Shown one piece after another: positions 1 through 64,000 of a stretch of 64,000 nt of DNA. The stretch spans positions 2,356,001 through 2,420,000 of the forward strand of contig JACZZP010000002.1 in NCBI GenBank assembly GCA_015183035.1. Direction: 5' to 3'. Position 1 is the stretch's first letter. The number at the start of each line of letters is the position of its first letter. The notes beneath the pieces were generated by a model that saw only the letters and a list, made by a program, of their open reading frames with translations, ran no database searches and was not told where the DNA came from. The DNA comes from Meloidogyne chitwoodi (Eukaryota > Nematoda > Chromadorea > Rhabditida > Meloidogynidae). Made by a program: the position numbers and the translations under genes.

Positions 1-926
1 TCTAAATTTATTAAATACTATTTTTAATTTAAAAAATTAACTTGGTACAAAACTGGCAAAAACTGGAATATTAAATTTTCTAGCAACTAATTGCATAAAT
101 GGAACAGCAAAAGCTGCTAGTTTTGTTTTTACTCCAATTTTATGAAAAATTGCAGCAGCGCAAAAATCATACATTTCTGCTATTCCAACATCAAAATGTT
201 CTTCTTCTAATATTTGAAAAAGTTTGCGATGTTTAATTATGTCTGTTAAAATAATACTGACTTAAAAATTACAAACTTGAAAAGTTAAAAATAAAAACAC
301 ATAATCCAACTTTTTTAAAAATAAAATACAAAATTTTACCTTTGCAAGCTGTAGCAATTATTGGACCAAAATGTGTCATTGGATGATCAAAAAATGTAAA
401 AATAGGTCTTTTGCTAGTAAATGTATCTTTTACTATTGGATCATTCTTAATATCTAATTGTTCAATATTTTCAGGCTTTGCTTTGATAATATAAATTTTT
501 TCTACTTTCTTTGTTTCATTTTTAATATTTAGTTGTTGATCCATAATAAATTTAAGGAAATGCTGAAAAAAAATATAGTGTTTTTATATTTGAATTACAA
601 ATTAAATAAACTTGAATTACAAATACAGAAAATAAACTTGAATTACAAATACAGATTACTATGTTGCAAAACTTTTATTCACTTGTCTTTTATTTTGTTT
701 TCCAACTTATTTACAATCTTAAACTAACCACTTCATGACCAGCCTCTACTAAAGTATCTGCAATTCTTCCTAAAAATTGTGCATGACTCCAACTTAGTGA
801 AGGAGAATAAACAAGTATTTTGAGAGGATGTTTTTGTTGATTTTTGTTTTCATTCTTAAAATTATTTTCAAATGTAGTTGAAATATTAATTAAATAAATA
901 ATAATTAAAGCGAAACAAATAATCAT
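1..926 (-). CDS. UDP-glucuronosyltransferase, 5' part, cut by window edge
   Basis: N-terminal half of a UGT, an ER-membrane enzyme that transfers sugar from UDP-sugar to small lipophilic substrates. Three exons are visible: 729-926, 340-562 and 42-242. The start at 926 opens a signal peptide (MIICFALIIIYLINIST). The acceptor-binding half follows: 'LKILVYSPSLSWSHAQFLG', 'AGHEV', and in exon 3 'EHFDVGIAEMYDFCAAA' and 'ARKFNIPVFASFVP'. Exon 1 ends at GAAGTG before GTTAGT, which keeps frame into 'HFLKFIMDQQ'. The sugar-donor half lies beyond the left edge. Intron positions and phases match the complete paralogue at 29957-32436. Exon 1 is nearly identical to that paralogue while exons 2 and 3 are clearly diverged. 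Family call is firm; substrate unknown. Confidence 0.88.
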
Positions 927-1788
927 TTTTTGGTTTATATGTACTGATAATTATAGGAATAGATGTGTTTTACATTTACGTTCACATTATTATATATTTA
1001 TTGACTTTGCCAATAAGATAAGAAATTTGTCAATTGAATTAATAGATTATATTTAAATTTAAGATTTTATCAAATTTTATTAAATTAAATTTTTAATCCT
1101 TTTCACAATTTGATCATTTAAAAATATGTTAAGCTTTTTGTCAGTTTATTTTTTAAAAGTCTAGTCAAATTAAATGATATTTATTTATTTAATTAATCTT
1201 ATAAAGCTATTCTTTTATTTATTTTATTTTTTGTTTAATCTAAAAATAAAATAAATAATTTTTATTTCGTTTATTTCAAACCCCAAAGGTGTAAATAATA
1301 TTAAATATTATTAAAAAAATATTTTTTGTTTCAACATATCAAGGGAATAAAGTTGTTAAAGTTTAATTACATATTTATTTGCTCTATGTATTTATTTAAT
1401 TATTCCAAGAATTTTAATGTTTACTTCAACTTTTGAGATTTTTACTTATTAAAATTAAAATAATATATATTAATTTATAATTAATATATCATTAAAAAAA
1501 ATTTTTTTTATTTAAAGCCAGGTGAAAAAAATAAAAAAGGGCAAATAAAATTATTTATTATTTTTAAAACATTTTTTAATTTAAATTTAATATTTATTTG
1601 TTTTAAATATTTGTGGGACAACTAAAAATTTTTGTTAAATAGAAAAGAACCTCATTATACTTCTTAGCAATTCTATAGCTTTATTAGCAATTTTATAGCT
1701 TTTTTTTTTAATTTTTAAAATTACTTATAATTTCTACTATATTTTTAATAAAAATTTTAATAATTTTTTTTAAATATTTAATTAAAAA
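927..1788. other. Intergenic spacer
   Basis: AT-rich spacer between the divergent UGT and Srt receptor genes. Both 5' ends face it, so it should hold both promoters, but no recognisable element is seen. Confidence 0.5.
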
Positions 1789-3985
1789 ATGAATGTTTAT
1801 TTCTTTCATCCAAATGAATATGAACGTCTTTACAATTGTAGTATTTACAATATTGACCAAATCCCACTGGAAAAACGACAACATAAATTTCTCAGCATTT
1901 TTGTCATAATTTTGTCAGCAATTTATGAAGTTAGGGAAAATTAAAATTTGGGGAGATATTTTGTTTTATTGGATTATTAAATATTTATTTATTTCGATTT
2001 AAGTCACCAGAATTCTTTTAATGCGAAAATATATATAAAAAACAATACAGACACTTAAACTTTAAAAAAGCAAAGGGGGGAGTAAGCTCATTTTAGGAAG
2101 CTAAGGGAGGTGTAAGCTCATTTTAAGTGATTACCGCGGCTGCTTCCAACTTACCCATCTCTTTTTAAAAATTAAAATAATTATTTTTTCGTCCTGAAAA
2201 TTTTTTTTTTTAATTTTCAAAAGTTCCGGACATGTTGTTCGGAACTATCGAAAAAAATTTTTTAAATTCAAAAAATAAAATAATTAAAAAAAATTTTTTT
2301 TTCTCAGATTCTCTATATTCCTTGCTTGTTTTCAATTTTTAAAAGAATGAAAAATAGTAATTGCTATAAAATAATGTTTTATATTGGAATTATTGATATG
2401 GCTACAATTTTGTGTAATGGATTTTTAACTGGTTATTTGGGTTATTTTGGTTATGTTTTTTGTTCTTCTCCAAAATTAATTTATTTTGCGGGAGCTTATG
2501 GATTTTGTTTGTTTTTTTAATTTCAAAAAAAATTATTTTATTTTCTTTTTTCAGTTTGTTGGATAATAGAATCCTCAATTGAAATTTTTTTAGCTTTAAA
2601 TAGATGCATTGAACTTTGGTCTTCTGACTTGACTAAAAAATTTTTTGATGGTATTAACTAAGGGGGGATTTAATAATCCAGACAAAAAATCATATTTTAC
2701 ATAAAAAATTAAAAATATTTTCTTGCGAATAAATGGGGTGTTCACCTACAGTAGTCAAGTTTTAATTTTTTTAGGCAAAAAGTTGTTTATTTGGTTTGGA
2801 ATTTCTTTTTTATATGGTTTGGCTTTATTTATATGGTCAAAACCAGTTACATTTAGTGGTATTTACTTTAGTTGGTTTTTTAATCCTCACATTGGATATA
2901 TTGAGGATAATCAAGTAATAATTATTATATTTTAAATAATAAATATTTATTCCCCGCTACGCCCCCGAACCCCGGGAATTTTTGATATTTTTTTTAATTT
3001 TCCACGTCCTCCCCCGTGACGAAAAAAATTTTCCCCGTCCCCCCTCAGTTCAAAAATTCCCCGAAGTTTCCTTTTGTCCTTCCCCGACGGGGAACAACCC
3101 TAATAGTGAATGAGAAAATAATAATATCACCTTTTTGAATCTCTTCACTCTCTAAAATTATTAAATTAAAAATTAAATTAATTTAGCAACAATATGAAAA
3201 TAAATTTCACTCAATTCACAATTTAATTATTGTATTTTCCTTATTAATTACTTACTTTACATTTTACATAATTTTTATAATAAAAACAAAACAAGGCGGA
3301 ATTGAATCTAGTCAACAAAGTTTTTGTGAAAAAAAAGTTTATTTTTATAAAGTATTTTAAAAAAAAGTTTATTAAATTTAGATTTTTGTTCAAGTTTTTT
3401 TAATTAGCTTATTTAATGGTGTTTCTGCTTCAATTTATGTTTTTATGCAATATATTCATATTAATGAAATTATTATTATTATTGGACAATTATTTTGGTT
3501 AAATGCACATGGTTTGTTATTTAATTAATTTAAATTATTTTAATTTAATTTAAATTTAAAAAAATAATTAAATTATTGGGAGATCATTTTTAACATTTTC
3601 TAATCTTTTAATAAATTTTAATATTTTTGAATAAATGGATTTTCACCTAAATTATACAAATTCTTTTATTTATTTATAATTAATCCCCTAAAAAAATTTT
3701 TTTATGAAAATTAATTTATTTTTTGACTTATTTAATTGCTTTCACTTAAATTAAAAATAAAATAATATTTATTTATTTTTAGGAATTCCACCAATTATTT
3801 ATTTAACACTAAACAAATCAATTCAAAATGACTGTATTAAAATGTTTAAAAATTTAATTAAAAAATTTTATCCAATAAATTCTAATAATTCTGTTTATCC
3901 TTCTAATATTCAACAATTAACTTGTACAAAAGAAAGGGTTATTATTAATAATATGTCAATGCCACATCAAGTTGAAATTAATTAA
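1789..3985 (+). CDS. Srt-class serpentine chemoreceptor (7TM GPCR)
   Basis: Seven exons join without a frame break: 1789-1929, 2308-2506, 2555-2650, 2775-2914, 3187-3336, 3382-3511 and 3783-3985, giving about 352 residues, usual for the family. Family marks: N-terminal 'ERLYNCSIYNI' ending 'LSAIYE', then 'ILYIPCLFSIFKRM', 'LIYFAGAYGFFCWIIESS', 'LALNRCIELW', 'FVQVFLISLFNGVSASIYV' and a TM7 region 'GIPPIIYLTLNKSIQND'. These fit the nematode Srt group of the Srg superfamily, chemosensory receptors of the ciliary membrane. The start is the first ATG in frame with the conserved N-terminus. Intron 4 (2915-3186) carries a C-rich block at about 2950-3105 unlike its surroundings, probably a transposon remnant. 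Ligand cannot be told. Confidence 0.82.
2950..3105. repeat. C-rich insert in receptor intron 4
   Basis: Runs of CCCCG/CCCCGTC in an otherwise AT-rich intron. The right end reads GGGGAACAACCCTA, which resembles a hAT-type end, but no matching left end or target duplication was found. Probably a truncated transposon copy. Confidence 0.3.
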
Positions 3986-4588
3986 AATATATTTTTTAAT
4001 AAATTTTTATTTCACAATTTTCAATAAATTGTGTTTTGACATTTTCAATAAATTTAAACAAATTCCAAAATTATATTACCTCAAAAATTTTATTTTTAAT
4101 TAATAAATTTAAATATTTATTTTTTATTTTTTTTTTAGCTAAAAATATAATATTAAAAATATGTTTCATTATTTTGTTGTTTTTCGTTTTGTTTCATTTG
4201 GCTCAGGTTTTTGGTTGAAACAGATTGACTTCTTTGCCTTGCAGAATCATTATCGTGTTTTGACTTGGAGAGATGTTCACAAAAAATTCTAAAAAATTAA
4301 GTTTGAACCTAAAACTTTTTTAAGCTTAAACTTAAAACTTTTTTAAATTTGAACTTGAAACTTTTTTAAGATTGAATTTAAAAGCTTGAACTTGAAACTT
4401 TTTTAAGCTTGAACTTAAGCTTTGAATAAATATAGAATAAAACTTAAGTTAAACTTGAACTTAAAATATTTTAAATTTGAACTTAATTTTTTAACTTATA
4501 AACTTATTTTTAATAATTAAAAAAATGCAAGTGTTTCTATTGTGAGAACAGGAGACTTTTAATTTTAAATTTTTATTATAAAAAAATC
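3986..4588. other. Intergenic spacer with simple repeat
   Basis: Spacer between two convergent genes. Positions about 4300-4500 hold imperfect copies of a GAACTTAAAACTTTTTTAAG unit. No coding signal is supported. Confidence 0.5.
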
Positions 4589-6244
4589 TTACTTTTTTGT
4601 AACAAATTTAACATTAAATCCATTAAGTAATTCATTTAATGTTTCTTTTAAACTTTTATTATTTATTTCATTTCTATTAAATTAAAAATTAAATTTAAAA
4701 AATAATTTAAATTTTTTTTACTCATTTTTTTGTTCATTAATAAATATTTTGTCATTATTATTATTTTTAAAATGTTTATTATTATTCTCTGAAGGAACAC
4801 TTTCAATATAAAGAAATAAATGTTCTAATTTATTTGATTTTAAATTTTTAATAAGTAAATAAACAGCTATTATTATTGGAATTATATGAATTGTAATTAT
4901 TACTGTTAACTGAATATTAAATAATTAATTAATTAAAAAAGATTCAAATTAATCAAAATAAATTAAATAAATTTAAAATAAAATTTACTGAAGATTTGCT
5001 AAGTACAGTATCATGAATTTGTCCTGCACAGGGTGGTTTCTTTAAATAAAAATATTAAAAAAATAAATTTAATTATTTTACCACAATATCATCATCATTA
5101 AAAAATTCACATTCAAAATAATCTTCAATAGGTAAACGACCTTTACGATTAATTTCAATTAAAATATTTAATAATTTTGCTAATAAAAATCGTATAGTGT
5201 AAATTGATTGAGTTATGCTTGTCTAAATAATAAAAATAAAATTTTGATTTAAAAAATAATTTAATTAATTAATTAATAACTTGTATTGTAAGTGCTTGTG
5301 TAATTGATAAAATTAATGCCAGAGCTGGGCAAAGCTTAAAATTAAAAAATATTATTTTTTTAATTTTATCAAAATATGTTTATTTATACAAATAAATTTA
5401 AATTTTTTTAAATTAAGAATAATTTAAAAAAAATTTATTTATTAAATTAATTAACCAAATAAATATATTGTAATCTTATAGGCAACCTTCTCTTCTTATC
5501 TTTAATTAACCAGGCAAACATACACAAATTAATTGCAGGAAATAAAAGTTCTATAATTTCTGCTACAAATAAATTCCAAAGTTGATCATGATACTTAAAT
5601 TATTTATATTTTATTTATTTTTTATATTTGTAATTCAAGTTTATTTTTATATTTGTAATCCAAGTTTATTTTTATATTTGTAATTCAAGTTTATTTTCTG
5701 TATTTGTAATTCAAGTTTATTTTTATATTTTTAATTCAAGTTTATTTTTTATATTTGTAGTTCAAGTTTATTTGTTATATTTGTAATTCAAGTTTATTTT
5801 TTATATTTGTAATTTAAGTTTAGAAACACTTAAATTTGTTTATATTTATTTAAATTAATTAATTAATTAATTTACATAATCAATTTGATTAATTCTTTCA
5901 GTATTATTTCCTTCTAATTTAAATTTTAAAGTTGAATTTGGAAGTGTAATATTCATTGAATCTGTTTCAATAATATAATCATATAATAAATTATATAATT
6001 TTCCAAAATTATAAGCAAAAGAAGCAAAAATAATTGTATTAGCTATTTGACAAATAAATATAGCTGCTGATACTAATGCTGGTAAATAATAACTCCATTG
6101 AATTATCTAATTAATATTAATATTTTAATAATTAATTTAATTAATTTGCTTTACTACCTTTTCGTTTACCCTTTGATCTGCAATTTCTCTAAATGATTTT
6201 AAATGTGTTTCAAGTTGTTCACGTCTTTGTGCAGATGTTGCCAT
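4589..6244 (-). CDS. Unrecognised four-TM membrane protein
   Basis: Eight or so short exons join in frame from the ATG at 6244 ('MATSAQRREQLETHLKSF') to a stop at 4589. Four hydrophobic stretches are seen: after 'IIQWSYYLPALVSAAIF', around 'LWNLFVAEIIELLFPAIN', 'CPALALILSITQALTIQ' with the following 'SITQSIYTIRFLLAKLL', and 'LTVIITIHIIPIIIAVYLL'. Between TM1 and TM2 lies a loop with N-glycosylation sequons (NIT, NST, NNT), so that loop is probably extracellular. An Asn-rich tail ends the protein. The intron at about 5607-5871 is filled with a roughly 25-bp repeat. I do not recognise the family. Confidence 0.6.
5607..5830. repeat. 25-bp tandem repeat in intron
   Basis: About nine imperfect copies of ATATTTGTAATTCAAGTTT plus a T-rich tail. 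The same unit occurs inverted in UGT copy 1 intron 1 (about 590-660) and in UGT copy 2 intron 6 (about 31690-31830). Confidence 0.75.
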
Positions 6245-9200
6245 TTAAATAAATAAAATAAACCTTAAAGTTTTTAAGTTCAAGTTTAAAAACTTTAATT
6301 AAAAAAACTTTTTAAGTTCAATCTTAATAACTTTAAATTAAAATAAACTTTTTAAGTTCACTCAAAACTTGCAAAATAAATTAGCTATAATATATAACTT
6401 AAACTTTTTATAGGGGCAAATTAAATAAATTAAACTTATTAGAGTATAGAAGCTATTAAAAAAAATTTTTTCTTAAATTTCCTTTAAAAAATTATTAAAA
6501 ATTTATAAATTTATATAAAAATATATTTAACTGTCTCTAGCAATTAAAATAGGTAAATATTTTATATTATTTATTTATCAATTATATAAAACGGGCGAAT
6601 ATTTATTTAAAAAAGAAGAAGATAATCTCCTAATCTACCTACCTAATCTAAAATTGACAATAAAAATAAAAAAAAACAATTTTTTTCTCAGCAAACAAAA
6701 AGAGCTCTTTTTATTATAAGAGAGATATGCGCGCATTGTTGAATTAAAAAATGAGAGGAAAGGGACGATTAGGCGCATAATTTTGGGAACGTTTTTTAAA
6801 AGAGCGACACTATAAATTTTTAAAAATAAATAAAAAATAAAATAAAATTGTGTTATCTATTATTAAATAATTTAGGAATTTTTAGTTAAATAATAAAGAA
6901 AAAATGTCAAGAAAGAGTAAAAAGAAGGTTTTTATTGCCAAAAATTTAAATTTCTGGGACCTAAAAATTAAAATTTTAAAAAATCTGTGTTTGAACTAAT
7001 AAAGAATATTTTTGTAAAATTTTAAGATTTTAGCTGTCTAAAATTATGAATTATTATAAGCGCGCGCCATGACGTGCCTGCGCCTTAATGACTTTTTCAA
7101 GGAGAAAAATCATAGGAATTGTAAAATAAAAAAATATTTTTTTTAGAGTGCGCAAGTTTTTATAGAGATTGTTACTTGTTTAATTGTTTGCTAAGATGAA
7201 AAAAAAAATTATTTTAAAAATAATTTAAAATAATTTTAATTTATTATTTTTAGATAAGGATCGAAATTGTTCTTCTTTTCTCTGTCAAAAAATTAAAAAA
7301 TAAAATTAAAAAGTTAATAAATTCTAATTAGAAATATTGTAATAGCAATATAAAAAATAATTTAAAAATAAAAAAGTAAAATAAATAAATTTAAAAATAT
7401 TCAAAAATAAAAATTTATAAAAATTGTCTTATAACACTCTTATAAATTTTATTAAATAATTAATAAATAATAATCATTTTTGTTACTTTTATCATTTTAA
7501 TAAGTAATAAATAGTTAAATTGAGCAATAAATTTTATTTTTATAGAAAAAATAAAAAAATTTTTACCATTTTTAAATTTAACAATTTAAAAAAAATATTT
7601 TTTTAATTTTTCCATAAAATATTAAAAATAAATAAAAGTTTTGACGTCATTTGCTTCGTTATTTCCCCTCCAAGCGACTAAAAGAATAAGTCTAGCCTGC
7701 AGTTTTATTTATTTTCCCTTGTGTCCAAATTATGTGATGACATAAAATTGTAAAGATTTTTTAAATGTTAAAAATTAAAATAAATTAAAAAAATTTTAAA
7801 TAAAAAAATAAAGATTAAAAATTTAATAAAATATTAGGAATAAATTTGTCTTGTAGCAAGCAGAAAATATCTATAATCTTAAGTTTCCAATTTTATATAA
7901 ATTTTAATTTGTTTTTTACTCTCAAACAAGTTTAATTATTAAATTAAGCAAGACTTAATTATGAAATTACAATCTTGATTTTTATTAAGTCGCAAACTTA
8001 AAGTTTTAGTTAAACCTAAGTTTCTCAAACTTAAAACTTTATTTTATTTCTTCTCCTTCTTTATAAACTTTATTATTTTAGATAAGCTTAGACTTAAAAA
8101 AAGAATATTTATTTGCATAAAATTAAACACTGCTTTATAAGACATTTGTCTATTTTTAAGAGTACAAAAACATCACTGCGCCGAAACGTCCAATAACAAG
8201 CTTCTTCAAATAAAGAAGAAAATATAATAATATAAAGAGAGACCTTTAGGGAATTAAAAGAAATACTAGTAGTTAGTGATGAGAATATTTATTTTCTTAT
8301 TTTATTCTTTCATTATGCAAACATGGGAATGGCACGGCACTTTCTTGGCTTAAAAGAAAAAAATAGAAATAAAAAAAAAAATTTTTTTTTGTGCCAAGAA
8401 TTTCCCTTCTTTTTATTTTATTTTACTCTCTGTTATATATTAAATAATTTTCTTTTTTTATTTAACTGCAATTCTTGTGTTAGGGCTTCTCCCAATTTTA
8501 TTTAAAAGAAAAAGGCTAAAATATGTATAAAGAAATAAAATAATTTATTAAAAAAAATTATTTAATATAGCTATTTTTGTTATGTTATTTAAAAGCTGAC
8601 GAAAAGTAAGTTTTTAATTTATTAAATTTATTTTATATAAACAATTAAATTATTAAAAAGAATTATAATAAATAAACGTTGTGCTAGGTCGTTTCATTGC
8701 CGAAGTCATAACTCTTGAGTAAAAAATTATTTCAGTTTGAAACTAATGTCATTCGATAGAGAATTAAATTTTCTATAAAATACAGTTTAAAACAAAATTT
8801 AGCTTTTAAGAACAAAAAATTTATTTTCGAAAAACCTCAAAAATAACACAAGTTTTCTTTTAAACTTGCTTCTTCGACTACAACTTTTTTTATATTCCTC
8901 ACAAAATTAAATAATTAATTATTTCTTATAGAAAATTTAATTATCTATTAAATTATACAAAAATATTTTTAATCTGTTTTTTAGTTCAAAAGTTATTTTG
9001 CTTACAGTAAACTGACCTTTTTGTGATATTTTGTCAATTATTTTATTTTTTTTTAATTTTTTTTTTTGTTTTTGCACTTTTTATTCCAAGATCACTATCT
9101 AATTCTCACACTTTTATTTTTTATAATCATACATTTTTTGGACCTTTTTCAAAACAAAACTATTAATCAAACCAATTTTTCCTGAGAGACTTGTGACGCC

Positions 9201-11608
9201 GTCACATGAGTTTTTTTATTGGAAAAAAAAATTAAAAATTTTTTTTTTAATTTTTTAATGATTGATTAATTATTTATATATACTCTTAAAAAAATATAAA
9301 TTTATTTCCTTGTTTTCGGTTAAAAATTATTATTTAAATGCTTAAGGTAAAGCAAGTTCCTAGATCACTTTATTTTCTTTTTAATTTAATTAAAAATATT
9401 TAAAATTATTTTTTTTGTTTAAAATTATTTAAATACATTTCCTAAATTTAGAAAATTTTTTTTTCTTTTTTATAATTTATTTTTATATTAATAATTCAGT
9501 CGAAAGACAAGGCAAACCCTGGCAACGAAACGTACCTTTATCAAATTTTTAAAATTATTTTTAATTAAATAACATTGAATTTTTTTAGTATTTTTTCTTT
9601 TAATTTCTCAAATTTAAAATTTAATTTTTCTCTTTAAATATCTTTTAATTTAACAAAATTTCATTATTTACATTTTCATTGAAAATTTAATTATATGTAA
9701 ATTTTTATTGCCTTTCTATTTATTTTTTATTTCTATTTTTATTTTCGTATAAAATTTGCAAAAATTCAATAAAATTTAAAAAAGAAAGGAATTTATCATA
9801 AATTAAAAAATTTAATAAATTACAAGTTGTTTTTTCTCTTTGAAAAATATTAACAAAATGAAAAAGTAAAGAGATAAATTATAAATAAATAAATATTTAA
9901 AAAAAATATTTTATTTATTTAAATATTAAAAAAAAAAATTTTTAATTTTTTTTAATTTTTTTAATCTTTTTATTTTTATTTACCTAAATATTAATTTAAA
10001 AATATATTTTTTAAATGTCACGTTTTACTGATAATCCTATTTAAACTTTTCAACTTTAATAGAATTAAACTTTTTAAAAAAAAAAGTTTATTTTAATACT
10101 ATTTATCTGTCACGGAGTTATTTAAATATTGTTTGACGAGAATATGAATATTTATTTACTATTATTCTGGTTTTATTTTTATGTATTTTATTTGTTCTGA
10201 TTTTGTTTTAATATTTATTTGGTTATATTCTGGTTTTTCTTCTGATATTATTTCTGATTTTTATTCTGATTTTTGTTCTATATTTATTCTGATTTTTGTT
10301 CTATTTTTGTTCTGATATCTTTTCCGGTTTTTATTCTGATTACACATTCTTGTTTTATGTTTATTCTGATTTATTTATCCAAGTAATATAAAATATATGC
10401 AACAGATAATACCTACATATATTTAAAATATACTTAATAAAAGTATTAATTACTAATATTTTTCCTTTCAAATAGATTAACTAAAAATAATTATTATAAA
10501 CGTCATTTTATATATAAATAAATACTACAACAAATAATATTACTTAAATTAATATCTTTTTGTTTTATTTTTATTTATCAAGAAAAAATAATAAATGACA
10601 AATGTTTTATTTAAAATTAATATTCTATTTTGAGTTTTAAGAAGGAAATATATTTTTTTAATTATTTTTTTTTTATTTTTTTTATTTTTTTAAATTAATT
10701 TAAATTTTAAATTAATTTTGGAAGATTCATATAAATATTAGATTCCGAAAAAATACGTAAAAAATTAAAAAAAAATTTATTTAATCTTTAAAAAATAAAA
10801 ATAAATTTAAAGTTAATAAATAAACCAGCTGTTTTTAATAATAAGGCCATTTATTTATTTATTACCAATTTTTATCTTTCCCTTAAATAAATTTTTTGGT
10901 TCTCAATTTCTTCCAAAAATCGATTAAACAAGTCCACAACCAATTTTCTCATAAATATTAAATTTACATTTATGGCCTCATAATTATTTTATTTTTTTTA
11001 ATTCTTTTTTTTTCATCTTATTTTAATTTTAAGAAAAAATTGGATTGTAGCAACATCCGGTTTTTTAATTAAAAAATTTTTTTTTTAATTTTAATTTTTT
11101 TAAATTGCTATTTTTAATTAAAATAATATTTTATAAATATTTTATAAATATTAATAATTAATAAATAAAAATAATAATTATTCAATAATTTTTTACATAA
11201 ATATGCTTCACTTCAAAGAACTAACATTTTTTTATAATTAATTTTTTTCTTTTAATTTCTTTTTTATTTTATATAATTTTTACCTAATTTTAATTTTATT
11301 GTTTGCTAAGCTCTCATTTACACACACCTTCTAATTGAAATTTTTTTTTAATTTTTTTTTTAATTTTTTTTTTAATTTTTTTTTAATTTTATTTACTTAA
11401 AAATTACCTAAATTAACTAATTAAATCTCTAAAAATCAGAAAAAAAATTTTCTCATTTTTTCTCATTTTTTCTAATAAATTTAATTAAAAATAAATAAAA
11501 AATTAAAAAAATAAATTTAAAAATTATAAAAATAATATATTTTTTAAAATTTATTATTAATTAATTAAATGAAAATAAATTAAATTTAGACATTATTAAA
11601 ATAATAAA
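6245..11608. other. Long gene-poor spacer
   Basis: About 5.4 kb of very AT-rich DNA with no credible splice-linked coding run. It holds one degenerate palindromic element near 8740-8960 with the TCATTCGATAGAGAATTAAA core, an array of TTTTGTTCTGATTTT-like units at 10180-10370, and long poly-A/T tracts. Short open frames such as 8323-8505 look like chance. Confidence 0.5.
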
Positions 11609-14124
11609 ATGTCCACAAGTATTATTGAACATCAAGAAGAATTATTAATTAAAAATAAAAATGAAGATGCTATTTCATGCTCTAACAATTCTTTAAAAAA
11701 TACAAAAAATGAGGAATTAAATGGTTAAAATATTTTTTAAATTAAAAAACTTAAAATTTTTTGAAAGAAAAAAAATTTGTCCGCAAAAAAATTTTTTATC
11801 CGCAAATAAAAAAATTGTCCGCAAATTTTGTCCGCAAATAAAAAATTTTTGTCCGCAATGCCCTTCACCTTTATAAATATTTCTGAATTAATAGAACATA
11901 ATATCTTTAATAATTAAATTAAATTTTATTATTTTAGATTTGAATAAACATCAAATTTCTATAGCAGATTCAAGTACTGATGATACAGTAATATCTGATA
12001 TAAAATCAAATAAATTAAATAAAACAGATTTAAATGTAAATGATTGGGATTATGATGAATTTGGTATTAATTTTTTAGAATTTTTAAATAAAATTAAAAA
12101 AAAAATAATTTGAGTCCAGATAAATTCCCTTAATTTTAATTTATTTATTTTAATTTTTAGGCCCTTGTGGTCCAAATAATTGGCTAAAAATTGTTGGTGA
12201 TGAAAAACTGGGTAATTCTCTTTATTTAAAAAAATATAATAAATTTTAAATATTTTAGGGAGAACACAATCACCTATAAATCTTCAACTCTCTCAAATGC
12301 GGATTTTACCGTTAACTGACCCTTTATGTTTAGTTAATTATAAAAAGGGTTTACCTGGTCAATTGGTTAATAATGGGGCTTCAAGTTAATATTTTTTATT
12401 AAATAAATTTTTAACTTTTTTTCTCTAGTCCAATTTCTGCCTGATCCACAAATAGAGCCTCCAGAAATTTATGGAGGAAATTTGGATCAAAATTATCGCT
12501 TTGTGCAATATCACTTTCACTGGGCACAGAATGATAATGAAGGTGAGAAGAAATTATTTTTAAACAAACAATAGGGGAAAAATTCCGGAAAAATAAACAT
12601 ATTCCGGAACATGTTTTTGTAGAAGTTTTTCCGGACATTTTTTTAGATCCTTTCAGGATTATGTTTAGATAATATTTTACAGAATATATTTTAAGAAAAT
12701 ATGTTTTCTGGAAATGTTTTTCCGGATATTTTTTTCCGGATATGTTTTTCCGGAATGTTTTTCCGAATATATTTTCCGAAAGTTTTCTTTAACCAATTTT
12801 ATTTAAATAAAATTTCTATAGGTTCTGAGCATTGTATAGGCGGTCTCCGTTACCCAGCAGAATTACACTTAGTCCATAAAGGAGTACAAGATGAAAATAA
12901 ATTGGCTGTACTTGGCATTTTTATTAAAATTGAAGATTCTAAGAATTATTCTGGAAAAGATAATGAAGGATTTATTTTTAATAATCAGGAAATAAATGCT
13001 TTAAAAGAGGTAATTTTTAATTGTTAGCGTAAGACACCACTTAGGTTTTTGCTTCATAACTTTAGAATGGATAATCTTTTTTAGTTGCTTTTAGTATATT
13101 TCAATAGATAATTGAATTCTCTACAAAACTTATTATAATCTGAATTTTATTTATGAAGAAAACAAAGTTATAGGCAGAAATTTAAGTCATCTGTTTCCAT
13201 GTTGAATACATCACTTTGTCTTTTACTCTGTTTTTTCGTTTTCTTATTTTTCTTTAATTTAGTTGACAGAATTTGAAAACAAAAAAGCCTTAGATTCAAA
13301 TCATAATTTAGCTTCCAAGTTGCCTCCTAATTGTTGTATTGAGCGAGAAAGCTTTAAAGGTGCAGAGAATTTCACTTCTTCCTTTGTCCGTTATCAAGGG
13401 TAAAAATTATAAAAATTGTGATTTTGATTTTATTTTTCCTCAGTTCTTTAACAACTCCCCCTTGTACAGAAAATGTCCATTGGACAATTTTTACTGATCC
13501 AATATCTATTACAAAAGAACAGGTATTTTTAATTATTCGTCAAATATTTAGTTGGCTATTCACCTGTGATCGATTTTTATTAAATTTAATTTTTAAATAA
13601 ACCTAATTTTATTATCTATTTTTTAAATTTTAGTCCATATTTTTATTTAAATTTAAAAAAAAGTTATGATAAAATAAGCTAATGGAGGGGTAGTTATGTT
13701 ACACAAAGGCAGAGAGCGCAGAGTAAGTTATCATTCCCTCCCTTGTAAAGTTTTCTTTGGGCTTTAGGAGTGATTACCGAGGCTGCTCCTTTTTTTTTAT
13801 AAAGAATTAATGTTTTTCTACTAAAAATTAAAAAAAAAAAATTTTTTTGGCCTTAAAGGTTTATAGCCAACTAAAATTTAACTGTTTATTCTAATTTAAT
13901 TATTTCAAATTTTTCAGCTCTCTTACCTTCGTAATGTTAAAGATTATAAAGGAAATGTTATAGCAAAGAATTATAGGCCAGGTTAAAAAAATTTTTTATA
14001 AAAAATTAAAATAACTATTTTTATTTTTTTGGAAATTCTAAAAAAGTTTAAAAAAATTTTAAATATTATTTTTTCAGTGCAAAAAATTGTCGACCATAAA
14101 ATTTGCCTACAACTTGCTTCTTAG
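11609..14124 (+). CDS. Alpha-carbonic anhydrase
   Basis: Ten exons (11609-11723, 11938-12063, 12161-12211, 12259-12384, 12429-12542, 12822-13009, 13263-13399, 13444-13522, 13918-13981, 14078-14124) give about 348 residues. The enzyme hydrates CO2 to bicarbonate with a zinc ion held by three His. The sequence shows 'GRTQSPINL', '[10 protein letters not shown]' (two zinc His), 'AELHLVH' (third zinc His), 'GSEHC', and '[12 protein letters not shown]' with the active-site Thr; 'NYRPVQ' closes the fold. All key residues are present, so it should be active. The roughly 80-residue N-terminus is acidic and Ser/Asn-rich with no signal peptide, so the product is probably cytosolic. Introns 1 and 5 carry TCCGCAAA and TTCCGGA repeats. 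Confidence 0.92.
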
Positions 14125-14364
14125 CCTCTTCTTATTTTATTATACCAAAAAATTCTTAGATGTTTCGAAATAGATATATACTAATATTTTGAATATTCTA
14201 GTTCAACAAATTTACTAAAAAATATAATTAACGAATTTTTTGGATTACCAAAAACCTCTGGCTTGAGAAAACGAAAGTTTCATTTTTAATTTCTCAAAAA
14301 TCATCACAAATTTTTAAATGTTCAATTTTGATTTTCAAATCAAATGTTTAGCTAATTGTACATA

Positions 14365-15468
14365 GTATATATCAGGGATGCATATCGTATCGTATATCGT
14401 TATCGTATATCGTATTTTATCGTATTTTTGGGGTGATTTTGTATCGTATCGTATATCGTATCGTATTTTTTTCTGAAATAATATCGTATCGTATATCGTA
14501 TCGTATTTTTTTCGGATTTTATATCGTATCGTATATCGTATCGTATTTTTTTCGGATTTTATATCGTATCGTATATCGTATCGTATTTTTTTTTAGTTAT
14601 TTTATATCGTTATTATATTTTATAGGAAAAACTTATTATACTAATATTTTATTACATAAATTAATTTCCCCCATTGCTTTCTTTTGACTTTCTTCCTCTT
14701 TTATTCTTTATTTCTTTCTCTTCTCTTGTAAGGGAAGAAAAGAAATACTATAAGGAATGATTTACCTATAATTAAATTGGTTAATTGTCAAATACAAGTA
14801 TGGTTAGGTGGTTAGTGTGTTAGTTTATTGTCTTGTCATACGTTGGTTAGATTCCTATTAATTTGCGAAATACCTAGAGGCCATTAATTATTGTTAAATC
14901 TTTCGTTTTAAATTTTTATGCTAGAAGAAAAATTAAATTCCTATATTTTTGATTGTAGCGCTAAAAAAAGCTATTTTTAGCAACTAGAGCGCAATAATTT
15001 TTCAAAATTTTCGCCTGCGGCGCTAAAAAGGTTAAATTTTTGGTAACTAGTGAAATAAAACTCAAAATTTTTCGCCTGCGGCGCTGAAAGTGTGAATTTT
15101 CGGTAGATATGGAGCAGGGTTCCCGCCCGAAACCCGGCCTTTTTTCTTACCCGATACCTGAAATAAAAATATTCCAACCCGAAACCCGTACCCAAATTTT
15201 TTTGCACCCGCGGCAACTCTGCTAGAGAACAGTGGCGCCGAGACATAGTATGAAAAATTTTCAAAATTTATCTGTCTCGAAAAATCGGCCCGACACTTAC
15301 TTATATCGTATCGTATTTTTTTCGAATTTTATATCGTATCGTATATCGTATCGCATTTTTTTCTGAAATAATATCGTATCGTATATCGTATCGTATTTTT
15401 TTCGGATTTTATATCGTATCGTATATCGTATCGTATAAAACCGAACGATATGCATCCCTGGTATATAT
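14365..15468. mobile_element. hAT-like non-autonomous element, 1088 bp, with target duplication
   Basis: The element proper is 14373-15460. Its ends are inverted: CAGGGATGCATATCGT on the left, ACGATATGCATCCCTG on the right. It is flanked by an exact 8-bp duplication GTATATAT (14365-14372 and 15461-15468). An 8-bp duplication with CAGGG ends is the hAT signature. Subterminal arrays of TATCGTATCGTATATCGTAT units lie at 14386-14600 and 15300-15440. The middle holds CGCCTGCGGCGCTAAAA repeats (about 14950-15090), also found near 17640-17730, and a tRNA-like Pol III promoter near 14800-14855. No transposase frame is seen. Confidence 0.82.
14801..14855 (+). other. tRNA-like A/B box pair inside the hAT element
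   Basis: TGGTTAGGTGGTTAG resembles an A box and GGTTAGATTCC a B box, about 30 bp apart. No cloverleaf forms convincingly, so this is at best a tRNA relic or SINE head. Confidence 0.25.
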
Positions 15469-15632
15469 ATATTACTTATATAATTAATAGTTGCTCACTT
15501 ATTGTTAGTTTATTTTAATTTTAATAAATAATTAAAAAAAAAATTGCTGAATTAATTTCATTAAATAAATTATTAAATATTATATTAATTAACATTAAAA
15601 AAATTGCAATAATTTTTTTATTTTATTTTTCT

Positions 15633-15794
15633 TTATCCTTGAAATATTCCATTAAAAAGTATTTCATTTCCTTTGTTGACAAGCATAAAAGTAAAAGGAT
15701 GATCAGCATTAAATGTTGGTCTAGGTGGTTTTAAACTTTTACGAGTTATTTCAATGCCTGTAGCTGCGGCTGCTTCTGTCCCTTCTTCATTCAA
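15633..15794 (-). other. Distal serpin reactive-loop exon copy (F)
   Basis: Exon-like unit after an acceptor AG, open for 53 codons to a stop at 15633. It reads 'LNEEGTEAAAATGIEIT' (serpin hinge), then 'PPRPTFNADHPFTFMLV' and 'ILFNGIFQG'. It is equivalent to the last exon of the serpin at 22531-24612, with which it shares phase, but has a different loop centre. It could be a far alternative last exon or a relic of a lost serpin copy. Confidence 0.75.
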
Positions 15795-16129
15795 CTAGTA
15801 TTTTGACAATGTTTTTAATAAAAATTAGTTAAATTAAACTAGAATTTAGAAGCTTTTTTTAAATAAATAAAAACTGAATTGCATTCCGGAAAAACATTAA
15901 TATACATAAACATCATTATTTTTTACTGAAAACAATCAAGATTTTCAGAAACATACTACATTTAAATACTTTCCGGAAAAACATTTATTTAATTTTAATA
16001 TGAAGATGATATATACCTATAAACAAACATTGTTATAAACATTTTCTCTCAATTACAAAATATAATTTAAAATTATAAATAAAGTTTCAAAAATTGAAAT
16101 TTTTTTTAACATTTATTTTTCATTTTTCT

Positions 16130-16294
16130 TTATCCTTGAAATATTCCACTAAAAATAATTTCGTTCTTAACAAGCATAAAAGCATAAGGATGGTCAGCAA
16201 TAAATTTTGGTTGAGGCGGTGGATTCAAAGGTAGGCTAACAGGAACCATGACAATGGCTGTAGCTGCAGCTGCTTCTGTTCCTTCCTCATTTAA
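16130..16294 (-). other. Distal serpin reactive-loop exon copy (E)
   Basis: After the acceptor AACAG it reads 'LNEEGTEAAAATAIVMVP', a Pro-rich loop 'PPPQPKFIADHPYAFMLV' and 'IIFSGIFQG' then stop. The hinge is intact and the frame open, so it could encode a working serpin C-terminus if spliced to a body. Confidence 0.75.
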
Positions 16295-16479
16295 CTGTTT
16301 TTTAATTATTTTATTCAAAATTATATTAAAAATGTGTGCCCTTCAATTAATATTTTCTACGCTTTTTTATTTTACATAAAATTGCTACAGACATTTTACA
16401 AAATATAATTTTAAAATTTAATAAATTTTCCCAAAAATTTATTACTAAATTTTCTTTCAATTTTTCCTTTTATTTTTCT

Positions 16480-16764
16480 TTATCCTTGAAATATTCCACT
16501 AAAAATAATTTGGTTTCCTTTGACAAGTATAAAAGTAAAAGGATGGTCAGCAATAAATTTTGGTACAGGAGGTGGTAAAAGGCCTAGTTCTGAGATTTTA
16601 TGTAAGAAACTTTTAATGTATTTTAAAGCTTTTTGAGGTTTGTTTAGTGTTCTGATATTATAAGTATTTTGTTTTATAGAAATTCTGATTTTACCGGAAG
16701 GATATTTTATAAATAAATTCTGATTGATAAGAGAAGAAAAATTCCATAAATGGGAAAACTTCAA
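16480..16764 (-). pseudogene. Serpin tail (copy D) joined to methyltransferase-derived sequence
   Basis: The downstream end reads 'PPPVPKFIADHPFTFILV' and 'IIFSGIFQG', the tail of a serpin last exon, but the hinge 'NEEGTEAAAATA' is missing. Upstream the sequence is a non-serpin run containing 'KALKYIKSFLHKISELGL', continuous with the METTL23-like remnant. The frame stays open across the junction, near 16600. This looks like a chimera made when the methyltransferase segment and a serpin exon were brought together. Expression is unknown. Confidence 0.5.
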
Positions 16765-17546
16765 ACAGCTGCCTCAACATTTTTATTAAAATATCAAAAA
16801 CACAAGGATCATAAAAGACATCAGAGCCGAAAAGATAATCAACACGAATAGATTTATTGAGTAAAGCATTAATACCAATTTCTGGATTTTGCCAGTCAAA
16901 ACCCTATCAGAAATAGACAAAAATAAATTTAAAGAAAATTTAATAACCAACAAATAAACGCTCTTTTCAACAAGAGAAGGATCAAAATTTCTGTTCAGAT
17001 TGCGTTGAATTGACTCGAATGCCTTAAAATAAGGGGAAAACTTTAAATACTATTTTTGGAAAAAATCTCTCCTTAATTTCCATATTTTTAAATTTTAAAA
17101 TCCTATTAAAATCCAAAACAAACTTTATCAAGTGAGATTGTTCAGTAATCACAACCTTGAAGCCCCACAACGCAAAACGTCATCTTAGCTCCATCTAATA
17201 AACTAAAAAAATTCACCATTTCTGCATTGTTTTTGATTAAATGTCACATTCTAAATTTTTAATAAATAGAATATTTAAATTAATTTAAAAAAGGAATTTT
17301 TGCCTTTTTTATACAAATTGTTGCTTTTTCAAAATCATTATAGTAATTATCAGGCAAAATAAAATAAGTTTTTTGTATTTGAGCTGAAAAAAAATACAAA
17401 AACATTTTATTATTATTTTTGTTTACAAACATTCATTTAAAGAAGGCGCTTCAACTATATTAATAATATTCAAAATAAGTTTGACCAATTTCCTTCCCAG
17501 CATTCCAACATAAAAGAAATAGCAGATAAATGTAATAAAAGGCCCT
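16735..17546 (-). pseudogene. METTL23-like methyltransferase remnant
   Basis: Pieces of a METTL23-type protein methyltransferase appear in order: 'CWNAGKEIGQTYFEYY', 'KVVITEQSHLIKF', 'AFESIQRNLNRNFDPSL', and 'DYLFGSDVFYDPCVFDIL' followed by 'FPFMEFFFSYQ'. In METTL23 the matching parts bind AdoMet and line the active site. I could not join the exons in one frame. An in-frame stop lies before 'RFALWGF', the GxGxG region is not readable, and a copied piece of the adenylyl cyclase gene sits at about 17303-17472. Most likely a broken copy. Confidence 0.5.
17303..17472 (-). repeat. Duplicated fragment of the adenylyl cyclase gene
   Basis: Nearly identical (about two changes in 125 bp over the best part) to 51015-51175, which covers the end of one C1-domain exon, an intron and the start of the next ('[15 protein letters not shown]'). 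Intron and exon were copied together, so it arose by DNA duplication, not by retrocopying. Confidence 0.85.
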
Positions 17547-17569
17547 AAAAATATTTTTAAACATATTTT

Positions 17570-17745
17570 CCGGTCGATACCCGGCCTTTTTTTTCGACCC
17601 ATGAAACCCGACCCGAGAAATTTTGGAATCCTAAATGTTCGCCTGTAGTCTTAAAAAAGGTGAATTTTTGGCAACTAAAGTGGAATAATTTTGTAAAATT
17701 TTTCGCTTGCGGCGCTAAACGACTAGAAACCCAACAGCTCAACCC
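17570..17745. repeat. Dispersed repeat related to the interior of the hAT element
   Basis: Contains CCCGGCCTTTTTT, ACCCGACCCGA and GCTTGCGGCGCTAAA motifs also seen at about 14980-15200 inside the hAT-like element. It ends just downstream of the GIY-YIG gene. Confidence 0.5.
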
Positions 17746-17758
17746 GGAAAACTGATAT

Positions 17759-18864
17759 TTAACAAACCTTTTCTGAATAGACTTCGTTAATTTGTAAAGG
17801 AAGAAGGTCAAAAATTTTTTGGTATTCTTGTTGAGAGTTAATTAAGTTTTCACCATTATCTGCTAGAATTAATAGTGCTTCATAAAATTTTGAAATTTCT
17901 AAAGACATGTTGTTTTTTATAATTTTATATTCCATGTTTGGAAATTTTTTCATCTTTTCATTGCTTCTATGTTTACTGAGTCTATCGTCAAATGTTTTAA
18001 TACCAGCACTTCCTATGTATTTAAGATTTAAAATTGACTTATTTGAACCATCTCTGAATAAATATACCTACAAAATTAATTAATAAAAAAGAGAAGATTT
18101 TATTGTTGGATATCGGATACCGTGTTTTGATTGTAAACTAGACTCAAGTGTAAGGTAAAAAATAGTTTTAAAACTTACAAGATAGTTGCCAGTTTTTGAA
18201 TTTAGAAAAGATTGAAAGTTCTTTGTACATATACCGCCTTCGTTTGAAATTCTCATAAAAGCATTGGACCAATTATTTTGATGATAAAAAGAATTTATTT
18301 TAAGACAATCATTTTTAAGATGTCTGCTAATCCTTGCTGTTTTTAAGGAACAATAAATGCAGTTTATTTCCCTTGATTTTGCATTAATACGACGTTGTTG
18401 TTTTTGCTTCGTTGTTAAAAGCCTTTCTTTTTTCATTCCCATTTTTATGCATTTCTGAATTCGACATTTTTTACAAAAGCTATAAAAAATGAATTAAAAA
18501 AAATTAAAGTATTCTAACTTTCTAGTATGTAAATTTATTTCACATGAACTCATATGTTGACATTTTAACTCTTCTAGTCTTGAAGCATATCTATAGAAGA
18601 ATCGACTGCAACACCCACAGCTATTAATAATTGTTATTAAAAAATATATAATTTTTAAATACCTAATAACACCATAACCCGTTTGTTTAGCAACAGCACC
18701 ACAAACAGCACAATCTGACGAACCCTCATCAGAATCACTTTCTGTTGTTTCTTCTGTGTCTTCATCCGTTCCTTCAATTGACTCAATATATTGCTTGGTA
18801 CTCTATAAATTAGAATTTCTAATTATGTAAATTTAAAATCTTTAATATTCAAATATACCTCCAT
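17759..18864 (-). CDS. Nuclear-receptor DNA-binding domain fused to GIY-YIG nuclease domain
   Basis: Exons 18859-18864 (ATG GAG, if it starts here), 18663-18802, 18519-18620, 18179-18479 and 17759-18067 join in frame. After an acidic leader comes a full C4 nuclear-receptor finger pair: 'CAVC', 'YGVISCGCCSRFFYR', then C-x5-C-x9-C-x2-C and 'CRIQKCIKMGM'. No ligand-binding domain follows. Instead there is a basic stretch, a C-x2-C-x9-H-x4-C knuckle ('CIYC' to 'HLKNDC'), and a GIY-YIG fold: 'YLVYLF', 'KYIGSAG', 'DDRLSKH', 'FYEALLI', 'ENLINSQ'. The conserved Arg, His, Glu and Asn are present. The exon border inside 'GNYL/VYLF' uses a consensus GTAAGT donor and matches in phase, so the two domains are on one transcript. 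It would be a sequence-directed DNA nuclease or a domesticated one. It may instead be the 3' part of the upstream kinase gene. Confidence 0.72.
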
Positions 18865-18899
18865 TGCTTCTACTAATGCGCGTTGAGTAGGTGTTGTTA

Positions 18900-20634
<1,735 letters not shown>

Positions 20635-21418
20635 TTTGTATTTCTATAAAAAATAGTTTTATTAAAACAAAATAAAAAATGGCCGCTTTGATAAGTAGTA
20701 AGTTAGATAATGAGAAAGTTAGACACGTTATTTAAACATTATGCCAAAAAAATAAAATGATTACATTTAAACCACAGCAGTTTTTTTTTTACCACACCGA
20801 GAAAAATAATTTTGATTTTATTCGAAAGAGGAGATTTTTCTTAACACATTCTATGGGCTAGAAAGTTAGGTAATCGGGCTTTTTACTATTTGATTTGGTT
20901 TATTTTCAACGTTAAAACACGCCAAAAAAGTAGCAAACCATTGGATATATAATTGTAAAAAAATCAGAATTTATCAGAATTTACAAAGGTTGAAACACAG
21001 AAACATAAAGTTAGGGAGCCGAGAGGGAAAAATTATATTTTTATTGATATTAAATTTAAATTATGTAAATATTATTTTTCCCATAATTTCCTTAAATTCT
21101 TAATTTTTATTAAATTTTAGTCATTCCCTTGCCGGTATTTTTTGATGAATTTATTTTTCTTTATTTTAGTGCCCATTTATTATTATTTTTTATAAAGCTT
21201 TATTATTTTCATAATTTTTTGTATAAAATTAAAATTTTTAAATTTAATTTTTTTTAAATTTATTATTGGATTAAGGCAAAATGAAAAAATATTTTTTAAA
21301 GAAAAAATGGAAATAGAAAATTAAATCAATTAATTATTTAAACAGCAAAATAATAAGCAATGAGTTAAATGAAGAGGGAAGAATATTTGCAGGGATTGAA
21401 GGGTAAATTTTAATTTAA
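20635..21418. other. Spacer upstream of the kinase
   Basis: AT-rich with no coding run. It should hold the kinase promoter, but no motif is recognised. Confidence 0.4.
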
Positions 21419-21541
21419 TTAAATCAGAATTTTTATTTCCGGAATAAAACTAAAATCCGGTAGAATAGATAGTAATATTGTAAACAGAAGGCCTATAACA
21501 ATTCCTGTAGCTGCGGCTGCTTCTGTCCCCTCTTCATTCAA
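21419..21541 (-). other. Proximal serpin reactive-loop exon copy (C), truncated
   Basis: After an acceptor AG it reads 'LNEEGTEAAAATGIVIGL' and continues 40 codons to a stop, but the conserved 'FNADHPF' strand and the 'GIFQG/GVFYG' end are missing. Upstream of it (21545-21660) lies a near-exact copy of the DNA upstream of copy B. If used, it would make a serpin without a normal C-terminal core; more likely a decayed duplicate. Confidence 0.6.
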
Positions 21542-21910
21542 CTACACAATAAATTAATGTTAGTTATGAAAAATTGTGAAATTAGATTTTATTATTTTAT
21601 ATGCTAGATGTGTTATTTGAAGCTATAAGATGTTAGGGTTCGTTTCCGAAAACATTTAAAAAAAGAAAATTCTAAAATAACAAACAAGGATTTCTACAAA
21701 ACAAACATCACAGAAATATATTTTCTCAGAACAAATTCCGGAAATATATTTTCTCAAAACAAATTCCGGAAACATATTCCAGAAAAACATTTTCTCAAAT
21801 CAAGTATAAAAGAACAAAAGCATTGTTTCACTACATTTTTCCAATTATTTATAAACAATTTAATCAAAATAATTTTTTAAAAATTTTCTTATATGTATTT
21901 CATTTAATTT

Positions 21911-22087
21911 TTATCCATAAAATACTCCAGTAAATAAAATTTCTTTTCCATTTTTTTCTTTAATTAATGCATAAAAAAAGGGATGATCTGCATTGAATTG
22001 AGGAATTATAACCTCTATAAATGCAGCAGCAATTTCTGGCATAATTACTGCCGTAGCAGCAGCTGCTTCAGTTCCCTCTTCATTCAG
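21911..22087 (-). other. Proximal serpin reactive-loop exon copy (B)
   Basis: 58 codons after acceptor AG: 'LNEEGTEAAAATAVIMPE', 'IPQFNADHPFFYALI', 'EILFTGVFYG' and stop. Phase matches the upstream serpin exon ending 'KAFIE'. It differs from copy A mainly in the loop centre, as expected of a mutually exclusive alternative last exon. Confidence 0.78.
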
Positions 22088-22090
22088 CTA

Positions 22091-22200
22091 CACAATAAAT
22101 TAATGTTAGTTATGAAAAATTGTGAAATTAGATTTTATTATTTTATATGCTAGATGTGTTATTTGAAGCTATAAGATGTTAGGGTTCGTTTCCGGAAACA
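22091..22200. repeat. Direct repeat flanking serpin loop exon B (copy at 21545-21660)
   Basis: About 110 bp starting ACACAATAAATTAATGTTAG and ending GGGTTCGTTTCCG is almost identical at both places. It marks a very recent tandem duplication of the loop-exon unit. Confidence 0.9.
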
Positions 22201-22530
22201 TTAAAAAAGAAAAATCTAAAAAATCAAACAATGATCTATCAAAAAACATAAAGAAAACATTTTCTAAAAACATATTCCGGAAAGATATTCCAGAAAAACA
22301 TTTTCTCAAAACATATTCCGGAAAGATATTCCAGAAAAACATTTTCTCAAAACATATTCCGGAAACATATTCCAGAAAAACATTTTCTCAAAACATTTCA
22401 GAAACATATTCCGGAAAAACTTTTTAAAAATAAGAATAAAAGAAAAAAGCATTGTTTCACAACATTTTTCCTATAAATTCATTAAAAATAAATAAATTTT
22501 TGAAGTTCCTTATTTCCCATTAAATTTCCT

Positions 22531-24612
22531 TTATCCATAAAATACTCCAGTAAATAATATTTCTTTTCCATTATTTTCATTTATTAATGAATAAAAGAAG
22601 GGATGATCTGCATTGAATTGAGGAGGAATTTTTTCAATAATAATAGCTCTAATTGTTGTAATTATTGCTGTAGCAGCAGCAGCTTCAGTTCCCTCTTCAT
22701 TAACCTGTAAAGAAGTAAAACCGGAAAAATATCAGTTGTGAAACAATGCTTTTTTCTTTAAACAAAAAACATAAACATATATTATACCAATGTTTTTCTA
22801 CTTTTTTTCAAGTTTTAATATTTAAATTATATTTCCTTACCTCAATAAATGCTTTTTGCACAACTTTGTCAATTTTCAAAGGCTGCTGCTTTGAAATTTT
22901 GGAGAAATTTGCTTTATTTCCAAAGGCTGTAACAAGGCCCATAGATTTTAAAATATCATTTAAATTATGGGTAGATTCAAGTTTAAATTTTGGAATTAAA
23001 ACCTTAAAATTAATAAAATTATGATTTTTATTTTTTAGCTCAGACTCTAATGTACCAAAATTTTTTCAAAAAATTTCTAAAAAATCCGTATTTTTTAAAA
23101 ATTACCTCAACTTTAGTTTCCTCCCCCATATTAAATAATTGCAAAATTTTTTCTCCGTTCAAATTTTCAATCATTTTTTGCAACCCAAATCGTTCTTTAG
23201 GTAATAAAAAGAACATGCTAATTTCTTCTTCTTTGTTTTCGGAATCTCCAGAATAAGACATTTTTAACATTTGAAGCTGTAAAAATAAAAATTAGGAAAA
23301 ATATAAAATTAATTATATTTTGTGGCACTGAACCGACCATTTTTTCAATTAAAAAATAAATATTTAATTTACCTCATTATTTTCAAAGTAAACAAAATTG
23401 CTTGTTTTGCTCATCATTTCAACCTTTTTTTAATTTTTTAAAAATATTTAAAAAATAAAAAAGAGAAAAACCTCTTTATTCTGGCCTTCATTAACATAAA
23501 AAACTGTTTTATGAGTATTAGATGAGTTAAACGTAGAAATCCATTTTCCTTTGAAATAAACAGCATTAACCAATACAAGACTTAAAAAAATAAAAATAAA
23601 TATTTTAAACTTTATATATTTTTTTAATTAAACTTGCCGAGTGTCAGCACTAAGTGAGTCAGAACTGATCAAATCTTTTATCTTTTCTTGTGTTGCTTTT
23701 TCCACAAAGTCATTTATAATCTTTAAAAATATTTTTTTTATTTATTTTTTGTAAATTAATTCAAAATTTTTTTAATAAATAAATTAATTAAATCTAATTG
23801 TGGCCAAATTAATTTAATTTTTTTTTGTAAAATTTCGATAAAATTAATGAGTGCCCTTGACTTAAATTAAACAAAAATATAAAATCTAATTCGTTTGTAG
23901 AGAATATAGGTCAATAATAAATAAATAAAAGAGATCTTTAGGTAAGATAAAAAGGTTTTAATTTATAATAATATATTTATTATATTAGAGAGCTTTTAAA
24001 TAATAAATTTGGTATAAATAATTATTTTATTTAAAAATAGTTAAAGTTCGTTAAAAAAGTATGTCATTATACAGAGAGTCTAATTTAAAATAATTTTTTG
24101 ATTTTTATTTTTTTACCTTTGCTGCCTCAACATTTTTAGCAAAATTTAATTGTTGAAATTGTCCTCCATAATTTGTTTTAATAAGATTTATAAAACTTTC
24201 CAAAATATTAAATCCATTTTGAACAAAAACTTTATTAGCTAAATCCAAAGTATAATTTCTTGATTTATTATTATTATAAGAATTAAGTAATTTTCCAAAA
24301 TAAGAATGTGTTGCTTCCTCTGGCAATCCTTTAACAAAAAAAAATAATTTTTTTAATTTTATATTTTGAAAAAAGATAAATAAATTAATTTATTAATTTA
24401 TTTATTTTATTACCGTCAGATAACAATTTTCCAAATTCTTCATTAGTTTCTCCATCTGCCCCAACATAAACCATTGCTAAAGCCATAGATAAAGAAAGAG
24501 GAGAAATAATTGTAGATTCTACATTTTTATTATTTTTATAAGCTACTTGAGAAAGTAAATTTATTGAAAAATCTGCTTGCGCTTTGACTATTGCCATATT
24601 ATTTTCTGACAT
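22531..24612 (-). CDS. Serpin (serine/cysteine protease inhibitor), with loop exon A
   Basis: Eight exons: 24414-24612, 24117-24328, 23638-23720, 23472-23580, 23373-23423, 23106-23276, 22841-23002 and 22531-22704, about 386 residues, normal for a serpin. Seen: 'STIISPLSLSMALAMVYVG', 'ADTRLVLVNAVYFKGKW', 'MFFLLPKERFG', 'VLIPKFKLEST', hinge 'VNEEGTEAAAATA', 'PPQFNADHPFFYSLI' and 'ILFTGVFYG'. Serpins trap proteases by inserting the cut loop. The Ala-rich hinge predicts an inhibitory type. No signal peptide is seen at MSENNM, so an intracellular product is likely. Exon 3 ends ACTCG before GCAAGT, a GC-AG intron that keeps the 'DTRLVLVN' frame. Further copies of the last exon lie downstream at 21911-22087, 21419-21541, 16480-16600, 16130-16294 and 15633-15794. 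Confidence 0.92.
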
Positions 24613-26052
24613 TTTTTAATATATTTATTGTAATAAATAAATTTTCTAAAAATAATTTAAATTTTATACGCTGTATTAGTAATAAAACTAATCAGAATTT
24701 ATAGAATTTACGTATAAATAAAAATCAGAATTTTCAGAATTTCTTTTAAAAAACAGAATTTTTTAAATTAAAAAAACAGAATTTTGTCAGAATTTTTTAA
24801 ATTAAAAAATCAGAATTTTTTTATTAAAAATCAGAATTTTGTCAGAATTTTTTAATTAAAAATCAGATTTTGTCAGAAATTTTTATTGAAAAACAGAATT
24901 TTTTAAATATAAAGCAAATAAGATAATAATAATTTTATTTTTAAGGTGATAGAAACTAAAAGTTCACAAAATTTCTATTTATAAAAAAACATTTCACTAT
25001 TATTTTGTTAATTTTTATAAAAATCTGAGAAAAATATTAAAAAATAAATTTGACAATTTTATGAGAATAAATAATTGGTAAAAATAAATGTATCAATAAA
25101 TAATAATAATAATCGGCCGCCTTTTTGATGACTAATTCTCAGTTGTATGAATGCGTAAATATTTTATTTTTCGGTTGTTTACATGGTAATTTTTTTTTTG
25201 ATTATTATTACTAATACAAAGTATTTTGAACAAAAATGTATTTTTAATTAAAATCAGAATTTTCTCAGAATTTTTTAAATAAAAAATCAGAATTTTTTTA
25301 TTAAAAATTAGAATGTTTAATATAAAATCAGAATATTTTCAGAATTTTTGAAGTAGAAATAATCAGAAGAAGAAAAGAAATAATCAGAATTAATATCAGA
25401 ATTTTATTAAGTATACAACAAATTAATCAAAAAATAACAATAAGAGTTTATTTAAAATTTCAGAATATTTATATAAATAAAAAATTCAGAATTTTGTTAA
25501 AATCAAAGATAAGAATACCTAAACATATTTCAGAACATCATCTGAACAAATTTATTTTTTTTAATTTATTTATTACAAAAAAATGTTTATATAAATAAGC
25601 TAAAATATACTTGTCTCTTTAATGTAAATAAAAATAACAGCTGTTTTCATATAAATTTTATTTTTTTATTTTTTATGAATATTTTTTTTATTAAATAAAT
25701 TTATTTAATATTTATGTTTATCAAATTTTATGAAAATAAAAATTTTAAATATTTTTTTAAATTTTTTATATAAATAATTTAATATGAAAAGAATGGAATA
25801 ATGTGACAAAATGGCCAATTTTTTGAAATGTGACTAAATGTAATTATTTAACGAATAATTTTTGCATTTATTTTTTTGTACTAATTTTTGTGTTTTGTTA
25901 TTAGAATTGACTTGAAAATTCACATTTTTAAAGCAGCTGCATAAGTATTAGAAAAAATTATTTTTTAGCAATTTAGCTTTTATACTCACATTAAAAATTA
26001 ATTTTAATTATTTATTAAATTTATTTCTTTTTAAAAAATTTAAATAAAAATA
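24613..26052. other. Spacer rich in TCAGAATT repeats
   Basis: Divergent promoters of the serpin and lipase genes should lie here. About 24680-24910 and 25250-25500 are made of AATCAGAATTTTTT units. No gene is seen. Confidence 0.6.
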
Positions 26053-28107
26053 ATGTTTAATGGTTATTATTCATTGGTTCCACTTATTTCTTTAAATTTT
26101 AAATTTATTATTATTTTCAATTTAATAAATGCAAAAAATTTATTAAAGGAAGAGAAAAATTATTTTTTAGCAAAAAATCATTTAGTAAAAATTGTGAATA
26201 GTAAAGTTAGGAGTGATGATCAAAGTTTGATTTCTGTATGTTTTTTTTAATTTTTTGGAATAAATTGAAATAATTAAAATTTTCTTTTAATTTATATTTT
26301 GGAAAGAAATTTCAAAAAAATTTTAATCATAAAATTTTTTTAAAACGGACAGTAAATAAATTGGACGTTTTGATGCGGACTTAAATTATAAAAATAAAAA
26401 TAAAATTTTTTTTTATTTTTATAGATCAAAAGAATTCCTTATGATGAATTATTTGTTAGTTCAAAAATTTTTAGAATGGCTGCAGCTGCTTATGGATCTG
26501 TTAGTAATTTTGCTAGTTGCCTTCAAACAATAACTGGCAGTTATTCAGTAATTAAAATATTTTTTTTAAATTATAAAAATATAATATTTAAAGATTTTTA
26601 TATTTTTAAAGGTCTTTTTTGATATGCAAGTGCCTTGTTTTACAAATGAAAATTGTACTGGCTTTTTGGCTTATTCTATAGCGAACAAAGCACTTATACT
26701 TTCTTTTGGGTGTTATTAATTAAATATTATTTTAAATATTATATTTTTAGCACTTCTAAAGATGCTTATAAACAATTATTAAATGATTCAGCTGAATCTA
26801 GTTTTTATAAACGCCGTAAATCACCGTTGGGGTATGGCAGTGGATTGGTGAATTTTTTGATTTTTAAGAGTTAAAATTTCTTAGTTACTTTAATAAAAAT
26901 TTTCCTTTATGTTCCTTCCAGACTACTCTTATGTTCCTTTCAGCCTACACTTATGTTCCTTTCATACCCTTATGTTCCTCACAGCCTACTCTTATGTTCC
27001 TTTCAACCTACCCTTATGTTCCTTCCAGCCTACTCTTATGTTCCTTCCAGCCTACTCTTATGTTCCTTTCAGCCTACCCTTATGTTACTTTCAGCCTACC
27101 CTTATGTTCCTTTCAGCTTACCCTTATGTTCCTTTCAGCCTATCTTTATGTTCCTTCCAGCCAATAACTGTTTTTTCTCACTTAAAACTATTCAAAAAAT
27201 AATTTTTCCAAAAAGTTGTTAGGTTTCTGATAATCTCTTTTCTATATATTACCAAATGCAAAAGGCCGGAATAATACAAAAAACACATAATTTGATTAAA
27301 TTTTTTGATGGATATGAACTTTGGGTAATTTTTTAAAAATTTTATAAAATTTTAATTTTTATAAAAGATAACAGGTCATTCAATTGGAGGTGCTATCGCA
27401 TCAATTGCAGCGGCTAAAATAGCTAGTGATAACGTGATAGATGCAAAATTAGTTAAAGTTGTTACTTTTGGTCAGCCAAGAGTGGGGAATAAGGCTTGGG
27501 CTGCAGCAATCGAAAATGCAGTTAGAAAATTTTCTTTAAATAATAAATTTTATTTAAAAATATAAATTTTTTCTTTTATTTGCCATACTACACTTATCGA
27601 GTGGTAAATGAACGCGATATTATTGCTACATTGCCTTCTCATTCATTTTTGTATTATACTCATTTTAGAATGGAGGTATTATATTAATTATTTTAATTTT
27701 CTAATGTTACGGCTTACTCTTATGTTCCTCCCAGCCTACTCTTATGTTCCTTCCAGCCTACTCTTATGTTCCTCTCAGCCTACTATTATGTTCCTTTCAT
27801 GTTACTCTTTTTTTCTGTAATTACAGCTTACTCCTGTTTCTCTTAGCTCTCAATTAATAAAAAATATTTTTTTTATTTAACAGATATTATATTTTGCCAA
27901 TAATTCCTCTATTTCAAATTCCACTACAATTCTTGAAAATTATAAAGTTTGTACTTCAGGAGAGGACAGACATTGTCAAAATACTGACAAGTACCTATTT
28001 ATTTTTTTTTAATTAAATAAAATTTAAGTATTTTTAACATTACTGATCATATTAATTATTATGGAACAAATGTTGCTGAATTTGGATTGAATGGATGCAG
28101 AGGATAA
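26053..28107 (+). CDS. Class 3 (fungal-type) lipase, secreted
   Basis: Exons 26053-26235, 26425-26547, 26612-26709, 26751-26847, 27223-27324, 27368-27520, about 27582-27675, 27884-27990 and 28029-28107. Family marks: 'RMAAAAYGS', 'GFLAYSIANKALILSFGTS', 'ITGHSIGGAIASIAAAKIA' with the nucleophile Ser in GHSIG, 'VVTFGQPRVGNKAW', 'YRVVNERDIIATLP' (Asp) and 'ITDHINYYG' (His). The triad is complete, so a triacylglycerol hydrolase is likely. The N-terminus is hydrophobic, fitting a signal peptide. The exon starting 'PYYTYRVV' lacks an AG just before it (TTTATTTG instead), so this copy may splice abnormally. Two introns hold a TTATGTTCCTTTCAGCCTAC repeat. Confidence 0.85.
26905..27165. repeat. About 21-bp repeat array in lipase intron 4
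   Basis: About a dozen copies of TTATGTTCCTTTCAGCCTAC with small changes. Each contains CCTTTCAG or CCTTCCAG, a perfect-looking splice acceptor. A smaller array of the same unit lies at 27705-27805 in a later intron of the same gene. Confidence 0.9.
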
Positions 28108-28925
28108 TTGACTTGATAATTATTATAAAATTTGCAGTATTAATATATAGCATTATTTTTCTAAAAAATTTATTTTGTAGATGAATAAGTTTTTTTAAAA
28201 ATATTTATTATTTATTTAATTAACCTTTAAAATAAATCGTCTCTTAATCATTTTTATGAATTAATGATTTTTAAAAATGTCAATTCAGAAGAAAATAATT
28301 TTGATTCATGTTTTACAATCATACATTAAATATATTTTATTATATATTTAAAAAAAAGAATTTGCTCCATTTTCATTTCATTCAACATTTCTTCTTATAA
28401 ATATCTTTAACATTTTTAAAATGACATAAAAAATATTTCTGAAAATTAAAGAAAGTTCCGAAATATCAGAATTAAATGTTTCCGTAAAATCAGAATTAAA
28501 TGTTTAGGTAAAATCAGAATTAATTGTTTCCGGATTATCTGAATTAAATATTTTCGGAATATCTGTATTAATTGTTTCCGGAATATCAGAATTAAATATT
28601 TCCAGAATATCAGCATTAATTATTTCCGGAATATCGGAATTAAATATTTCCGGAATATAAGTATTTATTGTTTCCGGAATATCAGAAGTAATTTTTTCCG
28701 TAAAATCAGAATTTATTGTTTCCGTATATCAGAATTAATTATTTCGGTAAAATCAGAATTAATTGTTCCCGTAAAATCAAAATTGTTTCCGTAAAATCAG
28801 AATTAATTGTTTACGGAATATCAGAATTAACGTTAAATATGGGTAAATAAAATAAATATAGAATAAGTTATCAATTTTGAAAATTAATTTTCAAATCAAG
28901 GTTTCAATTAATTATTTCAAATAAA
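28108..28925. other. Spacer with TCAGAATT/TTTCCGGAATA array
   Basis: About 28440-28830 is a degenerate array of GGAATATCAGAATTAATTGT units (about 24 bp). Outside it nothing coding is seen. Confidence 0.7.
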
Positions 28926-29585
28926 ATGAAAATAAATAATTTAATTCTTCTAACGGCAATTAGCATTTCTGTTATGTTTCTCACTGATCAGGTATATAAA
29001 TATAATTTTAAAAACTTTAAGGATTTAGTGTAGAGGTTTGAAATTAAAATATTCGAAAAAAAATTAAATTTAGGCAAATGGATATTGTTGTTTTGATTTC
29101 CGTCAAGGATGCAATATTTTTGGGTGTAATTGTGATTGTGAGGGATGCAGTAGATGTAATTTTATTTTATAATTATTTATTTTAAATATTAAAAATAAAA
29201 AATGTTAAAGTGGAGGATAGGATCTGTTGTGTAGCAGAAAAGGCAGGCGTTGGAGGCTGTTCAAATAGGAAGAGACGTAGCGCATTTAATAAAAAAGTAA
29301 ACTTTATTTTATATTTTAAAATTAATTTAAATAATATGCTAATTAATATTTAATTTTAATAATTAATTATTAAAATTAATTTAAATGATGGAATTTCGAA
29401 TTTTTTTTTTATCAAAATTCCTAAAATAATTTGTACATTTTTATTAATTAAATTTAAAATCAAAATTTCTAAAAATAAATTAATTTAAAATTTTTCAGTT
29501 CAAAAAAGTATTTGGTAGTAAATATGATAACATATTCGAAGAACTACTAAATGAGGATGAAATAATGATGATACTTGAAGAGTAA
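28926..29585 (+). CDS. Small secreted Cys-rich protein A
   Basis: Exons 28926-28991, 29074-29149, 29211-29296 and 29499-29585 give about 104 residues. Exon 1 is a whole signal peptide ('MKINNLILLTAISISVMFLT'). The mature part has 'ANGYCCFDF', 'GCNIFGCNCDCEGC', 'ICCVAEKAGVGGCSN', then a basic 'RKRR' site that could be cut by a furin-like protease, and an acidic tail ending 'MMILEE'. A paralogue with the same exon layout lies at 33021-33355, on the other side of UGT copy 2. No known family recognised; a secreted peptide or effector-like role is only a guess. Confidence 0.72.
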
Positions 29586-29956
29586 ATTAAAAATATTTTG
29601 AAAGAGAAAAAAACAATTCATAAAAAATAGATTATTTTACATTTTCTTTTGCGGACACAATTTAGGAATAAAATTTAATTTTTTTAAAGCATACATCACT
29701 TAATAAACAGAAAATAAATATAAAATTTATTCTTAAATTGTGTTCTTAATAATAATAAAAAAGATTAAATATTCTATTTTATAATTTAATGTAATTAAAA
29801 AATTTTTTCTATTTATATTGACGTCATTTTTAAACAAATTAATTGATAACGTAACAAATAATAAAGGTAATATATGTTCTATTTTTAAAATAAAAAATTC
29901 ACTCTCATATTAAAAAAATTACCTAAAAATTAAAATTAAATTAATTTAAATTAAAA
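29586..29956. other. Short spacer before UGT copy 2
   Basis: AT-rich, no coding signal. It should hold the 3' end of the Cys-rich gene and the UGT promoter. Confidence 0.4.
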
Positions 29957-32436
29957 ATGAATATTTATTATTTACTTATGTTTCTGTTTTCCTTGTTAAT
30001 TTCAATAAATTTTGCTAACTCGCAACATAATTCCAATAATTCAAACAAAATAAAACGGCCACTCAAAATACTTGTTTATTCTCCTTCACTAAGTTGGAGT
30101 CATGCACAATTTTTAGGAAGAATTGCAGATACTTTAGTAGAGGCTGGGCATGAAGTGGTTAGTTTAAGATTGTAAATACCTAATTAAAATAAATTGTAAA
30201 TAATTTGTGAAACAAATTAAGTCTAATTTTAAATAAACTTAAAATGTCTGAAATAATTTTAAAATCTTGTTGTAAACAAGTTTATTAAATAGTAATTGTA
30301 ATTGTAAAATGTTTTTTAAAAAAGTTTTAAGATGTAACTTGTTTTACATTTGAAGTTTTGTGAAAAAGGAAGTCGTAACTTGTTTTACAATGTAAAAAAA
30401 GTTGTTTTAATATAATAAATTTATTTTTAACTATTTCAGCATTTTCTCAAATACATTATGGAACCTGATTTGAAAGAAAAAAACGAAACAAAAAGAGTAA
30501 ATCAAGCTTTTAAATATATTATTGAACCAAATCCAGAGAGCATTGTTATTTTGGATGTTAAGAAACAAAATTTAACTCACTCTTTTAATCAAAAAAGGCC
30601 CTTTTTGCCTTTATTTAATCATCCAATTTATCAATTTGCACCAATGTTTATTCCGGCATGTAAAGGTTTTTTAAGTTATTTTTAATTAATTAATTTTTTA
30701 ATATTCTAGAAACAATAAATAAACGTAATTTACTCCAAAAATTAACAAACGAACATTTTGATGTTGGAATAGGAGAAATGTATGATTATTGTGCTGCTGC
30801 TTTGTTCCATAAAATTGGTGTACGTACACCATTGACTGTTTTTGCCACCAATTTATTGCAATGGCAAGCAAGAAAATTTGATATTCCTACTTTTGCAAGT
30901 TTTGTTCCAAGTATTCATTTTTAATTAAATTATTAAATATTTTTATTTTACTTTAAGATGCATTCGCACCAATGCTAGGACTAGAATCATCATTTATTAC
31001 TCGACTTGTCAATTTTTATAATGAATTTTACAATTGGATTTGGATGGATGACCATATTTTACGCTTACAAGTCTTTTATTTTTTTAAATAATTTTTAAAA
31101 AAAATTGACAATAAAATTTTTTTAATTATTATAGGACCCAGTCATCCGTAAAGAATTTGGTGCAGATTTTCCTGATTTGAAAGAACTTGTTAAAAAATCA
31201 TCTTTAGTATTTAGTAACACGTACCCAATCTTAGATATGCCTAGACCTATTACAAACAAAATTGTTTATATTGGGGGAATTGTTGATGATTTGGATAATT
31301 CGGACAGTAAGAAACTTGAACCAGTATGTACACAATAATAAAAACGCAATTAATTTTTTTTAGAAATTTAAAAATTTACTAGACGAGGCAACGGAAGGCG
31401 CAGTTCTTTTTTCTTTTGGTTCTATAACTGATACATCTAAACTTAATAATTATATGATTGAAACAATTCTTCGTGCCTTTAAACATTTTTCAAAAATTCA
31501 ATTCATTTGGAAATTGGATAAGGAAACAATAAAAAATATATCAAACTTGCTTCAATCTATACCAAATGTACACACTTTCGAATGGATTCGTCAACCTGCA
31601 ATTTTAGGTAATATTTATTCAATATTTAATTAAATCTAATTTATAAATTAAATCTATTATACATATGTATTTTTAAACTTTAAGTTTATTTTTTTCAATT
31701 TTATTTTTACGATTTTAATTCAAGTTTGTTTTTTAATCATAATTCAAGTTTATTTTTTAATTGTAATTCAAGTTTATCTTTTAATTGTATTTCAAGTTTA
31801 TTTTCTAATTATATTCCAAGTTTATTTCTTTAGCTCATCCCAACCTTAAAATATTTATCACACATTGTGGTCAAAACAGTCTAACAGAGTCTTTACGTTC
31901 TGGTATTCCAATTATTGGAGTCCCACTTTTTGCCGACCAATTTCACAATTCTGATCTTGCACAACACCTTGGTGCTGGATTACAAATTGAAGTTAATAAT
32001 TTGAATGGACCAAATGCTGAACAATTACTAATAGAAGCTATAGAAAGCGTAATTAATATTTTCTAGTTTTAATTTTTGTTTTTAGATACTCAAAAATCCC
32101 TCATTTCATCAAAAAGCTCAAATAATATCAAAAAAGATGCGATTAACTCCATTCAGCCCAAAAGAAAGGCTTGTAAAATGGGTAGAATATGCCGCAGAAT
32201 TTGATGACTTAAAAGAATTTGATTTACCTGGGGATAAAGAAATGAATTGGTTTTTTTATTATTCAATTGATGTTATCCTTTTCACTAATATTGTTACAAT
32301 AATTTCAACTTGGCTTATCATTAAATTCACAAATTGGCTTTTAATTCGGCTAATTGAATTATTAATGTGGTTATTATCTACGATCAAAAATTTGCAAATA
32401 AAAAAAATTGAAAGTGAATTAAGGAAGAATAAGTGA
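29957..32436 (+). CDS. UDP-glucuronosyltransferase, complete
   Basis: Eight exons (29957-30157, 30440-30665, 30710-30910, 30958-31070, 31135-31323, 31364-31607, 31834-32048, 32086-32436) give about 579 residues, slightly long for a UGT. A signal peptide opens it. The acceptor half has 'LKILVYSPSLSWSHAQFLG' and 'EHFDVGIGEMYDYCAAALF'; the donor half has 'VLFSFGSITDTSKL', 'EWIRQPAIL' and the UGT signature 'FITHCGQNSLTESLRSG' with 'PIIGVPLFADQFHN'. The C-terminus has one long TM segment around 'VILFTNIVTIISTWLIIKF' and a basic tail ending near 'RKNK'. So it is a lumenal ER enzyme conjugating small lipophiles. Intron 6 carries the AATTCAAGTTTATTTTT repeat. Substrate unknown. Confidence 0.93.
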
Positions 32437-33020
32437 TATTTATAATTTTAATTGTTAAAGATATTTTACTAGCGAATAAAATATGTTTTATTTTTCAAAA
32501 TTATTTGATTAAACTATAAAAATTAAACCTTTAATTTACAATTGTATAAACTTTAATTTACAATTATAAAAATTAAACCTTTAATTTACAATTGTATAAA
32601 CTTTAATTTACAATTATAAAAATTAAACCTTTAATTTACAACAATTACAAAAATAAACTTTAATCTGATATGCCGATAAAAATCAATTCTATTGAAATAA
32701 CATATGACTCTACCCCACTTCTTTTAAACCTTAAGCATTTGTTCATCAATATTAAACAAAACAACAATATTGTTGAAAATAACAAATAAAAGCTTTATAA
32801 ATAACAAGCCATCAAAGTTTATAAATGAGAGATTTTGCTTATTTATTTATTTTTGAATCGGATCCAAGTTTTTCTTTTTTTAATGAATTTAAACATTAAT
32901 ATTGATATTTAATTATTAATTTTATTTTTTATAACCCGTAAAATTACTAACTGGTGGAAAATAATAATTTCATTTTCTTCTTAAAAATTAATAAAAATAA
33001 TCTTTTTTATAAATAATAAA
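32437..33020. other. Spacer with about 55-bp tandem repeat
   Basis: About 32510-32660 holds three copies of a unit built from AAAATTAAACCTTTAATTTA and CAATTGTATAAACTTTAATT. No gene is seen. Confidence 0.6.
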
Positions 33021-33355
33021 ATGAAAATTCATTTCTTATTTATTTTATTATTATTCACCATTGTTGTTTTGTTTAAAATTGATCAGGTTATTTATGTATT
33101 TTAAAAATTTAAAATATATTTATAGGCAAATGGATATTGCTGTAAAGTTGATGCTTTTTTTATGGGTCATCCTCCACATTGCAATTTTTTAGGATGTAAT
33201 TGTGATTGTGATAAGTGCCAAAATGGTAAATTAAAAATAATATTTAAAAAAAATATAATTTTTAAGCATTGGACAAAGGATGCTGTTTGGCAGAAAAGAC
33301 AGGTGTAGGAGTGTGTTCTAACAAGCGGAAGCGTAGCTTAATGAAAAAGATGTAA
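33021..33355 (+). CDS. Small secreted Cys-rich protein B, shortened paralogue
   Basis: Exons 33021-33086, 33126-33225 and 33267-33355 mirror the paralogue at 28926-29585. Signal peptide 'MKIHFLFILLLFTIVVLF', then 'ANGYCCKVDAF', 'CNFLGCNCDCDKC', 'KGCCLAEKTGVGVCSN' and the basic site 'KRKRS'. In the paralogue the third exon ends at a phase-0 donor. Here two extra bases (AT) precede GTAAAT, so the frame meets TAA at once ('MKKM' stop). The old fourth exon is still recognisable at 33418-33474 ('LKSMFGEEYEKLMKK') but out of phase. The acidic tail is therefore probably lost. Confidence 0.68.
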
Positions 33356-33417
33356 ATTTATTTTTTTAATAAAAAAATTAAAAAACAAATAGGTATGTAT
33401 TTAAAAATATATTTCAG

Positions 33418-33474
33418 TTAAAATCAATGTTTGGTGAAGAATATGAGAAATTAATGAAGAAAAATGAAAATTAA
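33418..33474 (+). pseudogene. Orphaned last exon of Cys-rich protein B
   Basis: After an acceptor CAG it reads 'LKSMFGEEYEKLMKKNEN' and a stop, homologous to 'FKKVFGSKYDN' in the paralogue. It cannot be joined in frame to the preceding exon. Confidence 0.5.
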
Positions 33475-33932
33475 TAAATAAAAATAGTTAAAAGATTAAT
33501 TCAATATTTTTTTTAATATTTTCCAGAATAAAAATTTTATTAAAAATTGTAAAAATGTCTGAATGATATAACCTTTTTATTTAGATAAAAAAAGTAAAAA
33601 ACAGATTAAAAAATCTAATTATTTTATTTTAATTAAAATAGTTTTTAAATAACTGCTTCACTTGCCTTAAAGTTGGCGTTTTGTTTATTTTATTTTTCTT
33701 TTCTTCTTTTTTGTCTCTCTTATTTTCACATATTCCTTCTTTAATTGAGTATTTTCTTAAAATATTTTGGAACTTATTTCTTGGATAAATTAGACATTTC
33801 CTGTATTTTTAGCTTGTTTATATTTAATTTTTATTTATAAAATTGTTCTTAAAAGTTTAACTTTTTAATTTTATACTTTATCTATATATATTTTTTCTTT
33901 AAATTTAATTTACTTCAAAAATCAATTTCTTC
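33475..33932. other. Spacer
   Basis: AT-rich, no feature seen. Confidence 0.4.
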
Positions 33933-34372
33933 ATGGCTGCAGGGAATAAAATAGTTTACAAGGTTTATATTATCTAACAAATATTTTTATTTATTATTTT
34001 AAGTATACTCCTCGAATTTATCGACTTTTGGACCGTGCTGTTGAATTTAGGCAAACAAAATATGGCGGTCCAATTTTGTATACTCCTGCCTATGTTTTGA
34101 CTGCTCTTACTGCTGTGATTTGTTTTAAGGTTTTTTTTATTCTATTTTAAGGTTTCTATCGTTGAGCTGAAAATTACTTATACTCAGTCTTATAATCAGA
34201 AAAAATTAAAGTCAATTTTTCTTTTATTAACATTTTTTTTATTTTTTTTTGATTCTGGGTGTGGGGATTCAAACGACTTAGAAATGGTATACGAAAATCT
34301 TTTGAATTTTCTTTCGTGTTTCTAATATATTTTTTTATTTCTTAGGATTGGATGAATGCAAAGAAGCATTAG
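33933..34372 (+). CDS. Small protein, tandem copy 1
   Basis: Exons 33933-33962, 34004-34129 and 34346-34372 encode about 60 residues: 'MAAGNKIVYK', 'YTPRIYRLLDRAVEFRQ', 'KYGGPILYTPAYVLTALTAV' and 'DWMNAKKH'. One hydrophobic stretch near the C-terminus could cross a membrane. The paralogue at 34603-35094 shares the start 'MAAxN', the 'YTP' motif, the hydrophobic part and a final exon beginning DW. Size and layout recall small accessory subunits of mitochondrial complexes, but I cannot assign it. Confidence 0.6.
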
Positions 34373-34602
34373 CAACATATTTATGTCTTTTAATTTGGTT
34401 TATTTTAGTATTATAGATTAAAAATGTGTTTTATTTTTTTATAAATATTTTTATTAAAATTTAATTGTCAAATCAATTTGATATTTTTATAATTGAATTT
34501 TTATATTCATTTATTTTTTCCGAATTTTTTTAATTTTTCTTATTTTTTTTAGTTTTATTATTTAGACTTGCATAATTTTATAATTTTTGAGCAAATCCTT
34601 TC

Positions 34603-35094
34603 ATGGCTGCAGAAAATTCAATGGTTTAGTTTTGAATTTAACATTAAAAATGATTTAATTTATATTTTTTAAGTCTTCTCCAATTGATGGCCAACTTGAT
34701 GATCAGGCTCCTGCTAAGGTTTTTTATATTTAGTTGGGACTTTATTTTATATTTTATCAACTTTCTTTAGCCTGATCGAACCGAACTTTATACTCCTTCA
34801 TTATGGCGTAAACGTTTATATGATGGTCCTCTTAGTCTGCACACTTATCTGTTAAATACAACTGCTGTTTATCAATGTGCAAAGGTTTATAATTTTCTAA
34901 ACTGTTAGAATTGGTTCCTTGACACTAATTAATGTTTTTGAAAAAATTCTAGTTTAATTTCAAAAGTCTAAAATTAAAATTAATTTTATAAGTTAGGTCC
35001 TATATTCTTTTTAAATTAACAAGTGCCTAAAAATAAATTGAAAATTTTTATTTTTTAGGACTGGCTGAAAGAATTGTTAGGTCGAAAGAAATAG
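34603..35094 (+). CDS. Small protein, tandem copy 2
   Basis: Exons 34603-34623, 34674-34718, 34771-34884 and 35059-35094 encode about 71 residues: 'MAAENSM', 'SSPIDGQLDDQAPAK', 'DRTELYTPSLWRKRLYDGPL', 'TYLLNTTAVYQCAK', 'DWLKELLGRKK'. It is a diverged tandem paralogue of 33933-34372 with one extra acidic exon. The last intron falls at the same place, before the DW dipeptide. Function unknown. Confidence 0.6.
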
Positions 35095-35405
35095 ACAATG
35101 TATTTCAAAAGTATTAAAAAAAATTTAAAATTGAAGATAGGACGTATGAATTATTTTAAATAATAAATTTATTTTCCATGTGCGAATTATTGTCTTGAGA
35201 TTTAAATAATTCGTTAAATTCAATTTTTATTTTTGATATTAACAAAAAAATTTATATAAATGTTTAATTGAAGCGCTTTCGGTCCTTTTAAGTTTTAATT
35301 TTTATTCTCTTTAAAATTGCGGATAAATTTTGCGGACTTTTTGACGCAAAGGTGCTTCTATTAAAACATTCAAAAACTATTAAAAAGAAAATTCTAAACA
35401 TTTTT
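35095..35405. other. Spacer between convergent genes
   Basis: AT-rich 3' flanks, no feature seen. Confidence 0.4.
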
Positions 35406-38400
35406 TTAAGCGTTTGATACACAAATAAGTGGTTGTTTCCCGTCATTTCCCCCCTTATTTCCATCTTTAATTTCTTTTTGTGATTGATTAAATTTTGATC
35501 TTCTTTGTTCTTGTTCCTGTTGTACTTGACGTTCTTGCTCTTCCATAGCTAATAATTCAGCTTTAAATTGTTCTGTCTGCTGCTCTTCTTGGGCTACTTT
35601 AATAAAATTATCGACAATAATTGTAATTGGTAGAGCTAAAAATTGAAATTATTTTTTTAATTAAAATTTATTTTTGTTATTATGAATAAAAATTAATTTT
35701 ATAATTTTTATTTTACTTACCTAAAACGAGTACTCCACTCATTATAGCTGCTGAAGCAATGATTTTACCCACTGTAAATTTATTTTATTTTTTTAATATT
35801 TTTTTCTTCTAAACAAACTTGTAGTTGCTGGAACAACATCACCATAACCAACAGTGGTCATTGTAACTATACACCACCTAAACTTAAATTTTATAAACAT
35901 TTTTTTAATTTCTAATAAACCAATATGCTGCTGGAATGCTAGTAAATGGTGAGGATTTTTCATCCTTCTATAAAATTATAAATATTTTTTAATTTAAATA
36001 TTCCGGAAGAAATCAGAATTTTAATTTTCCAGAAAAAGAATTAAATATTCCGGAAGAAATCAGAATTTTAATTTTCCGGAAGCAGAAAATATTCCGGAAA
36101 AATCAGAATTTTAATTTTCCGGAAAAATCAGAATTAAATATTCTCGAAAAATCAGAATTTTAATTTTCCGGAAAAATCAGAATTTGTTAATTATATTATT
36201 CAATTTACAATTATTACCTCAAGGAAATAAATCATAGTTGAGAAAAATACAACTCCAGTCAACAATACAATAGTCATCATTTGTAATTGTTTCTGACTTC
36301 TGTATTTATTTATTATTTAAATTATTTAGGTATTAAAATTTCCACCTTTGTAAAGTCATTCCAAATGTTTGTAAACCAGAAGAAAATCTTCCAAGTTTAA
36401 TTATTCTAATAACTCGTAATACTCTCAAAATACGCACAACTAAGAAAGCCCAACGCAAATCACGCAACTTTTTGTCATCTACTCCCATTAACGTTAACAT
36501 AAGTTCTAAATAGAAGGGCATAATTGCGAGTAAGTCTACCTAAATTGGATTTTAACAATTTTTATTATTTTCTAATATTTTTAAATTATAAAAATAAGCA
36601 CCAAATTGAGAGGTTTCAATACAAAACGAAGCTTTCTCGGTGCAGCAAAAAGCCTCAATATATATTCAATTGTGAAGAATGCTATACATACACGTTCAGT
36701 AAAAACAAATATTGGATGTTCTATTCTCATTGGTTCTATATCTTCTTGAATAATTTCTGTTCCGTTTGGAAGTAAAACTGTTTGATTTCCAGCTGAAACA
36801 TATTCAATAACCTTTTTAAAAATTAATAAAATTATTTAAATTTATTGAATAATTTTTACTTGAAAATCAGGAATTGTCCCAAAACTTAGACCAAGAACAG
36901 ATATCATTACAAACATTGTTGATGACAATTCAAAAACCTTTGCCTAAAAATAAATTAAAACAATTTTAAAATTAAATAAGAATCTAATTCAACTCTAAAT
37001 TTAAAAGAAAGAAATAACCTGCATAGAAGATCCAGGCCTTTCCAAAAATGTCCACATTCTTCGTCGAAATTGTCCAAATCTTAATTTTTCAAAGCTTGTA
37101 TCATCTACCTTTTCTTCTTTGCTTGATTCTAAAAGTCGCTCAAGAGGCGAAACAGAATCAGAACAACAAGCGCCTTAAATTATTTTAGAGGGCTTAATAA
37201 AAAAAGTAAACAAAAAACCAATATAGCTAGTAGGTACACGCCAGAATTCTAATTCGGCAGTGAACGCTGATGGGCAAAGTTCAGGAGGTTTGTGTATCAC
37301 ACCATTAGCATAATATTGAAAAATAGCTTCAAATGCAAGGGGTGATCTCTTAAATTACTTATTAATAACAGAACTATTTGTGTTTACAACGTTAATTAAT
37401 CAGCAAAAGTAAGAATTTCCGGAAAATTCAGAATTTACAAATATTTCAGAAAAATCAGAATTAACAATCATTCCGGAAAAATCAGAATTAACAAATATTT
37501 CAGAAAAATCAGAATTTACAAATATTTCAGAAAAATCAGAATTAACAAATATTTCAGAAAAATCAGAATTTACAAATATTTCAGAAAAATCAGAATTAAC
37601 AATCTTTCGGAAAAATCAGAATTTACAAATATTTCAGAAAAATCAGAATGTTCAAAATTATTAGAAGCAAACAGACATATTATAAAAGAAAAGACCTGAA
37701 AATAGTAGGCACGTTCTGGTAGCAAAAAAGCATCAGAAACCTGATTATTATTGCTTTTTACATCATTTATTATTTAAATTTATTTCAAAATTTTGTAATA
37801 AATTTATTTTTTAATTTAAATCAATTTTTTTAAAAATGATCTCTCACTTTTAGCTTTGCCCTATGTGTTAGCTGTACAAATTTTGTAAGGAATGTACTTG
37901 GATCAGCATGTAGCAATGCTTCAATAAGAACAAAAAAGGGCACACCACCAATATTTAGTCTATTATTTAAAAAGTTTATTATTTAATTTTAATATAGTGA
38001 ATTTGTTTACTTAAAATGACTGAATCCACTAGGCAGTAATAATTTACTAATAAAAATTCATACCTCAACACAACAGAATTATCCTCTTCTTCTTTTGAGT
38101 TCGGTAGAGAAATTCTCTCATTTTCATTTACTTTAGGTTTTTTAATTTCATCTATTTTTTTAATTAATGGATCTTTCTCTATAAGTGACATATTATTATT
38201 ATTATTTTCCTCTTCAATTAATTCCAATCGTTGATTATTTTCAGAGCTATACAAATTTCTTTCTGATGGGGATATTTTCTGAAAAATATTTCCTTATAAA
38301 AATTTTTCTTTATTTATCTCACCAAAAAGGAAGAAGGATCGCCTTGCATCCAAATTTGGTCTAAAACAGTTCCATTTTGCCTTTCTGCATGTGTCATTGC

Positions 38401-39253
38401 ATCCGTTTTTCTGATAGCTAAAGATCTCTTTTTTCTGTGTTGTTGCGCTGCAGCCATCATATTTCCGTTTATTCTGATTAAAAAATTATATTTTTAATAA
38501 CATATTCTGATTTTAGATTAATTTTTATTGAAACAGTTTATGTATATTAAAACATAATAAAACATTGTAAAAACGAAAACATTAAAACATTGTAAAAACA
38601 TATAAAAACATTATAAAAATATTAAAACATTGTAAAAACATTTAAAAACATGATAAAAACATTTAAAAACATTAAAACATTGTATAAACATCATAAAAAC
38701 ATTTAAAAACATAAAAACATTGTAAAAACATATAATAAATCAAAACATTGTAAAATATTAAAACAAAATTGATTAAATTTCTCTTTATTTTGGCAATAAT
38801 TATTAAGGCATTTTATATTATCAAAAAGAATTTCAAAGAAAATAATAACTGAAAAAACCCAAAATTTCGGTGTTTATGCTAAATTTAATTAAATAAAAGC
38901 ATTTTTCTTTTATTTCTATTATTTTTATAAATAGCTTTTTATATTTTTCTTCCTTCAAATAATTTTTCTAGATGGGGGATGGTTGGTGTATCCAGTCAAT
39001 ATATATTTCTTATAACTCAAGAATGAATTAACAGATTAAAAAACTTTAGATATCATTCGATATAGAATTAAATTGGCTACAAAAAAAATAAAATAAAATT
39101 TTTATCAAAAAACAAAAAAAAAGTTACACATTTTAAAAACACCCTACTTAAATACCAACAGGTAAACAATAATTATATATTTATTTTTGAATAAAAAAAT
39201 ATTTAAACTTACGGTCTAAGCATAGAAGTGGCGCTAACACTTGCGCAACTCAT
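35406..39253 (-). CDS. Voltage-gated potassium channel (Kv type)
   Basis: About twelve exons from the ATG at 39253 ('MSCASVSATSMLRP', exon 39213-39253 with GTAAGT donor, in phase with 'INGNMMAAAQQHRKK') to a stop at 35406. An Asn/Glu-rich N-terminal stretch precedes a T1 tetramerisation domain ('LNIGGVPF', 'SPLAFEAIFQYYANG', 'PPELCPSAF'). Then S1-S3, S4 with regular Arg/Lys ('RILRVLRVIRIIKLGR'), S5, pore 'YWWCIVTMTTVGYGD', and S6 'SGVLVLALPITIIVDNF' with the PxP-like bend. A Gln/Glu-rich tail ends 'QPLICVSNA'. Potassium selectivity and voltage gating follow from TVGYGD and S4. Introns carry TCAGAATT arrays (36000-36185, 37410-37650). The subfamily is not certain. Confidence 0.9.
37410..37650. 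repeat. TTTCAGAAAAATCAGAATT array in Kv intron
   Basis: About ten copies of AAATATTTCAGAAAAATCAG followed by AATT(T/A)AC. A related array with TTCCGG lies at 36000-36185 in another intron of the gene. Confidence 0.85.
38530..38765. repeat. AACATTGTAAAAACAT array in Kv intron 1
   Basis: Degenerate array of units such as AAAACATTGTAAAAACATAT; low complexity. Confidence 0.7.
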
Positions 39254-39814
39254 TTTTAGGGCAATATGCATACAATAAATACAAACAACTTTTATAAAAT
39301 ATTTTTTACCGGCAGACAAATTTAATTAAATTATTTAATTTTTGTACATGTGTTCTTTGATAAATTTAAAATTAAAAAAAAATTATGCTAAATATAGAAA
39401 AGTATTTAATTCCAAAGATTTATATTTAAAGGAAGTAAATTTGCATTCAAAAATATTTTGAATGTTAAAGGTTTTTATTTAATAAAATTTATATAAAAGC
39501 ATGAAAGCAACAAAAATTCATTTAAAATCTTTTCAAAGCATTTTTCTTTATTTAAAAGCAGCATGAAATTAAAAAAGGGGAAAGAGAGATCACTCATAAA
39601 ATTTAAAGAATTTTAACGCTTAAATTTAATAATTTGTTAAACAACTGACTTTTTTGTGAAATTAGACCTAATAATATTAAAACACATTTAAAAAAGAAAA
39701 AAATTTTCCTTGAAAAAAAAGTTTGAAAATTTGAGTTAAAAGCTTAGTCCTTTCCCCGAGCGAACCTGCTTCAGTTAAAATTTTATAATTCTTTAATTAA
39801 TTAATTAATTAAAA

Positions 39815-40025
39815 ATATTTATATATCATTCGATAGAGAATTAAATTTGCTACTAAATAAAACATTTACTTAAAATTTTTTGAAAATTAAAAAAAAGTTA
39901 AGGTCAAAAAACCTTCAAAAATAGGCATTTTTGGAGGTTTTTCGTATATAACTTTTTTTCTTAATTATTTAAAAATCTAATTTAAATTCAATTTTAAAGC
40001 AGATTTAATTCGCTATCGAATGAAA
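39815..40025. repeat. Fold-back element, copy
   Basis: The left arm has TCATTCGATAGAGAATTAAA, the right arm the inverse with a few changes. The loop holds CAAAAATAGGCATTTTTGGA. Same family as 40301-40611. Confidence 0.7.
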
Positions 40026-40300
40026 TAAATATGATTTCATACAATTAATAATTATGAGGGTTTAAAATTATTTTTGTTTTATCGAACAAAAATATACATG
40101 GATTTATTTAACGGAATAAAGTATTTAGTACTAATGGAATATTTTTATTTTTATTCACTTGAGTGCTTTAAAAATATTTTAAAAACATAAAAAATAAAAA
40201 AGCAATGGCGCAAGTCTGACTTACATAAAAAAAGGTTTTTTTGATGTCGTGAATATTTAAAGTGTAAGGGAAATGAACACTAATTTCCTGACAAAGTTTA

Positions 40301-40611
40301 GTTGAGTCTAGGCCTCATAACTCGGAAATAAATTAACTTTATGAAAAGTTTTTGATATCATTCGATAGAGAATTAAATTTGCTACAAAATATAAAAATTA
40401 AAAAATTTAAAGTTGAAAAAAATAAAAGTTATATTCAAAAAACTGTCAAAAATGGCATTTTTGAAGGTTTTTCTGTCATAACTTTTTTTCTAGATAAAAT
40501 AAAATTTTAATTCCTTTTTTATTTTGTAGCAAATTTAATTCTCTATCGAATGATATCAAAATAGGTATTTAATAAAGCTTTTAGTAAAGAATTATGAGGC
40601 TTAGACTCAAC
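40301..40611. repeat. Fold-back (palindromic MITE-like) element
   Basis: Left end GTTGAGTCTAGGCCTCATAA, right end ATTATGAGGCTTAGACTCAA; inner arms TCATTCGATAGAGAATTAAA and TTTAATTCTCTATCGAATGA. The centre is itself palindromic around CAAAAATGGCATTTTTGA. The whole unit can form one long hairpin. Confidence 0.85.
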
Positions 40612-42370
40612 AAAGGTATATGTGTGGATTTCGTGTAAAGTACATATAAATATAAAAAATTGTCCTTACAAAAAAGATAAATAGACAACATATAAATAAT
40701 AGAAAAAATTTTTTTATACATTTAAATTGAAAAGTAATGAGAGGAAAAAGCTTTTGTGCGCGAAATTGACGTTATTTTTTAGAATTTTATTTTTATTAAA
40801 TTAATCAATAATAAAAATATTTAAAAATTAATTAAATAAATATTTAAATAGAATAAAGTTTAAATTTAGTAATAAAAATATTTTCCAATTTTTAAAAGAA
40901 AAAAGAATTAAAATAAATATTTTTAAAATGCTTGGAATTTAAAAAAAAATTTTTCACACAAAATAAAAATTAAAAAAAAAAGACAGTAAATCAAGTAACC
41001 GGAAAAAGAGTAAAAAAAACTCCAAGAATTTATAAAAAGAGAAGAATAATAATTTAAAAGGAACAACGAAAGAATTTATTTAAAAAAAAAATTTTTAAAC
41101 TAGCGGAAAGAATAAAAAATTAAATTTTAAGAAATTAGGATTTTTGTTAAAAATTTAAGTCTCTTCTACTATTTAAATGGTAAAATGGTTAAAATGCGTG
41201 GGAAAACGAAAAGGACGGATTTTTAATAAAAAAAAGTTTTAAACTTATTTTTTAAATATTTTAAAGTTAAATAATGCAAAAATCAGAATTCCTATTTTTA
41301 TTTATTTTTTAGGCAAGAAATGCCAGAAAGTTCATTTTATGGCGAAAAATGCCATAAAAGGTAAAAAATGCCATAGAACCAAATATAGCAGAAAAATGCC
41401 AGAAATGTCAAAAATGTCAAGAAATGTCAAAAAATGTCAGAAATGTCAAAAAATGTCAAAAAATTTCAAAAAATTAATAATTTTAAAAATATTATATTTA
41501 ATAAAAAAAACTTACATTAAAACTGTCCACTTTGCAAAAAAAAATTTAAAAAAATTAAGAAGCTTTAATAAATTGAATTTAAAAAATAATTTTAAATTCA
41601 AAAATTATTAATTTTTCAATTTAATTATATAAATATTAAAAAAGAATTTAAAAAAGTGCTTCAATAAAATTAAAAAAAAAGAAATTTGAGAGAAAAAAAT
41701 AAATGTAATTTTTAATTTTTATTTAAAGAAAAACATTCAAGTATTTTTAAATATTTACACAATCATTTTATTTTTTAAATTATTTATTTACATGTTGACT
41801 AAACCCAGAAGATCGAAAATATATAATTAAATAAGACACATAGGTAAACAGAAAAACATCTTTTTTAGTGTTAAAAAAATTAAAAAAAAATCGGGAATGG
41901 GAATTTGAAATGTAAAATGATCAAATGAGACCCTAAACGGGGAAAACCGGGAGTTCCCGATCAATCCAAAAAAAGTTTGGAAATCTCGATCAAATCCATA
42001 CCTAACTTTACGTCTTTAAAAGTTGATATTCTGGGTCTACCGCTATTTTAATATAAAAATTCTTTTTATTTTAAAAAGCTTCTTTTAATTGATGTTTCTC
42101 ACTCTATTAAGAGTATTTTGTATTATTTACTTAAAAATCACTTTTTATTTGAACAAAATTAATTGAATACTAGGAGAGAAAAATATAATTAATGTTGTAG
42201 AAATAAAATATAAAAAAATTTTTTTTCCTTAAAACAAATAAAATAAATTTTTTTTCAAAATTCAAGAGTTATAAATTTAGAAAAGACAATTAAATGAAAT
42301 TTGGACTTTAATTTTTTTAAAACACATTTTCTATAAGATAAAACTTTTTATAATAGAAAACAAGTTTGAG

Positions 42371-42440
42371 TTGGTTAAGTTGGTAAGATGATAGACTGCA
42401 AAACTAGCCTATTGTAAAAGTCTCGGGTTCGAGTCCAAGG
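42371..42440 (+). other. tRNA-like sequence with A and B boxes
   Basis: TGGTTAAGTTGG (A box) and GGTTCGAGTCC (B box) are about 42 bp apart with GACTGCAAAACT between. The acceptor stem does not pair well, so a functional tRNA is unlikely; a tRNA pseudogene or SINE head fits better. Confidence 0.35.
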
Positions 42441-42737
42441 ATGGAAAGTGAGAATCTTCTTTTAAAAATGGTTGAAAAATAAAAAAATATTTTTTATAAA
42501 TCTAAACAAAATTAAAAATATATATATAAACAATTTAATTCATCACAAATCAAGTTTTATTAAAATATTTGTTTCGAGCCATTTTCGTAACATTATAATT
42601 ATATTCACTTTTAGAACCCAATAAATTCTAAAATAAAAATAATTAAAAATATTAAATTATTTAAAAATATTAAATTATTTAAAAATAATTATCGTTCCAT
42701 TTTTAGTTGTTTTTAAAACTTTTAGAATATTAAAAAA

Positions 42738-43809
42738 TTAAACCGTATGATGCCATCCATATACTAAATGATACACAGCATTACGTAAAGTACTCAATTG
42801 ATAATAATGTAATTCCAATGTTTTTGTGTTGTAATTATTGTTTTTGTCACTAGAAGAAAATTTGTTAGCTCCATTAATGAATTTAATTTCACAGAATAAC
42901 TGATTTTCATTTTTACGCCAAACAAGTCCAATTAAATAAAGACCTTTTGTGCTTACAAAACCAGATGATTTGAATAAAATTCGAGAAGACGAAGGATTTT
43001 GTTTGGCTTTTAAATTACCTAAAATATTTAACAATATTTTCTCTAAAGAAGTTAAATTATTTAAATATTGTTAACAGAATGTTTCAGCATAAAAAATGAA
43101 AAAAACTAACAGAAATCGTCTGGGTAAAAACTTTTATTAAAATTAAACCTTACAGCTTTCAATTATTGATTTTACACCATTTTTGCATTCATTATTAAGA
43201 ATATCAAGTGATCTCAAAAATAGATAAGCATCATTTTTAAATGAGAAAGTAAAACGATATGAAAATTCTGAGTTATTGGTGACCTAAAAAATTGTTTTAT
43301 AAACAAAACTAAAAAATAAAAAAACCTTTATAAGATGAATATATCGTTCCTGTTCATCGGCTATTGATTTTAAACGTAGCTGAGTGGAGTTATTGTCCGT
43401 TAAAGGTAAAATTATTGGGCCACAAATTGTTTTCTCGATATTTTTCAAGTCTAAAAGTATTTATTAATTGTAGAAAAAAGAGAAAATAATTTTAAATAAA
43501 TTTTAAACATGAAAATCAGAAGAAAAAGCACTTTGTGAGTGACTGAGTTTCGAACCTTAAAACTTTTGCCACTGAAAACTAAGAATTTACAAACCAACTA
43601 AAGCGAAAAAACCAAAATTAAAAGTTTTTATTTTTTAATTTTCACAAACTTTTGTTTTGTTGAAAATTTTGTTTTGGTTTCATTATATTAAAAGGAACAT
43701 TTCTTTCTTTGTATATAAATGATTGATTGCTTGTGCCAGCCAATTTAGATGAAAATCTATAATTTATTCGTAGAAGATGTTTAGCACATTTTAAAGATGA
43801 AGAAATCAT
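42738..43809 (-). CDS. Uncharacterised protein, possibly mitochondrial
   Basis: Four exons join in frame: from the ATG at 43809 to about 43650, then 43326-43453, about 43155-43287, and 42738-43019, giving about 240 residues. The N-terminus 'MISSSLKCAKHLLRINYRFS' is basic, Ser-rich and free of acidic residues, like a mitochondrial targeting peptide. The rest has 'GPIILPLTDNNS', 'EFSYRFTFSFKNDAYLFLRS', 'FVSTKGLYLIGLVWRKNEN' and ends 'YHLVYGWHHTV'. I do not recognise the family. The third exon uses a GTAAGG donor; using the next GT would put a stop in frame. Confidence 0.6.
43546..43605 (-). other. Weak tRNA-like sequence in intron
   Basis: On the minus strand, TTAGTTGGTT is followed by GGTTCGAAACT about 50 bp later. 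No stable cloverleaf. It may be related to the sequence at 42371-42440. Confidence 0.2.
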
Positions 43810-44480
43810 TGAAAATGTTTTTAAAACTATTCAAAAAAGAAAAATAATTAAATTATTAGAAGAATTAAAATAAAAAACAAAAAAAAATTAGAAAAAAATT
43901 TTTGGAGAAAATAACGTGTCCGTCGAGTGAACTATTTCTCGTTTTCTAACTGTCAGCTTATAACCTAATATTGAGTACACTTCAACTGAGTCTGCACGAC
44001 TGAGTCTGGCTCGATTGAGTCACGCTTTGTTCAAAGTCAACTAAATTCATTTATTTTCATCTCATTCGACTCAGCTCGTAGAACTCTTTCAAATGAGCTA
44101 TCATTTGTATTTTTATATAATTCGTATCTATGAAAAAACTTGAATTAAATTTTAAAACGGTGACTCAGATGAGTCAGCAGTTACCGTTATAAATAGAGGT
44201 CGTACCATGTTGTCAGATTTAGCTTGTGTACCAAAATGTAGTGACCAAAATTTAGTTACTATTTTGTCGAATTTTAGCCGTTGTACCGAAATGTAACATT
44301 TTGTAAGGATGCTGGGAAAATAATTGTCTGGTGTCTTTCATATTTAACCATTCTATCTTTCAGAGCTGTTTATTTTTCCAATAATCAGCTGCCATTATTC
44401 ATTTCCCTGAATATTTTCATAGATTTTTTGTTTAATATTTAATGTTATTTTAGAAAAGTATCAAACGTCTAATTTCTAAC
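43810..44480. other. Spacer between divergent genes
   Basis: About 43970-44190 is rich in GACTCAG/GAGTCA motifs (for example GACTCAGATGAGTCAGCA), and 44220-44310 repeats TGTACCAAAATGTAG-like words also seen at about 46540. No gene is seen. Confidence 0.45.
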
Positions 44481-46428
44481 ATGGTTGATTCTAACAGTGT
44501 TGGCTGTAGTTCAAAGGTTTTTTACATTTATTTGTTTAAATTTTTATATAATTATGAAAGCGTGTCGTCGTCATTGTCGGAAAGAGCCCTGTGACATCCA
44601 CACATAAGAAAATCGCTACAGGTACTGACGGTCTTTTATCTTTGGAAGATGTTTTGGTTTATTTTCCGACAGTTAAAGGACTTGAATATATAACTGATAG
44701 CGGGTTGTTTTGCCTTATAAGGTTTCTATTTTTAATATTTACTTTTTTTATAGGGGGATAATTTTAAGCAATGATGTTGGGGTTTTTGTCGATAAGTGAA
44801 GTCTAGGCCAAAGTCATGTTCAGATAGATACCCAATTTTGACAAATATTCCTTAAATTTAAGATAATTGTCAGTTATCCTTCGTATTTTTTGCGGACAAT
44901 TTATGTATATAAGAAAATGATTGATTGGTGATGATGTGTTTTTGAAGAAAGTATACTTGCTTTGGGGAAATATTGACAATTCGATTGATTTTTTATTCTA
45001 CTTTTTTTATATAAATAAATTTGTCCGCAAAAACTCCGAGGAGAGAGGGTTAATCAGCAAGATCAAATCCCTGGTAATAGTCCTTTTTTCACAGTAAAAA
45101 GTATAAACATTGAAGTGTTGATTAGAAAGATATTTAAGACGTTATTTACTGAAAAATACTTATTATTTTTTTAAGTATGAACGAGGATCGAACGAAATTT
45201 CTTCCTCCTTTAAATGGTTGGAAGTTGAATGAAGGTTTTTTTTAATTTATAATTTTATTTATTTTTATTTAGTTTATATCGTCGTTTCGGACCAAACTGA
45301 AGCTACTCCTATAACTAAAAAAATTCTTAAAGGTTTTTCATATTTTTTTTTTAATTTTGAGCTAATAGAGGAGTTTATTTTTAATGGTCTAGCAAATTTT
45401 GATTTTGTAATTATATTTTTTGGTCCATATATTATAGTTTAGAAAAAAAAATTTTGTCCCAAGAGACTTTTTCTGTGGATTTGTTTTTTGGTTGGTAAAA
45501 TCGGCTTTGTTTTCTTTAACGCTTTTCTTTGAGCTGAGTTATAATGTCAATGATCTAAAAACTAACAGATCTACTTGATTTTAAACCAATGATATAACTT
45601 ATGTGAAAAAGAAATTGTTTATATTTGGAATATTTTGCCAAATATATTTTTTATAATTTAGGAATGTTCTAAAGATTAATTTTTAGATTTAGAAAAATTA
45701 ATATATTTTTTTTAGAATTGTGTGAATGTATGAAAGAAATGGTTGAACTCAGGAAGGAATTGGCAATTACAAAGACGGCTTTTGATGCTAAATTTAATGA
45801 GATTGAGACAAAGTTTTTGGGTCCAATTCTGGAAATGAAAAGTCAAAAGCTAACGGTAATTTTAAATTAATTAAATTAAATCTTTGATTATATACAAAAT
45901 ATAAAAGAAAATATTATAAAACAAAAATTTACGCAGTGATTTTTTGTTAAATGCAGAATGCTTTTTCGCGCATTTGCTCATCTAAATAATAGTATAATAA
46001 TTCATTAACAAATATAAAACAATAAAAACAAACAAAACACTTTAAAATATAAAACAATAAAAACAAAACATTTTAAAATATAAAACAATAAAAGCAAACA
46101 AACAAAACACTTAAAAATATAAAACAAATAAAAACAAATAAACAAAACACTTTAATAATAATAATTTTTTTTTTTTAAGTTTCCAACTTTTGATATGATC
46201 AAATCTGACTTTTTAAAGTTTAAAGACGATCTTTTTGGATTAAAACAAATTGTTTATTTTTCAAAAAAACAGTGTAACAAAATGGGGACTTTATTAAATG
46301 AATGTTTATTAAAGAATAATTTAAAAGAAAAAATTAATAAAAATAAAGAAGAAGAAAAAGAGGAATTAATAGAAAATGAATTGGATAAGGATGAGATAAA
46401 GCAAAATAAAATTTTTCGTTTTAAATGA
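44481..46428 (+). CDS. Protein with TDP-43-like N-terminal domain and coiled coil
   Basis: Seven exons (44481 to about 44516, 44561-44721, 44754-44795, 45176-45234, 45273-45332, 45716-45855, 46180-46428) join in frame to about 248 residues. The first half, 'RVVVVIVGKSP', 'GTDGLLSLEDVLVYFPTVKG', 'YITDSGLFCLI' and 'LNEVYIVVSD', follows the order and spacing of the ubiquitin-like N-terminal oligomerisation domain of TDP-43 (TVLLSTVTAQFPGACGL ... LVYVVNYP). No RRM follows. The second half is charged and helical ('CMKEMVELRKELAITKTAF', 'NKEEEKEELIENE'), likely a coiled coil. The domain match is moderate and was made by eye. Confidence 0.5.
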
Positions 46429-46996
46429 ATTTTTAAAATTTAAAAATAATTTTAAACTTGTTATAAAGTTTATTATTATCTTTCATTTGAATAAAATATT
46501 TAAAAAAATTTAGAATATTTTAATTTTATTTTTTAGGTTGTACCAAAATGTAGTTTACCATTTTGTAAAGACACGAATTTATGCAGTTACTGACGAAATC
46601 GAATATAGAGATCGGAACGGGGTCGGGTCCCTATCCTATTTCCTGGTCCCTTTTCCGGCTTTTTTGAGATACCAGGATGAAACCGGGATCGGGAATTCCC
46701 GGTTTTCCCGTTTCGGGTCCCAACCGGTCATTATATCTCCAATTCCCGGTTTCCAGTCCCGTGATTCCCGGCCGGGACTTGGTTATTTTTGGACCTGGAA
46801 AAAGCGGGAATTCCCGGTCCCGGGTCCCTCCCGGTCGTTCCATTCTTAAATTTCCGTTTCCCGATCCCGAGTTTTTCAAAATTCCGATCTCTAATCGAAT
46901 AGCACCGAAAATAAAGCCACCGTATGGACAAAATGTCATTTATTGCAAAACTGACAAAATGTCAATAAAACTTTTTAAATAAAAAATATTTAAAAA
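46429..46996. other. Spacer holding a hAT-like element
   Basis: Between the TDP-43-like gene and the 3' end of adenylyl cyclase. Apart from the element at 46606-46893 it has TGTACCAAAATGTAG and ACAAAATGTCA words but no gene. Confidence 0.5.
46598..46901. mobile_element. hAT-like non-autonomous element, 288 bp, with target duplication
   Basis: The element proper is 46606-46893. Ends TAGAGATCGGAA and TTCCGATCTCTA are exact inverted repeats. The flanks are an exact 8-bp duplication ATCGAATA (46598-46605 and 46894-46901). The interior is GC-rich and made of CGGGAATTCCCGG-type words, in sharp contrast to the AT-rich host. No coding capacity; open frames through it are by-products of its composition. 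Confidence 0.88.
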
Positions 46997-49900
46997 TCAA
47001 TTTATTCTTTTATTTTTTCTAGAAAGTTTAAGTAAATAAGTTATCATTAGGCCTTTTCCTTTTACATTAATTTCTCCTCTATGAATCCATTGATAATCTG
47101 ATTTCTTTTTTGATAAAATTTGTTTAGTTTCTTCGTTGACTTGTATAAAACCAATAATTCCTGAGCTATCCATCTTTTTTTTTAATAATAAAAAATTTAA
47201 ATATAAAATTGAGTAAAATAAATAATTATACTCGACTGGCAATGTTTACAGAATTTCCCCAAATATCATATTGAGGTTTTTGCCCGAGAACACCAGCGAC
47301 GACTGGGCCGACATTTACACCTATTTAAAATCAGAAAATTAAAACCAGAAATCAGAAAATTAAAAATCAGAAAATTAAAAAAAGAAAATTAAAGAAAATT
47401 AAAAACTGAAAATTAAAATCAGAAAAGTAAAAACAGAAACTTAAAAACAGAAAATTAAATCAGAAAGTAAAAAAACAGAAAAGTAAAAACAGAAAATTAA
47501 AAACAGAAAATTAAAATCAGAAAATTAAAAACAGAAAATTAAAATCAGAAAGTAAAAAACAGAAAAGTAAAAAATCAGAAAAGTAAAAAATCAGAAAAGT
47601 AAATTATTAATTTACCTATACGAAGTTCAAAATTCTGAAATGAATCAATATTTAATTGATCAAGTACAGAAGTCATTGCCTGCGCAAATTCAACAATCTG
47701 TCATTTTTAATTTTGTAAAAATATCATTCTTTAATAAAAGAGAATAAATTTCTTACCACAGCAGCATTTTTTTCAGGCTAAAAAAATAAAAATTTATTTT
47801 ATTTTTAAATTTTAATTTGCTCACACTATTATCTGAATCCGTTAATCCAGCAGCTGAAAATAATTTTTTTTATATTTTTTTATGTTGAAATTTTAATAAA
47901 ATTAAAAAATATACCAGCCATATAAGTACTTGCTACTGTTTTTATTTTTTCTATGCAACTAAATTTTGGCTTGGACAATAACTAAAGAAAATATAAATTA
48001 AAAAAAATATTTTATTTAATTTTAATACCTTATCAAATTCACAAACAATTTCATTCAACAATCTTAGACATTCCAACTTTCGAGTATGATCACATTCACT
48101 CCAATACTCTTTAAAATTGGGAATTGAGGCAAACATCTTTCAAAAGAAATTTTTTTATTATTTAATGATTTTTAAAAATATTAAAATAAAAAAAAATATT
48201 TAAAAAAATTAAAAAAACTTACAACACAAACATTATCGTGGTCGCGAGCATAAATTTCCTTAAAAATAAAATTAAAAAATAAAATAATTATTATTAAAAA
48301 ATACATCTGTATTTCTATCATGAGAGAGAAATTTATGTGCAACAGTTGGGGGAAGAATGTTGTCAATTAATAACTGAAATAAAAATTATAAATTATGATT
48401 TTTATTTTGATGTTTTAATAAAAATTCTGATTTTTATTTTCAAGTTTTAATAGAAATTCTAATTTTTATTTTGATGTTTTAATAAAAATTCTGATTTTTA
48501 TTTTCAAGTTTTAATAGAAATTCTGATTTTTATTTTGATGTTTAATAAAAATTCTGATTTTTATTTTCAAGTTTTAATAGAAATTCTGATTTTTATTTTG
48601 ATGTTTTAATAAAAATTCTGATTTTTATTTTCAAGTTTTAATAGAAATTCTGATTTTTATTTTGATGTTTAATAAAAATTCTGATTTTTATTTTCAAGTT
48701 TTAATAGAAATTCTGATTTTTATTTTGATGTTTTAATAAAAATTCTGATTTTTATTTTCAAGTTTTAATAGAAATTCTGATTTTTATTTTGATGTTTTAA
48801 TAAAAATTCTGATTTTTAAATTTATAACAGAATTTAAACTAAGCGGTAAATAAATTCTGTTTCCTAAAACTTAATAAAATTAAGGATTTTTAAGTTTAAA
48901 ATTTATTAATTTACAAACTCTATTTATATCTTGCATAAGTTGCACATCTCTTTCCTCGTTTTTAAATGCAACATTACAAGAAGATTCTGATTTTCGTTCG
49001 TATTCAGTCTTAAAATTTAATTTGTATATTTTTCTAACATAATAAACAAACAATTCGTGTAATAAAAATTAAAAGCAACAGAAGTGATAACATATTGACA
49101 AGGCTAATAAATTAAATAAGAATTATTTAAAAATGAATTAAATTACCAAATTGTAATTTGACAACTAATTATTGGTGCAGATTGTAAAACATTGGAAACG
49201 GACGTTGAGAAAAGGACGAGTAATATAAGAAAGAAACCACAGTCTAATGAGGCCAAAAAACAACGAAGTGAGTATGGAAGTCTTTAATTAATAAATTTTA
49301 ATATTAAAATTTTGGTTAAAAAACAATGAAAATTATTTTTTAGGATGATGTTTTTTACCTATATAGGGCAAAAACCAAGCACATATGACAAATACAAGCT
49401 TGAAAATAAAAATTAATAATTGAAAAAAAATTTAATTACTGAAAAAATTTAAAAATAAAATTAGAAAATAAAAAATTTTTTTTTTATTTTTAAGGCAGAC
49501 ATGGAAGCCAAATAATAGAAAAAACAGGTAGTCTATGCCATGCAACAGCTAACAAAACAAGGCATAACTAAATAAATTACAAATATAAATTAAAATTGTA
49601 AAATAACATGTTGCCCAATAGGGAGGAAAATTGAAACAATAAATGCAGATATTGTCATTAATAAATTTGCTGTTCTACAAAGTGATTCTAGAGCACAAAT
49701 AAATAATAAAATGCCTTAAAATTAATTTTTAATAGATAAATTTATTTTAAATTTACCTAGGCAAACAAGAATTTGTCCAAAAACAATAGGTTGCACCTTT
49801 TGACTGAAAAATTATTTAAATTTCTTTTTAAATAAAAATTTAACTAACGGAACATTCTGATAAACAATTAAATAATTAGCTATAGCTAAGGGAATTGAAA

Positions 49901-52900
49901 GTAATAAAATAAGGCGACATTCTGATTTAAGAAACACTTCTCGATTAAAAAAAGGCAAAAGAAGCGAGGGGGAAAGTTGATAACTTCCAGTTGTACAATG
50001 AAATAAAATGTTTAATCTGTGAATAATAAAAAAAGTTTTAATTTAATTCTGATTTGTTTTAATTAGATTCTGAAAATTATGTTAAGTTATTCTTATCGTG
50101 TTCAGATTTAATTCTGATTTTGTTTTAGTTCAAATTAAATCAGAAATTTAAATTTATCAAAATTTACCTTGTTGTAGGCAGACTACCCAAATTATTTTCA
50201 ATTAATGTAATGCTCACACCATTTCTATTTCTTTCAGAATAATCTACAAATGCATCTTTTCGTTGACGTTTTTCAGATTGTATGTTATTATTTGTATGAG
50301 AAAATCCATTTAATTTTGGGTTTTCATCATCAGAAACAACAATGCTTGGATTAACGACTGTATCATTTTCTGAATGTTTTTATTTAATTCTGATTTTATT
50401 TTCTGGTTTTTTCTGATTTTTTAAGAAAAATAAAACAAAATCAGAATTAAATTCAAACAAACTAGATGTTTAATTTTTGTTTTATTCTGGTTTATTCCAA
50501 TATTTATATTTAATTCTGATTTTGTTCAGATAGTGTTTTGTTCCAAATGTTTTTAATTTAAATGTTTTTTAAAGTAATTTGTTTTTACCGTTATTTATTT
50601 GTTCTGAAAGTTGAATAGATCCTCTTGTATTATTATTTTGTAATGTTTCTTCTGTTTCTGACAAATTAACACCATTAATATTATTATTCAAAAAATCATT
50701 GTTTTTATTAATTGTTTTTCTTTTATTAGTAATATTTCTGTTTTTATAAAATTGTTGTTGTTCTCTATTAAATTTTCTATTAATATTGGGTGTTGCAAGT
50801 TCTTTAGTTTGTTCCCCCCAATATTCTGCCATTTTTACACTTTTAACCTTCATTGAAATTGTTCTATAATGTTTAGTAGTATTACAATCTTGTGGAAGAA
50901 GATAATTTTGATCAAAATTTTTTTCATTTTGTATTTTGGTTAAATTAAATTCTGAGGGACTAAAAAATATTTTATTTTTAATTTATAATTAAAAAAAATA
51001 TTTTTGCCTTTTATTTATACAAATTGTAGCTTTTTCAAAATCATTATAATAATTATCAGGCAAAATAAAATAAGTTTTTTGTATTTGAGCTGAAAAAAAA
51101 TACAAAAACATTTTATTATTATTTTTGTTTACCAACATTCATTTAAAGAAGGCGCTTCAACTATATTATAATTGTCAATAAGGCTATCTTTTGTTTTATT
51201 GCTTATATGTAAAGCTCTAAAATTAGATATTTTATTTTTATTTAAAAAAATTTTTTTTTAATAAAAATTTAATTTTTTTTAAATTTTGAAATGTTGACAA
51301 AAAATTTTTTAATATAAAAAAAAAATTAATTTTACCCAGGTTTTCCAGTCATTTCCATTTGATTAGCAAAAGTAACATCATCAGACCAAATATCAAATTG
51401 CCATTTACGTAAACCCAATATTCCACATAGAACAGAGCCACTATGTACACCAATTCGCATATCTACATTAACTCCTGTAGCTAGTCTTACATGACGAATA
51501 GTTTTGATCATTTCTAGGCCTTAAATATAAAATATATAAAATAATCTTTGATAACTCTGTAGCTCATTTTTCAACGATTTTAAGGGGAAGCGCGAACGCT
51601 GTCCCCAATACTCAAAAATTTAGCTGTAAGCCTACTTCTATTTGAAGCCGCTCTGCGGGTCAACCTCGCCCAAAAGTGCAATGGGGAAGTCTCACTACAG
51701 ACGTCCTGCCTTGTTGGTCGCAGGAACGTCCCAGCCAGGTAAGTTTATGAGTTGACAAATTAAAGGAGAATATAAAACATTTAATAATAAAAAGTATCAG
51801 TTTATAAATAGCAATGTATTTTTGTACAAAATCTTATATTATTTTTGTATTCTCACTCATCTTTACCTATTCTTTATTACTCGTTTCTTTTACTTTTTAT
51901 CTCTGACAATAACGCTATTTTTATTTATTTCTTTCTTTAACAAAACCTTTAGAATTTCTCAAGGTTTTTTAACATTTATTTAAACAATTTTTTAACTCTG
52001 GAACGGAAATATATTAAATTAAATTAATAGATTTAAATGTCTAAATTTAGGCCAAATTTTAAAATTTTTAAAATTTAATTTTATTATAAAAACCCTCTTC
52101 TTACCCATAAGAACACACATATCCGCATGATTAGGTCTATTAACAGGCATACCACTAACACAATAATAACAATCACCGAGAAATTTAATTCTCATACAAC
52201 TCAACTTCTAAATTACAAAAAAAAAAAATTTAAAAAATTAAAAAAAAAAAATTTTAAAATTTTTTTAAAAGTTTTTTGCCTGCGCATCCGCATCAAATTT
52301 ACTGTAAAGTTCATTTAAAGTTTTAACCAAATCTTTAGCACTAAGTTGTGCTGCTAATTGAGTAAAATTGACAATATCAGCGAAAAGAATTGAAACATTA
52401 TCGTGAACCTTTTTAAATAAAAAAAAAATTAATTAAAAAATAATAATTATTGTCTCTCTTCAATTCTAGTGTTCTCTAGCCTTCTCTAACCTTCAAAGAT
52501 ATTCTTAATTAGAAATTTCTCTCAACTTGTAAATACCCTTATATTGAAGAATTTAAATTAATTTTATGTTTTTGCTAGTTAGTAAACAATTTGAAACAAA
52601 TTTTTCAAATTGTTGGTGTTTTGAAAAATTTACAGTATTTGACATTTTGAAAATTTTTCCTCAGGTAAATTTTAAATAATTAAAAAAAAAATTTCTTTTT
52701 TACCTGAACATGAAGTTCATGAAAAAGTTTCATTTGCGTAGTTCCCTGTTTACTAAAATCACCAGCTGAAGAAGTTGCAAAAATTGACTTGCTTACTTTA
52801 TCGGTTAAATAAGGGGGAATAACACTCAATAAAAGTTGATCCTTTAAAAATTAAAAAAAATTAATTAAAATTATTTTTTAACGAAAAATATTTTTTAAAT

Positions 52901-54136
52901 AAATAAATTGAATCTCCAACTTGTCTATTTTTAAGTTGCTCAAGTTCATTTCTTCTTTGAATTGCTTCAGTTAATTTTAAGGCAATTGCCTTTCTACTGC
53001 TAGCAGAATTTGAATCAGAAATTATTCCAACTATCATAACTATAATTTGATAAATAAATAGAGGAATAACTGCAAGTGCTGGTGATTCCGGGAAGGATAA
53101 ATAATTATTTGAAATTAATAAACAAATTCCAATAATTAAAGTATTTGCTATAGCAAATACAAAGGAAAGGAAGGTAAACAATCGACGATGTCTTGGCAAT
53201 ACAAAAAATTGATAAAGTATGCAAATAGCTAATGAAGATGATAATGAAGCTAAAATAAAGTTTTTTTTTAAGTTTTCAAGTTTATTTAAATTTTAAACTC
53301 AAAAATTGAAAATGAGGTACACTTTTAATAGAGCCTTGACTCAAGAGAATAAAAACCTAATAACTCTAGAATAAAATAAAAATAATAAAAAGATATTTAT
53401 ATCATTTGATAGAGAATTAAATTTGCTACAAAATAAAATATTAATCAAAATTTAAAAAATAAAATAAAAAAAGTTATGATCAAAAAACACTCAAAAATAG
53501 GCATTTCTATTAGTTTTTTAGACATAACTTTTTTTATTTTTCAACAAAATTTTTGATTAAAAAGTTTTTTAGTAGCAAATTTAATTCTCTATCGAATGAT
53601 ACAAATATCTTTTCAATATCTCTATCTATTCTAGAGTTATCAATTTTAGAAACAGCTGAGGTAAGTAACCCTAAGACCTACCAAGTTCAGCAATTCTTTC
53701 TTGTTTTACTCGAAATTCAGAAATAAGTGGTAAGTGAATTAGCCAAAGAAATACGGGAAATGAAGCAGAGGAAACCTGAAAAAAGAAAAAATTTAATTTT
53801 TATTTTTTAATTTTATTTTAAGGTCAAAAAACTAACCAAAGAAAACCATCTTAATCTACGCCTTGAAAATTCTAAACGTCCATATCTAATCAAAAAAATT
53901 GAAGCCAAAATTAAAGCTGGAAAAATTGCACAAAAGAAAAAATAAATGAGTGACCAAACACGATGGCAAAGATAATGAAAAAGAAAAATTTGAGCTAATG
54001 AATAAATAAAAAGCCAAATATGAAAAGTGTGTAGACGAGCACGGTCTAAAGATGTCCAATGACGGGAAAGTGCTGATCTGACTTGGTCACGTTGATTTTG
54101 TTCTTCATCTATTATTGTTGTAGTACTACTAGTCAT
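46997..54136 (-). CDS. Class III adenylyl cyclase, two catalytic domains
   Basis: Makes cAMP from ATP at the plasma membrane, normally under G-protein control. About 20 exons run from the ATG at 54136 ('[15 protein letters not shown]') to a stop at 46997. Two sets of TM helices are each followed by a catalytic half. C1: '[14 protein letters not shown]' and '[13 protein letters not shown]' (both metal-binding Asp), '[18 protein letters not shown]'. The linker is Asn/Glu-rich (about 50570-50940). C2: '[11 protein letters not shown]', '[14 protein letters not shown]', '[11 protein letters not shown]' (adenine Lys), '[11 protein letters not shown]', '[13 protein letters not shown]' (Asp, Asn, Arg), 'VKGKG'. 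All catalytic residues are present. The C1 exon ending GCGCAG uses a GC donor. An intron holds a U1 snRNA gene and another holds a minisatellite. Confidence 0.92.
47335..47600. repeat. AAATCAGAAAATTAAAA array in cyclase intron
   Basis: About 15 imperfect copies of AAATCAGAAAATTAAAAAC-like units between two C2-domain exons. Confidence 0.8.
48385..48825. repeat. About 64-bp minisatellite in cyclase intron
   Basis: Six to seven copies of a unit built from AATAAAAATTCTGATTTTTA, TTTTCAAGTTTTAATAGAAA and TTCTGATTTTTATTTTGATG. Copies are nearly identical and differ mainly in GATGTTTAA versus GATGTTTTAA, so expansion is recent. Confidence 0.92.
51583..51746 (-). ncRNA. U1: U1 spliceosomal snRNA gene
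   Basis: Read on the minus strand, the 164-nt segment starts AAACTTACCTGGCTGGGACG; ACTTACCTG pairs with 5' splice sites. It goes on with CCCCATTGCACTTTT (U1A-binding loop with ATTGCACTT), a Sm-like site AATTTTTGAG, and a terminal hairpin GGGGACAGCGTTCGCGCTTC whose stem closes with CCCC, all in U1 order. It is much richer in GC than the flanks. It lies inside a C1-domain intron of the adenylyl cyclase gene, same strand (between exons 51347-51519 and 52105-52207). The 70K-binding loop (CGACCAACAAGG) differs from the usual GATCANGAAG, so it may be a variant or ageing copy. Own promoter upstream (above 51746) not recognised. Confidence 0.85.
53330..53650. repeat. Fold-back element in cyclase intron 2
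   Basis: Arms AATAACTCTAGAATA and TATTCTAGAGTTATC, inner arms GATAGAGAATTAAATTTG and AAATTTAATTCTCTATCG, centre CAAAAATAGGCATTTCTA. Same family as 40301-40611. Confidence 0.85.
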
Positions 54137-55928
54137 ATTTATATTATTATTTAATGTTGTTTTTGAATTTTTATAATTTTTGTTGTTTTCTTTATTTTTA
54201 AAGATTTGTTGTTTTTAGTGTTTTGTTGTTTACTCTTTTTTAAACTATTTTCTACTATTATTGGAACTGATTTTGCAAAAATCATTCAATTTTCTGAAAT
54301 TTATTTTTTTAATTAAATGATTCAATTTAAATTATTTTAGTAATTTTTTTGATATTTTGTTTTTCGACATTATGAAAAAAAATTTAAAAAAAAATTTTTT
54401 TAATTTTTTTTTAAATTTGTTGAAATTAAAAATAACAGGCACTTAACAATAAAAAAATAATGGCCGGAATATGAAACCAATGAGAAATTTATTTATAAAT
54501 ATATTATGTCCAAAACATGTGAGTTTATAAAGAGGGGAGTATTTATAAGGGAAGAAATTGATATTTTGAACAAACACTGAATTTTGGCATTTTACAAAAA
54601 AATTTTTTTAATTATATTAAGCCTAAAAAAGTGTAAATAAATAATTCTACTATTTTTCAGTAATTTTTGAGCTGTGAAATAAATTTAATTTATGGGAGAA
54701 ATTGGCTTAAGAGATCATAGGAGTAGGGTGGATTTGAGGGCTTGTAAGTTTCTACAAAATTAAGCAATAATTATGAATTTAATTTTATTTGATAGAGTAA
54801 AATCTAAGCTTTCTGATAAATAAAGTTTTTTATTTTTTATTCTAGATCTGGTAAAGGTTTGAATTTTTAAAGCATTTTAATTCAAATTTATTTTTAATGA
54901 TGTATACATTTACTCTTTAATAATTTTGTATTATGTAAAAAAATTTTTTTAAAGCTTATTTTATAACATTTTGTATCTTAGATTCTCTTCTTTCTTTTTA
55001 CATAAAAATTAAAATTATATCTTTATTAAAAGAAAAGTTATTAATTTTTAACTCATTTTAGTCAGAAATTTTAATTAAAGCTTTTAAATATTTTGTAAAA
55101 TTATTGGCATTATGTTTTTTTTACTTTTTATTAATTAAATAGCTTAGATTCTGCTCTATAAAATGACCATAAGATTAAATTTATATCTTTATTTTAATTA
55201 AAGTTATGAATTTTTAAGTCACATAGGGTGTAAAACGCATCTCTCAACGGTAAAGGAAAATACTAGGAAAAATTGTAAAAAATCTAAAATTGGAAATAAA
55301 AATTAAAAAACGTCCCAATTATTAGAATATAAAGTCAAAAAATTTATTTGTGGCATTTTATGTTCAAAAAATAAAAAATATATTGAAAAAACTTGCTCTC
55401 AACAGACACTCTCATGCAATATAGTTATACTCTTCAACATATAAATTAATACAAGTAATAGCTATCAAAAGCAATTTCCTCAATTAAAGTGATGCTTCTA
55501 CTTGTCTTTGAGAATATAATATTAAAAATAAAAAAGATAAAAAAAATTTTTTTTATTTTTTCTTTGTTGGGCCAAAGGTCGACGGTGACGTTTTGTCCAA
55601 AAAAATTTTTTTGATTTTTTTATTAAATTTTTTTATTTATTAATTTTAGTAATATTCCTAGCACTCAGTTTTACAATTTCTAGAACACTTGTAACTTTTT
55701 TGCTTATTTTTGACGTGCTACAAGTCTCAAGGGAGTATTTGAGGTTTAGAGGAAATTGGATAACTAAAAAAAGAAAAAATTAGGTCAATACTCTTTGGTT
55801 TGGTCTAAGCTTTTTTTTAATAAAATGTAGAAAAAGTTAAAAGTGCAGAATGGCAAATAACGTCAAAAAAGGTGCCATTGGATTAAAATAAAAAATAAAA
55901 GAAAGATGTATTCCCTAGTGTAAACTTG

Positions 55929-56350
55929 TGTCATTTCTGGCTTTATAACTCAATGAGGAATGAACTTTTTAAAACAAGCTTTATATCATTCGATAGAGAA
56001 TTAAATTATCTACAAAATAAAGCTAAAACAAAAATTTTATTTATCTAAACAAAAAAGTTAAGGTCAAAAAACTTGAATTAAAGGATGAAATGTTGAATTA
56101 TAAGAAATTTAAATTAAAAATATATTTTTATTTTATAATTTAATTTTTTAAATAATTAAATAAAGCATTAAATTAGCTAGAAAAACTTAAAATAAAAAAT
56201 AAAGAGAAAGATACATAAAGTTATGGCCAAAAAACCATCAAAAATAGCTATTTTTACTAGTTTTTTGGACTTAAATTTTTTTTAATTTTTTCTAAAAATT
56301 AAAGATTTAATGATTTTTGTAGCAAATTTAATTCTCTATCGAATGATATA
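55929..56350. repeat. Fold-back element, interrupted, also a direct repeat of 58380-58530
   Basis: Starts TGTCATTTCTGGCTTTATAA, continues with TATCATTCGATAGAGAATTA; the right arm AATTCTCTATCGAATGATAT ends near 56350. The first 145 bp are nearly identical to 58381-58525. Confidence 0.8.
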
Positions 56351-56879
56351 AAATAATTTAAAAAATATAAAAATTAAATAAATATTTTTTAACAAAAGTT
56401 GGTGGCAGTAAAAGGAGAGGAAAAAGTTTACCGATTTAAGGAAATTAAATTAAATTTTATTTATTATTTATTCAGAAAAATGTAACATTATTAAAGGGAA
56501 GAAGAATTTATAGTTTTTATAAATTATTTAAAAAAAAAATATTTATTTTTAAAAAGTCTCAAGAGAAAAAAGGAGGAAATGGCAAAAGTGGGGGATTATA
56601 ATATTATATGTATAACTAGTTAAAATATTATTTTTTATGGAAAAAACAATTTTGAAAAATATTTTTTTGGATAAACAAGAGTTAAATTAGTTTAAATTTT
56701 CTCGGTCTTCCGTTAAATTCAGAATAATATTTTTTTTAATATTTTTAAAAATAAAAATATAGCTAATTTATTATTTAATTTATCCTTTTAATTTTATCTA
56801 AAAAAATTAAATTTTAAATAAAAATAATTTTTAACGAATTTTTAAATATCTGAAAAAAATAAAAAATATAAATATTATC

Positions 56880-56938
56880 TCGGTTTACCAAAACATGAGA
56901 GCATTTTGGCACTCCACGACGATTTTCTTAACTAGGTG
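56880..56938 (-). pseudogene. Duplicated last exon of the defensin-like gene
   Basis: About 60 bp match the last exon at 58625-58690 (CATTTTGGCACTCCACG and CGATTTTCTTAACTAGGTGA), with flanks from about 56760 also matching 58540-58625. A two-base insertion (ATGAGAGCAT versus ATGAGCAT) breaks the frame. Together with 55929-56070 it makes a set of direct repeats around the gene at 57190-58351. Confidence 0.75.
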
Positions 56939-57189
56939 ACTAATTTTAATTAGTATTTATTTTTTAATTTTATTTAATAATCTTTTATTAAAAATATATA
57001 TTATTTGAAGATTTAAATTTTCTTTAATTTTAAATAAGGAGATAAACTCTATCTTTTTGACCTATTTTTACACGATTTAATTTTATGGAATTTTTATTCC
57101 ATTTTATTTTATTTTATTTTTATATATCTTTTTCAAACAAAAATATTTTTAATTATATTTTAATAAAAATATAATTAAAAATATTTTAA

Positions 57190-58351
57190 ATGCTTTTAAT
57201 CACTAAACTTTTATTTTTATTAATTAACACTAAAATTGCAAAATTTGAAAAAAATGATTACAAATTACTAAGCCTTAATAGACTACAATTTAATGAAAGA
57301 AACATTTCAAATGACCACACAATACAATTTTTAAATAAATTGGAAAACGAATCATCAAAAGAAATACCAATAAATTACACAAACAATTATAAACAACTTT
57401 TAGAAAAAATTTCAAATCATTGTATATCCGGTAAAGGACGATTCAGAGTCGGCCGATTCAGAGTAGCTCGTATAACTTTTTTCATTTTAAACCTTTTCTA
57501 ATAATTTTTATGTCATTCGAAAGAGCTCGAAAAGTAAAGTCTTTTCACTATTATGACCGTTCAGATTAGTTGATTTTAAAAAATGTTATGCTCGAAAAAC
57601 GCGAAAATCACGATTTTCCACTTATCGAACTTTTTGTTGAGTGATCTGATTGGATCGGTCCAATTGGTTAAATTAATTCGCTTATCGGATGCTTTCGATT
57701 AATAAAAGAATTATTCAGATCGGTTTAGAAATAAAAAAGTTATGGCCAAAAACAACCGTCTACTCTGAATCGGCCCTCTGAATCGTCCCCTACAATTGTA
57801 TATCAGATAAAGAATATGAACAATTTTATGGAAATAAATTAAATAATGCTGGACTTGTTTCATGGTTTTTTCCATTTTTAGCTGATAATGCCATTAAACA
57901 AATTGGACTTGAAGAAATTCGTCTAGTTTTTCGTTTAAAAAAACAAAAAATAAAATTTAATGGGATAATTGAAGAACAATTTGAGGACAAAAACTTTACT
58001 GATAAATACAAAGCATTGGGCCATTTTCAAAGAAAAGTTCATTTTTATTCTATGAATAAAATGTCAAATTTGCTATTTTCGCCTGACGATGTACAAAATG
58101 CCCAAAATTTTTTAGATGAAATCTATCCAGAAATTAGACAATTATTTAAATTAAAATATGAAGAAATAGAAATAAACAAAATGACATTTGATAATCAAAC
58201 AATGGATAAAACACTTTTTGTGGAATTTATATTAATGAGAAATAATATTAGTGATGCCATTATTCATTCAAATTCACAGTCAACAAGCACTACAATGTTT
58301 GGTCTTTTCTCATTTAATTGTTCTGACACAAACTTTATTCGATTTAATTAA
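57190..58351 (+). CDS. Uncharacterised secreted protein with one transposon-like intron
   Basis: Exons 57190-57430 and 57807-58351 give about 261 residues. The N-terminus 'MLLITKLLFLLINTKIAKF' looks like a signal peptide. The rest is hydrophilic: 'LLEKISNHCIS', 'DKEYEQFYGNKLNNAGLVSW', 'FFPFLADNAIKQIGLEEIRL', 'LFSPDDVQNAQNFLDEIYPE', 'FVEFILMRNN', ending 'DTNFIRFN'. No family recognised. The only interruption is the element at 57429-57804. With GTAAAG at 57431 as donor and ATATCAG ending at 57806 as acceptor, the codons join as I-S-D-K with no loss or gain, exactly what the uninterrupted gene would have encoded. Confidence 0.65.
57419..57804. mobile_element. TIR element inserted in an exon and usable as an intron
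   Basis: The direct repeat ATTGTATATC (57419-57428 and 57795-57804) flanks a 366-bp insert. Ends are inverted: GGACGATTCAGAG..CGGCCGATTCAGAGTAG from 57436 and its complement ending at 57788, 29 of 31 bases matching. The insert brings a GTAAAG at its left end; the right copy of the target duplication supplies ..TATATCAG. So one insertion created both splice sites. No coding capacity. Confidence 0.8.
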
Positions 58352-58380
58352 TTAATTATTGTTTGTTATAATTTTTTCTT

Positions 58381-58530
58381 TGTGTCATTTCTGGCTTTAT
58401 AACTCAATGAGAAATGAACTTTTTAAAACAAGCTTTATATCATTCGATAGAGAATTAAATTATCTATAAAATAGAGTTAAAACAAAAATTTTATTTATCT
58501 AAACAAAAAAGTTATGGTCAAAAAACTAGT
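58381..58530. repeat. Half of a fold-back element, direct repeat of 55929-56075
   Basis: Begins TGTCATTTCTGGCTTTATAA and contains TCATTCGATAGAGAATTAAA; the right arm is missing here. Confidence 0.8.
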
Positions 58531-58619
58531 ATTTATTCTTTTAATTTTATTGAAAAAATTAAATTTTAAATAAAAATAATATTTAACGAATTTTTAAATA
58601 TCTGAAAAAAATACAAATA

Positions 58620-59855
58620 TTATCTTGGTTTTCCAAAACATGAGCATTTTGGCACTCCACGGCGATTTTCTGAACTAGGTGACACTATGCAATAACCACC
58701 AGATTCTTGACCCTTAAATTTATTATTTTAATTTTTTTAATTTTTAAAATTATGAAATGAAAAAATTAATTAATACATTTCCTCTACATTCTTCCATGCA
58801 TTTTTGTTGTTTTACAGGTCCACAAACTGTTCCATCTAGAGGTGATCTATAACCACTACAACTACATTTTAAATCACGACCATCCCATATTGAACAAAAT
58901 CCATACCAATAACTATCTCCTTTACAAACATCATCACAACCTGATTTAATTCTGATTAATTCTGATTTTATTCTGAATTAATTCTGATTTTATTCTGAAT
59001 TAATTCTGATTTTATTCTGAATTAATTCTGATTTTATTCTGATTTTATTCTGAATTAATTCTGATTTTATTCTGAATTAATTCTGATTTTATTCTGAATT
59101 AATTCTGATTTTATTCTGAATTAATTCTGATTTTATTCTGATTAATTCCAATTATATTCTGAATTTATTCTGATTTTATTTTTAATTAATTCTGATTTTT
59201 AAAATTTATTACTTTTATGATCTTCGTTTGAACATCCCAAAGTACGTTGAGCACTAAAATTAAAATGGGTAAAATTTTGTAACCTAAAGTAATTTAAAAA
59301 TTTATATCATTTTTTAAAATAAAGATATTAATTTAATTTTTAATTTAAAAAATAGAATAGCATCTAAACTTTAAAATATAAAAATGCTAAATTGACAAAA
59401 TAGTCAAAAATGTGCTAAATTAAAATTCTGATTAAATGTCTTTAAAAATTTATAAGTTGGTAATAAATAGAGATATAAATTTAATTTTATAAACAAAAAT
59501 AGAACGGATTCTGCTCTTCAAAATGTTTTATAAACTAATCTTAGGATAACCAGAATAATTAAAATAATTACCAAAAATAACAAAAATATTAATTAAAATT
59601 ATGTCCAAAAATAAATATTAAAATTCACAACTTTTTTAAATTTTGACCAAAAAAATTAATTTTAATATATTTTATAGTTACAAGTCTCCTCTAAAAGAAA
59701 ACATAAAAATCAAAATTATATCTCAATTTAAACATTAGTTATAATCATCAAAAAGTCTATTACCGTTCTTTAACTATTTCAGCATCCATTGAATAGCAAC
59801 TTTTTAAAATTAAAAAAATTAAAATAAAAATTAAACTATTCCAAGTTTGTTTCAT
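58620..59855 (-). CDS. Secreted Cys-rich protein with two defensin-like (CS-alpha-beta) units
   Basis: Exons 59764-59855, 59213-59253, 58777-58940 and 58620-58712 give about 129 residues. Signal peptide: 'MKQTWNSLIFILIFLIL'. After a linker with 'LGCSNEDHK' come two similar units: 'CDDVCKGDSYWYGFCS..KCSCSG' and 'CMEECRGN..GGYCIV..KCSCFGK'. Each has C-x3-C, then G-x-C or G-Y-C, then C-x-C, the spacing of CS-alpha-beta peptides such as defensins. The likely role is antimicrobial or signalling in the extracellular space; a toxin-like role cannot be excluded or shown. Intron 2 holds a TTCTGATTTTATTCTGAATT array. A copy of the last exon lies at 56880-56938. Confidence 0.72.
58945..59200. repeat. 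TTCTGATTTTATTCTGAATT array
   Basis: About ten copies of AATTCTGATTTTATTCTG in the defensin-like gene's intron 2; the complement of the TCAGAATT core seen elsewhere. Confidence 0.9.
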
Positions 59856-60412
59856 TTTTAAAACTTGCAAAATTCAATAAATTATATTTTTTAATTTATT
59901 AGAATAATTTTGCTAATTAAAGGTAATATTAGTGTGTAAGAATGTGGCCTTCACTAACTTTTAATGACAGAAAATCGTTTAATTAATTTTTGATTGATTA
60001 AAAGTTTTTTTAACGATAAGTTTAAATAATAATTTGAAATTTTCGGAAAATTAAAAAAAAATTTATAAAATTTTTTAAATTAATTAAACACTCCTAATAT
60101 TCCCTTGGTCAACCAAAAAATTTTTAAGCTTTTAAATAATTCAAATTTTATTTAAATAATAATTCTGATTTTTCTATAGATGGTTTTGGTTGTTAATAAA
60201 ATAAAAAAATCAGAAAAATTTTAAAACAAAAATTTCTCTTAAAATAAATTAATTTTTAGCTTGCGTCTAAATGACCCAACTTCCTTTTAATATTTATTTT
60301 TTATTGATTTTCTTTTTATAGCAATAAATTTATTTTTATCTCTTTTATTTATTTAGGCTTAAAATTATTAGTTAATTTTATTATTTTTTATTTATAATAT
60401 TTTATAAAAATA
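59856..60412. other. Spacer between divergent genes
   Basis: AT-rich; should hold promoters of the defensin-like gene and TTC38. No motif recognised. Confidence 0.4.
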
Positions 60413-63101
60413 ATGGAAAATTGGTGTTTGGAAAATTTACGTGGAAAAGAGGTAAAAATAACGCCTGCTTTGCCTAGTTTACATTTTGCTTTATAACTTT
60501 AAAACTAATAAAGATAAAAAAAAGATTTTTTAATCAAAAAATAGAGAATTAATTGGGCTTTAAGACAAAATAAAATTCAAAATTTTATGTCTCTTTAAAA
60601 AAATGTTATGGTCAAAAAACCATCAAAAATGGAGAAGTTTTTCTTAAAAAATTCTGATTTTTTTCTAAATTTTTTTTATATTTTTTTAAAAAGAAAATCA
60701 ATTATTTATTGAATAAAAAATAAATATTTTAAATAAAAATATTAATTTAAGGCTTGGTCAAGTGAACATTTGGCTTTAACTGTTTACAGTGACGAAACTG
60801 CAAAACTTTTTGATTCAGCATTAAGACAATTAATTTCTTGGTTTAATTGTGAAAAAATTGGTGGAATTGTTGGTACAATTGAGAAAATGAATAAAATGGA
60901 ACCTAATTTTTGTAATTTTTAATTTTTTAATTTAAAATTTTAAAAATTTTCTCAAAATGTCCAATTTTCAAAATGTCAAAATTTCAAAATGTCCAATTTC
61001 AAAATGTCCAATTTTTAATTTTTCAGTATTGGGTAATACATTAAAACTTGGACTGGATGCATTAGGCAGTGGTCGTTCCAAGCACTCAGATCCTAAATTT
61101 GCTCAAGAAATAGAGGCTCTAGTTAAGGAAGCTAATCTGAGGGGTAATGATAGAGAGAAAAAACATGCAAAGGCTATTCAATTATTTTCTGATAGGTTTA
61201 AAAATTTTAAAAAATTTTAAAAATGTTAAACTAAATATTTTTTTAATTTTTTAATTTTAAAGTGAAATGTATAAAGCCTGTGATGAGTGGGAAAATATAC
61301 TTAAGGAATATCCAAATGATTTAATGGCTCTTAAATTTGCTCATACTGGATATTTTTATATTGGAGATACTTTTGGTTAATTTAATTAATTAATTTTATT
61401 TTTTAAAATTAATTTATTTTATTATAGCAATGAGAGATAGTATTGCAAGAGTAATTGATAAATGGGATAAAGAGCGATATTATGGTTATAGGTAAAGATA
61501 TTTTTTGTTAAAATTTAAAAAGTTTAAAATTTTTCAAAGTATAATTATTAAGTTATTTACACGGAATGTATGCTTATGGACTGGAGGAATGCGCTGAATA
61601 TTTAGAAGCAGAAAAACAAGCTAGAATAGGTCTTCAATTACAAAGACAAGATTGTTGGTCTACTCATGCTATAGCACATTGTTTTGAAATGAATAACAAT
61701 TGTAAAAATGGAATAGAATTTTTGGAATCTACAGAAAATGATTGGGCTGTATGTTTTGAGAATTTTAAATAAACTTAAGTATACAAATTTAAAAATAAAT
61801 AAATAAACTTGGATAAACTTAAAATACAAACTTAAATATAAATAAATAAGCTTGGAATAAACTTAAGAATACAAGTTTAAAAATAAATTAGTAAACTTAA
61901 GATTAAAAAATAAACTTGAATAAACTTAAATATACAAACTTATATTTATATTCTTATTTATAGCCTTGTAAACTTCTCCATGGACATATTTATTGGTAAA
62001 ATAAACATATAATAATTAAGCTTTATTTAGGCATAATGCTCTCTTCTATATTGAAAAAGGGGACTTTGAGTCTGCTTTGACTATTTATGACGAGTTAATT
62101 AATATTTAATTTTTTTTTATAATTTAGTTTAAAAAAATATTTTAATTTTTAAAGTAAATTATCTCCCAAATCTTCACAAAAATCATTTACCTTAATGGAA
62201 ATAGCAGATACCTCATCTCTTTTGTCAAGACTCAAAATTGAAGGAATTAATGTTGGTAAAGAACGTTGGGAAAGATTAAAACCTTTTGTAGAGCCACATA
62301 TTGGTGATCAAGTTATTGCTTTTAATGATGCACATTTTGCTATGATATTGAGTCAGTTGGATGAAAATATTGATGAATATAGCAATTTGGCTTATTTACA
62401 TACAAAAAATATTAAAAATTTTGTTGGGTAATTTTTGATTATTATTTTTAAAAATAAAAAATTATAATATATTTTAAGAGATAAACAGAATATGGGCGAT
62501 AATGCAATTATTATGCGTGATTTTGGGGAGAAATTGTGTGAATCAATTAATTTATTTAATAAACAAAAATATGACAAAGCATTTGATAATTTATATTCTA
62601 TTAAATCACAATTTCATAGACTTAGTGGAAGCCATGCCCAAGTAATTTTTTAATTTTTTTTTAATTTTAAAAGACTATTTTTAACTGCTGTGTTGTCCCT
62701 ACTCCTCTTTTAACTTTGCAGTACAATTAAATTAAAATTGAAAGTTTTAATAACAAAAAAAATAAAGATTAATTAAATTTAATATTCTAAAATAATTTAA
62801 AATATTTTAAAATTTAATTTTACTTTTTTAAATTTTTAGAAGGATATATTCACCCAATTTCTTGTTTATGCCGGCCTTTATTCACAAGACAAACAAAAGA
62901 ATAAAAAAGCATTGTAAAATTAATTAAAAAATTATTTTTTAAAATTAATTTTATTATTTTTTATTAAAAAATAATAAATTTTTAATTAATTTAATAAAAT
63001 TAATTTTAAGGGATGTTCTCAATGAAAGGGCCTCTAACTTTAGAAATTCATCTTTGGCTCTTAGAATTATTAAAAATCAGGAAGAAGGATTATTTTCTTA
63101 A
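60413..63101 (+). CDS. TTC38: Tetratricopeptide repeat protein 38
   Basis: Twelve exons (60413-60451, 60752-60911, 61027-61195, 61263-61375, 61428-61491, 61553-61748, 61964-61995, 62031-62093, 62155-62427, 62479-62641, 62840-62913, 63011-63101) join in frame to about 478 residues, matching the roughly 470 of the family. Collinear with TTC38: 'SDETAKLFDSALRQLISW', 'GGIVGTIEKM', 'ACDEWENILKEYPNDLMALK', 'FAHTGYFYIGD', 'AMRDSIARVI', 'WSTHAIAHCFEM', 'ALFYIEKGDFESALTIYDD', 'RLKIEGINVGKERW', 'FNDAHFAMIL', 'RLSGSHAQKDIFTQFLVYAG'. TPR-like helical repeats suggest a scaffold. The TTC38 function is poorly known. Intron 6 is filled with AAATAAACTTAAGTATACAA-like repeats. Confidence 0.93.
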
Positions 63102-63720
63102 TTATTAAAAAAATAAAATATTTTTTTAATGTAAATATTTAATTAATTTAAAATAAATTGTATTATTTGACCTAATTTTTAAATAAAGAATTTGAATAAA
63201 TAAACAACCTATTTATTTGTTTTGACTCTCTCGCCAAGTTTATTTATTTTTCTCTGCTTTTAAAACTTGTTTTAGGAAGAAGAAGGAAGAGGTGGTTGAT
63301 TTTTGTTAAATATCTTGTTGCGCAATTTAATTTTATAACTAAAGAACGAATGAACCGAGTTGGATAAATTTAGTATCATTTAATAGATAATTAAATTTTC
63401 TATAAAATAGGTTGGTGAATAAAATTTTATTTAACAGAACAAAAAAAGTAGAGGTCAAAAACTAGAAAAGTGGATGGTTTCAGCTCAAAAATATAAGTTT
63501 TTTGACCATAATTTTTTTCTGACTAAATAAATAATTTTTAATTAACTCTATTTTGTAGAGAATTTAATTCTCTTTAAAATGATATAAATATATTTATTAA
63601 AAGTTATTTTATTCTTGAGTTATTTAAATTAATGTTTATCTAATTTTTACTTGTTTTTTCACTTTTTTATAATTTTAATGATTTTTTTAATAATTAAAAA
63701 TTTTTTTATTTAATTAAAAT
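63102..63720. other. Spacer with a fold-back element
   Basis: About 63310-63610 is another palindromic copy: left arm ATCATTTAATAGATAATTAAA, right arm TTTAATTCTCTTTAAAATGAT, centre around TTTTTTGACCATAA. Arms are more diverged than in other copies. Confidence 0.6.
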
Positions 63721-64000
63721 ATGCATGACAAAGAAGATTTTCGACCAATATTAATTTTTTCTACTACTATTTCTCTTTTTACATTTGCATTTATTGCAGT
63801 AATTTTTCCATTGCTTTTTATAAACTTGCAGCAAAAAAATGCTTTTATTATTGAAAATAGTGTTATATGCAAGGCAATAATTTAAAGAATAAAATTAATT
63901 TTTTTAGAATAATTTTACTTTTTTTTATTTCAGACAGATCTTCTCTCAATTCAAGAACATATTGCACAAAAATTTGTTTCAATTTCCAAAAAACGAATTA
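63721..64000 (+). CDS. Cuticle collagen, N-terminal part, cut by window edge
   Basis: Exon 63721-63873 and exon from 63934 onward. 'MHDKEDFRPILIFSTTISLF', then a TM stretch through 'FAFIAVIFPLLFINLQQK', 'VICK' and 'TDLLSIQEHIAQKFVSI'. This is the nematode cuticle collagen N-terminal domain: a signal-anchor helix, a Cys-Lys end, then a Trp/Leu-rich helix. Gly-X-Y repeats would follow beyond the edge. The intron starts AAG/GCAATA, a GC donor, and ends TTTCAG in phase. The family call depends on the N-domain alone. Confidence 0.65.

Follow-up and report, generated by a model that had tools for sequence, protein, structure and literature searches.

The window, the 64,000-nt stretch of Meloidogyne chitwoodi DNA that was analysed here (contig JACZZP010000002.1), carries on its minus strand a gene in which the DNA-binding domain (DBD) of a nuclear receptor (NR) is fused, within an exon, to a Cys/His knuckle that is followed by a likely GIY-YIG nuclease domain. 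The knuckle and nuclease form a module that recurs as a family in the same genome, and the receptor part of the gene, like the Abl-type kinase sequence upstream of it, derives from host genes. The catalytic and zinc-binding residues are retained, and the kinase copy has been under coding constraint. On balance it is probable that the complete chimera is made up of an Abl-derived kinase, a DBD of the NR1J+K group, the knuckle and the GIY-YIG domain, and that it belongs to a module family whose members differ in their N-terminal parts. A DNA-targeted nuclease is a plausible reading of the window gene. We infer from its sequence that the chimera would be expressed, as a single transcript, and that it would bind and cut DNA at some target and have a biological role.

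The receptor-nuclease fusion and its receptor parent

A protein of 285 residues is predicted from five minus-strand exons, running from 18864 to 17759 and separated by GT-AG introns throughout (Table 1). The NR DBD occupies residues 32-100 and scores 57.1 bits against the Pfam zf-C4 profile (cut-off 21.1; E 2.5e-15), and its best match in the PDB is oestrogen-related receptor gamma (E 5e-13). The profile check that the initial annotation had proposed therefore came out in favour of a C4-type DBD, as did the cysteine spacing, C-x2-C-x13-C-x2-C-x15-C-x5-C-x9-C-x2-C, and the two motifs it had picked out, YGVISCGCC and CRIQKCIKMGM, both of which are present. Exon 18479-18179 reads from the last part of finger 2 into the knuckle in one frame and without a stop, so the fusion of receptor and knuckle is independent of any argument from introns. 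The last intron, with a GTAAGT donor, an AG acceptor and phase 0, lies just ahead of the VY strand, and its donor and matching phase were as first annotated. That the domains belong together was also claimed, and is upheld by the exon shared between knuckle and finger 2 and by the recurrence of the knuckle-GIY-YIG pair in paralogues, mostly with the same intron. The ligand-binding domain, noted at the outset as missing, was not found by Pfam in the 685-residue model described below, in which the knuckle and GIY-YIG domain come after the DBD. In keeping with the initial annotation, no named family with such a layout was found in the searches made. An assembly artefact was set aside, since further contigs of the 30-contig assembly also carry fusions, with different partners.

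Table 1. Coordinates of features in the window (positions without a C prefix), and N-terminal domains upstream of related modules
Location	Strand	Feature	Evidence
20544-20634	minus	proposed first exon, ATG 20634	hand-built GT-AG model
19348-20507	minus	Abl-derived kinase exons: 20507-20377, 20264-19996, 19854-19727, 19683-19534, 19493-19348	PK_Tyr_Ser-Thr E 7.5e-82
18859-19304	minus	proposed linker exons: 19304-19211, 19165-19119, 19055-18970, 18922-18859	hand-built model
18864-18859	minus	exon start of 285-residue frame, ATG	spliced reading frame
18802-18663	minus	exon: acidic stretch and first NR zinc finger as far as GVI(S)	Pfam, splicing
18415-18671	minus	NR-gene-like stretch across two introns, 68% identical to C4:1013284-1013556	DNA search
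18620-18519	minus	exon: P-box region CGCCSRFF and start of second finger	Pfam, splicing, receptor comparison
18479-18179	minus	exon: end of finger 2 (FCKKCRIQKCIKMGM), basic extension, C-x2-C..H..C knuckle, NWS segment	reading frame, module alignment
18067-17759	minus	last exon: GIY-YIG domain (VY, YIG, R-x3-H, E, N) and stop	Pfam, alignment, profile comparison
17575-17719	minus	interspersed repeat directly 3' of the stop, dozens of copies, mostly 81-94% identical	DNA search
C2		BED finger	Pfam 22.7 bits, cut-off 20.6
C8		C2H2 finger	one exon 31.4 bits, cut-off 27; spliced by eye 26.6
C6		Abl-type SH3	E 2.3e-8; C9 by similarity
C29		Ig I-set; frame-broken copy at C10:1588k	spliced 37 bits, one exon 24.3, cut-off 23.7

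Nuclear-receptor DBDs normally occur in transcription factors. Both intron positions within the window DBD are common to it and to a receptor gene at C4, and the DNA similarity to that gene runs across two introns (Table 1). The two proteins are 46.5% identical and all nine cysteines (9/9) are kept (hypergeometric p 0.0006); dS is 0.71 and dN/dS 0.67. The first finger of the C4 receptor reads CESCKAFFRR, and the window P-box is CGCCSRFF. According to PMC5071846, the residues ESCKAFFR are unique to the NR1J+K group. They are absent from the window fingers, where CGCCSRFF is found instead; descent from that group is supported nevertheless by the DNA similarity over two introns. Retention of 9/9 cysteines together with the altered P-box suggests that the zinc fold is kept and the base contacts are changed, and because the P-box is remodelled DNA binding may be altered or lost. 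Like the NR1J+K receptors (NHR-48, DAF-12, NHR-8), the window protein has two C4-type fingers, with the intron positions of the C4 receptor gene. It differs from them in its P-box, in having no detected LBD and in the nuclease module that follows the DBD.

The chimeric gene sits within an array of serpin exons on the same strand. For its C-terminal reactive loop the serpin gene (minus strand, 15633-24615) has several alternative exons, identified by eye (of the type 'LNEEGTEAAAAT...'), at about 22.7, 22.1, 21.5, 16.5, 16.2 and 15.7 kb, and Pfam Serpin matches fall at 24388-24615 and 15636-15794. Two copies of a repeat of about 74 nt, 95% identical, lie 34 kb apart in the window, at 17400-17473 and 51106-51178.

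The Abl-derived kinase and the extent of the gene

The gene as first annotated is probably just the 3' part of a longer one, and the kinase upstream, as well as the related chimeras elsewhere, had been overlooked. The kinase, for which the best PDB match is ABL1, lies in a copy (20489-19360) of the abl-1 kinase region at C8, with 74.5% DNA identity over 1192 nt, introns included. Exons are 84% (672/800) and introns 74% (199/269) identical. Because introns were copied as well, in the kinase and in the receptor part, a retrocopy was set aside. The gaps in the kinase exons are of 3, 6 and 6 nt, plus one of 1 nt at the edge of the homology, and those in the introns are non-triplet in six cases out of ten. 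No stop occurs in the 251 codons compared; in an AT-biased neutral simulation (5000 runs) 108 changes left the sequence stop-free in 0.26% of runs, and 54 changes did so in 2.8%. The copy has dS 0.23 and dN/dS 0.63. Its DFG motif has become DCG and its glycine loop is shorter by one residue, so the activity of the kinase may have suffered, and on these motifs the domain is probably impaired. The window kinase thus shares with the Abl tyrosine kinase the exons and introns copied from abl-1, and differs from it in DCG for DFG, in the DBD and nuclease that come after the kinase, and in the apparent lack of SH3 and SH2 domains ahead of it, none being seen by eye among minus-strand frames of at least 45 residues at 20-32 kb.

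A path of 14 exons joined by GT-AG introns is open from the ATG at 20634 to the stop at 17759. It encodes 685 residues in the order kinase, linker, acidic stretch, NR DBD, knuckle and GIY-YIG domain. An acceptor-like TTTTTTATAG ends 9 nt short of this ATG and is possibly a trans-splice site. GT-AG joins are easily made in AT-rich DNA, and the hand-built model is therefore weak by itself. Linker exon 19304-19211 matches the linker of the Abl-SH3/GIY-YIG gene at C6 in 25 of 29 nt, with a score that none of 300 shuffles reached; for the same comparison with C9 the score was reached by 5 of 300. In both C6 and C9 the residues IAESST, a short match to the post-kinase part of abl-1 (0/300 shuffles each), are in one exon with the knuckle, and the stretch resembling the window linker sits between IAESST and the knuckle. 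Another linker exon, 19055-18970, contains an in-frame repeat of sequence from the last kinase exon (27-nt match, 0/500 shuffles), seen as a direct repeat of 40 nt, 75% identical, between 19014-19053 in the linker exon and 19435-19474 in the kinase exon. This in-frame repeat indicates that kinase-derived coding sequence extends beyond the kinase; it does not imply a join between kinase and receptor. The repeats around 16.9-21.4 kb were mostly AT-rich and were discounted, except for the longest direct one, which is not AT-rich and was examined further.

A single kinase-NR-nuclease gene is likely from the open path and the linker comparisons. The arrangement could instead be two neighbouring genes, an Abl-like kinase copy at 20.6-19.0 kb and an NR-GIY-YIG gene beginning at ATG 18864, which we take as a serious possibility short of a probable one. 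Two genes would suit the greater age of the receptor copy (dS 0.71) compared to the kinase copy (dS 0.23), the failure of the window module to group with those of C6 and C9 (in a weak tree, support 72/82), and the self-contained frame of 285 residues that opens at ATG 18864. They would not be expected to leave an open 14-exon path from ATG 20634 to the stop, nor a post-kinase linker like that of C6, in which IAESST and the knuckle share an exon.

The module family and its probable nuclease domain

A copy count had been suggested by the initial annotation. Exon-by-exon searches of the same genome placed the module (knuckle, nuclease or both) at no fewer than 21 loci at E<=1e-3, a lower bound from which C4:544951 (E 0.3) and C30:2151035 (E 0.01) were excluded as weak. 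Ten fuller loci have both parts, namely C12 (the window), C2, C8, C6, C9, C29, C10:1588k, C10:809k, C1:2391k and C3:1925k. The remaining eleven have only partial matches or contain stops within the match, ie about half of the family is partial or broken. The phase-0 intron ahead of the VY strand is found in eight of the ten fuller copies (at C2 the donor was taken three bases before the printed position) and is absent there in C29 and C10:1588k.

Upstream of the module, an N-terminal domain was recognised at seven of the ten fuller loci (C9 by similarity to C6; Table 1). None was recognised at C1:2391k, C10:809k or C3:1925k, and a UBM match in one frame upstream of the C1 module was sub-threshold. 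We take the C2H2 fingers at C8 to resemble the GLI type. In all five genes checked (C12, C2, C8, C6 and C9) sequence of the N-terminal part shares one stop-free frame with the knuckle; in C6 and C9 the part in frame is a short Abl tail downstream of the SH3 exons rather than SH3 sequence. The link between Ig domain and module is less sure, because the Ig exons are separate and the Ig gene was outside this one-frame test. Compared to C29, the copy at C10:1588k (L061, C10:1582001-1590000) has a 1-nt gap in its Ig exon and another in its module, two frame breaks that suggest either a broken copy or a misread one. A calponin-homology domain is present ahead of the C8 C2H2/GIY-YIG gene, on the reverse strand (L052, C8:911001-919000). 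The C6 and C10:1588k genes have a T-rich upstream stretch in common (71% over 177 nt), which was taken to be too simple a sequence to carry an argument.

The window receptor fingers, the window kinase and the SH3 genes are DNA-level copies of extant host genes. The candidate parent of the Abl parts is abl-1 at C8:1389-1391k, which the SH3 genes match at the DNA level. Host matches to the Ig part are at C27:82k and C25:917k (composite query), and to the C2H2 part at C1:2446k (80% and 61%). Such a pattern could come from a self-diversifying family of targeted nucleases, in which the module repeatedly gains DNA copies of host domains as new binding heads, but we regard this as doubtful. The heads would be the receptor and C2H2 fingers, the Abl parts, the Ig domain and perhaps the BED finger, and they might be acquired through breaks made by the module and repaired by copying host genes.

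The last exon had been assigned to the GIY-YIG fold. The catalytic residues are there, but the window copy scores under the Pfam cut-off (PF01541, 22.6 bits), at 16.0 in the 685-residue model, 17.5 in the 285-residue protein, 18.9 for the last exon and 20.8 for knuckle plus nuclease, so the case for GIY-YIG rests on its relatives. The C29 paralogue is above the cut-off (24.3 bits, E 4e-5), and four of seven module members match PF01541 at E<=1, with no other family recurring. With hhalign the module profile was aligned to relatives of I-TevI at the VY strand, YIG and Arg (E 2e-4, probability 47%). Among seven diverged modules, with 26-30% identity to the window copy, the catalytic Tyr, Tyr, Gly, Arg, His, Glu and Asn (Y67, Y82, G84, R94, H98, E128 and N142) are invariant in 7/7; in the knuckle the His and one Cys are likewise invariant. 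The catalytic roles of the Tyr, YxG, Arg, His, Glu and Asn are presumed by GIY-YIG and I-TevI precedent. The Glu codon is interrupted by an intron of 32-40 nt in C2, C29 and C10:1588k. A chance resemblance to GIY-YIG is very improbable. The sub-cut-off score of the window copy would fit it, as would the poor, all-helical model that AlphaFold gave for the last exon from its single sequence (mean pLDDT 57, low confidence) and the lack of a GIY-YIG match for the family profile among solved structures in the PDB; a catalytic set held invariant across the family, a paralogue above the cut-off and a profile match to I-TevI relatives would not.

Comparison of the C10:809k and C3 modules gave dN/dS 0.21 over 169 codons, and that of C6 with C9 gave 0.52 (SH3 part 0.35). 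The two youngest pairs, which have few changes, gave about 0.8, and one of them spans the C10:1588k frame break. It is rather unlikely that the window chimera is decaying, catalytically dead or binding-only. That state would account for the change to DCG and the shortened glycine loop, for the remodelled P-box and for the dN/dS values of the receptor (0.67) and kinase (0.63) copies, and broken relatives of the module do exist. Against it, the window model has no stop or frame break, the gaps in the kinase exons come in threes save for the single nucleotide at the homology edge, and the GIY-YIG catalytic positions and 9/9 cysteines are retained.

Domestication from a mobile element, the origin suggested in the initial annotation, has so far not been borne out. 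The NR part copies a host NR1J+K gene, the 685-residue model has no reverse transcriptase, and the terminal repeats found are tentative and confined to one other pair of family members. A related proposal, that a mobile element which picks up pieces of host genes carries the module genes as cargo or uses them as its enzyme, is unlikely. It would explain 21 dispersed loci, 11 of them partial or with stops in the match, and copies in the form of duplicated units of about 2-5 kb. The pair in question, the C6 unit (L049 4379-6617) and the C9 unit (L050 reverse 3533-5751), has AT-rich inverted repeats, about 55-66 nt long, at the unit boundaries, but no target-site duplication was seen there, a higher-scoring inverted repeat lies elsewhere within the C6 locus, and the edges of the other two pairs are without terminal repeats. 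At L056 (C13:266501-274500) a hAT-like transposase, in pieces in several frames and scoring 20.9 bits against a cut-off of 21.4, is followed about 0.7 kb downstream by part of a knuckle exon of the family. The 685-residue model has no transposase domain either, and among the 40 of 239 candidates that were scored the window core had no further copy at the DNA level.

Outside this genome, the 285-residue fusion was matched by none of 268 candidates from protein databases at E<=0.001, and the family alignment by none of 647 at E<=0.1, in collections not known to include other nematodes. Contigs of prokaryotes and viruses, scanned for the last exon with a sensitivity to close relatives only, gave no relatives, and a phage scan likewise gave none, with three matches at E 6-8. 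Neither an NR-GIY-YIG fusion nor the module family is described among the PMC matches listed, a scope that leaves subscription papers and bioRxiv mostly outside.

Proposed action and relation to known nucleases

The receptor fingers would hold the protein on double-stranded DNA and the knuckle and linker would position the nuclease. The GIY-YIG domain would then nick or cut DNA nearby, as do I-TevI or the engineered Tev-zinc-finger nucleases, with the domain order reversed; nicking of adjacent DNA by a finger-bound module is suggested by this analogy. The window module shares with I-TevI-type homing endonucleases the YxG, the R-x3-H and the later Glu and Asn, and in I-TevI Arg27 and Glu75 are the residues altered in 1ln0 and 1mk0. 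The nuclease of I-TevI is N-terminal, whereas that of the window gene is C-terminal, after the NR DBD, and no intron or intein home was seen for it.

Animal GIY-YIG nucleases include LEM-3/ANKLE1 and SLX1, so that a GIY-YIG domain in a nematode protein, as in the window, has precedent. Those enzymes have other partner domains and are not known to carry an NR domain. Within animal genomes GIY-YIG domains are also found in Penelope-like retroelements (compare PMC7960049); the 685-residue window model differs from them in having no reverse transcriptase. Tev-ZFE and Tev-mTALEN are engineered enzymes that cut as monomers where the fused domain binds (PMC4065259). They place a GIY-YIG nuclease on an unrelated DNA-binding domain, as is predicted for the window product, but they are man-made with the nuclease N-terminal, whereas the window gene is natural and its nuclease is joined to receptor fingers.

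If expressed and active, the window product would be a natural DNA-targeted nuclease, and a natural nuclease with a receptor DBD would be the counterpart of the engineered Tev-zinc-finger nucleases. The questions raised are whether the chimera is expressed, what it cleaves and what effect it has on the shape of the genome. A family with exchangeable heads would show new targeted nucleases arising by exon fusion.
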